From Candidatus Woesearchaeota archaeon (lineage in GTDB: Archaea; Nanobdellota; Nanobdellia; SCGC-AAA011-G17; JAGVZY01): DNA of 53,229 nucleotides. The stretch is from the NCBI GenBank assembly GCA_018302225.1, contig JAGVZY010000008.1, positions 1 through 53,229 of the forward strand, in the 5' to 3' direction. Positions 1-53,229 of this stretch are shown piece by piece. Positions within the stretch are counted from its first letter, which is position 1; each line of letters starts with the position of its first letter. Below the pieces are notes generated by a model. The model was not told where the DNA came from and ran no database searches. It saw only the letters and a list, made by a program, of their open reading frames with translations. A program made the position numbers and the translations under genes.

Positions 1-1
1 G

Positions 2-436
2 TTAAGCAGTATGAATTAAACCTTTGATTAGAAGAATAATTATTATACAGAGTAAATAAATTACACTAATTAAAATTATTTCCCATAGTTTCATTTTATA
101 GGGTAATTCAATTAAAGTCCCTAAGTATATAGTATTAAAAATAATTAAAGTAATTATAAAAATATAAGCTTTGCTTTGTTCCAACAATTTAATTAAGAAA
201 TAAGATAAAGGAATTGAAATTAAAGCCATTAACATTATTTCAGCTATTCTTATGGGAATTGCAAATTTCTTTTTTAAATAGCTATTACTACTAGAAAAAA
301 GTTTAGTTCCTTTTGGTTCTTTTACTAAAATCCTACCAGAAAGCCATTCTTCTAGAAAAGCACCAAATATAAAAGAGATAGCAATAGCCCAATAATGATA
401 AATACTAAAAATGTTAATATTAAACATCTTATCCAT
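2..436 (-). CDS. Hypothetical membrane protein, 144 aa
   Basis: I do not recognise the family. The protein has about four hydrophobic segments (roughly residues 14-28, 64-83, 89-107 and 116-138) separated by short basic stretches, so it is probably an integral membrane protein. The ATG at 436 lies about 23 nt downstream of a TATA-like stretch around 455-465, which would suit leaderless transcription. Its first 85 bases overlap, in another frame, the end of the small membrane gene upstream (352-546). The overlap is large and one of the two starts could be wrong, but both frames encode plausible hydrophobic protein. Confidence 0.6.
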   Translation of the reverse strand: MDKMFNINIFSIYHYWAIAISFIFGAFLEEWLSGRILVKEPKGTKLFSSSNSYLKKKFAIPIRIAEIMLMALISIPLSYFLIKLLEQSKAYIFIITLIIFNTIYLGTLIELPYKMKLWEIILISVIYLLCIIIILLIKGLIHTA

Positions 437-546
437 TTTAAATTAAGAGAACTATTTAAATCTTTATAGGCATAAAATAAGAATAAAGCTATAATTCCTA
501 CTAATTCAAAAATACCAATTATAACGAATATTTCAACAATTCCCAT
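352..546 (-). CDS. Small two-helix membrane protein, 64 aa
   Basis: Not recognised. Two hydrophobic helices (about residues 3-26 and 40-63) are joined by a short loop containing a Tyr-Ala-Tyr-Lys-Asp stretch. The ATG at 546 is preceded on the minus strand by a purine-rich GAGGG about 8 nt upstream, a reasonable Shine-Dalgarno site, which supports it as a real gene despite its overlap with the following 144-aa gene. A single ancestral gene split by a frameshift is an alternative. Confidence 0.4.
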   Translation of the reverse strand: MGIVEIFVIIGIFELVGIIALFLFYAYKDLNSSLNLKWIRCLILTFLVFIIIGLLLSLLYLVLF

Positions 547-585
547 CTTATATCCCTCTAACTTAACAGCTCACGATTGAGAAAA

Positions 586-595
586 TATTATAAAT
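586..595 (+). promoter_or_regulatory. TATA box of the metalloprotease-like gene
   Basis: TATTATAAAT is centred about 25 nt upstream of the ATG at 616, the spacing expected when an archaeal transcript starts at or next to the start codon (leaderless). Confidence 0.55.
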
Positions 596-615
596 AAGTA
601 AGAGTTCTTATAAAT

Positions 616-1071
616 ATGCCTAAAACCAATAAAAAAGTGAAACTTGCACTTAATCCTTTAACCATATCTAAAATGGCTAAAGAAGCTAAAAAAGAGTTTC
701 CTTATAAAACGGGAAAAGTTGAATTTTTTCTAATGGGCAAAAGTAAATTTGTAGAATATCTTGAAAATTCTTATATTACTAAAGATTATAAAGAAGAATA
801 TAATAAAACTCCTGCTTTTGTTGCACATCTTAAAAAAGATAAAAATATGATTGTTTTTTGTGAAGAGATTTTAGATAAATTAACTAAAAGATTAAAAGAT
901 AAAGATAAAATTGATTTTATTAAAGCCTTAACAACACATGAATTATTTCATATAATAAATAAACATTCTATTGAAAATGAGTATGAAGCTTTGAAGTCTG
1001 AAGAAGAAGTTCATGAAGAGTTTGAAGAAGAATTTCCAGAATATAAAAAAATTTTAGATAAATTTTCTTAA
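616..1071 (+). CDS. Putative zinc metalloprotease-like protein (HExxH), 151 aa
   Basis: The sequence shows THELFH at residues 107-112 followed by His117, giving HExxHxxxxH, within a predicted helix preceded by Lys-rich amphipathic segments. HExxH is the zinc-binding and catalytic signature of gluzincin/metzincin-type proteases; the third ligand could be His117 or one of the Glu residues in the acidic C-terminal tail (residues 120-145). There is no signal peptide or membrane segment, so it should be cytosolic. The gene is monocistronic with its own TATA box, and the repeated 85-bp hairpin element begins directly after its stop codon. Family and substrate are unknown; HExxH alone is a short motif. 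Confidence 0.6.
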   Translation: MPKTNKKVKLALNPLTISKMAKEAKKEFPYKTGKVEFFLMGKSKFVEYLENSYITKDYKEEYNKTPAFVAHLKKDKNMIVFCEEILDKLTKRLKDKDKIDFIKALTTHELFHIINKHSIENEYEALKSEEEVHEEFEEEFPEYKKILDKFS

Positions 1072-1156
1072 TTTAGCCTATCGCAGATGGCTGGCATTGA
1101 TACACTCAACTTGTTGAGGTACTTTTAACAAAGTTAAATGTAAAGGTTCGTCTTAT
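1072..1156 (+). repeat. Three-hairpin intergenic element, copy 1
   Basis: This 85-bp segment recurs in opposite orientation at 7441-7525 with only two mismatches. Read on the plus strand it can form three successive hairpins: GCC-T-ATC/GATGGC with a GCA loop (near 1076-1091), CTCAA/TTGAG closed by a CTTG tetraloop (near 1106-1119), and TTTAAC/GTTAAA with an AAA loop (near 1123-1138). It starts right after the metalloprotease stop codon and ends over the stop codon of the convergent PAC2 gene. In both copies it follows the 3' end of a gene in the same orientation, so it may act in RNA as a 3' UTR, terminator or small RNA. Confidence 0.85.
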
Positions 1157-1836
1157 CCGAGATAGCTCAAATCGTCTTTCTTTTCTTTTTGTTCTAAGGA
1201 CTTCTTACTTTGTTCCATAATAGTCTTTATCTTAGATTCTACTTCTCTTGCTGTTTGCATTAAAGGTTTAACATCAACATTTAAACCAATTTGTTTGTCT
1301 AAAGAAAGTATTAAACTTGCTGCCGCAGCTGAGTCTGGAAGTCCAGTTTTTGTTTCTGAGAAAATACATGAAACATTATTTAATTTTAGTAATAATGCGG
1401 CAGTTGTTCCAAGAACGATTCCTTCATCTAATTTTTTAAGGTTAGATTTTTTGAAAGCATCTCCATAACATAAAACTTCAGTTTTATCAGATTTTGCAGT
1501 GATTCCTTCTAGAATGATTATTTCTTTTGCGTTTAGTGTTTTTGCAACTTCTTTTATTGCATCTGCAACTAACCATTCAATTCCTGCTAGAGAAATAATT
1601 CCTTGTATAATAACCAATTTCTTTTTTTGATTATAATAAATTTCTATTGGCTCAATCATTTTTGATTGATGAATTGCCATAATTGGTTTTAGTTTATCAG
1701 AATGAATATATCCAATTTCTTCAAACTTTAGGTGTTCTATTAAGAATCTAGTTGCAATTGTTCCAATTAAACCTACGCCCGGAAAACCACATAAAATAGT
1801 TACATTCTTTGGTTTTTTATTAAGCTCTACTTTCAT
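1153..1836 (-). CDS. PAC2-family proteasome assembly chaperone-like protein
   Basis: The 227-aa protein matches the archaeal PAC2 family (COG2047, PbaA/PbaB-like): a Gly-rich GFPGVGLIG at residues 17-25, a central alternating beta/alpha fold, and TGLPDSAAAA at residues 164-173, typical of the family. Family members are ATP-independent factors that bind the 20S proteasome or its alpha ring. The C-terminus (residues 198-227) is helical and charged and ends Ser-Tyr-Leu-Gly, close to but not exactly the Hb-Tyr-X proteasome-docking tail. The gene has its own TATA box and heads toward the metalloprotease gene. Family assignment is firm; proteasome binding is inferred. Confidence 0.85.
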   Translation of the reverse strand: MKVELNKKPKNVTILCGFPGVGLIGTIATRFLIEHLKFEEIGYIHSDKLKPIMAIHQSKMIEPIEIYYNQKKKLVIIQGIISLAGIEWLVADAIKEVAKTLNAKEIIILEGITAKSDKTEVLCYGDAFKKSNLKKLDEGIVLGTTAALLLKLNNVSCIFSETKTGLPDSAAAASLILSLDKQIGLNVDVKPLMQTAREVESKIKTIMEQSKKSLEQKEKKDDLSYLG

Positions 1837-1859
1837 TAAAAAGAATAAATAAAGGCTCC

Positions 1860-1868
1860 TTTATATAG
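1860..1868 (-). promoter_or_regulatory. TATA box of the PAC2 gene
   Basis: CTATATAAA on the minus strand is centred about 28 nt upstream of the ATG at 1836, consistent with a leaderless transcript. Confidence 0.5.
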
Positions 1869-1874
1869 TTTACT

Positions 1875-2480
1875 TTATTTTAAATGAGATTGAATATTTT
1901 TAAGAATTTTATCTAAATCTCCAGAAGAATCAATTTTAGTTATATGCTTTTTATAATAGTCTAGAAGAGGTTTTGTTTTTTCTTCATAAATTTTTAGTCT
2001 GTGTTTTACAACTTCAGGTTTTTCATCTTCTCTTTGTATTAATTTACCTTTGCAAACATCACAAATCCCGTGCTTTTTTGATGGGAGAGTTTTAATATTA
2101 TAAATTGCACCACATTTACTGCAAATTCTTCTTGTTGAAGTTCTTTCTATTAAAATTTCATTTTTACAGTCTAATTGAAAAATAAAATCAAATTTAATTA
2201 AAGAATCTAACATTTGTGCTTGTTCTAATCTTCTTGGAAATCCTTCAAGAATAAAATCTCCTTTTAGATGAGGCTTTAAAAGCGCTAAAACAATTTCATC
2301 TGGAACTAATCCTCCTGAATCAGAATATTGTTTTATTTGCTTTCCAATTTTAGATTGAGAATTTATTTCATCTCTTACTAAATCTCCCATAGAAAAGTGT
2401 TTTATATTCAGAACTTTGCTTAGTCTTTGAGAAATTATACCCTTTCCTGCACCTGGTGGGCCTAAAAATAAAATTTTCAT
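1875..2480 (-). CDS. adk: Adenylate kinase, zinc-LID (bacterial/eukaryotic type)
   Basis: Catalyses ATP + AMP = 2 ADP in the cytosol. Visible motifs are the P-loop GPPGAGKG (residues 7-14), the AMP-site GFPR (80-83), and a LID domain carrying a four-cysteine zinc site, Cys120, Cys123, Cys140 and Cys143. The length of 201 aa fits the short-chain-plus-LID class. The gene lies 32 nt downstream of a second, archaeal-type adenylate kinase on the same strand; a TATA-like AAATATAAA about 28 nt upstream of the ATG suggests that it also has its own promoter inside the 3' end of that gene. Confidence 0.93.
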   Translation of the reverse strand: MKILFLGPPGAGKGIISQRLSKVLNIKHFSMGDLVRDEINSQSKIGKQIKQYSDSGGLVPDEIVLALLKPHLKGDFILEGFPRRLEQAQMLDSLIKFDFIFQLDCKNEILIERTSTRRICSKCGAIYNIKTLPSKKHGICDVCKGKLIQREDEKPEVVKHRLKIYEEKTKPLLDYYKKHITKIDSSGDLDKILKNIQSHLK

Positions 2481-2512
2481 TTTTTTTATTTAAAATTTGC
2501 TTGTTTTTATAT

Positions 2513-3082
2513 TTATCTTTTTGGTGTTAATAAAACATTTCTTAATTCTTGAATTGCTTCATTTAGTCTTCCTTCTTCATTCTTAATAATTTTAACTCTT
2601 GCGCCTGTAACACCTGAATAATATACACAATAAATTCTATTTATTTCTTGAAATAAAGAAATATCTCGTTCAAAATACATACCTCTTTTTCTTGAAGTAT
2701 CTTTTGCTTGCCACTGTGCAATTTCTTCTGGTCTTGCTTCTATAATAACAAAAACATGAGGTTTTATTCCTTGCAATGTCCAATCAGGTAAACCTGGGAA
2801 AAAACCAATTGGAGTCATAAAAGACGCATGGGTAGTAATTAATAAATTTCCTTGAATTTTTGAAATATGTTCTGCAGTCTTTTTTTGATACTCAATCCAG
2901 ATTTCTTGTTTTAAGTTTGATCTTATATCATCTACCTCTTTTATGTGTCCATCTCTTTTAAGAAGTTCAGTGATATGATCTCCAAAGTTAATAATTTTAA
3001 AATCGGTCCCTTCTAATGATTTATTAGCTACTGTAGTCTTACCCGAACCAGGAACACCAACTAAGATTATTCTATCATACAT
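2513..3082 (-). CDS. adkA: Archaeal-type adenylate kinase AdkA
   Basis: The 189-aa protein begins with GVPGSGKTT (P-loop, residues 9-17) and contains the pattern typical of archaeal AdkA, a THASF...PGLPDW stretch near residues 85-105 and Glu-Ala-Arg-Pro-Glu-Glu-Ile after a hydrophobic strand. AdkA (COG2019) also interconverts ATP, AMP and ADP, but belongs to a different branch of P-loop kinases from Adk. Having both enzymes side by side is unusual in a compact genome; a specialised role for one (for example in rRNA maturation, as for Fap7/AK6-like proteins) is possible. A TATA box at 3104-3112 fits leaderless transcription. Confidence 0.85.
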   Translation of the reverse strand: MYDRIILVGVPGSGKTTVANKSLEGTDFKIINFGDHITELLKRDGHIKEVDDIRSNLKQEIWIEYQKKTAEHISKIQGNLLITTHASFMTPIGFFPGLPDWTLQGIKPHVFVIIEARPEEIAQWQAKDTSRKRGMYFERDISLFQEINRIYCVYYSGVTGARVKIIKNEEGRLNEAIQELRNVLLTPKR

Positions 3083-3103
3083 TCCAGATTTTTAGAGTTA
3101 GAG

Positions 3104-3112
3104 TTATTTATA
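3104..3112 (-). promoter_or_regulatory. TATA box of adkA
   Basis: TATAAATAA on the minus strand is centred about 26 nt upstream of the adkA ATG at 3082. Confidence 0.5.
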
Positions 3113-3185
3113 ATAATATAGTAACTTGAATATATTAACTAAAAAGTATATTAAAAAGAAGAATAATCGAAATGTTGAAATATAA

Positions 3186-3257
3186 AGCCTCTGACGAGGA
3201 TTGAACTCGCGGCCTCGTCCTTACCAAGGACGCGCTCTACCACTGAGCCACAGAGGC
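3186..3257 (-). tRNA. tRNA-Thr(GGU)
   Basis: The minus strand folds as a complete cloverleaf: a 7-bp acceptor GCCTCTG/CAGAGGC, a D-arm with GCTC/GAGC, an anticodon stem CGTCC/GGACG around loop TTGGTAA (anticodon GGT), a 5-nt variable loop and a T-arm GCGAG-TTCAATC-CTCGT. The discriminator base is T, as is common for archaeal tRNA-Thr, and CCA is not encoded. It lies 31 nt downstream of the tRNA-Leu gene, so the two are probably cotranscribed. Confidence 0.95.
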
Positions 3258-3334
3258 AATGTTGGCTTGAATTCTTTTTAAAAAATAATGCGGGGGACAG
3301 GAGTCGAACCTGCGTAGGCACTAAGCCACAGGAT

Positions 3335-3356
3335 ATCTTACTTGTACTCGAAGCGT
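3335..3356 (-). other. tRNA-Leu intron 2 (22 nt, canonical position 37/38)
   Basis: The central 4-bp helix is CTTA (3362-3359, anticodon loop) with TAAG (3340-3337, intron). The 3-nt bulges are AG|A (3358-3356) and AT|A (3336-3334), each cut after the second base, which is the canonical BHB rule. The inner intron helix is short (CTT/AAG). The outer helix is the anticodon stem, which is complete only after intron 1 has been removed. Confidence 0.8.
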
Positions 3357-3363
3357 CTTAAGT

Positions 3364-3387
3364 TTAGCATGTTCTTATTAGGAACAA
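3364..3387 (-). other. tRNA-Leu intron 1 (24 nt, within anticodon stem, 30/31)
   Basis: The central 4-bp helix is AGCA (3393-3390) with TGCT (3369-3366). The 3-nt bulges are GG|T (3389-3387) and AA|A (3365-3363). The inner helix is TGTTC/GAACA with a 7-nt loop. The cut sites predicted by the BHB rule are exactly those needed to rebuild the anticodon stem. The outer helix is weak, as in relaxed hBH' motifs. Confidence 0.75.
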
Positions 3388-3452
3388 CCTGCTCGTTTGA
3401 CCACTCCGACACCCCCGCATAATTTGATGTCTTAGTTAAAAATCAGAATTTA

Positions 3453-3463
3453 ATTTATAAAGC
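3453..3463 (-). promoter_or_regulatory. TATA box of the tRNA-Leu/tRNA-Thr unit
   Basis: GCTTTATAAAT on the minus strand is centred about 40 nt upstream of the tRNA-Leu 5' end, leaving a leader of roughly 14 nt. Confidence 0.5.
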
Positions 3464-3504
3464 TTGTGCTTGATAATTAGGATTTAATGCATTTTTTAAG
3501 AATC

Positions 3505-6294
3505 TTAAACTATATTTACAAGCCTACTTATGGTTTGTTGGTCTTCGGGATAATCTCCAAGTATAACTGAGATATTATAAGTTCCTGTTTGGTTTATTGT
3601 AACATTCCAAGATATACTATCGGTAGTTAAAGTTGGAAGCATAAACCAACATTTAGATTTATCAACACTACAATCAAATTCTCCTGAATAATTTCCATTC
3701 CAAATATCTAAAATGGTATAATCTAAACTGTTTATGTTTAGTTGGGCAGGTAAGTTATGCATATCACTAACACCGCCTAAATTGTTGGTTATTGCTGCAT
3801 CTATCCAGAATGAATTGTCCTTACTTTCAGTAGCTTGAGGGTATTCAGTTTCACTAGACCAATTAAAAGTAATATTATTTTGTATAGAATAAATTGGAAG
3901 ATTAGTTAGTGATTTCATACCATCATTACTAGAATTCATATCATAATATATAATTTCATTTCCATCAGAATCAAATCTATCTAAATAAGCATAGAAATCA
4001 AAATCACTATCAGGATAAACATGAGAAATATTATATTCATAAGTTATTTCTTTTGTTTCTCCAATATTTAAATCAAAATTTTTAGTTTCTAGAATTGTAC
4101 TTGGAGATAATCTAAAGTAAGAAGTTATATTTTTAACATTAATATTTCCATAATTAGTTACATTAAAGGTAAAGTTTATTTGATTTCCTAAATAATAAGT
4201 GTGAGATTCTCCTTTATGAGTATAATCTAACTCAGACATTCCAACATCAGAATAAACAGATGTTCCTGCAACACTATAAGAAGTGTAATAAGGTGGAAGT
4301 GTTTCTAAATCTGATTCTAAGCCCACATTATCAACTGCTCTTATTGCAAAATAATAGGTTTTGTTTCCACCTTCAGATAAATTATACACATAACAGGTTT
4401 GCTCAGATCCAGGAACAAGATAATTACAATGAGAACTACTAGTTGTGTATAATTCACCTTTATTAGCCATTATATAAGGTTCGTAAGCTGAATTTGAATT
4501 TTTAATATCATAAGCATTGTTGAATTCAGTTTCTGTTGTTATTGGTGATAAAGAATATTTTATTTTATAATAACTAACCGCTTCAGAATATGAAGATAAA
4601 CTAGATTCATCATCTGCACTTTGTGTCCAGTTTAATTTAACTGCGTCTTCTTTATTTGGGAAACCTCTTAGATATGGCTCAGCAGATAAATCATCTATTG
4701 CTTCGGGTTTAGAACTATCCATTTCTATATCTGAAAGAATATAGCTATACAAATCATTTATTACTAATTTAACTTTTGTTTTATTTGTATGATAATATTT
4801 ACTTCCTAAACTACAGGAAAATCCTGGACCGTAAATATCTAAACAAATTGAAGTAGTATTCCAAGTATATCTAAATTCTTGAGTAGAACTTGAATTTGTA
4901 CCTACTAAAACCCAATTATAATCTCCTGGAACATATTCTGCACCATTGAAATAGTTAGTTGTGTTTTGATAATAAAGACTAATATTATCCATAGGGTAAT
5001 TAGTATCTACTGTTAAACTTATTAAACCAGTATAATTTCCATTATCTGAAACTCCGTTTATATTTACAATTAAATCATTTACAACAGTAACATTAAACTC
5101 TTGTAGAACTTGTGAATTTTCACTATCATTTACAATCAAAGTAATATTATAATTTCCTTCACCATAATCTTTTCCTGAGAAAACAAATATTTTTCCAAAG
5201 AATTTCAAAATACTATTTACAAACCAATTATACCAAACTTGACCTTCAGCATCTGTTGCTTCTGCATTAAGAGTTAAATTTCCTAAACCTGTGTAAATTT
5301 CATTTGAAGTTCCTGAATCAGTCGTATTTGTCCAATTAGTAGAAGTTATATTTGGTAAATCATTTATACAAGCAACATCTAAATAAAATAAATTACTTTG
5401 AGTTTCATTAGAACCATCTGAGCAATAAAATCTAATTGATTGAGAGCCACAATAATCTTGGAAAGGCTTAATTTGTGCAATCGAAGTTAGATTATTTATT
5501 GAAATTGTAAACTGAGAAATTGTGGAAGGATAATAATTTAAACTTGAATTTTCTTCATCTGAGAAATAAAGTGAAAGATTTAAGTTTGTATATTCATCTT
5601 CATTTGTTGTTATATTCTGAATATTTCCAGAGAATATGGGTTTGTCATCAATCCATTCAACTGAAATATTAAATTCTTGCTCTATTGAATAGTCGGAGTC
5701 ATTAACTTGTATTTTAACTGTTTGCGGGCTGTTTAGAGCTTGTTCATTATTTGGAGTCCAAATTAAAGTTCCTTCATTTAAATTCATACCTGAGGGATTT
5801 TCAATTAAATTTAAAACATAAGAACCATCATCTGTAATTGTGATTAGATAAGTATAAACTTGATCTTCTATTGCAGTTAATATTGGAGTCGAGGTTATAT
5901 TTGGTGCAGTGTTCGAAGGTTGTTCTAAACCTGTAATTGTTAGATTAAATTCTTGCTCTGCAGAAGATTCATTACTTGTAATTATAAGTTTTAAACTATA
6001 ATTTCCTGCATAGGTAAAGTTTAATGTTGAGAAAATTGTATAATTTTGATTTGGAGGAAGCATTGCAGTAAAATCTGCATTTTGATCTTGAGTTGTTGAA
6101 TTGATAAAATAGTTTATATTTTGCTCATAAGATTCATTGTTATAAATTATACTTCTGATAACTACATTTTCTCCTGGTGTTAAAGGACTTTTAATACTCG
6201 GAGCTAAATATTCTATACTTAAAGAATAAACAACTGTTGAAGCAAATATTAAAATGATTAATAAGGAAATTATCTTAAGTTTACCTTGTATCAC
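3505..6294 (-). CDS. Large secreted Ig-like/CARDB-type surface protein, 929 aa
   Basis: An N-terminal hydrophobic signal segment (about residues 8-24) is followed by a long series of beta-rich modules: an early Ig-like domain, a He_PIG/cadherin-like putative Ig domain around residues 130-215, further Ig/cadherin-like repeats, a fibronectin-like section with paired Cys, and a CARDB-like module with Phe-Asn-Val-Thr-Asn-Tyr-Gly around residue 715. By eye it has about 40 Asn-X-Ser/Thr sequons, so it is a prime substrate for the AglB pathway encoded further right. No C-terminal membrane anchor is visible. The start is GTG at 6294 behind GAGAGGA, and overlaps the preceding gene by 14 nt, suggesting translational coupling. 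Binding target unknown. Confidence 0.8.
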   Translation of the reverse strand: MIQGKLKIISLLIILIFASTVVYSLSIEYLAPSIKSPLTPGENVVIRSIIYNNESYEQNINYFINSTTQDQNADFTAMLPPNQNYTIFSTLNFTYAGNYSLKLIITSNESSAEQEFNLTITGLEQPSNTAPNITSTPILTAIEDQVYTYLITITDDGSYVLNLIENPSGMNLNEGTLIWTPNNEQALNSPQTVKIQVNDSDYSIEQEFNISVEWIDDKPIFSGNIQNITTNEDEYTNLNLSLYFSDEENSSLNYYPSTISQFTISINNLTSIAQIKPFQDYCGSQSIRFYCSDGSNETQSNLFYLDVACINDLPNITSTNWTNTTDSGTSNEIYTGLGNLTLNAEATDAEGQVWYNWFVNSILKFFGKIFVFSGKDYGEGNYNITLIVNDSENSQVLQEFNVTVVNDLIVNINGVSDNGNYTGLISLTVDTNYPMDNISLYYQNTTNYFNGAEYVPGDYNWVLVGTNSSSTQEFRYTWNTTSICLDIYGPGFSCSLGSKYYHTNKTKVKLVINDLYSYILSDIEMDSSKPEAIDDLSAEPYLRGFPNKEDAVKLNWTQSADDESSLSSYSEAVSYYKIKYSLSPITTETEFNNAYDIKNSNSAYEPYIMANKGELYTTSSSHCNYLVPGSEQTCYVYNLSEGGNKTYYFAIRAVDNVGLESDLETLPPYYTSYSVAGTSVYSDVGMSELDYTHKGESHTYYLGNQINFTFNVTNYGNINVKNITSYFRLSPSTILETKNFDLNIGETKEITYEYNISHVYPDSDFDFYAYLDRFDSDGNEIIYYDMNSSNDGMKSLTNLPIYSIQNNITFNWSSETEYPQATESKDNSFWIDAAITNNLGGVSDMHNLPAQLNINSLDYTILDIWNGNYSGEFDCSVDKSKCWFMLPTLTTDSISWNVTINQTGTYNISVILGDYPEDQQTISRLVNIV

Positions 6295-6730
6295 TTTTAC
6301 AATCCTCTCTTGGTGAAACTAAATATTCTATTGTAAAATCTTTATAATAATCAATATAACTCTTCCAGTCATTTACTGCAGTTGCTTTTATTTGATTAGA
6401 TAAAGTTTGAGGTTCATCTGCAGCACCGGTTCTTACAGCATAAAATCCCCCAATAGATTCAACTTTATTTTTCTCGGTTAAGTTTAAAGTATTGTCAATA
6501 ACAACAACTGAATAACTAATATTTATACCTGCAGTTTCTGCATCAGAATAAATATCTGCAGTAATGGGTGTTCCAGAAATATTGAAATTAATATTTTGTT
6601 GCAAACCCGTTAAACCCCACTTAGTTTTTAATTCATTATATAATTCAGAAATATTGTAAGCATAACAAGATTTGATACTTGCATAAGCTAAAGCAAGTGC
6701 TATTGGGATTGCGAGAAGTTTATTTTTCAT
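6281..6730 (-). CDS. Small secreted protein upstream of the Ig-like protein, 149 aa
   Basis: I do not recognise the family. A clear signal peptide (Lys-Asn-Lys then hydrophobic to about residue 24) precedes a mixed alpha/beta region with several Asn-X-Ser/Thr sequons. The tail is charged and contains one Cys in addition to one near the signal peptide. It forms a two-gene unit with the downstream 929-aa surface protein through a 14-nt overlap, so the two are probably co-expressed and may interact outside the cell. Confidence 0.65.
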   Translation of the reverse strand: MKNKLLAIPIALALAYASIKSCYAYNISELYNELKTKWGLTGLQQNINFNISGTPITADIYSDAETAGINISYSVVVIDNTLNLTEKNKVESIGGFYAVRTGAADEPQTLSNQIKATAVNDWKSYIDYYKDFTIEYLVSPREDCKSDTR

Positions 6731-6807
6731 TTTAAGCCTTAAACTTTATTATAAGGTTTAAATAACTCTTATAATTTATAAAACTATCTTGAAGTTTAAG
6801 TTAAAAT

Positions 6808-7398
6808 TTAAGCAAGAATAAATAAGATAATTCCTGCAGTTAAAGCTAAGAAATAGGCTTTTTTATCCCAGATAAATATTTTTCTTCCATCAAAAGGCCC
6901 AAAAGGTATAAGGTTGAACAAACCTAACCAAGCATTTATTGAAGCACCATAAATTGCAATAAGTTGAATAAATTCAGTTGTAAATATTGAGACTATTAAG
7001 AATATGATTGCTAATGTAAAGTTTGTAAGTGGTCCTGCAATTGAAATTAAACCCATTCTTCTTTTGTTTATGAATCCTCCTCTAATTATGACTGCACCAG
7101 GTGCAGCAAATACTATGTGTAATAATAAACTAAACAAAATTGCAATAACTAACATTGAATTACTTGCTCTAAACTCTGCCCATAATTGATATTTTTGTGC
7201 AACTGCTTTATGTGCTAACTCATGTAATAAAAATCCAATTCCGACTGTAATTGCTGAAAGTATAATTAAATTTATAAATTCTAAAGAAATAATCCCTTCG
7301 CCCTTACGAATTACAATTGCAAATGCTATAGAAATCGCTAACCAAGCCTTAAATAAATCTATAAGTTCTATCTTTGACCATTTCATATGCTTTAACAT
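6808..7398 (-). CDS. Site-2 protease-family (M50) membrane metalloprotease
   Basis: Intramembrane zinc protease. HELAH at residues 59-63 lies in one membrane helix, and Asn-Leu-Ile-Pro...Phe-Asp-Gly (162-171), the N-x-P-x-x-x-x-D-G type motif that supplies the third zinc ligand (Asp170), lies in a later helix. About five to six hydrophobic segments fill the 196 residues, a compact core-only form without PDZ or CBS domains. ATG 7398 is about 29 nt from a TATA-like CTTTTTAAAC. Homologues cleave membrane-bound regulators or degrade membrane proteins; no partner is evident here. Confidence 0.85.
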   Translation of the reverse strand: MLKHMKWSKIELIDLFKAWLAISIAFAIVIRKGEGIISLEFINLIILSAITVGIGFLLHELAHKAVAQKYQLWAEFRASNSMLVIAILFSLLLHIVFAAPGAVIIRGGFINKRRMGLISIAGPLTNFTLAIIFLIVSIFTTEFIQLIAIYGASINAWLGLFNLIPFGPFDGRKIFIWDKKAYFLALTAGIILFILA

Positions 7399-7440
7399 AA
7401 TAAGTTGTAATGTATAAGAGTTTAAAAAGTTTGCTTAAAA

Positions 7441-7525
7441 ATAAGGCGAACCCTTACATTTAACTTTGTTAAAAGTACCTCAACAAGTTGAGTGTATCAA
7501 TGCCAGCCATCTGCGATAGGCTAAA
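7441..7525 (-). repeat. Three-hairpin intergenic element, copy 2 (inverted)
   Basis: Reverse complement of 1072-1156 with two mismatches in 85 bp, retaining all three hairpins. On the minus strand it begins at the stop codon of the winged-helix regulator gene (its TAG, 7521-7523, is part of the element) and runs toward the M50 gene, so its orientation relative to the upstream gene is the same as for copy 1. Confidence 0.85.
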
Positions 7526-8360
7526 AAATCTTTTTAAGTTCTTTAAGTCTATCTCTATAGTCTATAGACGATTTAAATAAATTCCAGAATACTTTTTGCA
7601 TCCAATTAATCCAATCTTTATCATAAATTTCATAATAAATTGTTGTGTTCTTGTTTAATTCACCTTGTTTATAAGTTTTTGTTTCCTCAAGATTTTTGAA
7701 ACGTGCAATTTTATTATCTATAATAAAACCTCTTAATGGTTGGTAACAATGTTTTATTTCTAAACTTTCTGGATATTTTACAATTAAGTTTGAAATCTTT
7801 TCAAAATTTGAAATTGAAGCTAGATTTACTCTTGTTAAAATTTTAAATTTTATTTTTTTATCTTTAATTAAACTTTCAATAAATTCTAGAGCGCGTTTAT
7901 CATCCTCTAAAACATTAATAAATGAAAGATTTCCTGAAAAACAATAAATTTGAGATTCTGCATTTTCAAAGAGAGATTTTAGATTTTTCTCAGAATAAAT
8001 AGAGGTATCAAATTCTTCTGTATAAACTTTTTTACTCTTTTCATCAACATGTTGAAATAAGTCCATAAAATCAAAATCAGATTTGGATCTTCCACTTTTT
8101 ATTTTTGCATAAATATGATCTTTTAATTCATCTAATAATGAATTCTCAATAGGGTTGTAATAGACTAATTTTAAAGCAGCTTGAGAGCCTTTTCTGAAAG
8201 TTTTTATTTCAATTAAGCCAGTTTGGTTTTTAATCTGTTCTAAATAAGTATTTGTGGTGACCCAACTTCTCTTAAGAAATTTAGAGATTTCTTGGACTGT
8301 TCTAGGCTCTTTTTTAACAAATTCTATAATCTTCTTTGTGTCTTGTTCTTTTAAAGGCAT
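7521..8360 (-). CDS. TrmB-like winged-helix regulator with PLD-like sensor domain
   Basis: Residues 1-75 form a helix-turn-helix/winged-helix domain (Thr-Val-Gln-Glu-Ile-Ser-Lys-Phe-Leu as recognition region with a following wing). The remainder (about 120-260) resembles the phospholipase-D-like ligand domain found in archaeal TrmB-type regulators, without a catalytic HxK motif that I can see. It is probably a cytosolic transcription factor. It is divergent from the CYTH operon across 115 bp, so it is a good candidate to regulate that operon and itself. A TATA at 8381-8391 is 26 nt from its ATG. The ligand is unknown. Confidence 0.7.
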   Translation of the reverse strand: MPLKEQDTKKIIEFVKKEPRTVQEISKFLKRSWVTTNTYLEQIKNQTGLIEIKTFRKGSQAALKLVYYNPIENSLLDELKDHIYAKIKSGRSKSDFDFMDLFQHVDEKSKKVYTEEFDTSIYSEKNLKSLFENAESQIYCFSGNLSFINVLEDDKRALEFIESLIKDKKIKFKILTRVNLASISNFEKISNLIVKYPESLEIKHCYQPLRGFIIDNKIARFKNLEETKTYKQGELNKNTTIYYEIYDKDWINWMQKVFWNLFKSSIDYRDRLKELKKIF

Positions 8361-8380
8361 AATATATCAAACTCCCTTAG

Positions 8381-8391
8381 TTTTATATAAC
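8381..8391 (-). promoter_or_regulatory. TATA box of the winged-helix regulator
   Basis: GTTATATAAAA on the minus strand is centred 26 nt upstream of the ATG at 8360 (leaderless). Confidence 0.55.
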
Positions 8392-8411
8392 TTTTCAAAA
8401 TTAAAACTTAG

Positions 8412-8429
8412 TTTTAAAAAATTTAAAAG
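8412..8429 (+). promoter_or_regulatory. Probable TATA region of the CYTH operon
   Basis: Two adjacent TATA-like blocks, TTTTAAAA and ATTTAAAAG, lie about 50 nt before the operon start. Transcription from here would give a leader of about 25-30 nt that carries the GGTG Shine-Dalgarno site, unlike the leaderless genes around it. Confidence 0.4.
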
Positions 8430-8475
8430 AACGCTTTTGTTAATTGAAACAATGTAATAATTTAGGGTGATTTTA

Positions 8476-9291
8476 ATGGGAAATGAAATTGAATCAAAAC
8501 AACTTATTTTAGAAGGTTCAAAAGAGAACAATGAAATAAAGATTTATGCAACTCCTGAATTTTATACTTTATTTTATCCCTCCTTAAATGAAATCGGTTT
8601 AACACTAGAAACTTGTTTAAAACTAGGTCCTTCGGCTACAAGTCTTAAACCTTTAAATTTGACTTATTTACCTATGCGATTTAGAGCATTAGATGCTTTT
8701 ATTTCGAGTATATATTTATCTGATAAAAGCTACCAAATTACACAAGGATATCTTTCTTTGGATGAGGGAATGAAACTTGCTGAAATTTGTGGAATTAAAA
8801 CTAATTCTGAAATTAAAGAGATTAGGCTAAGAAAAAAAACTCTTTTTCATGATCCTATTCAAGAAAAACTAATTGAAGATGTTGTTGAGAAAGATGATTC
8901 AGAATCATGGCAAGCTTATGAAAAATATGATAATTCTGAATATATTTTAACTCTTAAGGGTTCTGGAGGAATAAGTAGACCTGAAAAGAATAAAAATCTT
9001 GAAGCTAAATTATTCTGTGAATATTGGCCAAAAACAAAAGATAAAAGAATAGACAAAATTAGAATGGAACATCCTTTTAAAAATAATTATTCTATTGAAT
9101 TTGATTTGTATCAAGATAGAATACTTTTAGTTGCAGAATTTGAAGTTAATAATCGTGAAGATTTAAAGTTACTTCCTATTTTAGGCAAGAATGTTTCTGA
9201 AGATCCAAAATACAAAAATGTTAACTTGGCTAAACCATTTATTAAGGATGAATCATCTACGTCTTACTGTATGGGAAGGTCATTTATTTAA
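8476..9291 (+). CDS. CYTH-domain protein (triphosphate tunnel metalloenzyme-like)
   Basis: Start chosen at ATG 8476 because GGTG lies 6 nt upstream; a GTG at 8467 is possible but overlaps that site. The 271-aa protein shows the CYTH pattern in order: QGYL (about 90-93), a basic RLRKK (117-121), LTLKG (158-162) followed by Arg168, acidic-basic alternations, EFD (208-210) then EFE (221-223), and a C-terminal G-K-x-V-S-x-D-x-x-Y-x-N-x-x-L-A block (237-252). CYTH enzymes hydrolyse or cyclise triphosphate substrates (inorganic triphosphate, thiamine triphosphate, ATP). The N-terminal 85 residues are longer than in minimal members and lack a clear ExExK. It is the first gene of a coupled three-gene operon. 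Confidence 0.7.
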   Translation: MGNEIESKQLILEGSKENNEIKIYATPEFYTLFYPSLNEIGLTLETCLKLGPSATSLKPLNLTYLPMRFRALDAFISSIYLSDKSYQITQGYLSLDEGMKLAEICGIKTNSEIKEIRLRKKTLFHDPIQEKLIEDVVEKDDSESWQAYEKYDNSEYILTLKGSGGISRPEKNKNLEAKLFCEYWPKTKDKRIDKIRMEHPFKNNYSIEFDLYQDRILLVAEFEVNNREDLKLLPILGKNVSEDPKYKNVNLAKPFIKDESSTSYCMGRSFI

Positions 9292-9629
9292 TGGGGGAGA
9301 AAATGACAGGTTACTATGAAATTGATGGTGGAAATGTATGCGGGATACAGTTTAATGGAATAGGTTCTTTACATGAATCAATTAGGTATCACAGATATGA
9401 AAAACTCAAAACAATATCTTTACCAAAATTAATACTATTTGCGCAAGAAGTATCCGATCTTGTTGAAAATGGTAAAATTGATGAAGGCGATTATAATGAA
9501 GCTAAACAAGCGGTGAAAAAATTAACTAATTTTCAAGGTTCTACAAATGAATTAGAAAAAATACTTGAAAAAATATCCTTACATGATATTCCAGATGAAA
9601 TAATTAAAAAATATAAGGTGGAAAAATGA
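9291..9629 (+). CDS. Hypothetical protein, 112 aa, second gene of CYTH operon
   Basis: Not recognised. Predicted mixed N-terminal part and a helical C-terminal half (Leu-Val-Glu-Asn-Gly ... Leu-Glu-Lys-Ile-Leu-Glu-Lys-Ile), with no membrane segment or metal site. The listed ATG overlaps the CYTH stop (TAATG), implying coupled translation. ATG 9303, placed 4 nt after GGGGGAG, is an equally good start and would shorten it by four residues. Its stop overlaps the next gene by 4 nt. Confidence 0.6.
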   Translation: MGEKMTGYYEIDGGNVCGIQFNGIGSLHESIRYHRYEKLKTISLPKLILFAQEVSDLVENGKIDEGDYNEAKQAVKKLTNFQGSTNELEKILEKISLHDIPDEIIKKYKVEK

Positions 9630-10246
9630 AAATCTTAACAGGATCCGAATTATTGAAAAAAGTATATATTAAACTTCAGGAAAGATATAAACCTGAAATC
9701 ATAAAATTAGATCCAGCTGAAGATTCTGAAATAGCTAATGATTCTGATTTACATAGAACTCGAATAGAATATATGTCCTATAATGAATTGGCTTTATTTG
9801 ATGGACATAAAAAGGTTGTAATGAGTTTAGGGACCAAAACTGGAGCTTATCCTGGAGAGCAATTTCTTGATGATTTAATTGCAGTTAATTTTAATCCAAA
9901 GTTGAAAGACAAAGAATTGGAAAAAAGCTTAAGAAAAAGTATTAGGTGTGGAACTTACTTTAAAAATACTTTATTTTTTGTTTTACAAGATGGTTTAATT
10001 GGGGCAACTGAAAATAAAACTGCTGGAAGAATAATTTTAGAGGATGTAACTAAAAAAATAAATCAATATCTGTTTAGAGAACCAAAGTATAATAAAGAAG
10101 TTTTATCTTTAAGCGATTTATCTCCTGTGAACACTTCTCCTGCACTTTATAAATCTGGATTAGTGGATCTGTTAGTTAAAAAGATAGAGGATTATGTTTT
10201 AATTGGCTTTCCAGAACAAATAGAATTATTTTCTGGGGGAGTATAA
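9626..10246 (+). CDS. Hypothetical protein, 206 aa, third gene of CYTH operon
   Basis: Not recognised. Predicted soluble alpha/beta protein. Notable stretches are Thr-Lys-Thr-Gly-Ala-Tyr-Pro-Gly-Glu near residues 70-78 and Arg-Cys-Gly-Thr-Tyr-Phe near 110. ATG 9626 overlaps the preceding stop (ATGA) and follows AAGGTGG, a good Shine-Dalgarno site, so it is translated with the two genes before it. Strict coupling of all three genes suggests that they act together, possibly as subunits around the CYTH enzyme. Confidence 0.6.
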   Translation: MKILTGSELLKKVYIKLQERYKPEIIKLDPAEDSEIANDSDLHRTRIEYMSYNELALFDGHKKVVMSLGTKTGAYPGEQFLDDLIAVNFNPKLKDKELEKSLRKSIRCGTYFKNTLFFVLQDGLIGATENKTAGRIILEDVTKKINQYLFREPKYNKEVLSLSDLSPVNTSPALYKSGLVDLLVKKIEDYVLIGFPEQIELFSGGV

Positions 10247-10285
10247 ATTAAAACTATGGGAGATTTAAAAATAATTATAATTTGA

Positions 10286-10426
10286 TTATTTTATTTTTTC
10301 TTTTATTTCTTCTATCTTTAAAGTCTTTTGACAACGAGAACAAACGGGCTTTTTGTTTATAAAAGTTCCAAATATCTTTCCAAGAAAATTATCTTCTATT
10401 TTTTCTTTACAAATTTCACATTTCAT
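10286..10426 (-). CDS. Tiny zinc-ribbon protein, 46 aa
   Basis: A short open frame from ATG 10426 to TAA 10286 encodes two CxxC knuckles: Cys3-x2-Cys6 near the N-terminus and Cys29-x2-Cys32, spaced by 22 residues with an IFGTF strand between them, followed by a charged helix. This is the layout of a zinc ribbon. The perfect four-Cys spacing is the main evidence that it is a gene. No strong ribosome-binding site is visible. It is convergent with the CYTH operon. It could bind nucleic acid or a protein partner; function unknown. Confidence 0.6.
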   Translation of the reverse strand: MKCEICKEKIEDNFLGKIFGTFINKKPVCSRCQKTLKIEEIKEKIK

Positions 10427-10502
10427 CTGGAAATTGTATAACTTGTTAATTTAATAAACTTTGTTTTTAATAAAAATATAAAAAGAAAAAAGTTGGAGTT
10501 AA

Positions 10503-10649
10503 TTACCAGTCGCTATCTGTATCTGCCTCAAAGTCTTCGTTATCATCCTTTTCATCATCATCCTTTTCTGTATCATCCCAATCTGAGTCTGGTTCATCTT
10601 CAAAGTCATCTTTATCATTTTTATCTTCTGATTCTTCGTTCCAAGCCAT
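10503..10649 (-). CDS. Very acidic small protein, 48 aa
   Basis: Start chosen at ATG 10649, because CGGAGGTAAT, one of the best Shine-Dalgarno sequences in the window, lies just upstream; a longer frame from 10763 has no such signal. The product starts Met-Ala-Trp-Asn-Glu-Glu and is then almost entirely Asp/Glu with a few Lys and Ser; the tetrapeptide Asp-Ser-Asp-Trp occurs internally and as the exact C-terminus. It has no hydrophobic core, so it is probably disordered. The family is not recognised; DNA mimicry, ion binding or a ribosome or chaperone tail-like role are all guesses. Confidence 0.6.
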   Translation of the reverse strand: MAWNEESEDKNDKDDFEDEPDSDWDDTEKDDDEKDDNEDFEADTDSDW

Positions 10650-10820
10650 TTTAATTACCTCCGAATTAGTATTGAATAAATCTGATATTTGATTGAAAAC
10701 ATTTCTGCCTTTAAAGGCTATAGAATAACTGTCCTTTATCCCATGTATTTTTATATTTTGCATGGTTTTGTGGGCTTAGGCGGGATTTAGAAGGGACATA
10801 TATTTAAATCTTTCCAAATT

Positions 10821-10831
10821 TTAATATAAAA
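10821..10831 (+). promoter_or_regulatory. TATA box of the ABCE1 gene
   Basis: TTAATATAAAA is centred about 25 nt upstream of ATG 10851 (leaderless). Confidence 0.55.
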
Positions 10832-10850
10832 AAGCACTAAAAATTGAAAA

Positions 10851-12620
10851 ATGACAAGAATAGCAATTGTTGAAAAAAAGCGTTGTAACCCCCATATCTG
10901 CGGTAATTATCTATGTATGAGACTGTGTCCTGTAAATAGAACGGGTGAAGAATGTATAAAGAAATCTTCGGATAACAAAATTCTAATAGAAGAAGAACTA
11001 TGTAATGGCTGTGGTATATGCCAACAAAAGTGCCCTTTTGAAGCGATTTCTATAATTAATTTGCCTGAAAAATTGAAACAAGATCCAGTACATAGATATG
11101 GAAAGAATCAATTTGAATTGTTTGAGTTACCTATTCCAAAGAAAAATATGGTTATTGGAATAATTGGAAGAAATGGTATTGGTAAAACTACTGCATTGAG
11201 TATTTTAGCAGGAGAGATTATTCCTAACTTTGGAAAGTATAATAAAAAACCAGATAAAGAAGAGATTATCAAAAGATATTCTAATAATTATTTGGGTGAA
11301 TATTTTAAAAAATTATATTCTCAACAAATAAAAATTTCTTACAAACCGCAAAGAGTGGAATTAATCCCTAAAAGTTACAAAGGTAAAGTTGGAGAATTAT
11401 TAAATAAAGTTGATGAAAGAAAAATTGTAAATAAATTAATAAAAGAACTTGAAATTGAAAATCTACTTGAAAGAGATTTAGATAATTTATCTGGTGGAGA
11501 GTTACAAAAAGTTGCAATAATTGCAACAGCTGCAAAAGATGCAGATGTTTATTATTTTGATGAACCTTCTTCATTTTTAGATATTACTGCCCGAATTAAA
11601 ATTGCAAGATTATTTGTTGAATTAAAAGAAAATAAATCTGTTATTGTCGTTGAGCATGACTTAGCAACTTTAGATTATATCTCTGATGAGATTCAGATAA
11701 TTTATGGTGAGCAAGGAAGCTATGGTGTTATTTCACAGTCTAAAGCAGTTAGAAGAGGAATAAATGAGTATTTAGATGGATTCTTACCTGAAGATAATGT
11801 TAGATTTAGAAACTATAAAATTATATTTCAAAAACCAGTGTTTAATATTGGTGCAAAACCTGAAGTAGGATACAAATATCCCGACATTGAAAAGAAGTTT
11901 ACTGGATTTAAAATGAAAATTAGTGGTGGTGCAATGTACAAAGGAAAAGTAAATGCAATTATGGGTTCAAATGGTTTAGGTAAAACTACTTTCTTAAAAA
12001 TTATTTCAGGTTTAGAAAAAGCTGACAAGGGAATAATTGAGAAAAAAACAATCTCTTACAAACCCCAGTATTTAAAACAAATTAAAGGCAATGTAAAAGA
12101 ATATCTAAAAGAAATTGCAAAAGAAAATTTTGAATCTGGATGGTATAAACAAAATATATTAATTAAACTTAATATTAAACATTTGTTAGATCATGATTTG
12201 TCTGAATTGTCGGGTGGAGAATTGCAAAAAGTTTACATTGCTGCAACCCTATCTACAGCTGCTGAAATAATTGCTTTAGATGAACCTTCTGCTTTTATTG
12301 ATGTTGAGGATAGACTAAATGTTGCTGAAGTAATAAAAGAGTTTACACTTAAAAAAGAGGTATGCACTATAGTTGTAGATCATGATGTTCAATTTATAGA
12401 TTATATTGCTGATTCTTTGTTAGTATTTGAAGGTATGCCTGGAAAAGAAGGTCATGTTTATGGACCTTGTGAAAAGCCTGAAGGTATGAATAGAATCTTA
12501 AAAATGCTAGATATTACTTATAGAAAAGATAAGCTTACCAATAGGCCAAGAATAAACAAACCAGATTCTCAACTAGATCAAGAACAAAAGAAGAAAAATA
12601 GATATTATTACAATGAATAA
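10851..12620 (+). CDS. rli1: Ribosome-recycling ATPase ABCE1/RLI
   Basis: Splits post-termination ribosomes in archaea and eukaryotes. The 589 aa contain, in order, an N-terminal Fe-S domain with cysteines at 12, 17, 22, 26 and 51, 54, 57, 61 for two 4Fe-4S clusters, a first ABC domain with GRNGIGKTT (106-114) and LSGGELQ (213-219), and a second with GSNGLGKTT (about 374-382) and LSGGELQ (about 454-460), each followed by a DEPS Walker B region. The C-terminus ends with the conserved INKPxSxLDxEQ block, so the gene is complete. It has its own TATA box. Confidence 0.97.
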
Positions 12621-12749
12621 GTTAGTCACTCTTTAATTAATCAAATTGATGATTTTTCCATCAACAATTTTGGTTCTGCAATATATAAGTTTGGATTTAT
12701 AATTCCTAGAGCGAATGTATTTATAAAGGAAATAAGACTTAAAAAATGT

Positions 12750-12860
12750 ATGATAACATTCAATCCTAAAGTGAGTTTTCAAACAGTAAAAAACAACAAA
12801 AGATTGGATGATTTTTGTGATAATTCTGAGAAAAAAGAGATAAAAGAAGAAATTATTTAA
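12750..12860 (+). CDS. Possible 36-aa gene downstream of ABCE1
   Basis: ATG 12750 is preceded by a TATA-like TATTTATAAAG centred about 27 nt upstream, the standard leaderless spacing here, and the frame runs to TAA 12858-12860. The product begins Met-Ile-Thr-Phe-Asn-Pro-Lys-Val-Ser-Phe and ends in a charged Lys/Glu helix. The same frame is open upstream all the way to the ABCE1 stop (79 codons in total) without another ATG, so it could also be the tail of a decayed gene. No family recognised. Confidence 0.35.
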   Translation: MITFNPKVSFQTVKNNKRLDDFCDNSEKKEIKEEII

Positions 12861-12863
12861 AAT

Positions 12864-13184
12864 TTAGATTAAAATAGAATAAATAAAACCCAATAAAGTT
12901 GTAACTAAATTTGCTATAAATGAAATTTTAATAGATTGTTTATAATCTAAATCTAAAAGAAGTTTAATTAAGAATATTTCAATAATAAATACTATTAATT
13001 CTACTAAAATAAGATTATTTATCCAGATGGGATAAACATAATTTGCTAAAGGCCAAGTAAAACAATTTATGATTAAAGAATAAAAAAATAATTTTAAGTT
13101 TGTATTTTTTATAAAAAAAAGATAAACTACAAATTCTATTAAAATAGTAAGTAAAAAAAATAAAATAAAAAAGGTTGGGTTCAT
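12864..13184 (-). CDS. Small membrane protein, 106 aa, four helices
   Basis: Not recognised. It is almost wholly hydrophobic with four likely membrane helices and few charged residues except a short Asp-Leu-Asp-Tyr-Lys segment before the last helix. Its ATG overlaps the stop of the preceding gene by 4 nt (ATGA), so the two are translated together and probably function as a pair in the membrane. Confidence 0.65.
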   Translation of the reverse strand: MNPTFFILFFLLTILIEFVVYLFFIKNTNLKLFFYSLIINCFTWPLANYVYPIWINNLILVELIVFIIEIFLIKLLLDLDYKQSIKISFIANLVTTLLGFIYSILI

Positions 13185-13807
13185 TTTTTGTTCTTTTTAG
13201 ATTTAAAAATTATTATCCCAATAATAATTAATAAAGCAACAGCAGATAGAATAATACTAAGTAAATAATTATCTGCTACTCTGGTGGGTTTAGGCCTTTC
13301 AGATTGAGAAGTATATGGTAATATCTCTTGGGTTTTATCTTCATAGATATATACTATTTTTGATTTTTTTATTTCAAATTTGTTGTCAATAGAACTTACT
13401 GTAAAAATATCTTCCATAGCATTTAAAGGATTATCTTCGTCTGTTAAGGAGTTATAAGTTAAGGCTATATCTGATTTTAATAAGTTTATATTATTTGAAG
13501 AAAAGAATTTTGATTCATCTTCTGTTGAATTAAGATTGAGCTTTTCAAATTCTGAAGTCTTAATTGCATAAATTGAAGGCAGGGATAATTTATAAAAATA
13601 AATGCATGAGTTTTGAGAGATTATTTCATGTCCTTTACTTGTTCCAGTTGAATATATCAAAAAAGTATATTCAGGATATGCATCTAAATTTTCTATTCTA
13701 AAACAATAACTAATGCCTTTTTGTCCTGAGGGTATCACATCTGCAGTAACTAAGCAAGAACTAAAAATAATTAGAATTACACCAAATATAAATAGTTTTT
13801 TTGACAT
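13181..13807 (-). CDS. Secreted, membrane-anchored protein, 208 aa
   Basis: Not recognised. A signal peptide (residues 1-23) leads to an extracellular domain of about 150 residues with two Cys (near 35 and 67) that could form a disulfide. A C-terminal membrane helix (about 180-201) and a Lys-rich cytoplasmic tail follow. Its layout is that of a type I membrane protein. It is coupled to the four-helix membrane protein downstream. A TATA-like GCTTTATATACTT lies about 25 nt upstream of its ATG. Confidence 0.65.
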   Translation of the reverse strand: MSKKLFIFGVILIIFSSCLVTADVIPSGQKGISYCFRIENLDAYPEYTFLIYSTGTSKGHEIISQNSCIYFYKLSLPSIYAIKTSEFEKLNLNSTEDESKFFSSNNINLLKSDIALTYNSLTDEDNPLNAMEDIFTVSSIDNKFEIKKSKIVYIYEDKTQEILPYTSQSERPKPTRVADNYLLSIILSAVALLIIIGIIIFKSKKNKK

Positions 13808-13900
13808 AATAAAATTTATACTTTTAAGTATATAAAGCTTTATTTTTTTAAGGCTTGGATAAATACAAATATATTTAAATGAGAAAATTAAATTTTAATT

Positions 13901-14140
13901 ATGATATTATTACTTAAGATGTTATTATTAATAGTAATAGCATTTACTTTAATTGCATTAGTAAACAAAATAATAGGTAAGAAAAAAGATTTGTGGTTTC
14001 ATATTTCCTGGGGTTCTAAAATTAAACCTTCAGAAACATTTAATATTGGTTTTCCAAAAAGTATGGAAGGATATATTGTGTCTTTAATTTTGATTCTGAT
14101 TATGTTTTTTGTAGCAATCTTAATTTTAAAAGTCTACTAA
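13901..14140 (+). CDS. Small membrane protein, 79 aa
   Basis: Not recognised. Two hydrophobic helices (about residues 2-24 and 57-78) flank a central hydrophilic segment with Lys-Lys-Lys-Asp-Leu-Trp-Phe and Gly-Phe-Pro-Lys-Ser. A TATA-like ATATTTAAAT is centred about 26 nt upstream of the ATG. It lies upstream of enolase in the same direction but has its own promoter spacing, so it is probably a separate unit. Confidence 0.55.
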   Translation: MILLLKMLLLIVIAFTLIALVNKIIGKKKDLWFHISWGSKIKPSETFNIGFPKSMEGYIVSLILILIMFFVAILILKVY

Positions 14141-14170
14141 ACTAATTTAGAAGTATTTAAAGAAATAAGA

Positions 14171-14180
14171 AGCTTTAAAA
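14171..14180 (+). promoter_or_regulatory. TATA box of enolase
   Basis: AGCTTTAAAA is centred about 30 nt upstream of the enolase ATG at 14206. Confidence 0.45.
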
Positions 14181-14205
14181 ATGCCCGAGATTATATAATA
14201 ATAGT

Positions 14206-15420
14206 ATGAAAATTAGAAAATTTAGAGCATATAAAATATTTAATTCAATAGGACAAGAAGCAGTTGAAGTTGAAATTACAGATGATTCTAATTTAGTTGG
14301 AAGAGCTTCTGCTCCTTCTGGTTCCAGTGTTGGAAAACATGAGGTCATGGCTTATTCAAAAGAAGGAATTAATTCTACAGTTGAAATTGCAAACAAAGAA
14401 ATGAGTAAAACTTTGATGAGTAGAACTGTTGAAACTTTTGAAGATTTAGATAGAATTGAGATGGCCCTAAAAAATGTTGATAATACAAAAAAACTTGAAA
14501 GAATTGGCGGAAATGTTATAATTGCAACTGAACTAGCAATTTTAAATCTTGCTTCTAAAGGTAAACTATGGAAATTTTTAGGTGGAGATAATCAGAAGAT
14601 GCCTTTTCCTCTTGGAAATTGTGTTGGTGGTGGGAAACATATAGTTGGTATTGGTCCAGATATACAAGAATTTTTAGCTTTACCCAAAGCACAAAAATTT
14701 TATGATTCTGCACATATAAACATAGAATTACATAATCAACTTGCAATAGAGCTAAAAAAGAGAGATAAAAACTTTACAGGCTCTATGACTTATGAAGGTG
14801 CTTGGACGTCTACTTTACCAGATTTACATTTATTAGAAATTTTCAAAAAAACTGCTGATAATGTAAGCAAAGAACTCAAGACAGAAATTGGAATTGGAAT
14901 AGATTTAGCTTCTTCGGAATTGTGGAATGGTAGAAAATATGAATACAAAAAATATTCAAATTTATTTCAGAAAAAAATATTTTCTCCAGAACAACAGATG
15001 AGATTTATAAAAAATATAATAATAAATTATGGTTTGATTTATATTGAAGATCCTTTACATGAGGATGATTTTGAGAATTATAAAATTCTAAAAGAAGAAA
15101 TGAAAGATGAAAAAGTATTAATCTGTGGAGATGATTTAGTTGCAACAAATCCTGAAAGACTAAAGAAAGCAATTAATTGTATAAACGCAGTTATAGTAAA
15201 ACCTAATCAAATTGGAAGTTTAATAAAAACAAAAGAAGTGATTGACATTGCGAAACAAAATAAAATTATCCCTGTACTTTCACATAGAAGTGGAGAAGTT
15301 ACAGATAATTTATTGTCACATTTAGCTGTTGGATTTGGTATTCCAATAATTAAATGTGGGGTTGTTGGTGGAGAAAGAATTACAAAAATAAATGAATTAA
15401 TTAGAATTGAAGATTCTTAA
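14206..15420 (+). CDS. eno: Enolase (divergent)
   Basis: Converts 2-phosphoglycerate to phosphoenolpyruvate in glycolysis/gluconeogenesis. Catalytic positions are recognisable by family comparison: Gln-Glu-Phe (Glu155), Tyr-Glu-Gly (Glu198), the Mg ligands in Gly-Ile-Asp-Leu-Ala-Ser (Asp233), Ile-Glu-Asp-Pro (Glu281) and Gly-Asp-Asp-Leu (309-310), Lys332 in VKPNQIGS, His360-Arg361-Ser362, and Lys383. The flexible loops are unusual: the normal SGASTG-type loop reads GSSVGKHE (39-46) and the GGxHA-type loop reads VGGGKH (140-145). At 404 aa it is slightly short. Retained active-site residues argue that it is functional. In many archaea enolase sits beside uS2, which is encoded 1.9 kb downstream here. 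Confidence 0.88.
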   Translation: MKIRKFRAYKIFNSIGQEAVEVEITDDSNLVGRASAPSGSSVGKHEVMAYSKEGINSTVEIANKEMSKTLMSRTVETFEDLDRIEMALKNVDNTKKLERIGGNVIIATELAILNLASKGKLWKFLGGDNQKMPFPLGNCVGGGKHIVGIGPDIQEFLALPKAQKFYDSAHINIELHNQLAIELKKRDKNFTGSMTYEGAWTSTLPDLHLLEIFKKTADNVSKELKTEIGIGIDLASSELWNGRKYEYKKYSNLFQKKIFSPEQQMRFIKNIIINYGLIYIEDPLHEDDFENYKILKEEMKDEKVLICGDDLVATNPERLKKAINCINAVIVKPNQIGSLIKTKEVIDIAKQNKIIPVLSHRSGEVTDNLLSHLAVGFGIPIIKCGVVGGERITKINELIRIEDS

Positions 15421-15496
15421 AAAAATTAAATTAATTCTGAAAATGATTTTGTTTCTATTTTCAAGTGAAAAATATTTTTGAATTTTTTAAGAAAAC

Positions 15497-15505
15497 TTTA
15501 TAAAT
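15497..15505 (+). promoter_or_regulatory. TATA box of the TM-helix channel-like gene
   Basis: TTTATAAAT about 55 nt before the start codon. Transcription about 26 nt further on would leave a leader of about 28 nt carrying the strong AGGAGGTGA site. Confidence 0.5.
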
Positions 15506-15554
15506 CGAGTAAATAGTTATAAATTAAATTATTTTCAAAAAGGAGGTGACTGAA

Positions 15555-16220
15555 TTGGCAACAAGTACATTGATAACATTAGCCAATCCGCTTGAAGTTC
15601 TTTGGTACAGAATAGTGCAATTAATTCCTGGATTATTAGCAGCAATAATTTTATTGATTATTGGTTATATTCTTGGACTTGCATTAGGACATTTGTTGAC
15701 TCTTATTCTTGAAAAAATAGGAATAGACAAACATGCTAGTAAGGCAAATTTAATAAAACAAATAGGACACACACATTTTGGATCGATCATAGGTGAAATA
15801 TTAAAATGGTGGGTGTTTATAATCTTTTTACAAGCTGCAGTTGCACTTGTAGATTTAGGTTCACTATCAGATGTTTTAAACAGATTTGTTTTGTGGCTGC
15901 CTAATTTAATTGTTGCAATAGTAGTAATATTATTTGCATTAATTTTTGCACACTATATCGAAATAAAAATTGTAGAAAATACAAAAGTGAAAGGCGCAGG
16001 TCTTTCAGCAGGAATTTTTAAATGGGCTATTATAATAATGGCAGTAATAATTGCATTGAATCAGATTGGAATTAATATTGCTGTATTAGAATATACTTAT
16101 TTGATTGCTGTAGCTAGTGTAGGTTTAGGTGTTGCACTTGCTCTGGGTATTGGTATAGGAAATACAATTAAAGGTGCAGAAGGCAAGAAAATGTTAGATT
16201 CTATCAAAAGGGCTGTATAA
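15555..16220 (+). CDS. Conserved TM-helix (MscS-related) membrane protein
   Basis: Start chosen at TTG 15555, six bases after a near-perfect AGGAGGTG Shine-Dalgarno (15541-15548); the GTG at 15546 lies inside that site. The product has about five membrane segments and the Gly-rich final stretch Ala-Ser-Val-Gly-Leu-Gly-Val-Ala-Leu-Ala-Leu-Gly-Ile-Gly, as in the conserved TM-helix repeat family (PF05552) related to mechanosensitive MscS channels. It has no cytoplasmic MscS beta domain. A role in osmotic or mechanosensitive conductance is plausible but unproven. Confidence 0.75.
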   Translation: MATSTLITLANPLEVLWYRIVQLIPGLLAAIILLIIGYILGLALGHLLTLILEKIGIDKHASKANLIKQIGHTHFGSIIGEILKWWVFIIFLQAAVALVDLGSLSDVLNRFVLWLPNLIVAIVVILFALIFAHYIEIKIVENTKVKGAGLSAGIFKWAIIIMAVIIALNQIGINIAVLEYTYLIAVASVGLGVALALGIGIGNTIKGAEGKKMLDSIKRAV

Positions 16221-16243
16221 GCCTTTTATTTCTTTTTTTATTT

Positions 16244-16807
16244 TTAAAGATAAATTCTTTTTACTTTATAGATTATTTTCCATGTTTCAAAAAAAGATCT
16301 TAGTTCTTCTGAAGTTGCTAGAGGGATAAGTATACTATTCTTTCCAGCCTTTTCTCCTTTAACTTCAACTAGAAAACTTTTTCTTCCACCTGTTCCATAA
16401 AGTGAATGAGAGAAAGATTCTTTTTTAGTTTTATCTAAGTTTTTGAGTTCATATTGGAATAAGAAGTAAGGTTTTATAGATAAAATATCTGAGATAGATT
16501 TATTCTTTTTTATGCTAAATCCTTCATGAATTAAAGAGTTCCAAAGTAAAGGATCTTCAAGAAGATAAGAAAATTTAGTTTTTGTTATATGTGCAGGGAT
16601 ATTTTCTTTTTCAAACTGCGAATAAGCCTCAGTTATAATTTTGTCTTCAAAGATATTAAATACAAAACAAATATCTATATCCTTAACTATTTCTTTTCCC
16701 TTTACAAAAGAACCAAATAAAAAGATATCATCAATTTCTTTTTTCTTTAGATAGCTCTTGCAGATATTTATCAATTTCTGTCTTTTTAATAAGATTGATT
16801 GTTCCAT
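16244..16807 (-). CDS. Minimal nucleotidyltransferase (MNT-type)
   Basis: Residues 24-50 carry the nucleotidyltransferase beta core Phe-Gly-Ser-Phe-x3-Gly...Asp-Ile-Asp (Gly32-Ser33, Asp43, Asp45), the GSx10DxD signature of the KNTase/MNT superfamily. At 187 aa it exceeds the usual MNT antitoxin size and carries a C-terminal region with a Tyr-Gly-Thr-Gly-Gly-Arg stretch that I do not recognise. Its first 77 bases overlap the end of the HEPN-like gene, so the two are tightly coupled. MNT partners of HEPN toxins AMPylate or neutralise them; that role is inferred from context. Confidence 0.7.
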   Translation of the reverse strand: MEQSILLKRQKLINICKSYLKKKEIDDIFLFGSFVKGKEIVKDIDICFVFNIFEDKIITEAYSQFEKENIPAHITKTKFSYLLEDPLLWNSLIHEGFSIKKNKSISDILSIKPYFLFQYELKNLDKTKKESFSHSLYGTGGRKSFLVEVKGEKAGKNSILIPLATSEELRSFFETWKIIYKVKRIYL

Positions 16808-17108
16808 TTTTTACCTTAATTAAATCTTCATGCTCAACTTTTTGAGAATAAGTTTTTCTATAGATTTTAAATAAAGGACTTAACTCACTATAAATTTCTG
16901 GAAAAAACTTTTCTAAGATTACAAACCTATCTGAGTGATTAGAAGGCATTTTTAAAAGTTGAGAATATATTAAAAAATCACATCCTTCAACCAAAGTTTT
17001 GAAATACATAGTTATTGCTGATTTAATTCTTTTTTTAGATTCATCTTCTTGCGCAGATTCTAGAAATTCTGCTAAAGCTGAGATGATAAGTCTCTTTTGT
17101 TCATCCAT
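16731..17108 (-). CDS. HEPN-like partner of the nucleotidyltransferase
   Basis: All-helical 125-aa protein, with start chosen at ATG 17108, about 28 nt from the TATA box; a TTG at 17123 would add five residues. Helical pattern, size and pairing with an MNT gene suggest a HEPN domain. The region with Tyr-Arg-Lys-Thr-Tyr near residue 90, then a Glu-His-Glu, might be a degenerate form of the R-x4-6-H RNase motif, but that motif is not intact as read, so RNase activity is doubtful. A 77-nt overlap with the next gene ties their expression together. Confidence 0.45.
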   Translation of the reverse strand: MDEQKRLIISALAEFLESAQEDESKKRIKSAITMYFKTLVEGCDFLIYSQLLKMPSNHSDRFVILEKFFPEIYSELSPLFKIYRKTYSQKVEHEDLIKVKNGTINLIKKTEIDKYLQELSKEKRN

Positions 17109-17130
17109 GTCAATATATGACAACAGAGTA

Positions 17131-17140
17131 ATATTTAAAT
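17131..17140 (-). promoter_or_regulatory. TATA box of the HEPN/MNT pair
   Basis: ATTTAAATAT on the minus strand is centred about 28 nt upstream of ATG 17108. It abuts the first copy of the palindromic direct repeat at 17142. Confidence 0.5.
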
Positions 17141-17141
17141 C

Positions 17142-17160
17142 TTTCTGTCAATTAGTGACT
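17142..17160. promoter_or_regulatory. Palindromic repeat, copy 1 (probable operator)
   Basis: TTTCTGTCAATTAGTGACT, repeated exactly at 17180-17198. It contains the inverted pair GTCA-N5-TGAC, typical of a dimeric regulator site, and it occupies the BRE position of the HEPN/MNT promoter, where binding would block initiation. Confidence 0.5.
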
Positions 17161-17179
17161 ATGAGGTTAAAAATGGTCT

Positions 17180-17198
17180 TTTCTGTCAATTAGTGACT
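17180..17198. promoter_or_regulatory. Palindromic repeat, copy 2 (probable operator)
   Basis: Exact 19-bp copy of 17142-17160, 38 bp further from the HEPN/MNT gene pair and about 120 bp upstream of the uS2 gene. Two copies only, so it is not a CRISPR. Confidence 0.5.
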
Positions 17199-17280
17199 TA
17201 TGCGAATATTTATGAAAAATATTATTAATATGTAAATATAAGTAAATAAAAAAGCTAGAACTTAAAAGGCCATAGAAAGT

Positions 17281-17288
17281 TTTATAAA
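17281..17288 (+). promoter_or_regulatory. TATA box of the uS2 gene
   Basis: TTTATAAA centred 35 nt upstream of ATG 17320, giving a leader of about 9 nt or none. Confidence 0.55.
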
Positions 17289-17319
17289 TCAAGTCTAAAT
17301 CTCTTAAACAAGCTATAAA

Positions 17320-17910
17320 ATGACTGAAGAAGAACAATTAATGGTGCCTCTGGACGAGTATTTAAAAGCCGGATTGCACATTGGAACCAAGTTTAGAACT
17401 AAATATATGGCTCCTTTTATCTATAAAGTTAGACCTGATGGTTTGGCTGTTTTAAATATAAAAGAGATAGATAAGAGAATAGAAATAGCTTCTAAGTTTA
17501 TTTCTAGATATGAACCTAATGAAATTCTATTAGTTTGTAGAAGAGAGAATGGTTGGAATGCTTTGGGATTATTTGCAAAAGTAACTGGAATCAAAGCATA
17601 CTTAGGAAGATATCCACCAGGAATTATGACTAATCCTGAATTAAAGAATTTCACAGAAATGAAATTAGTAATTGTTTGCGATCCATGGCCAGATAAAAAT
17701 GTTGTTGATGATGCTTCAAGAACTGGAACTGCAGTTTTAGCTTTATGTGATACTAATAATACTTCAAATAATATTGATTTATTAATTCCATGTAATAATA
17801 AAGGTAAAAAATCGATAGGAATTATATTCTATATTTTAGCAAGAGAATATTTAAAGAGTAGAGGAAAAACTTTGGATATTCCTATTGAAGAATTTACAAA
17901 AGAAGATTAA
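17320..17910 (+). CDS. rps2: Small ribosomal subunit protein uS2
   Basis: Archaeal/eukaryotic-type uS2: N-terminal YLKAGLHIGTK, then Met-x-Pro-Phe-Ile-Tyr-Lys-Val-Arg-Pro-Asp-Gly-Leu, the Arg-Tyr-x-Pro-Gly-x-Met-Thr-Asn-Pro segment and the C-terminal Cys-Asp-Thr-Asn-Asn region, all diagnostic. Length (196 aa) fits archaeal members without the bacterial insertion. It is part of the 30S body. The gene is monocistronic here, separated from enolase by the TM-helix gene and the HEPN/MNT pair. Confidence 0.96.
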   Translation: MTEEEQLMVPLDEYLKAGLHIGTKFRTKYMAPFIYKVRPDGLAVLNIKEIDKRIEIASKFISRYEPNEILLVCRRENGWNALGLFAKVTGIKAYLGRYPPGIMTNPELKNFTEMKLVIVCDPWPDKNVVDDASRTGTAVLALCDTNNTSNNIDLLIPCNNKGKKSIGIIFYILAREYLKSRGKTLDIPIEEFTKED

Positions 17911-17935
17911 GTAAGAAATTATTTAAATCAAATTT

Positions 17936-18676
17936 TTATTTATTTAATTCAATAATTTTATCAGAATAAACACACATTCCTTTTTTATCTAAAATTTCAA
18001 ATCTAAATGTTTTTGATGGATGTTTTGTTCCACGCATTTTTAATATTTCTATACCTCTAATTCTTTCACCATCAATTTTTGAATGATAAATAATAATAAT
18101 TGAATCAACTTCAAACTCTAAAGCTGCAGAAACTGTATCTGATTCTATAGCCTCTTCTTGAGCTGTTAAAACGGCCGTACAGCCCCACTTGTTAATCATT
18201 TCAAATAAAGCAAGTGCTGCTTCTTTTTTTGTAAGTTCATCTCTATATAATAATGCAAATGAAGTAATTGAATCTATAACGATTCTTTTTACTTTTGATT
18301 TTTCAATCATACTTTCAAGAACACCACCACCTTCTGCAAGCATCTTTTTAACTTTTTCAGGTGTATATTCTAAAATTGTAAATTTTCCTTCTTTTTCTGC
18401 TTTAGATAAATCCCAACCGAAATCTTGCATATCCTCAAATAATTTTTTTCTTTTTTCTTCAAAAGTAATATAAAGAACTTTTTCTCCAGACTCTATTCCT
18501 TTCATTAAGAATTGAATTGAAAATATTGTTTTTCCAGAACCAGGACCACCTGCAACTAAATTAATTGAGTTTGGTTTAAATCCTCCAGAAATAAGTTTGT
18601 CAAATCCTTTTATCCCTGTAGATATTCTTTTTGTTGCTGAAATTGCTGCCATAGTAGATTTAGTATTAATAGTCAT
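17936..18676 (-). CDS. KaiC-like RecA-superfamily ATPase
   Basis: Single KaiC domain: STGIKGFDKLISGG lead-in, Walker A GGPGSGKT (residues 43-50), catalytic Glu pair in Thr-Phe-Glu-Glu (73-74), Walker B Ile-Val-Ile-Asp-Ser, and the C-terminal MRGTKH motif typical of archaeal KaiC/GvpD-like proteins. Soluble; such proteins act in signalling or as motility ATPase regulators, and no motility genes are present here. The first ATG is only 12 nt from a TATA-like box, so the second Met (ATG 18652) may be the true start. Confidence 0.85.
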   Translation of the reverse strand: MTINTKSTMAAISATKRISTGIKGFDKLISGGFKPNSINLVAGGPGSGKTIFSIQFLMKGIESGEKVLYITFEEKRKKLFEDMQDFGWDLSKAEKEGKFTILEYTPEKVKKMLAEGGGVLESMIEKSKVKRIVIDSITSFALLYRDELTKKEAALALFEMINKWGCTAVLTAQEEAIESDTVSAALEFEVDSIIIIYHSKIDGERIRGIEILKMRGTKHPSKTFRFEILDKKGMCVYSDKIIELNK

Positions 18677-18740
18677 AACTCTAGTATAAAAAGATTGTGG
18701 TTAGTAAATATTATTTGAATGTACGCTTGAGGGGTTAGCA

Positions 18741-18750
18741 AAATATATAA
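18741..18750 (+). promoter_or_regulatory. TATA box of the SpoIIM-like gene
   Basis: AAATATATAA is centred about 28 nt upstream of ATG 18774 (leaderless). A second TTTATAAA at 18757 is too close to the ATG to serve it. Confidence 0.5.
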
Positions 18751-18773
18751 AGAGAGTTTATAAATAAGATTAT

Positions 18774-19649
18774 ATGGTTTTAGAATCTATTATTAGCCCA
18801 AGTAAAGCAGAGGGTAAACCCTTTGAAACTTTTGTTTTAGGGTTTTTTTATGCAATTTTAGGATTTTTTTTAGCATGGTGGATATTTAAACAGCATATCA
18901 GTTTAGTTATGGTATTTCTAACAGTAATTGCAGTTTTACCCTTATTTTTCTATACTTTAAAATTGGAAGAAAAGAAAGATAGTTTTATTAGAAGTGAAAA
19001 AATTTTGATTAGGGAGCATTTCAAGGCAATAAGATTTTTGATATATATGTTTTTAGGTTTTGTTGTTGCATTTTCTTTAATATTTGTAGTATCTTTTATA
19101 ATTTCTCCTGGATCTTCGGAAAGATTTTTTAGTATTCAATTAGATACTATTCAAGGAATAAATTCAAGAGTTAGCGGGAATTATTTTGCAACCGGAAATT
19201 ATAGTGCAATGGATTCATTTACACGTATTTTAATAAATAATCTTAATGTTTTATTTTTTTGTATAATATTTTCTTTAATTTATGGTGCAGGGGCAATTTT
19301 TATTTTAACTTGGAATGCTTCTGTAATAAGTGCTGCAATTGGAACATTTATAAATAATAATCTAGGCACTTATGCGAGTGCAATAGGCTTAGTAAAAGTT
19401 GGGGGATATTTCCATATCGCTTCATTTGGTTTAATGAGATATGCTTTGCATGGTATTCCTGAAATTGGTGGGTATTTTATAGGTGGTTTAGCAGGAGGAA
19501 TAGTTTCTGTTGCAATTTCTAGGCATGAATTTGGAAGTGCTACATTTTCTAAAGTAATTTCAGATGCTTTATTGTTATTTGTACTTGCAGTAGTTGTATT
19601 AATAATAGCGGCATTAACAGAAGTGTTTGTAACCCCTGTGTTATTCTAG
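18774..19649 (+). CDS. SpoIIM-like (stage II sporulation protein M family) membrane protein
   Basis: Six or seven membrane helices in 291 aa. The pattern Asn-Asn-Leu-x-Val-Leu-Phe-Phe ... Gly-Ala-Gly-Ala-Ile-Phe-Ile-Leu-Thr-Trp-Asn-Ala-Ser-Val (about 157-190), followed by His-Gly-Ile-Pro-Glu-Ile-Gly-Gly-Tyr and a Gly-rich helix, is the SpoIIM/DUF95 signature. The family is widespread in archaea, where its role is unknown; membrane remodelling or peptidoglycan-independent envelope functions have been proposed by analogy. It lies just upstream of AglB but with a separate promoter. Confidence 0.85.
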   Translation: MVLESIISPSKAEGKPFETFVLGFFYAILGFFLAWWIFKQHISLVMVFLTVIAVLPLFFYTLKLEEKKDSFIRSEKILIREHFKAIRFLIYMFLGFVVAFSLIFVVSFIISPGSSERFFSIQLDTIQGINSRVSGNYFATGNYSAMDSFTRILINNLNVLFFCIIFSLIYGAGAIFILTWNASVISAAIGTFINNNLGTYASAIGLVKVGGYFHIASFGLMRYALHGIPEIGGYFIGGLAGGIVSVAISRHEFGSATFSKVISDALLLFVLAVVVLIIAALTEVFVTPVLF

Positions 19650-19671
19650 ATTTATAAACATTAAAGAAAGG

Positions 19672-19680
19672 TTTTTAAAC
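19672..19680 (+). promoter_or_regulatory. TATA box of aglB
   Basis: TTTTTAAAC is centred 28 nt upstream of ATG 19704. Confidence 0.5.
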
Positions 19681-19703
19681 CAAAGTAAATAAAGGTTTTG
19701 AAG

Positions 19704-20441
19704 ATGGAAGAAAGCTCAAAAGAAGAGGCTATTGTAAAGGAGAGATTAAATAATATTGGCTATTTTTTTAAGGATAATAAGAAGTTATTAATTATTTTTA
19801 TTTTAGGTTTGATTTTAATTTTTGGATTATATATCAGAACGAGAAATTTAGATTTGTTAGTTGATAGTACAACTGGAAAGTATATTCCTGCTGATCCTGA
19901 TGCTTTTGCATTTATGAGATATACTAAGTATATTGCAGATCATGGTTCTTTAATGGATATTGATAATATGAGGTATTATCCTTGGGGATATAATAATATG
20001 ATTGAGTTCTCATTATTGAGCTATATGATTGCATATTCATATAAATTTTTACATGTGTTTATTCCAAGTATAACTGTTGAATTAGTTGATGTTACTTATC
20101 CTGCGTTTGCATTTGTTTTAAGTATGATATTTTTCTTTTTGTTTGTAAGAAAAATTTTAGGTTGGAAAGTTGCTATGATTTCAACATTCTTTGTTACAGT
20201 AATGCCCGGATATTTATTTAGAACAATGACTGGTGTTTCTGATAAAGAAGCTATGGCTTTAGTGTTTTTGTTTTTAGCTTTGTGTTTGTATGCTTATAGT
20301 ATCCAAGAAAAGAAATTCTTAAAATCCTTAGGATTTGCTTTAGGCGCAGGAATTGCAACTGCAATTATGGGTTTGATTTGGGGCGGAGTTAGTTTTTTAC
20401 TTTTAAGTATTGATATTGTGTGTGGTATATTAGTTTCATGA
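19704..20441 (+). CDS. aglB: Oligosaccharyltransferase AglB, N-terminal part (frameshifted)
   Basis: N-terminal half of the Stt3/AglB catalytic subunit that transfers lipid-linked glycan to Asn in N-X-S/T. A first membrane helix precedes the external loop with Asp-Pro-Asp (residues 64-66 from this start), the metal-binding DxD near the peptide site, and a second loop Gly-Val-Ser-Asp-Lys-Glu-Ala. ATG 19704 is preferred over TTG 19698. The frame ends at TGA 20441 shortly after GTGTGTGG (20418-20425); dropping one GT unit joins it seamlessly to the next frame. Whether this is a sequencing error, a real mutation or a switch cannot be decided here. Confidence 0.85.
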   Translation: MEESSKEEAIVKERLNNIGYFFKDNKKLLIIFILGLILIFGLYIRTRNLDLLVDSTTGKYIPADPDAFAFMRYTKYIADHGSLMDIDNMRYYPWGYNNMIEFSLLSYMIAYSYKFLHVFIPSITVELVDVTYPAFAFVLSMIFFFLFVRKILGWKVAMISTFFVTVMPGYLFRTMTGVSDKEAMALVFLFLALCLYAYSIQEKKFLKSLGFALGAGIATAIMGLIWGGVSFLLLSIDIVCGILVS

Positions 20442-22318
20442 TTTTAATGCTTGTTACTGGAAGGCAAGATATTTCTGGTATAATTGGTGGATTTCAAAGT
20501 TTAGTAAATACTTTTGCTTTAGTATATTCATTAATTTATATCTTAGTTTTAAAAAATAAACATTTTAACAAATTTAATGAAAAGATTCAAAATTTGATTA
20601 AAATTCCTGAATCTTTACTTGCAGCTTTAATTTCATTTATAGTTGTTATTTTAATAACTCTGCCTCTATGGGGGTACAAATTTATTTATAATAAATATCT
20701 CGAAGTTTCTCAGATGTTGATTAACCCTATCGAAACTGGAAGATGGGCAGTTACTGTTGCTGAAGCACATCATCCTCATTTAGTTGAATGGATTTCGAAT
20801 GTGGGTTGGATAGTATTATTGGCGTCTATTTTTGGAATTGCATTTTTAGTTTATAAGAATTTACATAAACTAAAAGATGAAAAAAGAATTTTAATTTCTG
20901 GAATGATTCTAATTGGAATATTAATAATCTTGTTTAGTAGATATTCTGAAGGTGCTAAATACTTAAATGGGGAATCTGCGATTTCAGAGTTTATTTTATT
21001 AATTGGCTGTTTATTACTAGTTTTACCATTTATATTAGGATTGTTTTCAAATAGAGAAAAATATAAAGAATCTATTTTAAATATTAATAATTTAGTTGTT
21101 TTATTGTTTATATGGTCTATAGTTACATTGATTGCATCAAGAAGTGCAATTAGATTATTGTTAATGGTTATTCCCGTGTTTGCAATATTTTTAAGTTATA
21201 TCTTAGTTTATATATTTGAATTAGCTATAAAAACAAAAGAATCTTGGCTTAAGTGGAGTATTTTAATTTTAATATTTATTTTAATTTTAAATCCAGTTGC
21301 AGTTTTTGGATATAAAGGGATTGCAATTAAATTTTCTCAACAAACTTTAGCTCAAGCAAAATCTTTGGGTCCGGGATATAATAGACAATGGCAATTGGGA
21401 ATGGAATGGGTTAGAGATAATACCCCTAAAGAAGCTGTATTTGCACATTGGTGGGATTATGGTTATTTTGTTCAAGGTGGTGGAGAAAGAGCAACTGTTA
21501 CTGATGGAGGTAATGCTAGAGGTTCATTAAATCATTTTATGGGAAGGTATGTCTTAACTGGAGTGAATGATACTGAAGCATTACAATTCTTAAAAGCACA
21601 TAATGTTTCTTATTTATTAATGGTTTCTGATGAAATAGGAAAATATCCTGCATTTTCTTCAATTGGTGCAGATAAAAATTGGGACAGATATTCTTGGATA
21701 AATATGTTTGCAAGAGATGATCAACAAACTATTGAGAAAAAAGAAGGTGTTGTTAATATTTATACCGGCGGAACAATACTTGATGAAGATTTAATTTATA
21801 ATGGAGAATATTTCCCCCGAGGAAAATCTGGAATTGCTGCAGTTTCTGTACCTTTAATGAAAGATGAAAATTCAAGTATGATAATTATGCAACCTATTGC
21901 TATAATTGTAAATCAAGAAGGAAAAAGAGCTGAAATTCCTGTTGAATGTGTTTATTTCAATGAAAAAGAAATGAAATTTGAGAAAGAAGGTTTAAAAGGC
22001 TGTCTTGTTTTTATTCCTGCAATAAATTCAGATTATAAATCTGCAGACAATTTGAAAACTCTAATGTATGTTTCTGAAAAAGTAAAAGAAGGATTATTTA
22101 CAAGATTATATCTTTTAAATGAAAAGAATGCTTATTTTGAAGAGGTATATAACGATAAACAGGGTGTTCCTTTAGCATTTTATCCATTTGGAAGAATAGT
22201 TGGTCCAATGAAGATATATAAAATAAATTACCCTTCAGATTTACAAGAAAATCCAATATTTTATAAGGATGAACTACCTGATCCAAATGTTGAGAGTCTC
22301 GAAGGAAGATTTGTATAA
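20420..22318 (+). CDS. aglB: Oligosaccharyltransferase AglB, C-terminal part (frameshifted)
   Basis: Continuation of AglB in the +2 frame. About eight membrane helices are followed by the soluble C-terminal domain with the signature Trp-Trp-Asp-Tyr-Gly (residues 344-348 of this frame), which recognises the sequon, and a Ser-Asp-Glu-Ile-Gly-Lys-Tyr region matching the DK/MI-type motif. The Val-Ala-Glu in the external loop (about 113-115) fits the TIXE-type position. The apparent GTG start at 20420 lacks a Shine-Dalgarno site. Joined to the N-terminal part the protein would be about 870 aa, normal for archaeal AglB. Confidence 0.88.
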   Translation: MWYISFMILMLVTGRQDISGIIGGFQSLVNTFALVYSLIYILVLKNKHFNKFNEKIQNLIKIPESLLAALISFIVVILITLPLWGYKFIYNKYLEVSQMLINPIETGRWAVTVAEAHHPHLVEWISNVGWIVLLASIFGIAFLVYKNLHKLKDEKRILISGMILIGILIILFSRYSEGAKYLNGESAISEFILLIGCLLLVLPFILGLFSNREKYKESILNINNLVVLLFIWSIVTLIASRSAIRLLLMVIPVFAIFLSYILVYIFELAIKTKESWLKWSILILIFILILNPVAVFGYKGIAIKFSQQTLAQAKSLGPGYNRQWQLGMEWVRDNTPKEAVFAHWWDYGYFVQGGGERATVTDGGNARGSLNHFMGRYVLTGVNDTEALQFLKAHNVSYLLMVSDEIGKYPAFSSIGADKNWDRYSWINMFARDDQQTIEKKEGVVNIYTGGTILDEDLIYNGEYFPRGKSGIAAVSVPLMKDENSSMIIMQPIAIIVNQEGKRAEIPVECVYFNEKEMKFEKEGLKGCLVFIPAINSDYKSADNLKTLMYVSEKVKEGLFTRLYLLNEKNAYFEEVYNDKQGVPLAFYPFGRIVGPMKIYKINYPSDLQENPIFYKDELPDPNVESLEGRFV

Positions 22319-22324
22319 ACTAAA

Positions 22325-23848
22325 ATGAGAACTGAAAAGATTATAGAAAAATTATTTTATTTTAGTATAATTTTGTTAGGTTTATATTTGTTAATTAGAT
22401 TAATTAACCAATCTCAAGTTATGTGGATTTTTCCTTTAGATTTTGCAAACGATTATAGTGCGCACATTGCAAAAATACACTTTTTAGTTAAATATGGTTT
22501 TAGTGCTATTGTTCCTAATTGGTTTAATGGTTTTCCTGTTCTAAAATATTATCATCCTTTATCTGCAGTTTATGGAAGTATAATCTCTAGAATTGTTGGA
22601 AGTCCACAAGTAGCTATATTCTTAGCGATGATTTCATTTTATATTGCAGGTTTTTTTGCTTGTTATAAAATAATTAAAAATTTTGTTAAAGATTCACAAG
22701 CAAAAGTTTATTCAATAATTTTATTTTTATTTATATTTGCTAATCCTATTGCAATCGGATATTTTTTGAGAATTGGAAAATATGCAGAATTAATGGGTTT
22801 TGTAATTCTCTTGTTTATCTTAAATTTGTTTATAAGTAACAAAGAAAAGGAATTAACTGCCAAATTTTATATTATATTCTCTATACTTGAAGGATTACTG
22901 CTTTTAGCCCATATATCGGTATTTATAGCTAGTTTATTCTTGGTTTTAGGATTTTGGTTAAGTAGAAAAGGGCTAAAAGAAAGAATTTCGTTCTTTATTT
23001 CGTTTTTAGTATCATTAGTATTAACTTCATTTTGGTGGATACCTTTTATTTTTGGGATGCAAAAAACATTTGTAAGTTCATTTTATGGTTTGCAAAGAAC
23101 TATGCTAAGTTCATATGGAGGAACCTTTTTTGACATATTTACTTCATTTTTATTACCTTTAATATTTGTTGGAATTTTTGTATTTTATTATAAGATTGAA
23201 CATATAAGAAAAAAAGAGTTTTATTTTTATTTACCTTCTTTAATTTTAGGTATTTTAATAGTTTTCAGAATCGCAGCTTATCTGCCTTGGATAAATAGAC
23301 CTATAATAGACACGTATAACAATTTTTTTATGATATTAACGGCCATTTTATTATTAAATTTATTTATTAGACTTGAAGAGAGTGTGTTAGTACAAAAATT
23401 AAAATTATTAAATTTAATTAAAATAATAACCGCAATTGCGATAATTATGGGTATTATACTCTCTATAAATTTTACATCTTTCTTTCCTAAGTATACTCAA
23501 GAAAACAAAGATTTAATAAGCACTTTTGAAAAAATTAATGAAAAAGAAAGTATTTGGTTGGTTGGATTTAGCAGCTATAGCAAAGCCTATTATTCATACT
23601 CTGCAGTTCATAATAACCTTTACACCCCCTATGGGTGGGGTGAAGAGAGTGTTCCAACAGAGTATAGAGATAAATTACAATTAGTCGGAATTTATTATAA
23701 TAATAATGAATGCGATAATTTTAAAGAAGTTCTAAAGGAACTTAAAGCAACTAAATTGATAGGTTATAAAGACGAGTGTCTAAAAATTGATAAATGTGAA
23801 TTTAATAAATTAAGTCATGAAAAAGACATTTGTGTTTATAATATCTAA
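22325..23848 (+). CDS. PTPS-related GT-C-like membrane protein, 507 aa
   Basis: Polytopic protein with about ten to twelve helices. After the first helix comes Phe-Ala-Asn-Asp-Tyr-Ser-Ala-His (Asp43) and a Gly-Phe-Pro-Val-Leu-Lys-Tyr-Tyr-His-Pro loop, the pattern of the archaeal 6-pyruvoyl-tetrahydropterin-synthase-related membrane family (PF10131), thought to be GT-C-fold sugar transferases. The tail after the last helix is a soluble domain of about 120 residues with several Cys. It begins 6 nt after aglB, so it belongs to the same transcript and probably to glycan assembly. Confidence 0.65.
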   Translation: MRTEKIIEKLFYFSIILLGLYLLIRLINQSQVMWIFPLDFANDYSAHIAKIHFLVKYGFSAIVPNWFNGFPVLKYYHPLSAVYGSIISRIVGSPQVAIFLAMISFYIAGFFACYKIIKNFVKDSQAKVYSIILFLFIFANPIAIGYFLRIGKYAELMGFVILLFILNLFISNKEKELTAKFYIIFSILEGLLLLAHISVFIASLFLVLGFWLSRKGLKERISFFISFLVSLVLTSFWWIPFIFGMQKTFVSSFYGLQRTMLSSYGGTFFDIFTSFLLPLIFVGIFVFYYKIEHIRKKEFYFYLPSLILGILIVFRIAAYLPWINRPIIDTYNNFFMILTAILLLNLFIRLEESVLVQKLKLLNLIKIITAIAIIMGIILSINFTSFFPKYTQENKDLISTFEKINEKESIWLVGFSSYSKAYYSYSAVHNNLYTPYGWGEESVPTEYRDKLQLVGIYYNNNECDNFKEVLKELKATKLIGYKDECLKIDKCEFNKLSHEKDICVYNI

Positions 23849-23859
23849 TTAGGTGAAAA

Positions 23860-24744
23860 ATGAGTTTAGATAATCTTAAATGTCCAATTTGTAATTCTAA
23901 GAATATAAAATTAGAATATAAAGATGAAAATACTGAAAGATTGGAAGTAGGTTATGCTAAATCTGGAAATATTTCTGAATTATATATTTGTAATAGTTGC
24001 TATGTGCGATTTACTAATTTTTTAAAAGACTTTGATAAAAAAATTTACGAATCTCAGAATGATGAATTATATAAAAAATCTGAATATGCAAGAAAATTAA
24101 CTTTTAATAAAGATTTTAATAATATACTCAAAAATTTTGATAATATAGAGGGAAATATTTTAGATGTTGGATGTGGGCCAGGATATTTTCTTGATATAGC
24201 AAAGAAAAAAGGTTATCAAGCTGATGGAATTGAACTTTCTAAAGCAGATTGTAGTGAAGCTAATTCTAAGGGTTTTAATGTTTATTGTACTGATTTTATA
24301 AGCTTTTGTGAGCATAACAAAGGTAAAAGTTATGGTTTAATAACTATGTTTGATTTTATAGAGCATGTTAATAATCCCAAAGAGATTATTTCTAATTGTT
24401 ATGAAATATTAAATAATAATGGAAACTTGGTTATAAGCACCCCTAATATTGGAAGTTTATTTGCTAAAATAATGGGTAAAAAATGGTGGTGTTTTATTCC
24501 TATGCATTTATTCTATTTTAATAAAAAAAGTATCAAATATTTATTAGAACAGAAAGGGTTTAAGATTTTGAAAATAAAAATCCATACTAGATATATTAAT
24601 TTTGGGAATTCCATTGAATGGTTGAGAAGATATGGAATTATTTATAAACTAGTCAAGGGTATAACAAATATATTGCATCTAGGAAAGTTGAACTTTAAGG
24701 TTACTTTTTTTGATGATATGATAATTTATGCAACTAAAAAATAA
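23860..24744 (+). CDS. Zinc-ribbon SAM-dependent methyltransferase
   Basis: N-terminal zinc ribbon (Cys8, Cys11, Cys44, Cys47) followed by a class I methyltransferase fold with motif I ILDVGCGPGYF (about 101-111), acidic Glu at the end of strand 2 (Gly-Ile-Glu-Leu-Ser) and Phe-Asp-Phe-Ile-Glu-His after strand 4. This two-part architecture is common in surface-polysaccharide clusters, where such enzymes methylate nucleotide or lipid-linked sugars. Preceded by GGTGA six bases before ATG. It overlaps the next methyltransferase gene by 17 nt. Confidence 0.8.
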   Translation: MSLDNLKCPICNSKNIKLEYKDENTERLEVGYAKSGNISELYICNSCYVRFTNFLKDFDKKIYESQNDELYKKSEYARKLTFNKDFNNILKNFDNIEGNILDVGCGPGYFLDIAKKKGYQADGIELSKADCSEANSKGFNVYCTDFISFCEHNKGKSYGLITMFDFIEHVNNPKEIISNCYEILNNNGNLVISTPNIGSLFAKIMGKKWWCFIPMHLFYFNKKSIKYLLEQKGFKILKIKIHTRYINFGNSIEWLRRYGIIYKLVKGITNILHLGKLNFKVTFFDDMIIYATKK

Positions 24745-25444
24745 AGAACTGTGGGATAATGTATGGAAAAAGAAAAAGTACATTACAGATTATCAATTAA
24801 GATTTTATGAATATTTAGCAAAGATTAGAGATAATAATCTAAATTCAAATAGCAAAGTTTTGGAAGTTGGATGTGGCAGCGGTGGGGGTTTAGAGGTTTT
24901 TAAAAAATTTGAATGTTATGGTCTTGATATTTCTAATGAATCTTTAAAGGTTTGTAAAGAAAAAGGTATAAAGACTATAAACTGCGATGCGAGAGCTATT
25001 GAGTTTAATGACAATATTTTTGATTTTACCTATAGTTCGGGTTTAGTAGAACATTTTAATCCTTCTGATAGGAAAAAGATAATTCATGAAATGATTAGAG
25101 TTACTAAACCAAATGGATTAGTTTTAGTAATTATCCCCAATAAATTTTGCTTATGGTATAGAATTTATAAAAGTGTTTTTACTTTATTAAAAAAGTGGAA
25201 ATATGGATTTGAAGACAATTTAAGTTATTTTGATTTGAAAAAAGATCTTCCAAATAATGTTAAAATTTTAAAAAAGGTGGGTATACAAATTATAATACCT
25301 TTTGCAACAGATGAAAAAGAGATGTTAAAAATTGGAATAAGAAAAAAATTAATAATTTTAGATAAATTATTTCCATTAAAACATTTAATAGGCTATGGAA
25401 CAGGATTCTTACTTATTAAGTTAAAACCATCTATAAATAAATAA
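24728..25444 (+). CDS. Class I SAM-dependent methyltransferase
   Basis: Motif I Val-Leu-Glu-Val-Gly-Cys-Gly-Ser-Gly-Gly-Gly (about 47-57), strand-2 acidic residue in Gly-Leu-Asp-Ile-Ser, and a post-motif Ser-Ser-Gly-Leu-Val-Glu-His before a Methyltransf_11-type helix. No zinc ribbon and no membrane segment apart from a hydrophobic C-terminal stretch. It overlaps the preceding gene (17 nt) and meets the convergent GT2 gene tail to tail with a 24-nt overlap. Substrate probably a glycan component, by context. Confidence 0.8.
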   Translation: MQLKNKELWDNVWKKKKYITDYQLRFYEYLAKIRDNNLNSNSKVLEVGCGSGGGLEVFKKFECYGLDISNESLKVCKEKGIKTINCDARAIEFNDNIFDFTYSSGLVEHFNPSDRKKIIHEMIRVTKPNGLVLVIIPNKFCLWYRIYKSVFTLLKKWKYGFEDNLSYFDLKKDLPNNVKILKKVGIQIIIPFATDEKEMLKIGIRKKLIILDKLFPLKHLIGYGTGFLLIKLKPSINK

Positions 25445-26119
25445 TTTTAAAATTACATAGGCATATTTCCATATTGCCGAAAATAAATTAAATTTTGATT
25501 GTCCAATTTCTCTATTAACTAAAGTATAAGGAATTTCAATTATCTTTGCTTTTGATTTAATAAGTTTTACAGTTAATTCTAATTGGGCAGCAAAACCTTT
25601 TTCATGTAAATTTATCTTGTTAACTACCCCTTTTCTATAGGCTCTAAATCCGCTTGTTAAGTCTCCCAATCGAGTTATAAATATTATTCCAAAGAATCTG
25701 TTTGCACAGTAACTTAAAGCAACTCTCCAAGCTGGAACATTTTTCATTCCACCACCCACAGCATATCTTGATGCAAATGCAACATCAAAGCCATTCTTAA
25801 GAGGTTCTATCATTAAAGGGATTAAGTCTATTGGATGTGTTAAATCTGCGTCCATTGCAACTATAATTTCTCCTTTGGCTTCTCTGAATCCAGTTTTTAA
25901 TGCTCCACCAAGATTTTGATTTTTTTCATGTCTTACTATGCGTAAATTTTTGATTTTGATTTTTAAAGAGTTTAGAATTTCTTGGGTTTTATCTGTACTG
26001 CAATCGTCTATTACTAAAATTTCTGATTCTCCCAAAGTGGCAATTTTAGACGATAAAGAAGTTAGAGTTCTTTCTATAACTTGCTCTTCATTATAACAGG
26101 GAATCAGGAAAGTTATCAT
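25421..26119 (-). CDS. GT2 dolichol-phosphate sugar synthase (DPM1-like)
   Basis: GT2 fold with Pro-Cys-Tyr-Asn-Glu-Glu near the start, Val-Ile-Asp-Asp-Cys-Ser-Thr-Asp (nucleotide site) and Ala-Met-Asp-Ala-Asp-Leu-Thr-His (DxD). Downstream, Gly-Gly-Gly ... Leu-Gly-Asp-Leu-Thr-Ser-Gly-Phe-Arg-Ala-Tyr matches dolichyl-phosphate mannose/glucose synthases (DPM1 class). No C-terminal membrane pair. It would make polyprenyl-phosphate hexose for the membrane GT-C enzymes. It is the second gene of a unit with the GT-C gene upstream. Confidence 0.82.
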   Translation of the reverse strand: MITFLIPCYNEEQVIERTLTSLSSKIATLGESEILVIDDCSTDKTQEILNSLKIKIKNLRIVRHEKNQNLGGALKTGFREAKGEIIVAMDADLTHPIDLIPLMIEPLKNGFDVAFASRYAVGGGMKNVPAWRVALSYCANRFFGIIFITRLGDLTSGFRAYRKGVVNKINLHEKGFAAQLELTVKLIKSKAKIIEIPYTLVNREIGQSKFNLFSAIWKYAYVILKLFIYRWF

Positions 26120-26128
26120 TTTCGAATT

Positions 26129-27607
26129 CTATTTTTGCTCCTTTGTTTTTAAATTTTTTGAAAATTCTGAATTCTTCCAAATATAGTATAGCAAAAGGCC
26201 CAAAAATATAAGTGAAAGTAAGGTTATTAAATTTATTAAATAAATAGGTATATCAAAAGCTTTTTCTTTGATTAAATTTAAAGTGTAATTAGATAAACCT
26301 CTTGAAGGAATCATTTTTAAATAAAGGAAGAGAGCTAATTTGTTTTCACAACCACCTGTCCAAAGTAAGGTCTTTCCATACATTGTACCAAGTAAATTAA
26401 TAAAGATTGATAAAATAGATATAAAAATAAAAAGTAAGGGTTTTATTTTATTAAATGCAAAAACTAAGGGTAATGCTAGAAATGGTAGAAAAGGTATTAA
26501 ATATCTTGGTCCAAAACTACAATTTCCTTGCCAAGAACCATCAACTAAAGAGGAGTTAAATAAAAATAATCCGAAAAAGAAGATTAATATTAAAATAGCT
26601 TCTTTTGTATAATTTCTTTCTTTGAACATATAAAATAAACCAATTAAAGAAAGTAATAAGATGGGCATATAAAGGAATAATCCTTTTTCTGGACTAAAAC
26701 TTAAACCATATATAGATTTAAATTCTGGACCTACAATTTGGTAAAACCCTGTGGATACTGTATTGAGTGCAAAATCATTCATTCTATGTTTATAAGGCGT
26801 ATCTAATGGATTGCCATAAATTAATTGATGATAACCTAAGAGCAATATACCTGGAACGATTAAACCTGCTAAAAAATATAAAATTTTTTTATTTCTTAAA
26901 AAGGTAAGCAAATAAATACTCAAAAATAAAACAGGGATTATTTGATGATATTTTAAAAATACAGAAAATCCAGCACATAGTCCGGCTAAAAATAATAATT
27001 TTGAACTAATTATTTTCTCTTGATTATTTTTTATTTTGAATAACAAATAAAATGAAAGGAATATAAAAAACGTAGAAACTGTTCCGTCATAATATTCTGT
27101 AGAATATATAAAGAGTAAAGTTCCAAATGAAAGAACTAAAGAAGATATTAGTCTGTGATATTTATTTTTTGTAAAATATTGGGTAATATCGTAAACCATA
27201 ATAGTCATTAATGCCGAAAGTAAACTAGAAATGAAAATTGTGGCTAAAAAATTTAAAAAAATCAATTTCATTTGATTGTCAGGATAACCTAAAAAATTGT
27301 GAGGGATTAGATAAAATAAAGGTTTAGAAATTATGTAAAGTGGGACAGCTAATAAAGTCATTCCAGGTGCATAACCTGAATAAAAGTGGCTATTATAATA
27401 AGAATAATCGCAGCCTGTAGTTTGTTTGCATCCTTCTTTAACATAATCATCAACTATGAAAGTCCCTTTATCTACTAAAGATAGTGTTGAGGATAGAGTA
27501 GAATCAGTCATGTAATCTCCACCATAACTGTTTATAAAGAAAATATAAATTAGCCAAATAGTTAAAAATAATTTGAATTCTGTTCTTTTAAATAAGTCAA
27601 AGTTCAT
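26129..27607 (-). CDS. Polytopic glycosyltransferase-like membrane protein (GT-C)
   Basis: About ten to eleven membrane helices in 492 aa; the first external loop contains Gly-Gly-Asp-Tyr-Met-Thr-Asp (Asp31, Asp35) and later His-Phe-Tyr-Ser-Gly-Tyr-Ala-Pro-Gly, a pattern seen in GT39/GT83-like and DUF-type membrane transferases. It probably uses a polyprenyl-phosphate sugar from the DPM1-like partner encoded 9 nt downstream. The exact family is uncertain. TATA at 27629-27639 is 27 nt upstream of its ATG. Confidence 0.7.
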   Translation of the reverse strand: MNFDLFKRTEFKLFLTIWLIYIFFINSYGGDYMTDSTLSSTLSLVDKGTFIVDDYVKEGCKQTTGCDYSYYNSHFYSGYAPGMTLLAVPLYIISKPLFYLIPHNFLGYPDNQMKLIFLNFLATIFISSLLSALMTIMVYDITQYFTKNKYHRLISSLVLSFGTLLFIYSTEYYDGTVSTFFIFLSFYLLFKIKNNQEKIISSKLLFLAGLCAGFSVFLKYHQIIPVLFLSIYLLTFLRNKKILYFLAGLIVPGILLLGYHQLIYGNPLDTPYKHRMNDFALNTVSTGFYQIVGPEFKSIYGLSFSPEKGLFLYMPILLLSLIGLFYMFKERNYTKEAILILIFFFGLFLFNSSLVDGSWQGNCSFGPRYLIPFLPFLALPLVFAFNKIKPLLFIFISILSIFINLLGTMYGKTLLWTGGCENKLALFLYLKMIPSRGLSNYTLNLIKEKAFDIPIYLINLITLLSLIFLGLLLYYIWKNSEFSKNLKTKEQK

Positions 27608-27628
27608 TTATTTAAGGAGAGATATTAG

Positions 27629-27639
27629 ATTTTTAAAGC
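27629..27639 (-). promoter_or_regulatory. TATA box of the GT-C/DPM1 pair
   Basis: GCTTTAAAAAT on the minus strand is centred 27 nt upstream of the start at 27607 (leaderless). Confidence 0.5.
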
Positions 27640-27677
27640 TTTGGTTAATCGGTTTCTTAAGCGTTTTAAGTTAATAA

Positions 27678-27707
27678 AAATACCTTTTAATTATTCATAA
27701 GGTATTT
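27678..27707. promoter_or_regulatory. 9-bp inverted repeat over the radical-SAM operon promoter
   Basis: AAATACCTT (27678-27686) and AAGGTATTT (27699-27707) are perfect inverted copies with a 12-nt spacer. The right arm overlaps the TATA-like TATTTAAA (27703-27710) that precedes the operon. This geometry suits a dimeric repressor or activator site. Confidence 0.4.
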
Positions 27708-27710
27708 AAA
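27703..27710 (+). promoter_or_regulatory. TATA box of the radical-SAM/TPP operon
   Basis: TATTTAAA centred about 43 nt upstream of ATG 27750. The resulting leader of about 16 nt would carry the GGAGGGG ribosome-binding site. Confidence 0.45.
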
Positions 27711-27749
27711 GTTAATAGAAATTAAAGTAAGAAGCATTATGGAGGGGTA

Positions 27750-28823
27750 ATGATAGCTAAAAAAGATATTCAGATAGAAAGCCACAAATTAATGTATCAT
27801 CCTAACGAGGTCTCTAGGTGGATAAATGGTCAGATTTTTGCACCAATTTATCTAGAAATAGGACCTACAAATATCTGTAATCATAAATGTAATTTCTGCG
27901 CATTAGATTATTTAGAAGTTAAACCAAAGTTTTTAGATAAAAAAGTATTTTTAACAAATTTAGAGGATATGGGTAATTTTGGAGTTAAAGCAATTATGTT
28001 TGCTGGTGAAGGGGAACCTTTGATGCATAAACAATTGCCTGAAGCAATTAAACAGGCAAAAAATTCTGCAATAGATATCTCAATAACTACAAATGGTGTT
28101 TTATTTGATAGGACAAAAACTGAAGAGACTTTAAAATATTTGTCCTGGATAAAGTTTAGTATTGACGCCGGAAGTAAAGAAACATATTCCAAAGTTCATG
28201 GATGTAAAGAGCAGGACTTTGATAAAACTCTTGAAAATCTGAAGTTTGCCAGTCAATATAAAAAAGATAATAATCTTGAAGTTGTAGTGGGGGCACAAAT
28301 GCTCTTGCTTCCTGAAAATATTCATGAAGTTGAAGATTTAATTTTGAAAATAAAAGATTTTGATATTAATTATTTAATTTTAAAACCATATTCTCAACAT
28401 CCAAATAGTCTTAATCAGAAGAAATTTGATATAACCCAATATAATTTAAGACTTAAAGCAATCTCAGCTAAATACTCTAAAGGTAAATTTCCAATAGTAT
28501 ATAGATCAATTTCTGCTAAAGAAGTTAATGTAGATAAAATAGAGTATAATGAATGTTATGGGCTTAACTTTTTTGCGCTAATTGATGCGTTAGGTAATGT
28601 TATACCTTGCAATATATTTTATGGAAAAGAAGAGTATTATTACGGAAATATTAATAAAAATAAGTTTAGTGATATTTGGAAAAGTGAGCAAAGAAAAAAA
28701 GTTCTAGAAAGGTTATACAAAGAAGGTACTACAAATTGTAGAAAGGGATGTAGACTAAATTATATTAATCAATATCTTGACAATTTAAAAAATAAAAAAG
28801 TAGAACATATTAATTTTATATAG
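27750..28823 (+). CDS. Radical SAM/SPASM enzyme A
   Basis: First gene of the operon, with GGAGGGG just before the ATG. Radical SAM cluster motif Cys43-x3-Cys47-x2-Cys50 in a TIM-barrel domain, preceded by a Leu-Met-Tyr-His leader that its paralogue (30014-31144) shares. The C-terminal region has a Cys-Tyr-Gly-Leu, an Ile-Pro-Cys-Asn and a final Cys-x3-Cys, the pattern of a SPASM/twitch auxiliary cluster domain, and ends His-Ile-Asn-Phe-Ile. Such enzymes generate a 5'-deoxyadenosyl radical. No peptide substrate gene is nearby; context suggests a small-molecule or sugar substrate. Confidence 0.85.
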   Translation: MIAKKDIQIESHKLMYHPNEVSRWINGQIFAPIYLEIGPTNICNHKCNFCALDYLEVKPKFLDKKVFLTNLEDMGNFGVKAIMFAGEGEPLMHKQLPEAIKQAKNSAIDISITTNGVLFDRTKTEETLKYLSWIKFSIDAGSKETYSKVHGCKEQDFDKTLENLKFASQYKKDNNLEVVVGAQMLLLPENIHEVEDLILKIKDFDINYLILKPYSQHPNSLNQKKFDITQYNLRLKAISAKYSKGKFPIVYRSISAKEVNVDKIEYNECYGLNFFALIDALGNVIPCNIFYGKEEYYYGNINKNKFSDIWKSEQRKKVLERLYKEGTTNCRKGCRLNYINQYLDNLKNKKVEHINFI

Positions 28824-28831
28824 GGTGAAAA

Positions 28832-29467
28832 ATGAATAAAGAAGATTTAATAAAATTCGAAAATGAAATCGTTGGATTATGGGAAGATGCAAAAATAGCT
28901 TATCCAGTACATTTTTCAGGGGGAAATGAAGATCAATTAATTGAAATTTTTAAAAATATCAAGAGAGAAGATTATAAATTTTCAACTCATCGAAGTCATT
29001 ATCATTATTTATTGTCTGGTGGATCTCCTGAAAAATTAAAAGAAATGATAATAAAAGGAGATAGTATGCATGTTTTTGATAAAGAAATAAATTTTTTAAC
29101 CTCTGCAATTGTTGCAGGTATACCTGCTATTGCTGCTGGTGTTGCTTGGGCAATAAAACAAAAGAATCTTGAAACCAGAGTTTGGTGCTTTATTGGTGAT
29201 GGGGCTGAAGATGAAGGACATTTTTATGAAGCTGTAAGATATGTAGATGGACATAATTTACCTTGCACATTTGTCATAGAAGACAATGATAGATCTGTTG
29301 AAACCCCTAAATTATTAAGATATGGTAAATCTGAGATGAACTGGCCAAGTTGTGTAATTAAATATTCTTATGTACCTACTTATCCTCATGTTGGAACAAA
29401 TAAATGGGTTAATTTTAATAAATATATTGATATGGGGTCTAAAGAAAAACCAGGAGTTAGTTTTTAA
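28832..29467 (+). CDS. TPP-dependent enzyme, E1alpha-like PP-domain subunit
   Basis: The TPP diphosphate/metal motif Gly-Asp-Gly-Ala-Glu-Asp-Glu-Gly-His (122-130) leading to Glu-Asp-Asn-Asp (150-153), about 25 residues later, is present. The preceding Ser-Met-His-Val-Phe-Asp-Lys and Ala-Gly-Ile-Pro-Ala-Ile-Ala-Ala-Gly-Val-Ala match the alpha subunit of 2-oxoacid dehydrogenase E1 (PDH/acetoin type). It is only 211 aa against about 330-360 in typical E1alpha, ending soon after the PP domain. GGTGA lies before the ATG. It works with the Pyr-domain protein encoded by the next gene; no E2 or E3 gene is in the window, so lipoyl transfer is unlikely. Confidence 0.82.
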   Translation: MNKEDLIKFENEIVGLWEDAKIAYPVHFSGGNEDQLIEIFKNIKREDYKFSTHRSHYHYLLSGGSPEKLKEMIIKGDSMHVFDKEINFLTSAIVAGIPAIAAGVAWAIKQKNLETRVWCFIGDGAEDEGHFYEAVRYVDGHNLPCTFVIEDNDRSVETPKLLRYGKSEMNWPSCVIKYSYVPTYPHVGTNKWVNFNKYIDMGSKEKPGVSF

Positions 29468-29468
29468 A

Positions 29469-29996
29469 ATGAAATATAAGGATGCAATTAAACAATCAAT
29501 GGAAGAATTAATTAAAGATGATAGAGTGATGTTTGTAGGCTATAATATAAATTATGGTTCTAGAGCTTATGGAACTTTGGCAGGTATACCTCAATCAAGA
29601 TGTTTAGAAACTCCACTTGCTGAAAATTTGATGACTAGCATGGCAATGGGTATGTCTTTACAAGGTTATAGGCCCATTGTATTTTTTGAAAGACATGATT
29701 TTGTTTTAGTTGCATTGGATAGCATAATAAATCATATTGATAAAATTGAAAAATTATCTCATGGCCAATATCAAACCCCTGTTATAATAAGAGCTGTTGT
29801 TGGTTCAAATAAACCTATTGATCCAGGATTACAACACACTCAAGATTTTACAGAGATGTTAAAGAGCGTAATTTCATTTCCAGTCATTGAATTAAAAAAT
29901 AGTAAACAAATCATAGAAGAGTATGCTAAAGTATTGAAGACCGATCAACCAACAATGTTTATAGAAAGAAAAAATTTATATGACTTGGATTTATAA
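29469..29996 (+). CDS. TPP-dependent enzyme, E1beta-like Pyr-domain subunit
   Basis: Start chosen at ATG 29469, one base after the previous stop; a longer frame opening at 29370 lies inside the alpha gene. The 175 aa resemble only the Pyr domain of E1beta/transketolase: Glu-Thr-Pro-Leu-Ala-Glu (catalytic Glu52 for the TPP aminopyrimidine), Gly-Tyr-Arg-Pro-Ile-Val-Phe-Phe and a Pro-Val-Ile-Ile-Arg strand. The transketolase C-terminal domain is absent. With the alpha-like subunit it would make a minimal heterotetrameric TPP enzyme. Confidence 0.8.
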   Translation: MKYKDAIKQSMEELIKDDRVMFVGYNINYGSRAYGTLAGIPQSRCLETPLAENLMTSMAMGMSLQGYRPIVFFERHDFVLVALDSIINHIDKIEKLSHGQYQTPVIIRAVVGSNKPIDPGLQHTQDFTEMLKSVISFPVIELKNSKQIIEEYAKVLKTDQPTMFIERKNLYDLDL

Positions 29997-30013
29997 AAAT
30001 AGGATTTATTAAA

Positions 30014-31144
30014 ATGACATCTGAAAATAAAGAGGATAAAAATGAAATTGTATTAGATGGGCATAAATTAATGTATCATCAAGATAGAGTTAAAGAATGG
30101 TTGGATGGGAAAAGAATCGCTCCAATTACTATAGATATGGCTTTAACACAAGGATGTAATTATAAATGTGTTTATTGTTATGGCCAATTGCAAGACAATC
30201 AAGGCTATGTACTAAACAATAAAGTTCTTTCAAGATTTGCTGGAGATGTAGAAGAGCTAGGTGTTAGAGGCATAAGTCTTATAAGTGATGGTGAGAGTAC
30301 TTGTTCCCCTCATTTTTATAATTTTATTCAAGATATTAAAAGCAGGAATATAGATATCGCTGTTGGAACTAATGGTGTATTGCTAAAAGAAGATAAACTT
30401 AAAGAAATGCTTTCTGCATTAACTTACTTAAGATTTAATATTTCTGCAGGAGAATCAAAAAGATATGCTGAGATTATGGGTTGTAAAGAAAAAGATTTTG
30501 AGAGAATTAAAGAAATAATTAAAGAGAGCGTGAAAATTAAAAAAGCTAATGATTTGGAAGTAACTATTGGACTTCAAATGGTTTTAATGCCTTCTTTTAA
30601 AGACCAGATAATTCCTTTAACCAAATTGGGTAGAGATCTTAATGTAGACTATTTGGTAATAAAACATTGTAGCGATGATGAAGATAATAGTTTGGGTGTA
30701 GACTATTCAAAATATGATAATCTAGTGGATTTATTAAAAGAAGCTGAAACTTATTCTACAAAAGATTATTTAGTTAAAGCAAAGTGGTCCAAAATATTGA
30801 GTCAAGGTAAAAGAGAGTATATCCAATGTTATGGCCCTCCATTTATGGTTCAGATTTCAGGCTCAGGTTTAGTTGCACCATGTGGGATGCTTTTTAATGA
30901 AAAATATAAAAAATTTCATATTGGAAATATTGCTGAAAAATCATTTAAAGAAATTTGGAATAGTGATAAATATTGGGAAGTTATGAAGTATATAGGTTCT
31001 GAAAATTTTGATGCAAGAAGCGATTGTGGACATTTATGTCTACAACATAAATTAAATGAATATTTATGGGGTTTGAAAAAAGAAAAAACTAGATTAAATC
31101 CTATAAATCCTGAAAAAAAGCCAATGCATATTAATTTTGTTTAA
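30014..31144 (+). CDS. Radical SAM/SPASM enzyme B (paralogue of A)
   Basis: Radical SAM motif Cys48-x3-Cys52-x2-Cys55. It aligns along its whole length with the enzyme encoded at 27750: the same Lys-Leu-Met-Tyr-His leader, Thr-Asn-Gly-Val-Leu after strand 3, Gly-Cys-Lys-Glu-(Lys/Gln)-(Asp)-Phe near the middle and the same His-Ile-Asn-Phe-Val C-terminus. SPASM-type cysteines are present (Cys-Tyr-Gly-Pro, Pro-Cys-Gly-Met, Asp-Cys-Gly-His-Leu-Cys). The pair probably arose by duplication and may act on successive intermediates. Confidence 0.85.
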   Translation: MTSENKEDKNEIVLDGHKLMYHQDRVKEWLDGKRIAPITIDMALTQGCNYKCVYCYGQLQDNQGYVLNNKVLSRFAGDVEELGVRGISLISDGESTCSPHFYNFIQDIKSRNIDIAVGTNGVLLKEDKLKEMLSALTYLRFNISAGESKRYAEIMGCKEKDFERIKEIIKESVKIKKANDLEVTIGLQMVLMPSFKDQIIPLTKLGRDLNVDYLVIKHCSDDEDNSLGVDYSKYDNLVDLLKEAETYSTKDYLVKAKWSKILSQGKREYIQCYGPPFMVQISGSGLVAPCGMLFNEKYKKFHIGNIAEKSFKEIWNSDKYWEVMKYIGSENFDARSDCGHLCLQHKLNEYLWGLKKEKTRLNPINPEKKPMHINFV

Positions 31145-31145
31145 A

Positions 31146-32978
31146 ATGAAAAATCTAAAAGATTATAACCAAAATAATATATTTTGGAAGGATTTTGTAA
31201 ATCTTCCTGGAAACCCTTATAAGTTGGATAAAGGTTTGGATGATTTTAAATGTTTATTCTTATTTCCTACTAAGAAGGGCGATTTTTCCAAAGACTATTA
31301 TCCTAATCCCCTAGGAAATATGGCTTCATTAGTTAGAATGAATAAAGGCGAAGCAGAAATTTCTATTCAAGATATTAATGAATATACTTCTGAAAAATTC
31401 AAAGGATATGACTTAATAGCCTTTTATCCGATGGTTGCTTCTTTGTCTAAAATGACTGAAATGTCAGATAAAATAAAAAAAGATAATCCTAATTCAAAAA
31501 TCTGTTTTTTTAATTCAGATCAACATCAACATGAAATGCTTTTATGCAATCCAACTGCAAAAGAATTTGGAATTAAAATGATGGAGAAGCATTCTTCAAT
31601 AGACTATGTTTTAGTTGGTGAAGCTGAAAAATCATTTATTGATTTGTGTGATAAATTAAATAATAAAAAAGATAATTTTGAAAATCTTGCATCTTGCTTG
31701 TATAGAAAAGAAGGAAAAATTCAGATTTCAAAAAATTCAATTAAACCTGTTGATTTTAAATATTTACCTTTTCAATCAAGAGACTTTCTTGAAACAACTA
31801 TTTCTTCTGAGGGAATTAATTTAAGCTCTCCAAGAATCCAGTCAAGTAGAGGTTGTGTATCTGGATGTTATTATTGTACTGAATCTAGTGCAAATATTAC
31901 ACCGGGAGGTAGAAAGATTCCTTTGTTGATGAGAGATATAGATAAATTTGTTGATGAAATTGAATTATTGTATCAAAACTATGGTGTTGTATTTTTTAAT
32001 GTTATAGATAGTTCATTTGAAGGTTCTGGAAGTGCAGGAATTAGAAGAATGAGTCAATTTTTTGATGAAATAAAAGAAAGAAATATTCAGGCTTCATTTA
32101 AAGTGCATTTAAGAGCTGAAACTGTTAAAAAGTTGGATGATTTATATTTAGATAATTTAAAAGAATCAGGTGTTGATATTATTGGGCTTGGACCGGAATC
32201 TTGTTTAGAAAAAGAATTAAAATCTTATAAAAAAATAGCAACTATAGAAGAAAGTGTAAATAGTATGCAAAGACTGAGAAAAGAGGATAAATTCTTTGTT
32301 ATCCCGGGATATATTATGTTTACACCCATTTTGGAATTAGATGACCTTCCTAAGAAATTAGATTTCTTAAAAAAAATAGGTTATGGATGGGATTATTTAA
32401 ATTTAGCAAATAATATTCTTGTTTTTCCCGGGACAAAATATCATGAATTTCTTAAATCTAAAGACTTGGTTGTTGAAACTGCTGAATTAGCCCCATTAAT
32501 AAAATATAAATTTGAAGATTCAAGAGTTGAAGATGTTGCAAAAGCAATTAATAATCTCAAAATAATCTGTCCAGAAACCATAAAAACACATAATTTAATT
32601 TATGACTCTATGAATATAGTAAGCAGATTTAAAAATAAGATGAATAAACATCTTAAACAAAATGAAAAAGCATTCTATGATTTTAAAGCGAGTTTAGATA
32701 AAATCTTAAATGAAGTTCAAGAAACTTATAGTTCATTTTTTATGAATTCTATTGATTTAGCTAGAGCTGGAATGCAAGAAAGGAAATTAGACTTAATTAC
32801 TCAAGATATAACAAATAAATTTCCTGCATTTATGAAAAGAACAGATGATAATATAAAGAAGTTTATTTCTGACTGCGAGGATAAAAATCTTTCAACAAGT
32901 AAATTATATTTGAAAACTTGGATGTCTTTAGTTTATACTCAAGAAAATACAACCGGTGGAAAAATTAATGGGAAATGA
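31146..32978 (+). CDS. B12-binding-type radical SAM enzyme, 610 aa
   Basis: Start at ATG 31146, just after the previous stop; an upstream TTG is in frame. The N-terminal 200 residues have the Rossmann-like pattern of a cobalamin-binding domain (Leu-Ile-Ala-Phe-Tyr-Pro ... Val-Leu-Val-Gly-Glu-Ala-Glu), but I see no clear DxHxxG, so B12 may not be ligated in the usual way. Radical SAM cysteines are at 237, 241 and 244 (CVSGCYYC), followed by a TIM barrel with Gly-Leu-Gly-Pro-Glu-Ser. A helical C-terminal extension (about 430-610) is unusual. B12 radical SAM enzymes often methylate unactivated carbons or rearrange skeletons. Confidence 0.78.
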   Translation: MKNLKDYNQNNIFWKDFVNLPGNPYKLDKGLDDFKCLFLFPTKKGDFSKDYYPNPLGNMASLVRMNKGEAEISIQDINEYTSEKFKGYDLIAFYPMVASLSKMTEMSDKIKKDNPNSKICFFNSDQHQHEMLLCNPTAKEFGIKMMEKHSSIDYVLVGEAEKSFIDLCDKLNNKKDNFENLASCLYRKEGKIQISKNSIKPVDFKYLPFQSRDFLETTISSEGINLSSPRIQSSRGCVSGCYYCTESSANITPGGRKIPLLMRDIDKFVDEIELLYQNYGVVFFNVIDSSFEGSGSAGIRRMSQFFDEIKERNIQASFKVHLRAETVKKLDDLYLDNLKESGVDIIGLGPESCLEKELKSYKKIATIEESVNSMQRLRKEDKFFVIPGYIMFTPILELDDLPKKLDFLKKIGYGWDYLNLANNILVFPGTKYHEFLKSKDLVVETAELAPLIKYKFEDSRVEDVAKAINNLKIICPETIKTHNLIYDSMNIVSRFKNKMNKHLKQNEKAFYDFKASLDKILNEVQETYSSFFMNSIDLARAGMQERKLDLITQDITNKFPAFMKRTDDNIKKFISDCEDKNLSTSKLYLKTWMSLVYTQENTTGGKINGK

Positions 32979-34068
32979 ACTTTGGAATCAACCAACTAAA
33001 TTAGGGAAGTATGAATTGAAGAATAAAATAGTCTATCCTCCTATAGGAAGAAGTTGGGGGGATTTAAATGGAAATATCACAAATAGAGTATATTCTTGTT
33101 ACAAAAATTTAGCAGAAGGTGGCTGTGGTATGATTGTTGTTGAAGGTACTACGGTTTCTCCTGATGGAAAAGGATCCAAACGAACCTTGGGATTATATAA
33201 TCAAACTCATTTAGACGGGTTAAAAAAAATATCTAATGTGATAAAACAAAATAAATGTCTTGCTTCAATCCAATTATTACACGCTGGAGGTCAAGCTAAT
33301 CCTATATTTACAGGTTATGAACCTAAATCACCATCTAAAATGGACAAAACTATGACTGGAACAGGATATGCTTCAAGAGAATTAACAGTTGAAGAAATAA
33401 AAGAAATACTTAACCATTTTGTTGATTCAGCATTGCTTGCTGATAAAGCAGGATTTCAGGCAGTAGAATTACATCTGGCACATGGTTATCTTTTACACGA
33501 ATTTCTTTCTGAACACACTAATAAACGAAATGATAATTATGGTGGAAATTTAGAAAATAGAATGAGACTAATAACTGAAATTATTTCTGAAATTAAAAAG
33601 AATTCCAATATTCTAATAGGTGTTAGAATTTCTGGAGAGGATTATATTCCTGATGGTATAAATAAAAAAGTAAATAAAGAAATTTTACCTATATTAGAAA
33701 AAGTAGGTGTTGAGTATTTTAGTGTAACTGCAGGTATTTATGAAACAAGCAAGATAAAACATCTAGCATTAAAAGAAGGAAAATTCTTTGAATATTCTAA
33801 GGATATTAAAAAAATGATAAATAAGCCTGTAATAAGTGTTGGAAAGATTTTGGATTTGAATCAAGCTGAAAAACACTTACAAAATGAAGATTGCGACTTA
33901 GTTGCGATAGGTAGAGGTTTAATTGCTGATCCCCATATGATTAACAAATTTATGAAAGGAGAAAATTATAATTTTTGCTTAGAGTGTGATGGATGCAGAT
34001 ATTTAGCTATGGGCAAAGAAAGTTTGGAATGCCCGTTTGATGAAGATTTGGAGAATAGATTGGAATGA
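32968..34068 (+). CDS. Old yellow enzyme-family flavoprotein
   Basis: FMN-dependent TIM-barrel oxidoreductase. Start at ATG 32968 behind GGTGGA, overlapping the previous gene by 11 nt. Diagnostic motifs are Leu-Leu-His-Ala-Gly-Gly-Gln, then His-Leu-Ala-His-Gly-Tyr-Leu-Leu followed by Asn-Asp-Asn-Tyr-Gly-Gly-Asn and Asn-Arg-Met-Arg, and a phosphate-binding Ala-Ile-Gly-Arg-Gly. The C-terminus has Cys-x2-Cys-x2-Cys and a fourth Cys 12 residues later, placed as in the 4Fe-4S site of 2,4-dienoyl-CoA reductases, but the FAD/NAD domain of that family is missing. It probably reduces an activated C=C or similar intermediate of the pathway. Confidence 0.85.
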   Translation: MGNELWNQPTKLGKYELKNKIVYPPIGRSWGDLNGNITNRVYSCYKNLAEGGCGMIVVEGTTVSPDGKGSKRTLGLYNQTHLDGLKKISNVIKQNKCLASIQLLHAGGQANPIFTGYEPKSPSKMDKTMTGTGYASRELTVEEIKEILNHFVDSALLADKAGFQAVELHLAHGYLLHEFLSEHTNKRNDNYGGNLENRMRLITEIISEIKKNSNILIGVRISGEDYIPDGINKKVNKEILPILEKVGVEYFSVTAGIYETSKIKHLALKEGKFFEYSKDIKKMINKPVISVGKILDLNQAEKHLQNEDCDLVAIGRGLIADPHMINKFMKGENYNFCLECDGCRYLAMGKESLECPFDEDLENRLE

Positions 34069-34910
34069 AATTAGAAAATAAGGTTGCAATTATAACTGGT
34101 GGAAGTGGTGGAATTGGTAGCGAGATTGCTAAAAGTTTTTTAGAAGAAGGTGCCCAGGTAATTATTACTTATAGGTCTGAAGAAAAAGTAAAAAAAATTT
34201 TAAGAGATTTAAAAGAGCATTACAAATCAGGTCGTCTTGATTGTGTTCCCTTGGATATTACTAAAGAAAAAGAAATTAAAGAGGTAATCGAATATGTTTC
34301 TGAAAGAAATACTGGAATTGATATTTTAGTTAATGCTGCTGCAACTCAACTTCCTATTGGAGAATTTAAGGATTTAAAAACTGAAGATATTCTAAATGGG
34401 ATTCAAACTAATTTTACAGGTACAATTTTATTTTGTAAATATGCTTTACCTTATTTAACTGAAAGCAAAAATGGTAAAATAATTAATTTTTCTGGTGGAG
34501 GTTCTTTATACCCTCGACCTAATTTTTCTATATATGGTGCCATGAAAACAGCAATTATTAGATTTAGTGAAACTTTAGCTGAGGAAGTAAGAAGATATAA
34601 TATTGATATTAATGTTATTGCACCTGGTGCCATAAATACTAATATGGTTGATGAAATTATAAAAGCAGGAAATTTAGCGGGTTCAAATGAATTAAAAAAA
34701 GCAAAAGAGATTCAACAAGGTAATGGCAATTCTCCTCAAGTAGTCGCAGATTTAGCTGTATTCTTAGCCTCTGAAGAATCTAAAGGTATTACAGGTAAGT
34801 TAATTAGTGCACCCTATGATAATTGGAGATCTTTGAATAAAGAAAGTTCTTCGCTATACACTTTAAGAAGGATAGATGGTAAAAACTATTTTGAGGGAAA
34901 AAATGACTGA
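34065..34910 (+). CDS. Short-chain dehydrogenase/reductase
   Basis: Classical SDR: cofactor loop TGGSGGIG (11-18), Asn-Ala-Ala (90-92), catalytic Ser143, Tyr157 and Lys161 (Tyr-Gly-Ala-Met-Lys), and Ile-Ala-Pro-Gly-Ala-Ile-Asn-Thr. Arg37 after strand 2 favours NADP. The C-terminal 40 residues extend beyond the usual end. ATGA overlap with the flavoprotein gene indicates coupled translation. It likely oxidises or reduces a carbonyl of the same metabolite. Confidence 0.88.
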   Translation: MKLENKVAIITGGSGGIGSEIAKSFLEEGAQVIITYRSEEKVKKILRDLKEHYKSGRLDCVPLDITKEKEIKEVIEYVSERNTGIDILVNAAATQLPIGEFKDLKTEDILNGIQTNFTGTILFCKYALPYLTESKNGKIINFSGGGSLYPRPNFSIYGAMKTAIIRFSETLAEEVRRYNIDINVIAPGAINTNMVDEIIKAGNLAGSNELKKAKEIQQGNGNSPQVVADLAVFLASEESKGITGKLISAPYDNWRSLNKESSSLYTLRRIDGKNYFEGKND

Positions 34911-35784
34911 AAATTTAATAATTAAAAGTTCATATTCTAAATTAGTAAATGGAAGTCTAAAATCTAATTATGGTGATTTAATAATAAGTACTGTATTAAC
35001 TAACTGTATTGGTGATGAATTTATTTGGTTTACTAATAAAGATTCTAAACAATTATTAAAATATTTTATTGATGAAAAAAGGATAATTACTAGTTTAGAT
35101 GAATTATCTAATATAAAAAAGGATTTTAATTTTAATAAAATTTATAATATTGATAACTATGTTTGTAATCAAAGTTTATTTGAAAAAATAAAAGGTGTTT
35201 GGAAAGGTTATATTTGGGATGGGATGGATTTAAAACCTGAAAATGCAATAATCAATTCTAGAACACCTTATGTTTCAATGACCACTAAAAAATCTTTACA
35301 AGAAACATTAGTAGAGGGGATGGGATTTAAGTGGGAAAAACAAGACTATCCTCTGCCTAAATTAAAAGCTGAAGAAAAGTTTGACATAGGATTAAATTAT
35401 GGTGTTCAGAAAGAATGGACGTCTAAGCAGTGGTCAATGGAAAACTGGGAAAATCTTGCAAAAATACTTGAAAAAGAGTTTACTGTTTCATGGCAGCAAG
35501 GTTTAAATAATTTTGATGAATATATAAATTGGTTAAATTCGTGTAAATTAATCATAAGCTGTGAAACTTTGGGATTGCATTTAGCATCTGCATTGAGGAA
35601 AAAAGTAATTACTCTTTCAGGGCCAATAGAAAATAAAGAATATCCATATGATAGGTTAACTTTAATAAAACCTTTTCCAAAGGGTTGTATGCCTTGTGAT
35701 TCACCTACGTGTGTAACTAATGAAAATTGTTTAAATGAGATAACACCTGAGCTAGTAAAAAAGAAAGTTTTAGAAATAATTTAA
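34903..35784 (+). CDS. GT9 (heptosyltransferase-family) glycosyltransferase 1
   Basis: Start at ATG 34903 after GAGGG, overlapping the SDR by 8 nt; an in-frame ATG at 34876 lacks a ribosome-binding site. The C-terminal half carries the GT9 pattern: Lys-Gln-Trp-Ser ... Trp-Glu-Asn-Leu, the Trp-Leu-Asn-Ser-Cys-Lys-Leu-Ile-Ile-Ser-Cys-Glu-Thr donor-site loop, His-Leu-Ala-Ser-Ala-Leu, Leu-Ser-Gly-Pro, and a cluster of four Cys near the C-terminus. GT9 enzymes use ADP-heptose or related donors. It is the glycan-transfer step closest to the radical-SAM/TPP genes. Confidence 0.78.
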   Translation: MTENLIIKSSYSKLVNGSLKSNYGDLIISTVLTNCIGDEFIWFTNKDSKQLLKYFIDEKRIITSLDELSNIKKDFNFNKIYNIDNYVCNQSLFEKIKGVWKGYIWDGMDLKPENAIINSRTPYVSMTTKKSLQETLVEGMGFKWEKQDYPLPKLKAEEKFDIGLNYGVQKEWTSKQWSMENWENLAKILEKEFTVSWQQGLNNFDEYINWLNSCKLIISCETLGLHLASALRKKVITLSGPIENKEYPYDRLTLIKPFPKGCMPCDSPTCVTNENCLNEITPELVKKKVLEII

Positions 35785-35803
35785 AAATAGAGAGAGATGT
35801 AAT

Positions 35804-36685
35804 ATGAAAGAGAGTTTAATAAAAATACCTGAAGAGTATACTTATATAGCTGCATTTCTAACTTTAAGATGTAATTTAAGTTGTGAATTTTGTTTAAATG
35901 CGTTTGATGGAGATTTTAGTAGAAAAAGAGAAGAGATTTCCGGTGAAGAATGGGTTAAAGCATTAAATAAATTGGAACCTAAAAAAGATATCCCTATTAC
36001 TTTAAGTGGCGGGGAACCTGCATTACACCAAGATTTTATTTATATTATAAATAATTTAAAAAAAGAACTAAATATAGATATTTTAACGAATTTGTATTGG
36101 GATGAAAAAAGATTTGATAAGTTTATAAAAAATGTTGATCCGAACAGACTGAAAAGAGATTCTCCTTACGCTTCTATACGTGCAAGTTATCATCCTAGTC
36201 AGATGGATATATTTAAACTTGTAAAAAATGCAAAGAGATTGCAAGATGCAGGATTTAGTGTGGGAATATGGTCTGTATTATATCCTAGTCCTGAACAATT
36301 AGGCAAAATAAATGAAGCTCAATTTGTTTGTAAGAATGAAGGAATAGATTTTAGATTGAAAGAATTTGTTGGAATTTATAAAAATGAAGAGTATGGAAAC
36401 TTTTCTAAGTATAAAAATTCAGCATTTCAAGAAAGTTCTAAAGATTGTCTTTGTAGAATTAAGGAATTAATAATTGGGCCAAATGGAAGTGTTTACAAAT
36501 GTCATAGAGATTTGTATGCTAAAGAAAATGAGCTTATAAAAATAAAAGATAAAAATTTCAATGTAGAATATAAATTTAGAGAGTGTAACCAATATGGGCA
36601 ATGTCATCCTTGTGATGTTAAAGTAAAAACAAATTCTAAGCAAAATTTAGGTTATTGTAGTGTCGAGATAAATGATATAAATTAA
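35804..36685 (+). CDS. Radical SAM/SPASM enzyme C
   Basis: Radical SAM motif Cys23-x3-Cys27-x2-Cys30, then Leu-Ser-Gly-Gly-Glu-Pro-Ala-Leu (GGEP motif, SAM binding). The C-terminal region has several cysteines (Cys-Leu-Cys, Cys-His-Arg, Cys-Asn-Gln-Tyr-Gly-Gln-Cys-His-Pro-Cys) consistent with an auxiliary cluster. It is not close to enzymes A and B. It is 19 nt downstream of GT9 with AGAGAG before the ATG, so it is probably the last gene of the operon. It is convergent with the next GT9 gene, with a 4-nt overlap. Confidence 0.83.
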   Translation: MKESLIKIPEEYTYIAAFLTLRCNLSCEFCLNAFDGDFSRKREEISGEEWVKALNKLEPKKDIPITLSGGEPALHQDFIYIINNLKKELNIDILTNLYWDEKRFDKFIKNVDPNRLKRDSPYASIRASYHPSQMDIFKLVKNAKRLQDAGFSVGIWSVLYPSPEQLGKINEAQFVCKNEGIDFRLKEFVGIYKNEEYGNFSKYKNSAFQESSKDCLCRIKELIIGPNGSVYKCHRDLYAKENELIKIKDKNFNVEYKFRECNQYGQCHPCDVKVKTNSKQNLGYCSVEINDIN

Positions 36686-37650
36686 CATTTTAATAATTTT
36701 TTTGTCTCTTCAAAAACTTGTTCTGGGGAAATGAAATCCATGCAAGAAGTAATATGTGGAGTATAGGTGCATTTAGACTTAAAACAAGGGATACAATCAT
36801 AATCTCTTGCAGTTATTGCTTTACCCTTACCATAGAAACAAATTTCACTTGAAGGTGTTGGTCCGAATAAACCTATTGCAGGTTTATTTAATGCAATAGC
36901 TAAATGTAGACCCAAACTATCATTACTTACGAGAGCTTTTGATGAATTTATCCAATCCATATAAGAATATAAATTGTTTAAAACTTCTTTATTTTGTTTA
37001 TCTTGTCTTGTTACTTTATATCCCTCTTTAGTAAGCATATCTTCTAATTCATTCCACTTATTTAAGTTCCATTGTTTATTTGGCCATTTTTCACCAACAA
37101 GGATATTTAATCCTACATCATTTATGACTTCACTTTTAGGATTGTAACCTAAAATATATTTTTCATTGTTCCATTTTTTTCCAATAACTTCGTACATTAA
37201 CTCTTGAGCATATTTTGAATTTTCCTTTTTAAGTGTTTGATCTGAGCATACTGCTAATACTTCTGCAGCACGTTCATAAGCTTCTGATTTTCCTGTAGAT
37301 TTGTCAAATCTAAATCCATGCTTTTGCCAAGCATCAATTTTATCTACTAAAGCACATATCCCAGGAATTTTTTCTAGATTAATAACTGTATCAAAAATTT
37401 CTGCTTCTAGTTGTAAAACAGTTGTAAAATCATAAGGCAATATTTTAGTTATGTAAGGATTTCCTTTTAAGAGGGGTATACCTACTTCGTCTGTAACCCA
37501 ATAAACTGTTTGATCTTTAAACGGGTGTAAAAGAACTGTAGTTCTTAATATATCTCCTAAACTTACTTTTCTTGTATTTGTTTCTTGATCTAAAAATTCT
37601 GAATAACCTGTTTTAAGTATCAAAATCTTCTGTTTACTCTCTTTTTGCAT
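36682..37650 (-). CDS. GT9 (heptosyltransferase-family) glycosyltransferase 2
   Basis: Two Rossmann-like halves. The donor half shows Glu-Lys-Trp-Pro-Asn-Lys-Gln-Trp, Trp-Ile-Asn-Ser-Ser-Lys-Ala-Leu-Val-Ser-Asn-Asp-Ser-Leu-Gly-Leu-His-Leu-Ala, and Gly-Leu-Phe-Gly-Pro-Thr-Pro-Ser, the standard GT9 sequence, then Cys-Ile-Pro-Cys. Complete at 322 aa. Transcribed against the radical-SAM operon from a TATA-like box about 22 nt upstream of its ATG. The donor may be ADP-heptose or a derivative; no heptose biosynthesis gene is recognisable in this window. Confidence 0.83.
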   Translation of the reverse strand: MQKESKQKILILKTGYSEFLDQETNTRKVSLGDILRTTVLLHPFKDQTVYWVTDEVGIPLLKGNPYITKILPYDFTTVLQLEAEIFDTVINLEKIPGICALVDKIDAWQKHGFRFDKSTGKSEAYERAAEVLAVCSDQTLKKENSKYAQELMYEVIGKKWNNEKYILGYNPKSEVINDVGLNILVGEKWPNKQWNLNKWNELEDMLTKEGYKVTRQDKQNKEVLNNLYSYMDWINSSKALVSNDSLGLHLAIALNKPAIGLFGPTPSSEICFYGKGKAITARDYDCIPCFKSKCTYTPHITSCMDFISPEQVFEETKKLLKC

Positions 37651-37704
37651 GAGCTTTGATAAATCCTAGGGTTTTTAAAATTTTCCAGTCTGAGCTATTA
37701 AAGG

Positions 37705-37761
37705 TTTATAAAGGACGTAAAGAGTTTATAAATCAAAGAAGAACTAAAGAAAAGTTTATAA
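37705..37761 (+). promoter_or_regulatory. Three tandem TATA-like boxes before a GT2 gene
   Basis: GTTTATAA occurs three times, with cores at 37705-37711, 37725-37731 and 37755-37761, spaced 20 and 30 bp. The last is 28 nt from ATG 37786, the leaderless distance; the others would give longer leaders. Confidence 0.45.
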
Positions 37762-37785
37762 GATGCAACAAAAGGTTCATTAAAT

Positions 37786-38523
37786 ATGAAAAGTATTTCG
37801 ATATTAATTCCATGTTATAATGAAGAAAAAAATCTTGCTAATACAGTAAATACTACTGAGAAATCCTTAAAGGGGATTATTTCAGATTATGAACTTCTAA
37901 TCTTTAATGATTGTAGTAAAGATAAAACTGGTGAAATTGCAGATCAACTAGCTAAACAAAATAATAAGATAAAAGTTTTTCATAACTCTACTAACAAAGG
38001 TCTAGGTTATAATTATATTAAAGGTATTGAAGTTGCAAGCAAAGAATATTTTATGTTAATTCCAGGAGATGATGATATTCCTGAAAATGAAATTAGAGAA
38101 ATATTAAAATATGTTGATAAAGCTGAAATTATTAATCCTTATTTTACAAACCCTTATGAAACAAGACACTTTAATAGAGTTATTCTTTCAAAAGCATTTG
38201 TACATTTTATGAATATTATTATGGGCCTTGACTTAAATTATTATACTGGCCCTGTAGTGCATAAAACTGAACTATTAAAAAAATTAGATATTAAAACCTA
38301 TAGTTTTGCTTATCAAGTGGAAATTTTGGTAAAACTTCTCAAATCAGGTCATAGTTTTATGGAAGTTGGAATTGCTCAAACTGGTAAAGGAACAGGACAT
38401 TCTCATTTTTACACTTATAAAAATATAAGCGGTATATTAAAAAGTATTTTTGATATGATTTGGACAATTAAATTCAAAGAAAGAAAGAAATATAATAAAA
38501 AACCTGTAAGAATAAAAAGTTAA
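37786..38523 (+). CDS. GT2 glycosyltransferase (DPM1-like)
   Basis: GT2 fold with Ile-Pro-Cys-Tyr-Asn-Glu-Glu, Phe-Asn-Asp-Cys-Ser-Lys-Asp and the DxD in Pro-Gly-Asp-Asp-Asp. The mid-region has Tyr-Thr-Gly-Pro-Val-Val-His and a DPM-like Tyr-Gln-Val-Glu-Ile-Leu-Val-Lys. There are no obvious membrane helices apart from a hydrophobic stretch near residues 140-150. Monocistronic, with three TATA-like boxes upstream. Confidence 0.8.
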   Translation: MKSISILIPCYNEEKNLANTVNTTEKSLKGIISDYELLIFNDCSKDKTGEIADQLAKQNNKIKVFHNSTNKGLGYNYIKGIEVASKEYFMLIPGDDDIPENEIREILKYVDKAEIINPYFTNPYETRHFNRVILSKAFVHFMNIIMGLDLNYYTGPVVHKTELLKKLDIKTYSFAYQVEILVKLLKSGHSFMEVGIAQTGKGTGHSHFYTYKNISGILKSIFDMIWTIKFKERKKYNKKPVRIKS

Positions 38524-38525
38524 AA

Positions 38526-39767
38526 CTATTTCTTAAATTCACTAATTAATTCATTTACAGAATTAATTATTTCTTCCTTTTTTTTATCTCCATAAGGATA
38601 AGGAATTTCAAAATAAGGTGTTGGATTTTTCATATATTCAGACCAATAATCTTTTTTATAAAAACCGTCTCTCAACAAAGAAGTATAGTATTCTGTATCG
38701 GGCTCTGGAAAAAGCATATTAAAATAAGGAAATTTTATACCTAAATCTCTTATTTTTTGTGGAAGCTGTTTAGTATAATCTAAAGGCTGAACAGGTGCAC
38801 CTATAATAAAATATCCTAAAATATCTATATTATACTTTCCAAGCGTATTGCAAAACTTGTCTATATGTTTTACTCTTACTGGTTTTCTAAAGAATTTTAA
38901 AATATTATCATCTAAAGCTTCTATACCTACATGAATTCTTTTGAAATTGTGTGAAGCTAGCCTTTGAGTCATATAATCACTCATTCTGGCTTCTCCTCTA
39001 CCACTCCATTCTACATTAAGGTTATTTTTTTCCATTTCATCTAAAACTTGGTTTAAATATTTTTCATTGGTGTTGAAATTATCATCGAGGAAATGTACAC
39101 TTTCAGAACCTAAGGATATTAGATACTTCATTTCTTCAATTATTTTTTCTGGATCTTTTCTTTGAACTTTTTTTTCTTGAACATTACAAAAATTACATCT
39201 ATTTGGACAACCTACACTACTAAACATAGGTAATCTATTTTTTGATTTAAATAAAACAAATTCTTTTGGAAAATAAGCTTCAATATCTAAAAAGTCTCTT
39301 CTGGGAAAATTAATTTCATTTATAATAGTATTACAATTAATAATTCCTTTTTGTGAGACTTTAATAGACTTATTAAATTCCTTATCTGCCAAAGAACCTA
39401 CAAAAACTGCATCAGCCCCATTTTCTAAAATTTGATTTGCATAATTTGTTGCATGCGGGCCACCAACTGCTTTATAAGGTGCAGAAGTAGATTTTAAAAT
39501 TTTATTTAAAGCATAAACTCTTCTTGTAACTGCAGAAATACCCAAAACATCAGGATTTTCTTTTTCTATTTGATTTATGGTTTCTTCTATTGTCCAACCT
39601 TCACTTGGTGGATCTAATAATTTAATATCATATTCTTTTGAAAGATTTGAGGCTAATGATAAAATTCCCAAAGGAAGATACTTTACTGCAGTAGGTTGAA
39701 AATGCTTTGGAGTTGTCCAATTAACAAACTCTCCTTCGGTAGGCAAAGTGGTTAATAAGACTTTCAT
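38526..39767 (-). CDS. B12-binding-type radical SAM enzyme (BchE-like)
   Basis: Residues 1-135 form a cobalamin-type Rossmann domain with Pro-Leu-Gly-Ile-Leu-Ser-Leu-Ala and Val-Gly-Gly-Pro-His (102-106). Radical SAM cysteines at 187, 191 and 194 (CPNRCNFC) head a barrel containing His-Val-Gly-Ile-Glu-Ala. ATG 39767 is used; TTG 39779 is in frame and lies 24 nt from the shared TATA, so it could be the leaderless start. Members of this class perform C- or P-methylations and cyclisations. It is divergent from the GlcNAc-1-P-transferase-like gene. Confidence 0.82.
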   Translation of the reverse strand: MKVLLTTLPTEGEFVNWTTPKHFQPTAVKYLPLGILSLASNLSKEYDIKLLDPPSEGWTIEETINQIEKENPDVLGISAVTRRVYALNKILKSTSAPYKAVGGPHATNYANQILENGADAVFVGSLADKEFNKSIKVSQKGIINCNTIINEINFPRRDFLDIEAYFPKEFVLFKSKNRLPMFSSVGCPNRCNFCNVQEKKVQRKDPEKIIEEMKYLISLGSESVHFLDDNFNTNEKYLNQVLDEMEKNNLNVEWSGRGEARMSDYMTQRLASHNFKRIHVGIEALDDNILKFFRKPVRVKHIDKFCNTLGKYNIDILGYFIIGAPVQPLDYTKQLPQKIRDLGIKFPYFNMLFPEPDTEYYTSLLRDGFYKKDYWSEYMKNPTPYFEIPYPYGDKKKEEIINSVNELISEFKK

Positions 39768-39798
39768 TTTATAATCCAACCTACTTTAATCAAAAAGG

Positions 39799-39807
39799 TT
39801 TAAAAAT
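39799..39807 (+). promoter_or_regulatory. TATA box of the GT4-family transferase gene, near-symmetric
   Basis: TTTAAAAAT centred 27 nt upstream of ATG 39830. Read on the other strand it is about 24-36 nt from the candidate starts of the divergent radical SAM gene, so it may serve both. Confidence 0.45.
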
Positions 39808-39829
39808 AGTATGGTCGTTTTTAGGTTTA

Positions 39830-40828
39830 ATGTTACTAATACCATTTATATGTGCAATTATAGGGGGCATATTAGTTCTTTTAATTAGTCCTTGGTGGAT
39901 TAGATTCATTAAAAAAATAGAATTGGTTGTCCCAGATATGAATAAAGAAAACAAACCTTTAGTACCTATTTCAGGTGGGCTTATTGTTATGTCAGGTGCA
40001 ATTTTAACAATATTTTTATTTATATTTCTTAGAACTTTTGTTTCTAAAACTGGAAGTATAACTATTGATGAAAGATCCCTAACCTACTTATTTGCTGTAA
40101 CTACGCTTATGTTGATTAGCACATTTATTGGTTTCATAGATGATTTGCTTATAGAAAGAAAAATTGGCGCTTCTAAAGGATTAAAACAATGGCAAAAACC
40201 AATCTTAACTCTTGCTGCGGCTGTTCCTTTGATGGCTATTGCTGCAGGTAATTATTTGATATGGACACCTTTATTTAAAATAAATTTTGGAATTTTATAT
40301 TCTTTACTTATTGTACCTATTGCAGTTGTAGGTGCTTCTAATATGGTTAATATGTTGGAAGGATACAATGGTTTGGGTAGTGGAATGGGTTTGATTTATA
40401 TGGGCATGTTAGGTTTATATGCTTATATCAATGATAAATCTATTGCTGCATTAATTGCACTTTCTATATTTATTCCTTTATTAATATTTTATTTTTATAA
40501 TAAATATCCTGCAAAAATTTTACCAGGAGATTCATTGACTTATTTACTTGGAGCAAGTTTAGCGGCAATTGCTATTTTGGGAGATATGGAAAAAGCAGCT
40601 TTAATAGTCTCTATTCCTTTCTTTATTGAATTCTTCTTAAAATTAAGAAGTAAATTTAAAGCGCATAGTTTTGGACATTATGAAAAAGGAAAAATTAAAA
40701 GCGATTATGCAAAAATTTACTCTATTCCTCACATATTTGCAAGAACTGGAAAATTTACTGAAAAACAAATTGTTTATTTTATGATTTTAATGGAATTAAT
40801 ATTTTCATCCTTAATCTGGATAATTTAA
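39830..40828 (+). CDS. Polyprenyl-phosphate GlcNAc-1-phosphate transferase-like (AglH/Alg7-like)
   Basis: Membrane enzyme with about ten helices that would start lipid-linked glycan synthesis by moving sugar-1-phosphate from UDP-sugar to dolichyl phosphate. Family motifs: Pro-Ile-Ser-Gly-Gly (47-51), Gly-Phe-Ile-Asp-Asp (Asp104-Asp105), Ser-Asn-Met-Val-Asn-Met-Leu-Glu-Gly-Tyr-Asn-Gly (170-181) and Pro-Gly-Asp-Ser (232-235). The eukaryotic/archaeal Alg7 pattern fits better than bacterial MraY. It heads a co-directional run with the flippase and two GT2 genes. Confidence 0.85.
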   Translation: MLLIPFICAIIGGILVLLISPWWIRFIKKIELVVPDMNKENKPLVPISGGLIVMSGAILTIFLFIFLRTFVSKTGSITIDERSLTYLFAVTTLMLISTFIGFIDDLLIERKIGASKGLKQWQKPILTLAAAVPLMAIAAGNYLIWTPLFKINFGILYSLLIVPIAVVGASNMVNMLEGYNGLGSGMGLIYMGMLGLYAYINDKSIAALIALSIFIPLLIFYFYNKYPAKILPGDSLTYLLGASLAAIAILGDMEKAALIVSIPFFIEFFLKLRSKFKAHSFGHYEKGKIKSDYAKIYSIPHIFARTGKFTEKQIVYFMILMELIFSSLIWII

Positions 40829-40841
40829 AAAGTGAATTGAA

Positions 40842-42203
40842 ATGTTCGAAAAGATAAAAACAAAATTTTTTGGAAAAGAAAATAAAAATTTTAGAGATCA
40901 AACAATTGTTGGATTCTCTATGCTTTTTATGAATATAATGAATGCCGTATTCCATTTAGTTGCTGGAAGAAAACTTGGTCCCGAGGATTATGGTCTATTT
41001 GGAGCTTTATTATATATTATGTATTTCATGACTGTTCCGTTAAATACAATTCAGCTCAGTATTTCTAAATTTACTACAAGGTTTAATATTGAAAAAAATA
41101 ATGCTAAAATAAGTTATATGTATAAAAGAGCAATAAGAAAGATGTTAATATGGGGTTTATTTGCGTTTATTGCATTTTTATTAATAAGCCCTTTACTAAT
41201 TAAATTTTTTCATGTTTCTGAATCTAATATAATTAAAGAGTATTCTCCTTTTTTTATAACTGGTTTGTTTTTAGTTTCTGCATTATTATTACCCATACCC
41301 AGAGGCATATTACAAGGATTACAAAAATTCTTACCTTTTGGAAGTAATCTTTTATTAGAAGGATTGATCAAAATAGGATTTGGAGTTTTACTTTTAATTT
41401 TTGGATTTGGTTTAGATGGAGCACTATTTACATTTTTAGCATCATATATTATTGCTTATTTTGTTGCGAGTTATAGTTTAAAGGATATTAAAAAAACTAA
41501 GCCAGAAAAGTTTGACACTAAAATTTTATATGGCTATTCTTATCCAGTTATTATTACTTTAACTGTACTTACTGCAATGTATACAGTTGATATGATTTTA
41601 ATTAAAAACTTTTTAAGTCTTGAAAATGCAGGCTTTTATGCTGCTCTGTCTACGCTTGGTAAAGTTGTATTTTTTGGAAGCTTATCTGTAAGTAATGTTT
41701 TATTTCCTAAAATATCTGAGATATATGAAAGTAAAATAGGTAGTTTAAATTCAAAAGAAAAAGAGCATAGAAAAGTTCTATTTAGTTCATTATTAATTGT
41801 ATTTTTGTTTGGGATGTGCGGGGTCGCATTCTTTTATTTCTTACATAACCAATTTATTTCATTAACTTATGGTATAAAGTACTTACCTGTATCTAATTTA
41901 TTGTGGTTATTCAGCTTAGCTATGACTTTCTTTGCAATGAGTTATACTTTATGTTTTTATAATTTATCTAGACATAAATATAATTTTATTCCCTTAATAG
42001 TAATTGGCTTAATTATGGAAATATTTATAATATTTAAACTTAAATCAAACATTGCATCAATAGTCAAAGGATTGGATTTTTTGATGATTATTTTATTTGT
42101 AATTTTATTTGTTGAAACTATTTTTATAAGTAAAAAATTAGAAATTAAAAAGCCTGAAAATGGAGAAATAGATGAAATTATCCCTGATAATACCAGCATA
42201 TAA
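40842..42203 (+). CDS. Lipid-linked oligosaccharide flippase (MOP superfamily)
   Basis: Polytopic protein with 12-14 helices in 453 aa. The N-terminal region Gly-Arg-Lys-Leu-Gly-Pro-Glu-Asp-Tyr-Gly-Leu-Phe-Gly-Ala is the standard start of Wzx/MATE-type polysaccharide exporters, and the rest follows the two-lobe pattern. It would flip the completed dolichol-linked glycan to the outer face for AglB. GTGA lies before the ATG, and the last 32 nt overlap the next GT2 gene. Confidence 0.85.
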   Translation: MFEKIKTKFFGKENKNFRDQTIVGFSMLFMNIMNAVFHLVAGRKLGPEDYGLFGALLYIMYFMTVPLNTIQLSISKFTTRFNIEKNNAKISYMYKRAIRKMLIWGLFAFIAFLLISPLLIKFFHVSESNIIKEYSPFFITGLFLVSALLLPIPRGILQGLQKFLPFGSNLLLEGLIKIGFGVLLLIFGFGLDGALFTFLASYIIAYFVASYSLKDIKKTKPEKFDTKILYGYSYPVIITLTVLTAMYTVDMILIKNFLSLENAGFYAALSTLGKVVFFGSLSVSNVLFPKISEIYESKIGSLNSKEKEHRKVLFSSLLIVFLFGMCGVAFFYFLHNQFISLTYGIKYLPVSNLLWLFSLAMTFFAMSYTLCFYNLSRHKYNFIPLIVIGLIMEIFIIFKLKSNIASIVKGLDFLMIILFVILFVETIFISKKLEIKKPENGEIDEIIPDNTSI

Positions 42204-42933
42204 TGAAGAGAAAAGAATTTTTAAAACATTAGAAAGTTATAAGTTCTTTTTAGATTCAAAGAACTTAGATTATAAAATTATTGTAGTTTTAAATGGCTGT
42301 AAGGATAATACTCAAAAAATTGTTGAACCTTTCTTAGATATAAAAACTAATATGCTTGTTTTTGAAAGAGGTATTGGGAAGGGTGGAGCAATTATGGAAG
42401 GTTTTAAAATTGCAAGAGGAGAGTATATTGGTTTTGTTGATGCAGATTCTGCAACATCTCCTGAAGAATTTTATAAATTGTTTGAAAATTTAGAAAGCAA
42501 TAAAGAATTAAGTGGAGTTATTGCTTCTAGATATTGTAAAGGCGCAAAAATATTACAGAAACAACCCCTATCAAGGAGATTTGCGAGTAGAGTATTTAAT
42601 TTATTTATTAGAGGTTTATTCGGATTAAATTTTGCAGATACACAATGCGGTGCTAAAATATTTAAAAAAGAAGCAATTAAAAAAATACTTCCCCAATTAG
42701 GCATAACTAAATGGAGTTTTGATATTGATTTATTATACTTATTAAAGAAAAATAAATTCAAAATTAAAGAATTTCCTACTATATGGAGTGAACCAGGGGA
42801 ATCTAAATTAAAGGTTTTAAAAACCTCTATTGAGATGTTTTTATCAATTCTAAGGTTGAGATTAGTTTATTCACCTTTAAAGTTTATAGTTAAAATTTAT
42901 GATTGGAGTCTTGGAAAATGGATTCACAAGTAA
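42172..42933 (+). CDS. GT2 dolichyl-phosphate glucosyltransferase (ALG5-like)
   Basis: GT2 with Ile-Pro-Ala-Tyr-Asn-Glu-Glu, the Val-Val-Leu-Asn-Gly-Cys-Lys-Asp-Asn nucleotide loop, Gly-Lys-Gly-Gly-Ala-Ile, Val-Asp-Ala-Asp-Ser (DxD) and Asp-Thr-Gln-Cys-Gly-Ala-Lys, typical of ALG5/AglD-type synthases that make polyprenyl-phosphate glucose. No large C-terminal membrane domain. The 32-nt overlap with the flippase gene implies coupled expression. Confidence 0.83.
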   Translation: MKLSLIIPAYNEEKRIFKTLESYKFFLDSKNLDYKIIVVLNGCKDNTQKIVEPFLDIKTNMLVFERGIGKGGAIMEGFKIARGEYIGFVDADSATSPEEFYKLFENLESNKELSGVIASRYCKGAKILQKQPLSRRFASRVFNLFIRGLFGLNFADTQCGAKIFKKEAIKKILPQLGITKWSFDIDLLYLLKKNKFKIKEFPTIWSEPGESKLKVLKTSIEMFLSILRLRLVYSPLKFIVKIYDWSLGKWIHK

Positions 42934-43955
42934 GTATTATAATTGTAAGTTGGAATAAAAAAGAATTTGTTTTAGATTGTTTGAAATCTCTTGAAACTCA
43001 GACATTTAAAGATTTTGAAACGATCTTAGTAGATAATGGTAGTACTGATGGACTCTCTGAAGCAGTTGAAAAAGAATATTCTAAAGTTAAGATAGTAAGA
43101 TTAAAAGAAAATTTAGGCTTTGTTGGGGGAAACAATGAAGGATATAAGCATTCAAAAGGAAAATATATTGTATTATTAAATAATGATACTATAGTTGATA
43201 AAGATTGGTTAAAAGAATTAGTTAAAATGATGAATTCTGATTCTAAAATTGGTGCATGTCAATCTAAAATTTTAGATATGAAAGATCATAGCTCATTTGA
43301 GTTTACCGGTGCTGCAGGTGGTTTAATGGATATTTATGGCTATGGCTTTTGTCGAGGAAGAGTTTTTGATGAAGTAGAAAAAGATAATGGCCAATATGGA
43401 GATATAATAAATATATTCTGGACTGCAGGAGTTTCAATGATTACGCGGAGAGATATAATTGAAAAAATAGGCTTATTTGATGAATATTATTTTATTTATT
43501 GTGAAGAAGTTGATTTTTGTTGGAGATTAAACTTAGCAGGATATGAACTAAAATATGTTCCAACTTCAATAGTTTATCACTATGGCGGTGCTAGTTCTCA
43601 ACGTGGAAAAGTAAAAATAAATTTTAAGATGGCTTATTTATTGCACAGAAATCATATGATTACTTTATTAAAAAACTATTCAATTAAATCTTGGTTTAGA
43701 ATTATACCCATAAAGATTATTTTAGAATTTATGGCTATTGGTGGGTTTTTGTTTAGCAATCCTGCAAGGTCTATAGGCATCTTGAAGTCATTTTGGTGGG
43801 TTTTAACACATCCAAGACTAATTTTAAAGAAGCATAACGAAGTACAAAAATTAAGAAAAGTTTCAGACAAAGAAATTATGAAAAAAATGTCTAAAAAAAG
43901 TACTGCAATTGGATACTGGATTTTTGGAAAAAAAAAGTGGAGTGACTATTTCTAA
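42918..43955 (+). CDS. GT2 rhamnosyltransferase-like glycosyltransferase
   Basis: Start at ATG 42918, overlapping the previous gene by 16 nt; TTG 42903 is in frame upstream. Motifs: Val-Ser-Trp-Asn, Val-Asp-Asn-Gly-Ser-Thr-Asp, Leu-Asn-Asn-Asp-Thr (DxD equivalent), Trp-Thr-Ala-Gly-Val-Ser-Met and Cys-Glu-Glu-Val-Asp-Phe-Cys-Trp-Arg, the WsbD/rhamnosyltransferase GT2 pattern. The C-terminal 80 residues include one hydrophobic helix and a basic tail that could bind the membrane. Tail to tail with the GT39 gene. Confidence 0.83.
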   Translation: MDSQVSIIIVSWNKKEFVLDCLKSLETQTFKDFETILVDNGSTDGLSEAVEKEYSKVKIVRLKENLGFVGGNNEGYKHSKGKYIVLLNNDTIVDKDWLKELVKMMNSDSKIGACQSKILDMKDHSSFEFTGAAGGLMDIYGYGFCRGRVFDEVEKDNGQYGDIINIFWTAGVSMITRRDIIEKIGLFDEYYFIYCEEVDFCWRLNLAGYELKYVPTSIVYHYGGASSQRGKVKINFKMAYLLHRNHMITLLKNYSIKSWFRIIPIKIILEFMAIGGFLFSNPARSIGILKSFWWVLTHPRLILKKHNEVQKLRKVSDKEIMKKMSKKSTAIGYWIFGKKKWSDYF

Positions 43956-45502
43956 TTTAATTTTATTACAATCGAGCCAGGTACTTTTTTATTTGCATCT
44001 AAATAACTTCTAAAAATAATTTGATATCTATTTGAACCTTGAGAAATTTGGTTTTGTATATCTTCTAATAACCATTGTTTTGGTGGATCTTGGGGGTAAA
44101 TAAATGATAAAACTAAATGGGTGATATTATAATCATTTACTAGACTATTGAACTCTGTTAAATTTTCTCCTTGGCCTTTTACTATTTTTCTTTCGCCTAC
44201 ATAAGCTGCAAGTTCCATTTGATTAGAAGTAATAAGAATATTAGAGGTTTTAGGGGTATTTTTCTCTATAAACTCTCCTGCTTCTTTTATAGATAAGAAA
44301 CTGGTTTTTCGGTTATTGATTATATCTTTAGCCGTATTAATTTGAGTTATTGAAAGTAAAAGTATTAAGATTAAAGGAATTATAAAAATAATATTTTTGT
44401 TTTTAGTAATTAAATGTGTAAGAGGGTTATAAAATAAATTTATAATTAAGATACTTAATGCAGGAATCAAACAAATAAGATATCTGTCCTCAGAATACTT
44501 GTAAAGCCATACAAAAAAGATTATTGTAAGCATAATCCAAAGGATTAGAATAATATTAGCTATTGAATCTGTATTTTTTTGCTCTGAGCTATTTTTTAAT
44601 AATAGATCTATGCTTAAAAATATAAAAATTATAGATATTAAAATTCCCAGTAAAAATAATATAATTCCTAACAGACCTGAAATTGAATATAATTGTGTGA
44701 AAACATAATAAGCAGGTTGATTAAATTGATGGATTGCTGATGTTCCTTCACTAATCAAATACCATCCAAATGCTGGAAAGATGGCTTTAAATCTAATCAA
44801 GTTGAAAATTATATAAATTACTAAAGGTAGTGCTGAAATTCCTACTGAAATCCAAAGAATCTTTTCTTTTAAAAATTTAATTTTATATTTTAAGAGTAAA
44901 GCGATTGGAAATAAAAGAATAAATAATATTGAAGTAAATTTAGTTAACATACTTAAAACGAAAAATAATGCAAATAGAGAGTATTTTGATTTTATTTTAA
45001 ATTTAAACTCTTGATTAATACATCCTTCCCAAAATAAATATAAAGATATTACTAAAAATAAAGTAGATAATATTTCTGTTAAATATCTATAAGAATAAAA
45101 TAAGATAATCCATGAAAAGGAAATTGTCAATCCAGATAAAAAAGCTCTTCGTTTATCTTTAAAAAAAGAATAAGTTAAAAGATAGGTAAAATAAACTAAT
45201 AATATTGAAGGTATTAGTAAAATAAAAAATCTCATTAAACTTTCTAAACCAAGATATACAAAGGGTGTCATCAATAATGGCAGTATTAAAGGTCTTATGG
45301 GATTCCAGTCCAATGCTGTTTGAAACCCGGCAAAGTCTCTTGCCATAACAACATATTCTGCTTCATCCCACCATAATGGCTGATTTCCAACTGAAAAAAA
45401 GAAATAAAGTCTTATTCCGACAGTCAGTACTAAAAGTAATAAAAGAAGGTATTTTTCATAATTTTGAAAAAAATTTGAATTTTTGATATTCTCTTCAGGC
45501 AT
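43952..45502 (-). CDS. GT39-family membrane glycosyltransferase
   Basis: Eleven to thirteen membrane helices, with the first external loop carrying Pro-Leu-Trp-Trp-Asp-Glu-Ala-Glu-Tyr (Asp46-Glu47), the catalytic Asp-Glu of PMT/ArnT-type GT-C enzymes. A short soluble C-terminal domain with Asn-Thr-Pro-Lys-Thr-Ser-Asn-Ile follows. It uses polyprenyl-phosphate-linked sugars on the outer face. The TATA at 45524-45532 is 26 nt from its ATG. Confidence 0.83.
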   Translation of the reverse strand: MPEENIKNSNFFQNYEKYLLLLLLVLTVGIRLYFFFSVGNQPLWWDEAEYVVMARDFAGFQTALDWNPIRPLILPLLMTPFVYLGLESLMRFFILLIPSILLVYFTYLLTYSFFKDKRRAFLSGLTISFSWIILFYSYRYLTEILSTLFLVISLYLFWEGCINQEFKFKIKSKYSLFALFFVLSMLTKFTSILFILLFPIALLLKYKIKFLKEKILWISVGISALPLVIYIIFNLIRFKAIFPAFGWYLISEGTSAIHQFNQPAYYVFTQLYSISGLLGIILFLLGILISIIFIFLSIDLLLKNSSEQKNTDSIANIILILWIMLTIIFFVWLYKYSEDRYLICLIPALSILIINLFYNPLTHLITKNKNIIFIIPLILILLLSITQINTAKDIINNRKTSFLSIKEAGEFIEKNTPKTSNILITSNQMELAAYVGERKIVKGQGENLTEFNSLVNDYNITHLVLSFIYPQDPPKQWLLEDIQNQISQGSNRYQIIFRSYLDANKKVPGSIVIKLN

Positions 45503-45523
45503 AAGAGAACTATATTTAAAGGG

Positions 45524-45532
45524 TTTATATAA
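45524..45532 (-). promoter_or_regulatory. TATA box of the GT39 gene
   Basis: TTATATAAA on the minus strand is centred 26 nt upstream of the ATG at 45502. Confidence 0.5.
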
Positions 45533-45558
45533 CTTTTTGTTTGTTTTTTAATAAGAAA

Positions 45559-46995
45559 TTAAGGTTTTATACTTTGTCTTTTAGCCCAATCTAAGAATGA
45601 AACACCTACTTTTGTAAGATTCTTAAGTTGGCCAAAGTTTCTTAGAGAAAATACGTTTGAAAGGAAAATACTTGGTCTAAAATAAAATGAAGTGTATGCT
45701 TTCTTTCTTAATTTCATAACTTCATCAGGTTTTAAATTTGGATAATCTAGGATGGAATAATTTTGTTCAAAATATTTCCAATCTGAATTAGTAATATAAC
45801 CTTTTGACTTTGCATCAAGATATAATTCTGAACCTGGAAAAGGGACTGAACAATAAAATTGAGCATAGTCAATTTTTAATTTCTTTGCAAACTTAATTGT
45901 TTGTTGGATTGTTTCTTTAGTATCTCCTGGAAGTCCTAAGATAAAATGTCCTGTTACTTTTATTTTTGCTTTTTTTGTTATCTTTATTGTTTCTATTGTT
46001 TGTTGAAGAGTGATATTTTTTCTTACATTATTTAAAATTTCCTGAACACCTGATTCTATTCCATAACCAATCATCCAGCATCCTGCTTGTTTTAATAGAT
46101 TCGCAAGTTCTTCATCAACATCACCAATTCTTCCATTACAAACAAAACTAAATTTTTCTTTTGTATCTATAATAGCCTTACAAACTTTTTTGGCATAGTC
46201 TTTATTCATTGTAAAACCTTCTGACCAAAATAAGAAATCGTAAACTTTGAAAGTATTTTTAATCCAAATCATTTCTTCTGCAATTTTTTTAGGATCTCTA
46301 TATCTAAGTTTCTTTCCATAGTAAACATGATCTGCACAATAAGTACAATTATGTGGACAACCTCTATTTGTTGCTATCATTAGAAAGGGTCTATTAACTA
46401 AGGGGGTTATATACAAATTGGTTTTAATAAGATTCCATGCTGGATAGGGTAGTTCATCAAGATTTTGTATGGGTTTTTGTTGAGTTTGAATTATTTGATT
46501 ATTTTCTTTAAATGCAATTCCAGAAATATCTGAATAATTATTTTTATTTTCTTTAATTGCCAAAGCAATTTCTTTAGCTGGAATTTCCGGTTCTCCAATT
46601 ATAAGGAAATCAATTAAAGGATGCACTTTTAAAATCTCTTCTGCTAAAGCAGTAACATGAATTCCAAATAAAATAATTTTAACACTTGAATTTTCTTGCT
46701 TTAGAGATTCTGCAGCTTGAATATCAAAATCTATTGAAGGTGTAGCAGTATTTATAAAAATTATATTCGGTTCAAATTCTTTAGAGATATCTTTTAACTT
46801 TTCTAGATTAATATTTTCAACTATGCAATCATGAAGTCTGCATTCAAAGTTTTCTTTTTCTAGTACTGCAGCTATATAGGCTAGAGATATAGGTGGCCAA
46901 GTTGCACCCCAAGCTCCTTCTCGTTGCATACATCTTCCTTCCCTTACCATTCTTACACCTTCAGGTGCAGGAGGGTTTATTAGTAAAGCTTTCAT
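45559..46995 (-). CDS. B12-binding-type radical SAM enzyme, 478 aa
   Basis: Start at ATG 46995, with GGAG ten bases upstream; a frame from 47037 would overlap the previous gene without a ribosome site. N-terminal Rossmann domain (Leu-Ile-Asn-Pro-Pro-Ala-Pro-Glu-Gly ... Ile-Ile-Gly-Glu-Pro-Glu) of the cobalamin-binding class, then radical SAM cysteines 213, 217 and 220 (CPHNCTYC), a barrel with Gly-Tyr-Gly-Ile-Glu-Ser and Gly-His-Phe-Ile-Leu-Gly-Leu-Pro-Gly. The set matches Elp3/MiaB-like TIM barrels of B12 radical SAM enzymes (BchE/HpnP type). Pairs with the SPASM enzyme immediately upstream. Confidence 0.83.
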   Translation of the reverse strand: MKALLINPPAPEGVRMVREGRCMQREGAWGATWPPISLAYIAAVLEKENFECRLHDCIVENINLEKLKDISKEFEPNIIFINTATPSIDFDIQAAESLKQENSSVKIILFGIHVTALAEEILKVHPLIDFLIIGEPEIPAKEIALAIKENKNNYSDISGIAFKENNQIIQTQQKPIQNLDELPYPAWNLIKTNLYITPLVNRPFLMIATNRGCPHNCTYCADHVYYGKKLRYRDPKKIAEEMIWIKNTFKVYDFLFWSEGFTMNKDYAKKVCKAIIDTKEKFSFVCNGRIGDVDEELANLLKQAGCWMIGYGIESGVQEILNNVRKNITLQQTIETIKITKKAKIKVTGHFILGLPGDTKETIQQTIKFAKKLKIDYAQFYCSVPFPGSELYLDAKSKGYITNSDWKYFEQNYSILDYPNLKPDEVMKLRKKAYTSFYFRPSIFLSNVFSLRNFGQLKNLTKVGVSFLDWAKRQSIKP

Positions 46996-47000
46996 AGTAT

Positions 47001-48011
47001 TTAATCTCCTAAGATTAGTTTTGGATACTTTGTCCAATTTAAAAAGTAATTGTCTAATATATTACAATTATGATGACAATAACATTTTTTTTGAGCGATA
47101 TGTTTTCTTAATCTCTTTGCAGGCTCTGAATTTAAGATTGCTTTTAAAGGTTTGTTTTTAAGATTACCCATTGAAGGCAGCATTTCACAAAATGAAACAT
47201 CTCCATTAGCATAAATTACTAAATGTTGTGTGCCTGCCAGACAAGAAGGTATTTGTCTTTTCTTTTTTATTATATTTAAACTTGTATTATACATTTGTTT
47301 TTGATAGTTTTTTAATATTCTTGAAATAATTGGATTTAAACCATAAGAATAACTATCCCACATCGAGAAAATACCTTTTCTAATTCCAATTAATTTTTCT
47401 AAAGAAGGTAATTTATAAGTTTTATTTCTAGGATTTCCTCTTAACAAGATTATTGAATGAAAGTCAGGATTAAAGGTTTTGATATATTTCATGAACTGAA
47501 TTAGAGTGGGATAATTTTTTTCACACAAAACCGTATTAACTTTTACCTTTAAATGGGGTATAGTTCTAAGTTTCTTTAAGGTGGCTATTGCTTTGTCAAA
47601 ACTTCCCTTTGCTCTAATTGAATCATGAACCTCTTTAAAACCATCTAGTGATATTGAAACTGTAAGTTCAGCTTTAGTGGTGTCTAATATTTCTTTAGTT
47701 TTCTCATAAATAAGTTCTGAATCAAATCCATTTGTGGGTATTGTAATAACTTCAGATTTGAATGAACTACAAATTTCAGGTAAGTCTTTTCTTAAGAAAG
47801 GTTCTCCTCCAGAAAGATCTAACCAAAGTAGTTTTCCTAATGATTTTGAAACTTTTTTTATTTCTTCTAAAGAGATATCAGCTATAGGTATATCAAAATT
47901 AACAAAACACGTATTGCAACGCAGATTACATTTATTTGTAACATGTAAAATTAAATGTGCTGGTTTGTCTCTATTTGGAAATAAAGATTTTGAAAGCAAA
48001 ATTTTTAACAT
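47001..48011 (-). CDS. Radical SAM/SPASM enzyme D
   Basis: Radical SAM motif Cys28-x3-Cys32-x2-Cys35, Leu-Ser-Gly-Gly-Glu-Pro-Phe (GGEP) and a C-terminal SPASM-like set (Ser-Cys-Leu-Ala-Gly, Phe-Cys-Glu-Met, Cys-Tyr-Cys-His-His-Asn-Cys). Located between a GT2 gene (7-nt overlap upstream) and a B12-type radical SAM gene (5-nt gap), so all are cotranscribed. No precursor peptide gene is visible, which points to a non-peptide substrate or one encoded elsewhere. Confidence 0.85.
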   Translation of the reverse strand: MLKILLSKSLFPNRDKPAHLILHVTNKCNLRCNTCFVNFDIPIADISLEEIKKVSKSLGKLLWLDLSGGEPFLRKDLPEICSSFKSEVITIPTNGFDSELIYEKTKEILDTTKAELTVSISLDGFKEVHDSIRAKGSFDKAIATLKKLRTIPHLKVKVNTVLCEKNYPTLIQFMKYIKTFNPDFHSIILLRGNPRNKTYKLPSLEKLIGIRKGIFSMWDSYSYGLNPIISRILKNYQKQMYNTSLNIIKKKRQIPSCLAGTQHLVIYANGDVSFCEMLPSMGNLKNKPLKAILNSEPAKRLRKHIAQKKCYCHHNCNILDNYFLNWTKYPKLILGD

Positions 48012-48943
48012 AGGTTAGACTCCAATTTAGTTTTTAAGCTATCTTTAATTGCTATTGCTTGAGCTAATTTTCCTAAAAATACTAAATGAATATAAAAAAC
48101 TATTTGGGGTTTATAAGGTAACCATTTTAAAATTGTAAATAAGGTGTAAAGTTTTGCTAAAGGTAAAATATAAAACCAACTTAAAAAATATGAACGTGGC
48201 ATTAAGAAAGAATAGTCCATTTTATTCCTTTTACGCATATTAACTGCATGTAATCCAAAAACATATTGGTGTTTTAAATAGGATTTTAAGCTATCTCGGT
48301 CCTTATGTTTAATTATTATTCTTGAATTGAAGTAACAAGGTATCTTTTGTTTAATTATTCTTGAAAAAAACTCTGCATCTTCTCCGCCTTTTAAAGTTTC
48401 ATCAAATAAACCTAATTTTTCAAATACTTCTTTTCTTAATGAAAGATTGTTTGTAGGAAGATGTAATTTTTTTATATATCTACTTCTTGAATAAGGTATA
48501 GAGGTCCACCAACTGCAATAGTCATCAGCTTGACCTGAAATAGTTTTATGAATGCCCTTAACTCCTCCACCAACTACTTGAATTTTATTATTCTTTTTAT
48601 AGGTATTTATATGAAGGTTTATCCAATCTGATTTTACTATTGTATCTGAGTCAAGTAAAAGGATTATATCTCCTTTAGCTAAGACTATTCCAGCATTTCT
48701 CGCAGCAGAACCCATAGTCTTTGAATTTATTGAAAAATTAATTAATTTTAATCTTGGATCTTTTATCAGATTTAAAAATTCTAAAGTTCTATCTGTTGAA
48801 CAATCATTGCAAACGATTACTTCAAAGCAGGGATAATTATTACTGAATACAGATTCTAAACAAGCTAAAATTGTTTTCTCCCCATTATAAACTGGAATTA
48901 TTACACTTACAAAAGGTAAATTAGAATATAAAGGTGCAATCAT
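48005..48943 (-). CDS. GT2 glycosyltransferase
   Basis: Ile-Pro-Val-Tyr-Asn-Gly-Glu, Cys-Asn-Asp-Cys-Ser-Thr-Asp, Leu-Leu-Asp-Ser-Asp-Thr (DxD), and Glu-Asp-Ala-Glu-Phe (acceptor-side acidic motif) define a GT2 enzyme. Two hydrophobic segments near the C-terminus (about 250-300) may anchor it to the membrane, as for EpsE/WcaA-type enzymes. It overlaps both neighbours by a few bases within a minus-strand operon. Confidence 0.84.
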   Translation of the reverse strand: MIAPLYSNLPFVSVIIPVYNGEKTILACLESVFSNNYPCFEVIVCNDCSTDRTLEFLNLIKDPRLKLINFSINSKTMGSAARNAGIVLAKGDIILLLDSDTIVKSDWINLHINTYKKNNKIQVVGGGVKGIHKTISGQADDYCSWWTSIPYSRSRYIKKLHLPTNNLSLRKEVFEKLGLFDETLKGGEDAEFFSRIIKQKIPCYFNSRIIIKHKDRDSLKSYLKHQYVFGLHAVNMRKRNKMDYSFLMPRSYFLSWFYILPLAKLYTLFTILKWLPYKPQIVFYIHLVFLGKLAQAIAIKDSLKTKLESNLC

Positions 48944-49629
48944 ATTAAATTTATTATTAACCTCCAGATAAATTTATAACCTATTCTAAATAAACTTAAT
49001 TTTGAATTTCCTGCTTTTCTTTCATATTCATGACTTGGGATTTCTAAAATTTTATAATCTTTTTTTAAACATTTTAAAACCATTTCCTGTTCTATATCAA
49101 AGTCAGTGGATTTTAAATCTAAATTTTTAAAAACATCTGTCTTGATTGCTCTGAAACCATTCTCAGAATCGGTTAGATTAACTTTAAATCTATAATTTAT
49201 TGCTAATTGAATTAAACCACTGCCTATATTTTTTGCAAAATTTAGTAAAGTTCCATGAAGCTCATCACTACCTCCCAACATTCTTGAACCTACGACCATG
49301 TCTGCATTGCTTTTTTCTAAAAGCAAAAGCATTTTAGGAATATCTTTTGGATCATGAGAACCATCTGCGTCCATAAAAATAAGATATTTAGATTTAACAA
49401 ATTTAGAAGCACTTCTTAAAGCAGAACCCTTTCCGATACCTTCTTCTTCTACAATTTTAATATTTTTTGAAAGAATAATACTTTTTGTTTTATCTTTAGA
49501 ATTACCATCAACTATTAGAATTTTCTCTTTTGGAACTACTTTTAAAGTTTCATCAAGAACTTCTCCAATAGTTAATTCTTCATTCTTTGTAGGAATAATA
49601 AGTGTATAATCTTGCACAGAATAAACCAT
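48940..49629 (-). CDS. GT2 dolichol-phosphate mannose synthase-like (DPM1)
   Basis: Ile-Pro-Thr-Lys-Asn-Glu, Val-Asp-Gly-Asn-Ser-Lys-Asp, Met-Asp-Ala-Asp-Gly-Ser-His-Asp-Pro (DxD) and Val-Gly-Ser-Arg-Met-Leu-Gly-Gly identify a DPM1-class enzyme; no C-terminal membrane domain. The ATG at 49629 is only 14 nt from the TATA-like CTTTATAAAC; a GTG at 49617 is 26 nt away and may be the leaderless start, giving Met-Gln-Asp-Tyr. It overlaps the following GT2 by 4 nt. Confidence 0.83.
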   Translation of the reverse strand: MVYSVQDYTLIIPTKNEELTIGEVLDETLKVVPKEKILIVDGNSKDKTKSIILSKNIKIVEEEGIGKGSALRSASKFVKSKYLIFMDADGSHDPKDIPKMLLLLEKSNADMVVGSRMLGGSDELHGTLLNFAKNIGSGLIQLAINYRFKVNLTDSENGFRAIKTDVFKNLDLKSTDFDIEQEMVLKCLKKDYKILEIPSHEYERKAGNSKLSLFRIGYKFIWRLIINLI

Positions 49630-49651
49630 CTATAAAGGTTTATAAAGGTAT

Positions 49652-50665
49652 CTAAATGGATTTAAGAACTTTTAACCATTCTTTAGAAAGCTTGCTAATA
49701 TCATAATTTAATGCTTTTTTTCTTGCAGCCAAACTAAAACTTTTTCTTAAATTTGGATTATCTATTAATTTACTTAACTTGGATTTGAATTCATTTAAAT
49801 TTTTTTGCTCAACAATAAATCCATCTTTATTATCAGATATAATTTGTCTTGGACCAATACAATTACTTGAAATTACTGGTAAACCTGAGGACATTGCTTC
49901 TATTACAGTTAAACCAAACCATTCTTCCCATTTATCAATTTTATATGAAGTATTTATTGAAATATCTGAAATTCCATTTTGAAAAGCTAATTTGGATTCA
50001 TTATTTATTGATCCTAAATATTTTATAAATTTATTATTTTTGACTTTTTCTTTTTCGGGGCCATCTCCAATAATAACAAATTCTGCTTTTTCTTTAAAAT
50101 ATTCTGCAAGTTCTAATACTAAGTTTATTCCTTTTTCTTTGATTAATCTTCCAACAAACAATATCCTAACTTTTTTAGATTTTGATTTTTTTATTGGTTT
50201 GAATAATTGAGTGTCTACACCATGAGGTATAATAAATATGTTTTTGTTGTCTTCAAATTTCTCTAATGCAAGTTTTGTTTCATTATTTAAAACTACGATT
50301 TTAATATTTTTAAGGAATATTTTCCATAATTTTCTGTCAAAAGGAAATCTAACTCTTGGTACTTTAACATTTTCTTCCCAATAAGGCCAAGAAGTAAAGA
50401 AAATAAGATCTTTTTTTAGAAGTTTAAGTATTAGAAAATAAAAGACAGCCCAGCTATAAGGTGCAAAGTTAATTATAATCTTTTTATGAAAGAGTAGTCT
50501 AATTGGGTTAAAAAGATGTTTTATAGCTCTAAAAGGATTATGATAAGCTGTTCTTGCTATTCTAGAATCATAGATTTTAATCTTGATTAATTTAGACTTT
50601 TCTAACTCTCTAAGATTGCGAAAATAAAATTCAGTTGGACATTCTGTGTATATTGCAATATTCAT
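49652..50665 (-). CDS. GT4-family glycosyltransferase
   Basis: GT-B fold. C-terminal domain motifs are Pro-His-Gly-Val-Asp, Val-Gly-Arg-Leu-Ile-Lys-Glu-Lys-Gly (donor phosphate binding), Ile-Gly-Asp-Gly-Pro-Glu, and Glu-Trp-Phe-Gly-Leu-Thr-Val-Ile-Glu-Ala-Met (E-x7-E). N-terminal acceptor domain is relatively short. Soluble or peripheral. The TATA 26 nt upstream of its ATG is shared, symmetrically, with the divergent GT2 gene. Confidence 0.86.
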   Translation of the reverse strand: MNIAIYTECPTEFYFRNLRELEKSKLIKIKIYDSRIARTAYHNPFRAIKHLFNPIRLLFHKKIIINFAPYSWAVFYFLILKLLKKDLIFFTSWPYWEENVKVPRVRFPFDRKLWKIFLKNIKIVVLNNETKLALEKFEDNKNIFIIPHGVDTQLFKPIKKSKSKKVRILFVGRLIKEKGINLVLELAEYFKEKAEFVIIGDGPEKEKVKNNKFIKYLGSINNESKLAFQNGISDISINTSYKIDKWEEWFGLTVIEAMSSGLPVISSNCIGPRQIISDNKDGFIVEQKNLNEFKSKLSKLIDNPNLRKSFSLAARKKALNYDISKLSKEWLKVLKSI

Positions 50666-50687
50666 ATTAACTAAAAAGATAGATAGG

Positions 50688-50695
50688 TTTAAAAA
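50688..50695. promoter_or_regulatory. Bidirectional TATA between two glycosyltransferase genes
   Basis: TTTAAAAA centred at about 50691 is 26 nt from ATG 50665 on the minus strand and 26 nt from ATG 50717 on the plus strand, so one symmetric box could drive both leaderless genes. Confidence 0.5.
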
Positions 50696-50716
50696 GCTTG
50701 TTTCTTTTTTGTAATC

Positions 50717-51718
50717 ATGCCAAAAATTAGCATTATTATGGTTAATTGGAATGGTAAGTTTTATTTAAAACCTTGTCTAGACTCTATAGCTGAGCAAACT
50801 TTCAAAGATTTTGAGTTGATATTTATAGATAATAATAGTACTGATGATTCTGTTGACTTTGTAAAAAAGAATTATTCATTTGCAAGGGTTGTTAAACTTA
50901 AGACAAATAAAGGTTTGCTTGGTGGTAATCATGAGGGTCTTAAGTACACTAAAGGAAATTATATTTTTTTCTTAAATAATGATACTGTTTTAGATAAGAA
51001 TTGTTTAATGGAAATTTTTAAGGCAGTTCAAACAAAAGAAATATCTAGAAAATATACTTTCTTTGCTCCCAAAATTATTTTTATAAATAAGACTTTATTA
51101 AATTCTGTGGGTATAATGCCATATAATGATGGTACTGCCAAGGATATAGGCATCTTTGAGGATGCAAATAATTATACTGAGCAATTTGAGATTTTTGGCC
51201 CTATGGGGAGTGCTTCTATTTATTCTAGAAAAGTACTCGAAAAAATTAGAAGTCATGGAAAATATTTTGATGAAAATTATTTTGGATATTATGATGATAC
51301 TGATTTGGATTTTAGATTAAGATGGATTGGTGAAAAAGCCTTATATCTTCCAAAAGCAATTGTTTATCATCATGGAAATGCTAGTTTTAAAAAAACTGGA
51401 AAAACGGCATTATACCATTCAAATAAAAATAAAATACTTAATTTTGTAAGAAACTATCCAACTTCAATTTTAATTAAGAACTTACCTGTCTTTATTATTA
51501 GGCAGATTATTTCTATAGTTTATTACTTAGTGCAATTTAATTTTTCTCCAATAGCCGGGAAAATAAAAGCAATTAGATTATTGCCCCAATATATCAGATT
51601 GAGAAATGAAAATTTAAGAAAAAATATAAAAAATGTCAAGAATGTTGAAAGATTTATAGTTTATAAAGATACTATAAAAAGTATTATAGGAAAAGTTAAA
51701 CCTCTTTCTCAAGACTAA
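50717..51718 (+). CDS. GT2 rhamnosyltransferase-like glycosyltransferase
   Basis: Met-Val-Asn-Trp-Asn-Gly, Ile-Asp-Asn-Asn-Ser-Thr-Asp, Leu-Asn-Asn-Asp-Thr, Gly-Pro-Met-Gly-Ser-Ala-Ser and Tyr-Asp-Asp-Thr-Asp-Leu-Asp-Phe-Arg resemble the other rhamnosyltransferase-like GT2 at 42918, suggesting paralogues. A basic C-terminal tail follows one hydrophobic stretch. Leaderless promoter as above. Confidence 0.83.
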   Translation: MPKISIIMVNWNGKFYLKPCLDSIAEQTFKDFELIFIDNNSTDDSVDFVKKNYSFARVVKLKTNKGLLGGNHEGLKYTKGNYIFFLNNDTVLDKNCLMEIFKAVQTKEISRKYTFFAPKIIFINKTLLNSVGIMPYNDGTAKDIGIFEDANNYTEQFEIFGPMGSASIYSRKVLEKIRSHGKYFDENYFGYYDDTDLDFRLRWIGEKALYLPKAIVYHHGNASFKKTGKTALYHSNKNKILNFVRNYPTSILIKNLPVFIIRQIISIVYYLVQFNFSPIAGKIKAIRLLPQYIRLRNENLRKNIKNVKNVERFIVYKDTIKSIIGKVKPLSQD

Positions 51719-51742
51719 ATTAGAGTTAATAAAAACTAAAAG

Positions 51743-51749
51743 TTTAAAA
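51743..51749 (+). promoter_or_regulatory. TATA box of GT9 gene 3
   Basis: TTTAAAA is centred 27 nt upstream of ATG 51773. Confidence 0.5.
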
Positions 51750-51772
51750 GATTCTGCTTTTTTAATAGTAAA

Positions 51773-52912
51773 ATGAAACCGTTTAGAGCCAAATTAGAGG
51801 ATAATTTAAGGATTTTCAGTTGGTATGTAGATCATGGTTTATTTAAAATTATCAGTTTATTTAAAAATAAAAAAATTCCTCAAGAGGTAAATAAAATAAT
51901 AATTGTTGAATTTAAATATATTGGGGATATAGTTGTTTTAACGCCTGCTATTAAAGCCTTAAAAGAAAAATTTAATTCTGCTAAAATAGATATAATTATT
52001 CCAGAAGGAATGAAGGGCCTTCTAGAGAATAATCCAAACATAAATAAAATAATTGAATTAAATCCCCTTAATTATAATTCTGATGAACTTTCTCAAAGAT
52101 TATTAAAAGAGAAATATGATTTAGGAATATTATTTCATTCTGGAAGCTATAAACTTAGTAAAGTTTTGAAAGATGCAGGTGTAAAATTTAGAATTGGATG
52201 CACAAGGCAAGGGGTTACAGAAGGCAAAGGCTTTTTCTTAAATAATAAAACTAAACCAACATTTAAATGGAAACACAAGGTAGAAGATAATTTAGATGTA
52301 ATTAAAAACTTGGGAATTAATGCAATTCAGAAAAAAACTGAGTTGTTTGTTGATTTAATATTAAAAAATAAAATAAATTCAAGTTTAGCTAAAGGACCTA
52401 ATAAAGTTGTTCTTATTCACCCCATTCCACAACATAAAAGTCATGAATGGGTTCCTGAAAGATTTTCAGAGCTGATTAAAGAATTAGTTAGATTAAATTA
52501 TAAAGTTGCGATAAGTGGAAGTAAAAAAGATAATACTAAAGTAAATAATATTCTTAATAGATTAGATAAAATAACAAAAAAGCAAGTAATTAATTTTTCA
52601 GGTAAATTAAACTTGAAAGGTCTCATTGCTTTGGCTAGCTGTGCAGATTATGTGATAAGTGTAGATACAGGAACTATGCATATTGCTGCAGCATTAGATA
52701 AACCTGTAATCTCATTATTTGGAGCTGGAAACCCTAAAATTTGGCATCCTTATACTGAAAAACAAATTTCAATATTTAAAGATAAAGAAGTTTGTACTTC
52801 TTGTATGAAACATAAATGTTTTAGAAAAGGTAAAAGAAATATGGAATGTATGAAAGCTATAACTATTCAAGATATTTTGAGTGCATTTGAAAGGATTAAA
52901 TCTTTAACTTAA
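51773..52912 (+). CDS. GT9 (heptosyltransferase-family) glycosyltransferase 3
   Basis: The most typical GT9 of the three: N-terminal Ile-Gly-Asp-Ile-Val-Val-Leu-Thr-Pro-Ala, Leu-Phe-His-Ser-Gly-Ser, Ile-His-Pro-Ile-Pro, Trp-Val-Pro-Glu-Arg-Phe, Asn-Phe-Ser-Gly-Lys-Leu, and Ile-Ser-Val-Asp-Thr-Gly-Thr-Met-His-Ile-Ala-Ala-Ala, followed by Leu-Phe-Gly-Ala. The C-terminus has Cys-x2-Cys and two further Cys. Function: transfer of heptose or a similar sugar onto a lipid-linked acceptor. Its 3' end overlaps the partial convergent gene by 17 nt. Confidence 0.88.
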   Translation: MKPFRAKLEDNLRIFSWYVDHGLFKIISLFKNKKIPQEVNKIIIVEFKYIGDIVVLTPAIKALKEKFNSAKIDIIIPEGMKGLLENNPNINKIIELNPLNYNSDELSQRLLKEKYDLGILFHSGSYKLSKVLKDAGVKFRIGCTRQGVTEGKGFFLNNKTKPTFKWKHKVEDNLDVIKNLGINAIQKKTELFVDLILKNKINSSLAKGPNKVVLIHPIPQHKSHEWVPERFSELIKELVRLNYKVAISGSKKDNTKVNNILNRLDKITKKQVINFSGKLNLKGLIALASCADYVISVDTGTMHIAAALDKPVISLFGAGNPKIWHPYTEKQISIFKDKEVCTSCMKHKCFRKGKRNMECMKAITIQDILSAFERIKSLT

Positions 52913-53229
52913 AGTGATAAATGGTATTTAAAATTTTTCTCTTTACTTTTCGCAAATTTTTAATTTTCTTGAGATCAATCATCCAATTATTTAAAGAGGC
53001 AATTAATTTTTGGGAGAAAGGTTTTTTACATTTACTCAAATTCCCATTTAATATTTTCTCGATTTCTTTTCTGTGATCTAATTTTTTATAAGGTTTATTT
53101 TTATTATAATAATTTAGAATATTATTATAAAGATATTTTCGAATATTACTTAACTGCTCTGCCGTAAAATATTTTGTTCTTGATATAGCGTTAGTTTTAT
53201 CGCTTTTTGGATCACAAGTATAATCTTTC
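52896..53229 (-). CDS. Partial gene, C-terminal 110 aa, basic protein
   Basis: An open frame on the minus strand runs from the right edge of the window to TAA at 52896-52898; its start lies outside. The visible part is hydrophilic and strongly basic, with helices rich in Asn, Lys and Tyr and two Cys, and ends Phe-Lys-Leu-Lys-Ile. Not recognised. By its place at the end of the glycan region it may be another envelope gene. Confidence 0.55.
   Translation of the reverse strand, partial: KDYTCDPKSDKTNAISRTKYFTAEQLSNIRKYLYNNILNYYNKNKPYKKLDHRKEIEKILNGNLSKCKKPFSQKLIASLNNWMIDLKKIKNLRKVKRKILNTIYHFKLKI

Follow-up and report, generated by a model that had tools for sequence, protein, structure and literature searches.

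What product is made by an operon that sets radical SAM enzymes beside a thiamine-dependent pair and a glycosyltransferase? The locus lies in a 53,229-nucleotide stretch of DNA (here, the window) from a Candidatus Woesearchaeota archaeon. The original prediction described nine co-directional, tightly packed genes, and this description holds: all nine open reading frames are intact and on the + strand, with intergenic gaps of -11 to +19 nt. Two conserved neighbours on the opposite strand, GT9b and B12b, lie outside positions 27750-36685 and are part of the operon neighbourhood.

27750..28823, + strand: rSAM1 (core), Pfam radical SAM and SPASM; proposed ketone-forming oxidase, twitch-type
28832..29467, + strand: E1-alpha-like subunit (core), Pfam E1_dh; PP (ThDP-binding) domain only
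29469..29996, + strand: E1-beta-like subunit (core), Pfam Transket_pyr; Pyr domain only
30014..31144, + strand: rSAM2, second radical SAM protein of the same twitch family, Pfam radical SAM and SPASM
31146..32978, + strand: B12a (add-on), large radical SAM protein with similarity to B12-dependent families, Pfam radical SAM
32968..34068, + strand: old-yellow-enzyme-type (OYE) flavoprotein with a four-cysteine Fe-S motif (add-on), Pfam Oxidored_FMN
34065..34910, + strand: SDR oxidoreductase (add-on), Pfam adh_short
34903..35784, + strand: GT9a (add-on), heptosyltransferase-family glycosyltransferase, weak Pfam GT9 match (27.8 bits, cut-off 22)
35804..36685, + strand: rSAM3, third radical SAM protein, Pfam radical SAM; no Pfam SPASM match
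36682..37650, - strand: GT9b, second GT9, conserved neighbour, Pfam GT9 (65 bits)
38526..39767, - strand: B12b, B12-binding radical SAM protein, conserved neighbour, Pfam Radical_SAM and B12-binding

These Pfam matches agree with the identities first given to the two E1-like subunits, the flavoprotein, the SDR and GT9a. The radical SAM labels fared less evenly. All three proteins had been called SPASM proteins. rSAM1 and rSAM2 do match Pfam SPASM, but their four conserved auxiliary-cluster cysteines correspond to a twitch (single-cluster) domain, and rSAM3 gives no Pfam SPASM match. B12a (about 610 residues) had been called B12-type; it resembles B12-dependent radical SAM families at scores below their cut-offs, with OxsB as its only solved relative, but has no Pfam B12-binding match.

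The nine genes had also been read as one pathway, a proposal that was staked on their keeping company elsewhere. The genes do co-occur in other genomes and a conserved unit exists, but a single fixed nine-gene pathway is rejected. The conserved core consists of rSAM1 and the thiamine pair; rSAM2, rSAM3 and a GT9 usually accompany it, while B12a, the flavoprotein, the SDR and GT9a form an add-on found so far in three genomes. Of 371 genomes from the phylum, five have a close E1-alpha match and eight a close rSAM1 match; four have both, more than expected by chance (P = 4.5e-7, relatedness uncorrected). The core recurs in related DPANN archaea, often alongside GT9 enzymes and two further radical SAM genes, and in a few bacteria; a plasmid search returned distant E1 proteins only. 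rSAM2 is present in four other genomes (G063, G382, G403 and G349) and rSAM3 adjoins the core in four (G178, G382, G349 and G403), both also in bacterial and viral loci. GT9b orthologues adjoin the core in the latter four genomes and in viral locus L263, and B12b orthologues occur in G063, G178 and L064. The add-on is more variable. Two of the 371 phylum genomes have B12a, each alongside the core, and it also occurs in G063; GT9a has orthologues in G063 and G178; the SDR is fused to the OYE protein in G063, and a NAD-epimerase family protein takes its place in G178. The flavoprotein (366 residues) has a conserved C-x2-C-x2-C-x11-C motif and shares the OYE domain and cysteine motif of FadH/BaiCD-type Fe-S flavoenzymes, but their second, C-terminal FAD/NAD domain is absent.

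Both slots of the core come in two versions, which could not have been read off the sequence behind the original prediction. Among 35 dereplicated E1 lineages, which are not fully independent because the split or fused state of E1 largely tracks the redox partner, a radical SAM protein occupies the redox slot in 21 and a zinc alcohol dehydrogenase (Zn-ADH) in 14, never both and never neither. The thiamine slot holds either an E1-type or a transketolase-type pair in matching contexts, the latter as a minimal pair in some cassettes only (those of L198, L267 and G403). The first exchange suggests that the unrelated radical SAM and Zn-ADH enzymes have equal function, although the dehydrogenase could instead reduce what the thiamine pair makes.

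The thiamine pair itself is minimal. The E1-alpha-like subunit (211 residues) retains the GDG...N motif of the PP domain and the E1-beta-like subunit (175 residues) the catalytic Glu within ETPxAEN, the two motifs that mark alphaKADH2 ThDP enzymes. However, the pair has neither a full-length alpha subunit (about 330-360 residues) nor a beta subunit with Transketolase_C. No Transketolase_C protein was found in the window genome (G000), where the E1-beta-like gene is the sole Transket_pyr gene. The lipoyl E2 acyltransferase (PF00198) is absent from G000, G063 and G178, with a positive control search, and a 2-oxoacid dehydrogenase complex is rejected on this ground. Relatives of E1-alpha are found in archaea, bacteria and phages; in G225 and many phages the two subunits form a single fused protein. 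There is precedent for E1-alpha/beta enzymes that attach two-carbon branches to keto-sugars: aldgamycin and kibdelomycin formation use them, and that of avilamycin is proposed to do so (PMC12247030, PMC4753412). Like the window pair, the aldgamycin enzyme, KbDH-alpha/beta of kibdelomycin and the proposed AviB1/AviB2 of avilamycin are two-subunit E1-type ThDP enzymes without E2, and they act in sugar pathways (PMC12247030, PMC4753412). Unlike these enzymes, which belong to an antibiotic setting, the minimal E1-type pair has PP and Pyr domains only, a radical SAM or Zn-ADH partner, and a predicted surface-glycan or phage setting. A split transketolase-type enzyme of miharamycin and amipurimycin is proposed to transfer a hydroxyacetyl group to a keto-sugar (PMC12247030); it resembles the transketolase-type minimal pairs, whereas the window has the E1 type. 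YerE, of yersiniose A formation, likewise uses ThDP to put a C2 branch on a CDP-keto-sugar destined for O-antigen (PMC12247030), but it belongs to the decarboxylase superfamily, a different ThDP family.

Which reaction would precede such a transfer? rSAM1 has the CxxxCxxC motif and four auxiliary-cluster cysteines of twitch-domain radical SAM proteins, with Cys 43/47/50 and 269/287/330/334 invariant among 26 relatives. By sequence comparison its best match among solved proteins is BtrN, which shares the four-cysteine twitch cluster; the twitch region aligns and the similarity is distant. Against curated NCBIfam radical SAM families (e.g. TIGR04317), its best score was 102.7 bits, below the cut-off of 380. 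The predicted model (pLDDT 91.9) has DesII, SuiB, SkfB and BlsE as its nearest folds, the first three ranking above BtrN with DesII on top. BtrN (butirosin) and DesII (desosamine), thus among the nearest matches by sequence and fold, respectively, both oxidise alcohols to ketones, DesII doing so on an alternative TDP-sugar (PMC9012708, PMC11434129). In contrast to both, to which its sequence identity is low, rSAM1 has a C-terminal NF[IV]-like tail and a thiamine-pair partner, which are not known for BtrN or DesII. Based on the exchange with Zn-ADH, rSAM1 is proposed to be a two-electron dehydrogenase that converts an alcohol to a ketone.

Taken together, the reading that we favour, though with somewhat less than even confidence, is that the operon builds an unusual sugar for transfer to a surface glycan, with ketone formation followed by C2 addition to give a C2-branched sugar. 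rSAM1 would oxidise a sugar hydroxyl to the ketone, as Zn-ADH would in other lineages, and the thiamine heterodimer would add a two-carbon unit to the carbonyl, with a small keto-acid or a ketose as the probable donor. rSAM2 and rSAM3 may then tailor the branched sugar before GT9 enzymes transfer the finished product. In the window genome, B12a, the Fe-S flavoprotein and the SDR would add steps, perhaps a rearrangement or unsaturation and then reduction. This model is favoured because the core is conserved in DPANN archaea, bacteria and phages with restricted occupants in both slots; because the E1 subunits are fused in some relatives; because heptose-type activation genes and GT9 lie nearby in relatives; because the window genome lacks E2, Transketolase_C and any other Transket_pyr gene; and because C2 branching of keto-sugars by E1-type enzymes has precedent. 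The ketone step is suggested by the four-cysteine twitch, the BtrN match and the DesII/BlsE-like folds. Counting against it are the distance of the BtrN similarity, with DesII, SuiB and SkfB structurally nearer, and the window genome's want of HldE and its single NTP_transferase gene. The original prediction of an unusual surface-glycan pathway is partly supported, in that the surface-glycan context and the conserved unit hold up. Of the sugar types then named, 'branched' gains from the aldgamycin and kibdelomycin precedent, while 'deoxygenated' and 'lipid head group' found no specific support.

Branching must be weighed against chain extension, in which the pair would act as DXS or transketolase does and lengthen an aldose to a 1-deoxy or higher-carbon ketose; the redox enzyme would adjust it, and HldE-type kinase/nucleotidyltransferases would turn it into an ADP-heptose-like GT9 donor. 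The GT9 partners are in keeping with this. An HldE-like gene adjoins the core in G049, G063, L066 and L267, relatives of HldE, GmhA, GmhB and HldD lie next to E1ab in G225 and Prochlorococcus, and the E1ab model aligns by fold with transketolase and DXS. However, characterised E1-type sugar enzymes use ketones, and HldE, which is present in G063, G049, G178 and G225, is absent from small phage cassettes and from the window genome, which has no HldE relative or CTP_transf_like protein; HldE as a universal partner is thereby rejected. We regard extension as unlikely, if a serious contender. Rather improbable is a role for rSAM1 as a nucleotide-sugar epimerase, dehydratase or deaminase (NeoN-, AprD4- or DesII-like), separate from the thiamine pair, with the sugar epimerised or deoxygenated and OYE and SDR reducing an enone. 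DesII as top fold match and the OYE-SDR fusion, as expected for consecutive reductions, speak for it, but the Zn-ADH exchange favours oxidation and the four-cysteine cluster is as in BtrN. That the substrate is a lipid, cofactor or peptide is very unlikely: peptides are frequent substrates of twitch/SPASM proteins, rSAM1 lies close to SuiB and SkfB by fold, and OYE, SDR and B12-like radical SAM proteins act on lipids too, but the partners are of sugar type (GT9, HldE, GmhB, PfkB and epimerases) and the gaps leave no space for a precursor-peptide gene, in line with the original remark that there is none, so that RiPP maturation is rejected. Least probable is a stand-in for a missing pentose-phosphate transketolase amid unrelated glycan genes, which would fit the lack of any other Transket_pyr gene in G000, G063 and G178 and the transketolase-type pairs in the same slot, but is disfavoured by the patchy distribution (5/371 genomes), the strict link to rSAM1 or Zn-ADH, the missing Transketolase_C domain and the phage copies that sit between capsid and tail genes.

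Many phage contigs carry the core, often amid capsid and tail genes and next to glycosyltransferases, which likewise lay beyond the reach of the original prediction. The evidence for this abundance comes from metagenomic IMG/VR contigs, and part of these may be misassigned cellular DNA. A check for terminase, portal, major head and tape-measure genes covered one such contig, and an annotated phage collection gave only six matching records. Zinc-dehydrogenase versions occur in sequenced cyanophages, where annotation is generic only: the 'transketolase central region' genes of S-SM2 and P-TIM68 are E1a-E1b fusions, 51% identical to the window E1-alpha. In S-SM2 the fusion directly follows Zn-ADH and precedes a carbohydrate kinase, in a gene run that, unlike the window, has no radical SAM gene. 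The stretches read of small phages contain no nucleotide-sugar genes; therefore, under the C2-branching model, the acceptor would have to be host-derived.

No published description of a radical SAM enzyme with a minimal thiamine pair was found, in keeping with the original claim that no described pathway has this combination; coverage of subscription journals was thin, which makes this weak evidence of novelty. It is possible, if on balance doubtful, that a mobile two-slot sugar module of minimal thiamine pair and radical-SAM/ADH oxidase circulates among phages, DPANN archaea and bacteria, that phages use it to place a branched sugar on virions or on the host they infect, and that this archaeon has extended the module, through additional radical chemistry, to an undescribed sugar type. 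If the C2-branching model is true, radical SAM chemistry would replace the usual NAD-dependent ketone-forming step ahead of thiamine-dependent C-C bond formation in surface sugars, and the window pair would be among the smallest E1-type thiamine enzymes. A testable activity would follow for uncharacterised radical SAM families and for the phage family PHROG 34187, which has no assigned function. With unrelated occupants in one slot, assay of the oxygen-tolerant Zn-ADH version could inform on the oxygen-sensitive radical SAM version, and with phage copies and glycosyltransferases beside structural genes, virion or host glycosylation becomes directly testable.

The operon at 27750-36685 (rSAM1, E1a, E1b, rSAM2, B12a, OYE, SDR, GT9a, rSAM3) consists, as originally predicted, of nine co-directional ORFs; they are intact and spaced by -11 to +19 nt, and such gaps leave no space for a precursor-peptide gene, the absence of which had also been noted. 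Gene identities proposed from the sequence were broadly supported by Pfam and corrected in some details. The contig is C8 of a 0.81-Mb genome (G000; 99% complete) whose close relatives are Nanoarchaeota/Pacearchaeota-type DPANN archaea. The operon is surrounded by glycosyltransferase genes and by genes that by eye are STT3/AglB-like, WecA-like and flippase-like. The STT3/AglB-like oligosaccharyltransferase (19698-22318) occupies two overlapping frames, 19698-20441 and 20420-22318; either the gene is truly split, or a frameshift or assembly error has broken it. Another rSAM1/rSAM2-family member is encoded outside the window, on contig C16 of this genome (L287:9255-10346).

The neighbourhood check proposed with the original prediction was run, and the core genes were found together in other DPANN archaea and in bacteria. 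Beyond the window's own copy, a search of 190 relatives with its 211-aa E1-alpha (E1a) returned three close homologues, at 71-78% identity, and one that has diverged.

Gene orders in archaeal genomes and positions of a small NUDIX protein
G063: HldE-like, B12a, OYE::SDR fusion, GT9a, E1a, E1b, rSAM2, rSAM1, then B12b
G178: B12b, GT9b, B12a, OYE, NAD-epimerase, GT9a, rSAM1, E1a, E1b, rSAM3
G049: HldE-like, E1a, E1b, rSAM1, NUDIX
G382 (wider search): GT9b, rSAM2, E1a, E1b, NUDIX-like, rSAM1, rSAM3
G403: GT9b, rSAM1, rSAM2, TK-PP, TK-Pyr, ..., NUDIX, rSAM3
L040:10737-11135, small NUDIX protein
L289:2397-2813, small NUDIX protein
L291:15054-15449, small NUDIX protein

From the first four orders, rSAM1, E1a and E1b form a core, commonly accompanied by rSAM2, rSAM3 and GT9b, while B12a, OYE, SDR (or epimerase) and GT9a form an add-on. 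Across 371 phylum genomes B12a occurs in only two, both with the core; close E1-alpha matches occur in five, close rSAM1 matches in eight and both in four (hypergeometric P = 4.5e-7, counting the genomes as unrelated). The module is almost certainly conserved. In several archaeal cassettes, the window's not among them, the small NUDIX protein adjoins the core or its rSAM genes.

The module extends well beyond archaea. At least 34 loci were found in 84,980 species genomes, including Desulfobacterales, a deltaproteobacterium, Nitrospirae, Chlamydiae, Prochlorococcus and Parcubacteria, some with rSAM1-E1a-E1b together with rSAM2 or rSAM3. Viral contigs yielded at least 528 relatives (the best 80 at 53-64% identity); in the reverse direction, an E1 gene lies within two genes in 78 of the 85 viral loci fetched with rSAM1-type families. 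Phage group L109 has genes for terminase, portal and major head protein followed in turn by GT2 (PF00535), a 254-aa protein (GT9-like by eye; no Pfam or PHROG match), E1b, rSAM, E1a and tail genes. Both E1 subunits match PHROG 34187, a family without known function. Such prevalence in phages is unexpected. A 735-kb uncultured phage genome (L377, LR756501.1) encodes an E1-alpha with 65% identity to that of the window.

The redox partner of the thiamine pair comes in two forms. Dereplication of 117 E1-alpha loci at 75% identity left 49 lineages, 35 of them in the clade containing the window (support 100/100). Within five genes of E1-alpha on either strand, under score and distance thresholds of our own choice, 21 of these 35 carry an rSAM1-family protein and 14 a Zn-alcohol dehydrogenase (ADH), none having both or neither. 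On the tree the ADH label requires four changes, two forced by well-supported branches; because many loci are related, raw counts and Fisher values overstate independence. Fused E1ab stands mostly with ADH and split E1 mostly with rSAM, but L054, L066 and L219 combine a fused E1ab with rSAM. A sister clade of minimal E1-alpha with GDM replacing GDG (L043, L058, L056:7371-8538) adjoins NDP-sugar genes encoding GMD-like and GFS-like SDRs; 13 of its 14 lineages have no radical SAM and no ADH.

The thiamine slot varies likewise. A transketolase (TK)-type PP and Pyr pair (Transketolase_N and Transket_pyr by Pfam) takes the E1 position in the phages L198, L201 and L203 (their flanking genes recur in L109), in L263 and L267, and in the archaeal cassettes of G403, G186 and G349. 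Among minimal TK-type pairs in viral contigs, with score and distance thresholds again of our choice, rSAM is present in 15 loci, ADH in 17 (often accompanied by the same SDR and PfkB partners) and both in none, although the raw Fisher value is only 0.03 and, the loci being related, overstates independence; the other 48 have neither and lie mostly among other nucleotide-sugar genes. In TK-type phages an inserted 230-aa protein resembling a SAM methyltransferase (L198:5309-6001) separates the pair from the radical SAM.

E1-alpha retains GDG...N and E1-beta the glutamate of ETPxAEN. A model of the E1a-E1b fusion (pLDDT 82.8) aligns with transketolase across the two domains, with a TM of about 0.6 and a large rmsd; its Pyr domain superposes on PDH E1-beta at 1.8 A. 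Searches of the G000 proteins found no E2 (2-oxoacid_dh), Transketolase_C, Transketolase_N or second Transket_pyr, with positive controls; the pair is therefore neither part of a dehydrogenase complex nor a standard transketolase.

For rSAM1, no cysteines other than 43/47/50 and 269/287/330/334 are invariant among 26 rSAM1, rSAM2 and phage sequences, which also conserve a C-terminal [ND]xF[IV]-like tail. This pattern fits a four-ligand twitch domain like that of BtrN, the best sequence match among solved proteins, which oxidizes an alcohol to a ketone (PMC9012708). The AlphaFold model of rSAM1 from the window (pLDDT 91.9) is nearest to DesII (TM 0.68), SuiB, SkfB and BlsE, with BtrN ranking lower; DesII has TDP-sugars as substrates, among them TDP-quinovose, which it dehydrogenates (PMC11434129). 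The chances that rSAM1 is a dehydrogenase appear even.

Sugar genes recur nearby. The E1a-E1b fusion of G225 adjoins an HldE-kinase::GmhA fusion, an HldE-type adenylyltransferase and GmhB; ADH-E1ab of Prochlorococcus AG-402-G19 (L071) adjoins HldE, GmhB and HldD relatives; and cyanophage S-SM2 has Zn-ADH, E1ab, a carbohydrate kinase, a nucleotidyltransferase and epimerases in a single run. Among G000 proteins, HldE and CTP_transf_like were looked for and not found, and there is only one NTP_transferase gene. A carbohydrate or surface role is very likely. The original interpretation holds in part and in a refined form: the unusual sugar would be a surface-glycan unit, made by a core with an add-on instead of one nine-gene set.

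A ketone-forming redox enzyme and a C2-transferring thiamine enzyme would explain both the rSAM/Zn-ADH and the E1-type/TK-type exchanges. In several antibiotics, keto-sugars receive C2 branches from E1-alpha/beta-type enzymes; for miharamycin the same role is proposed for a split transketolase (PMC12247030), and AviB1/B2 are a proposed further E1-alpha/beta-type case (PMC4753412). In the pathway we favour, rSAM1 or ADH would turn a sugar alcohol into a ketone, the thiamine pair would add a C2 unit, rSAM2 and rSAM3 (in the window also B12a, OYE and SDR) would tailor the product, and GT9 would transfer the finished sugar. C2 transfer by the pair is probable, with branching rather likelier than chain extension. 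No described pathway that couples radical SAM with a minimal thiamine pair was found in the accessible literature. Thiamine-dependent sugar modification is already known; radical SAM as its partner and the prevalence of the module in phages are unexpected.
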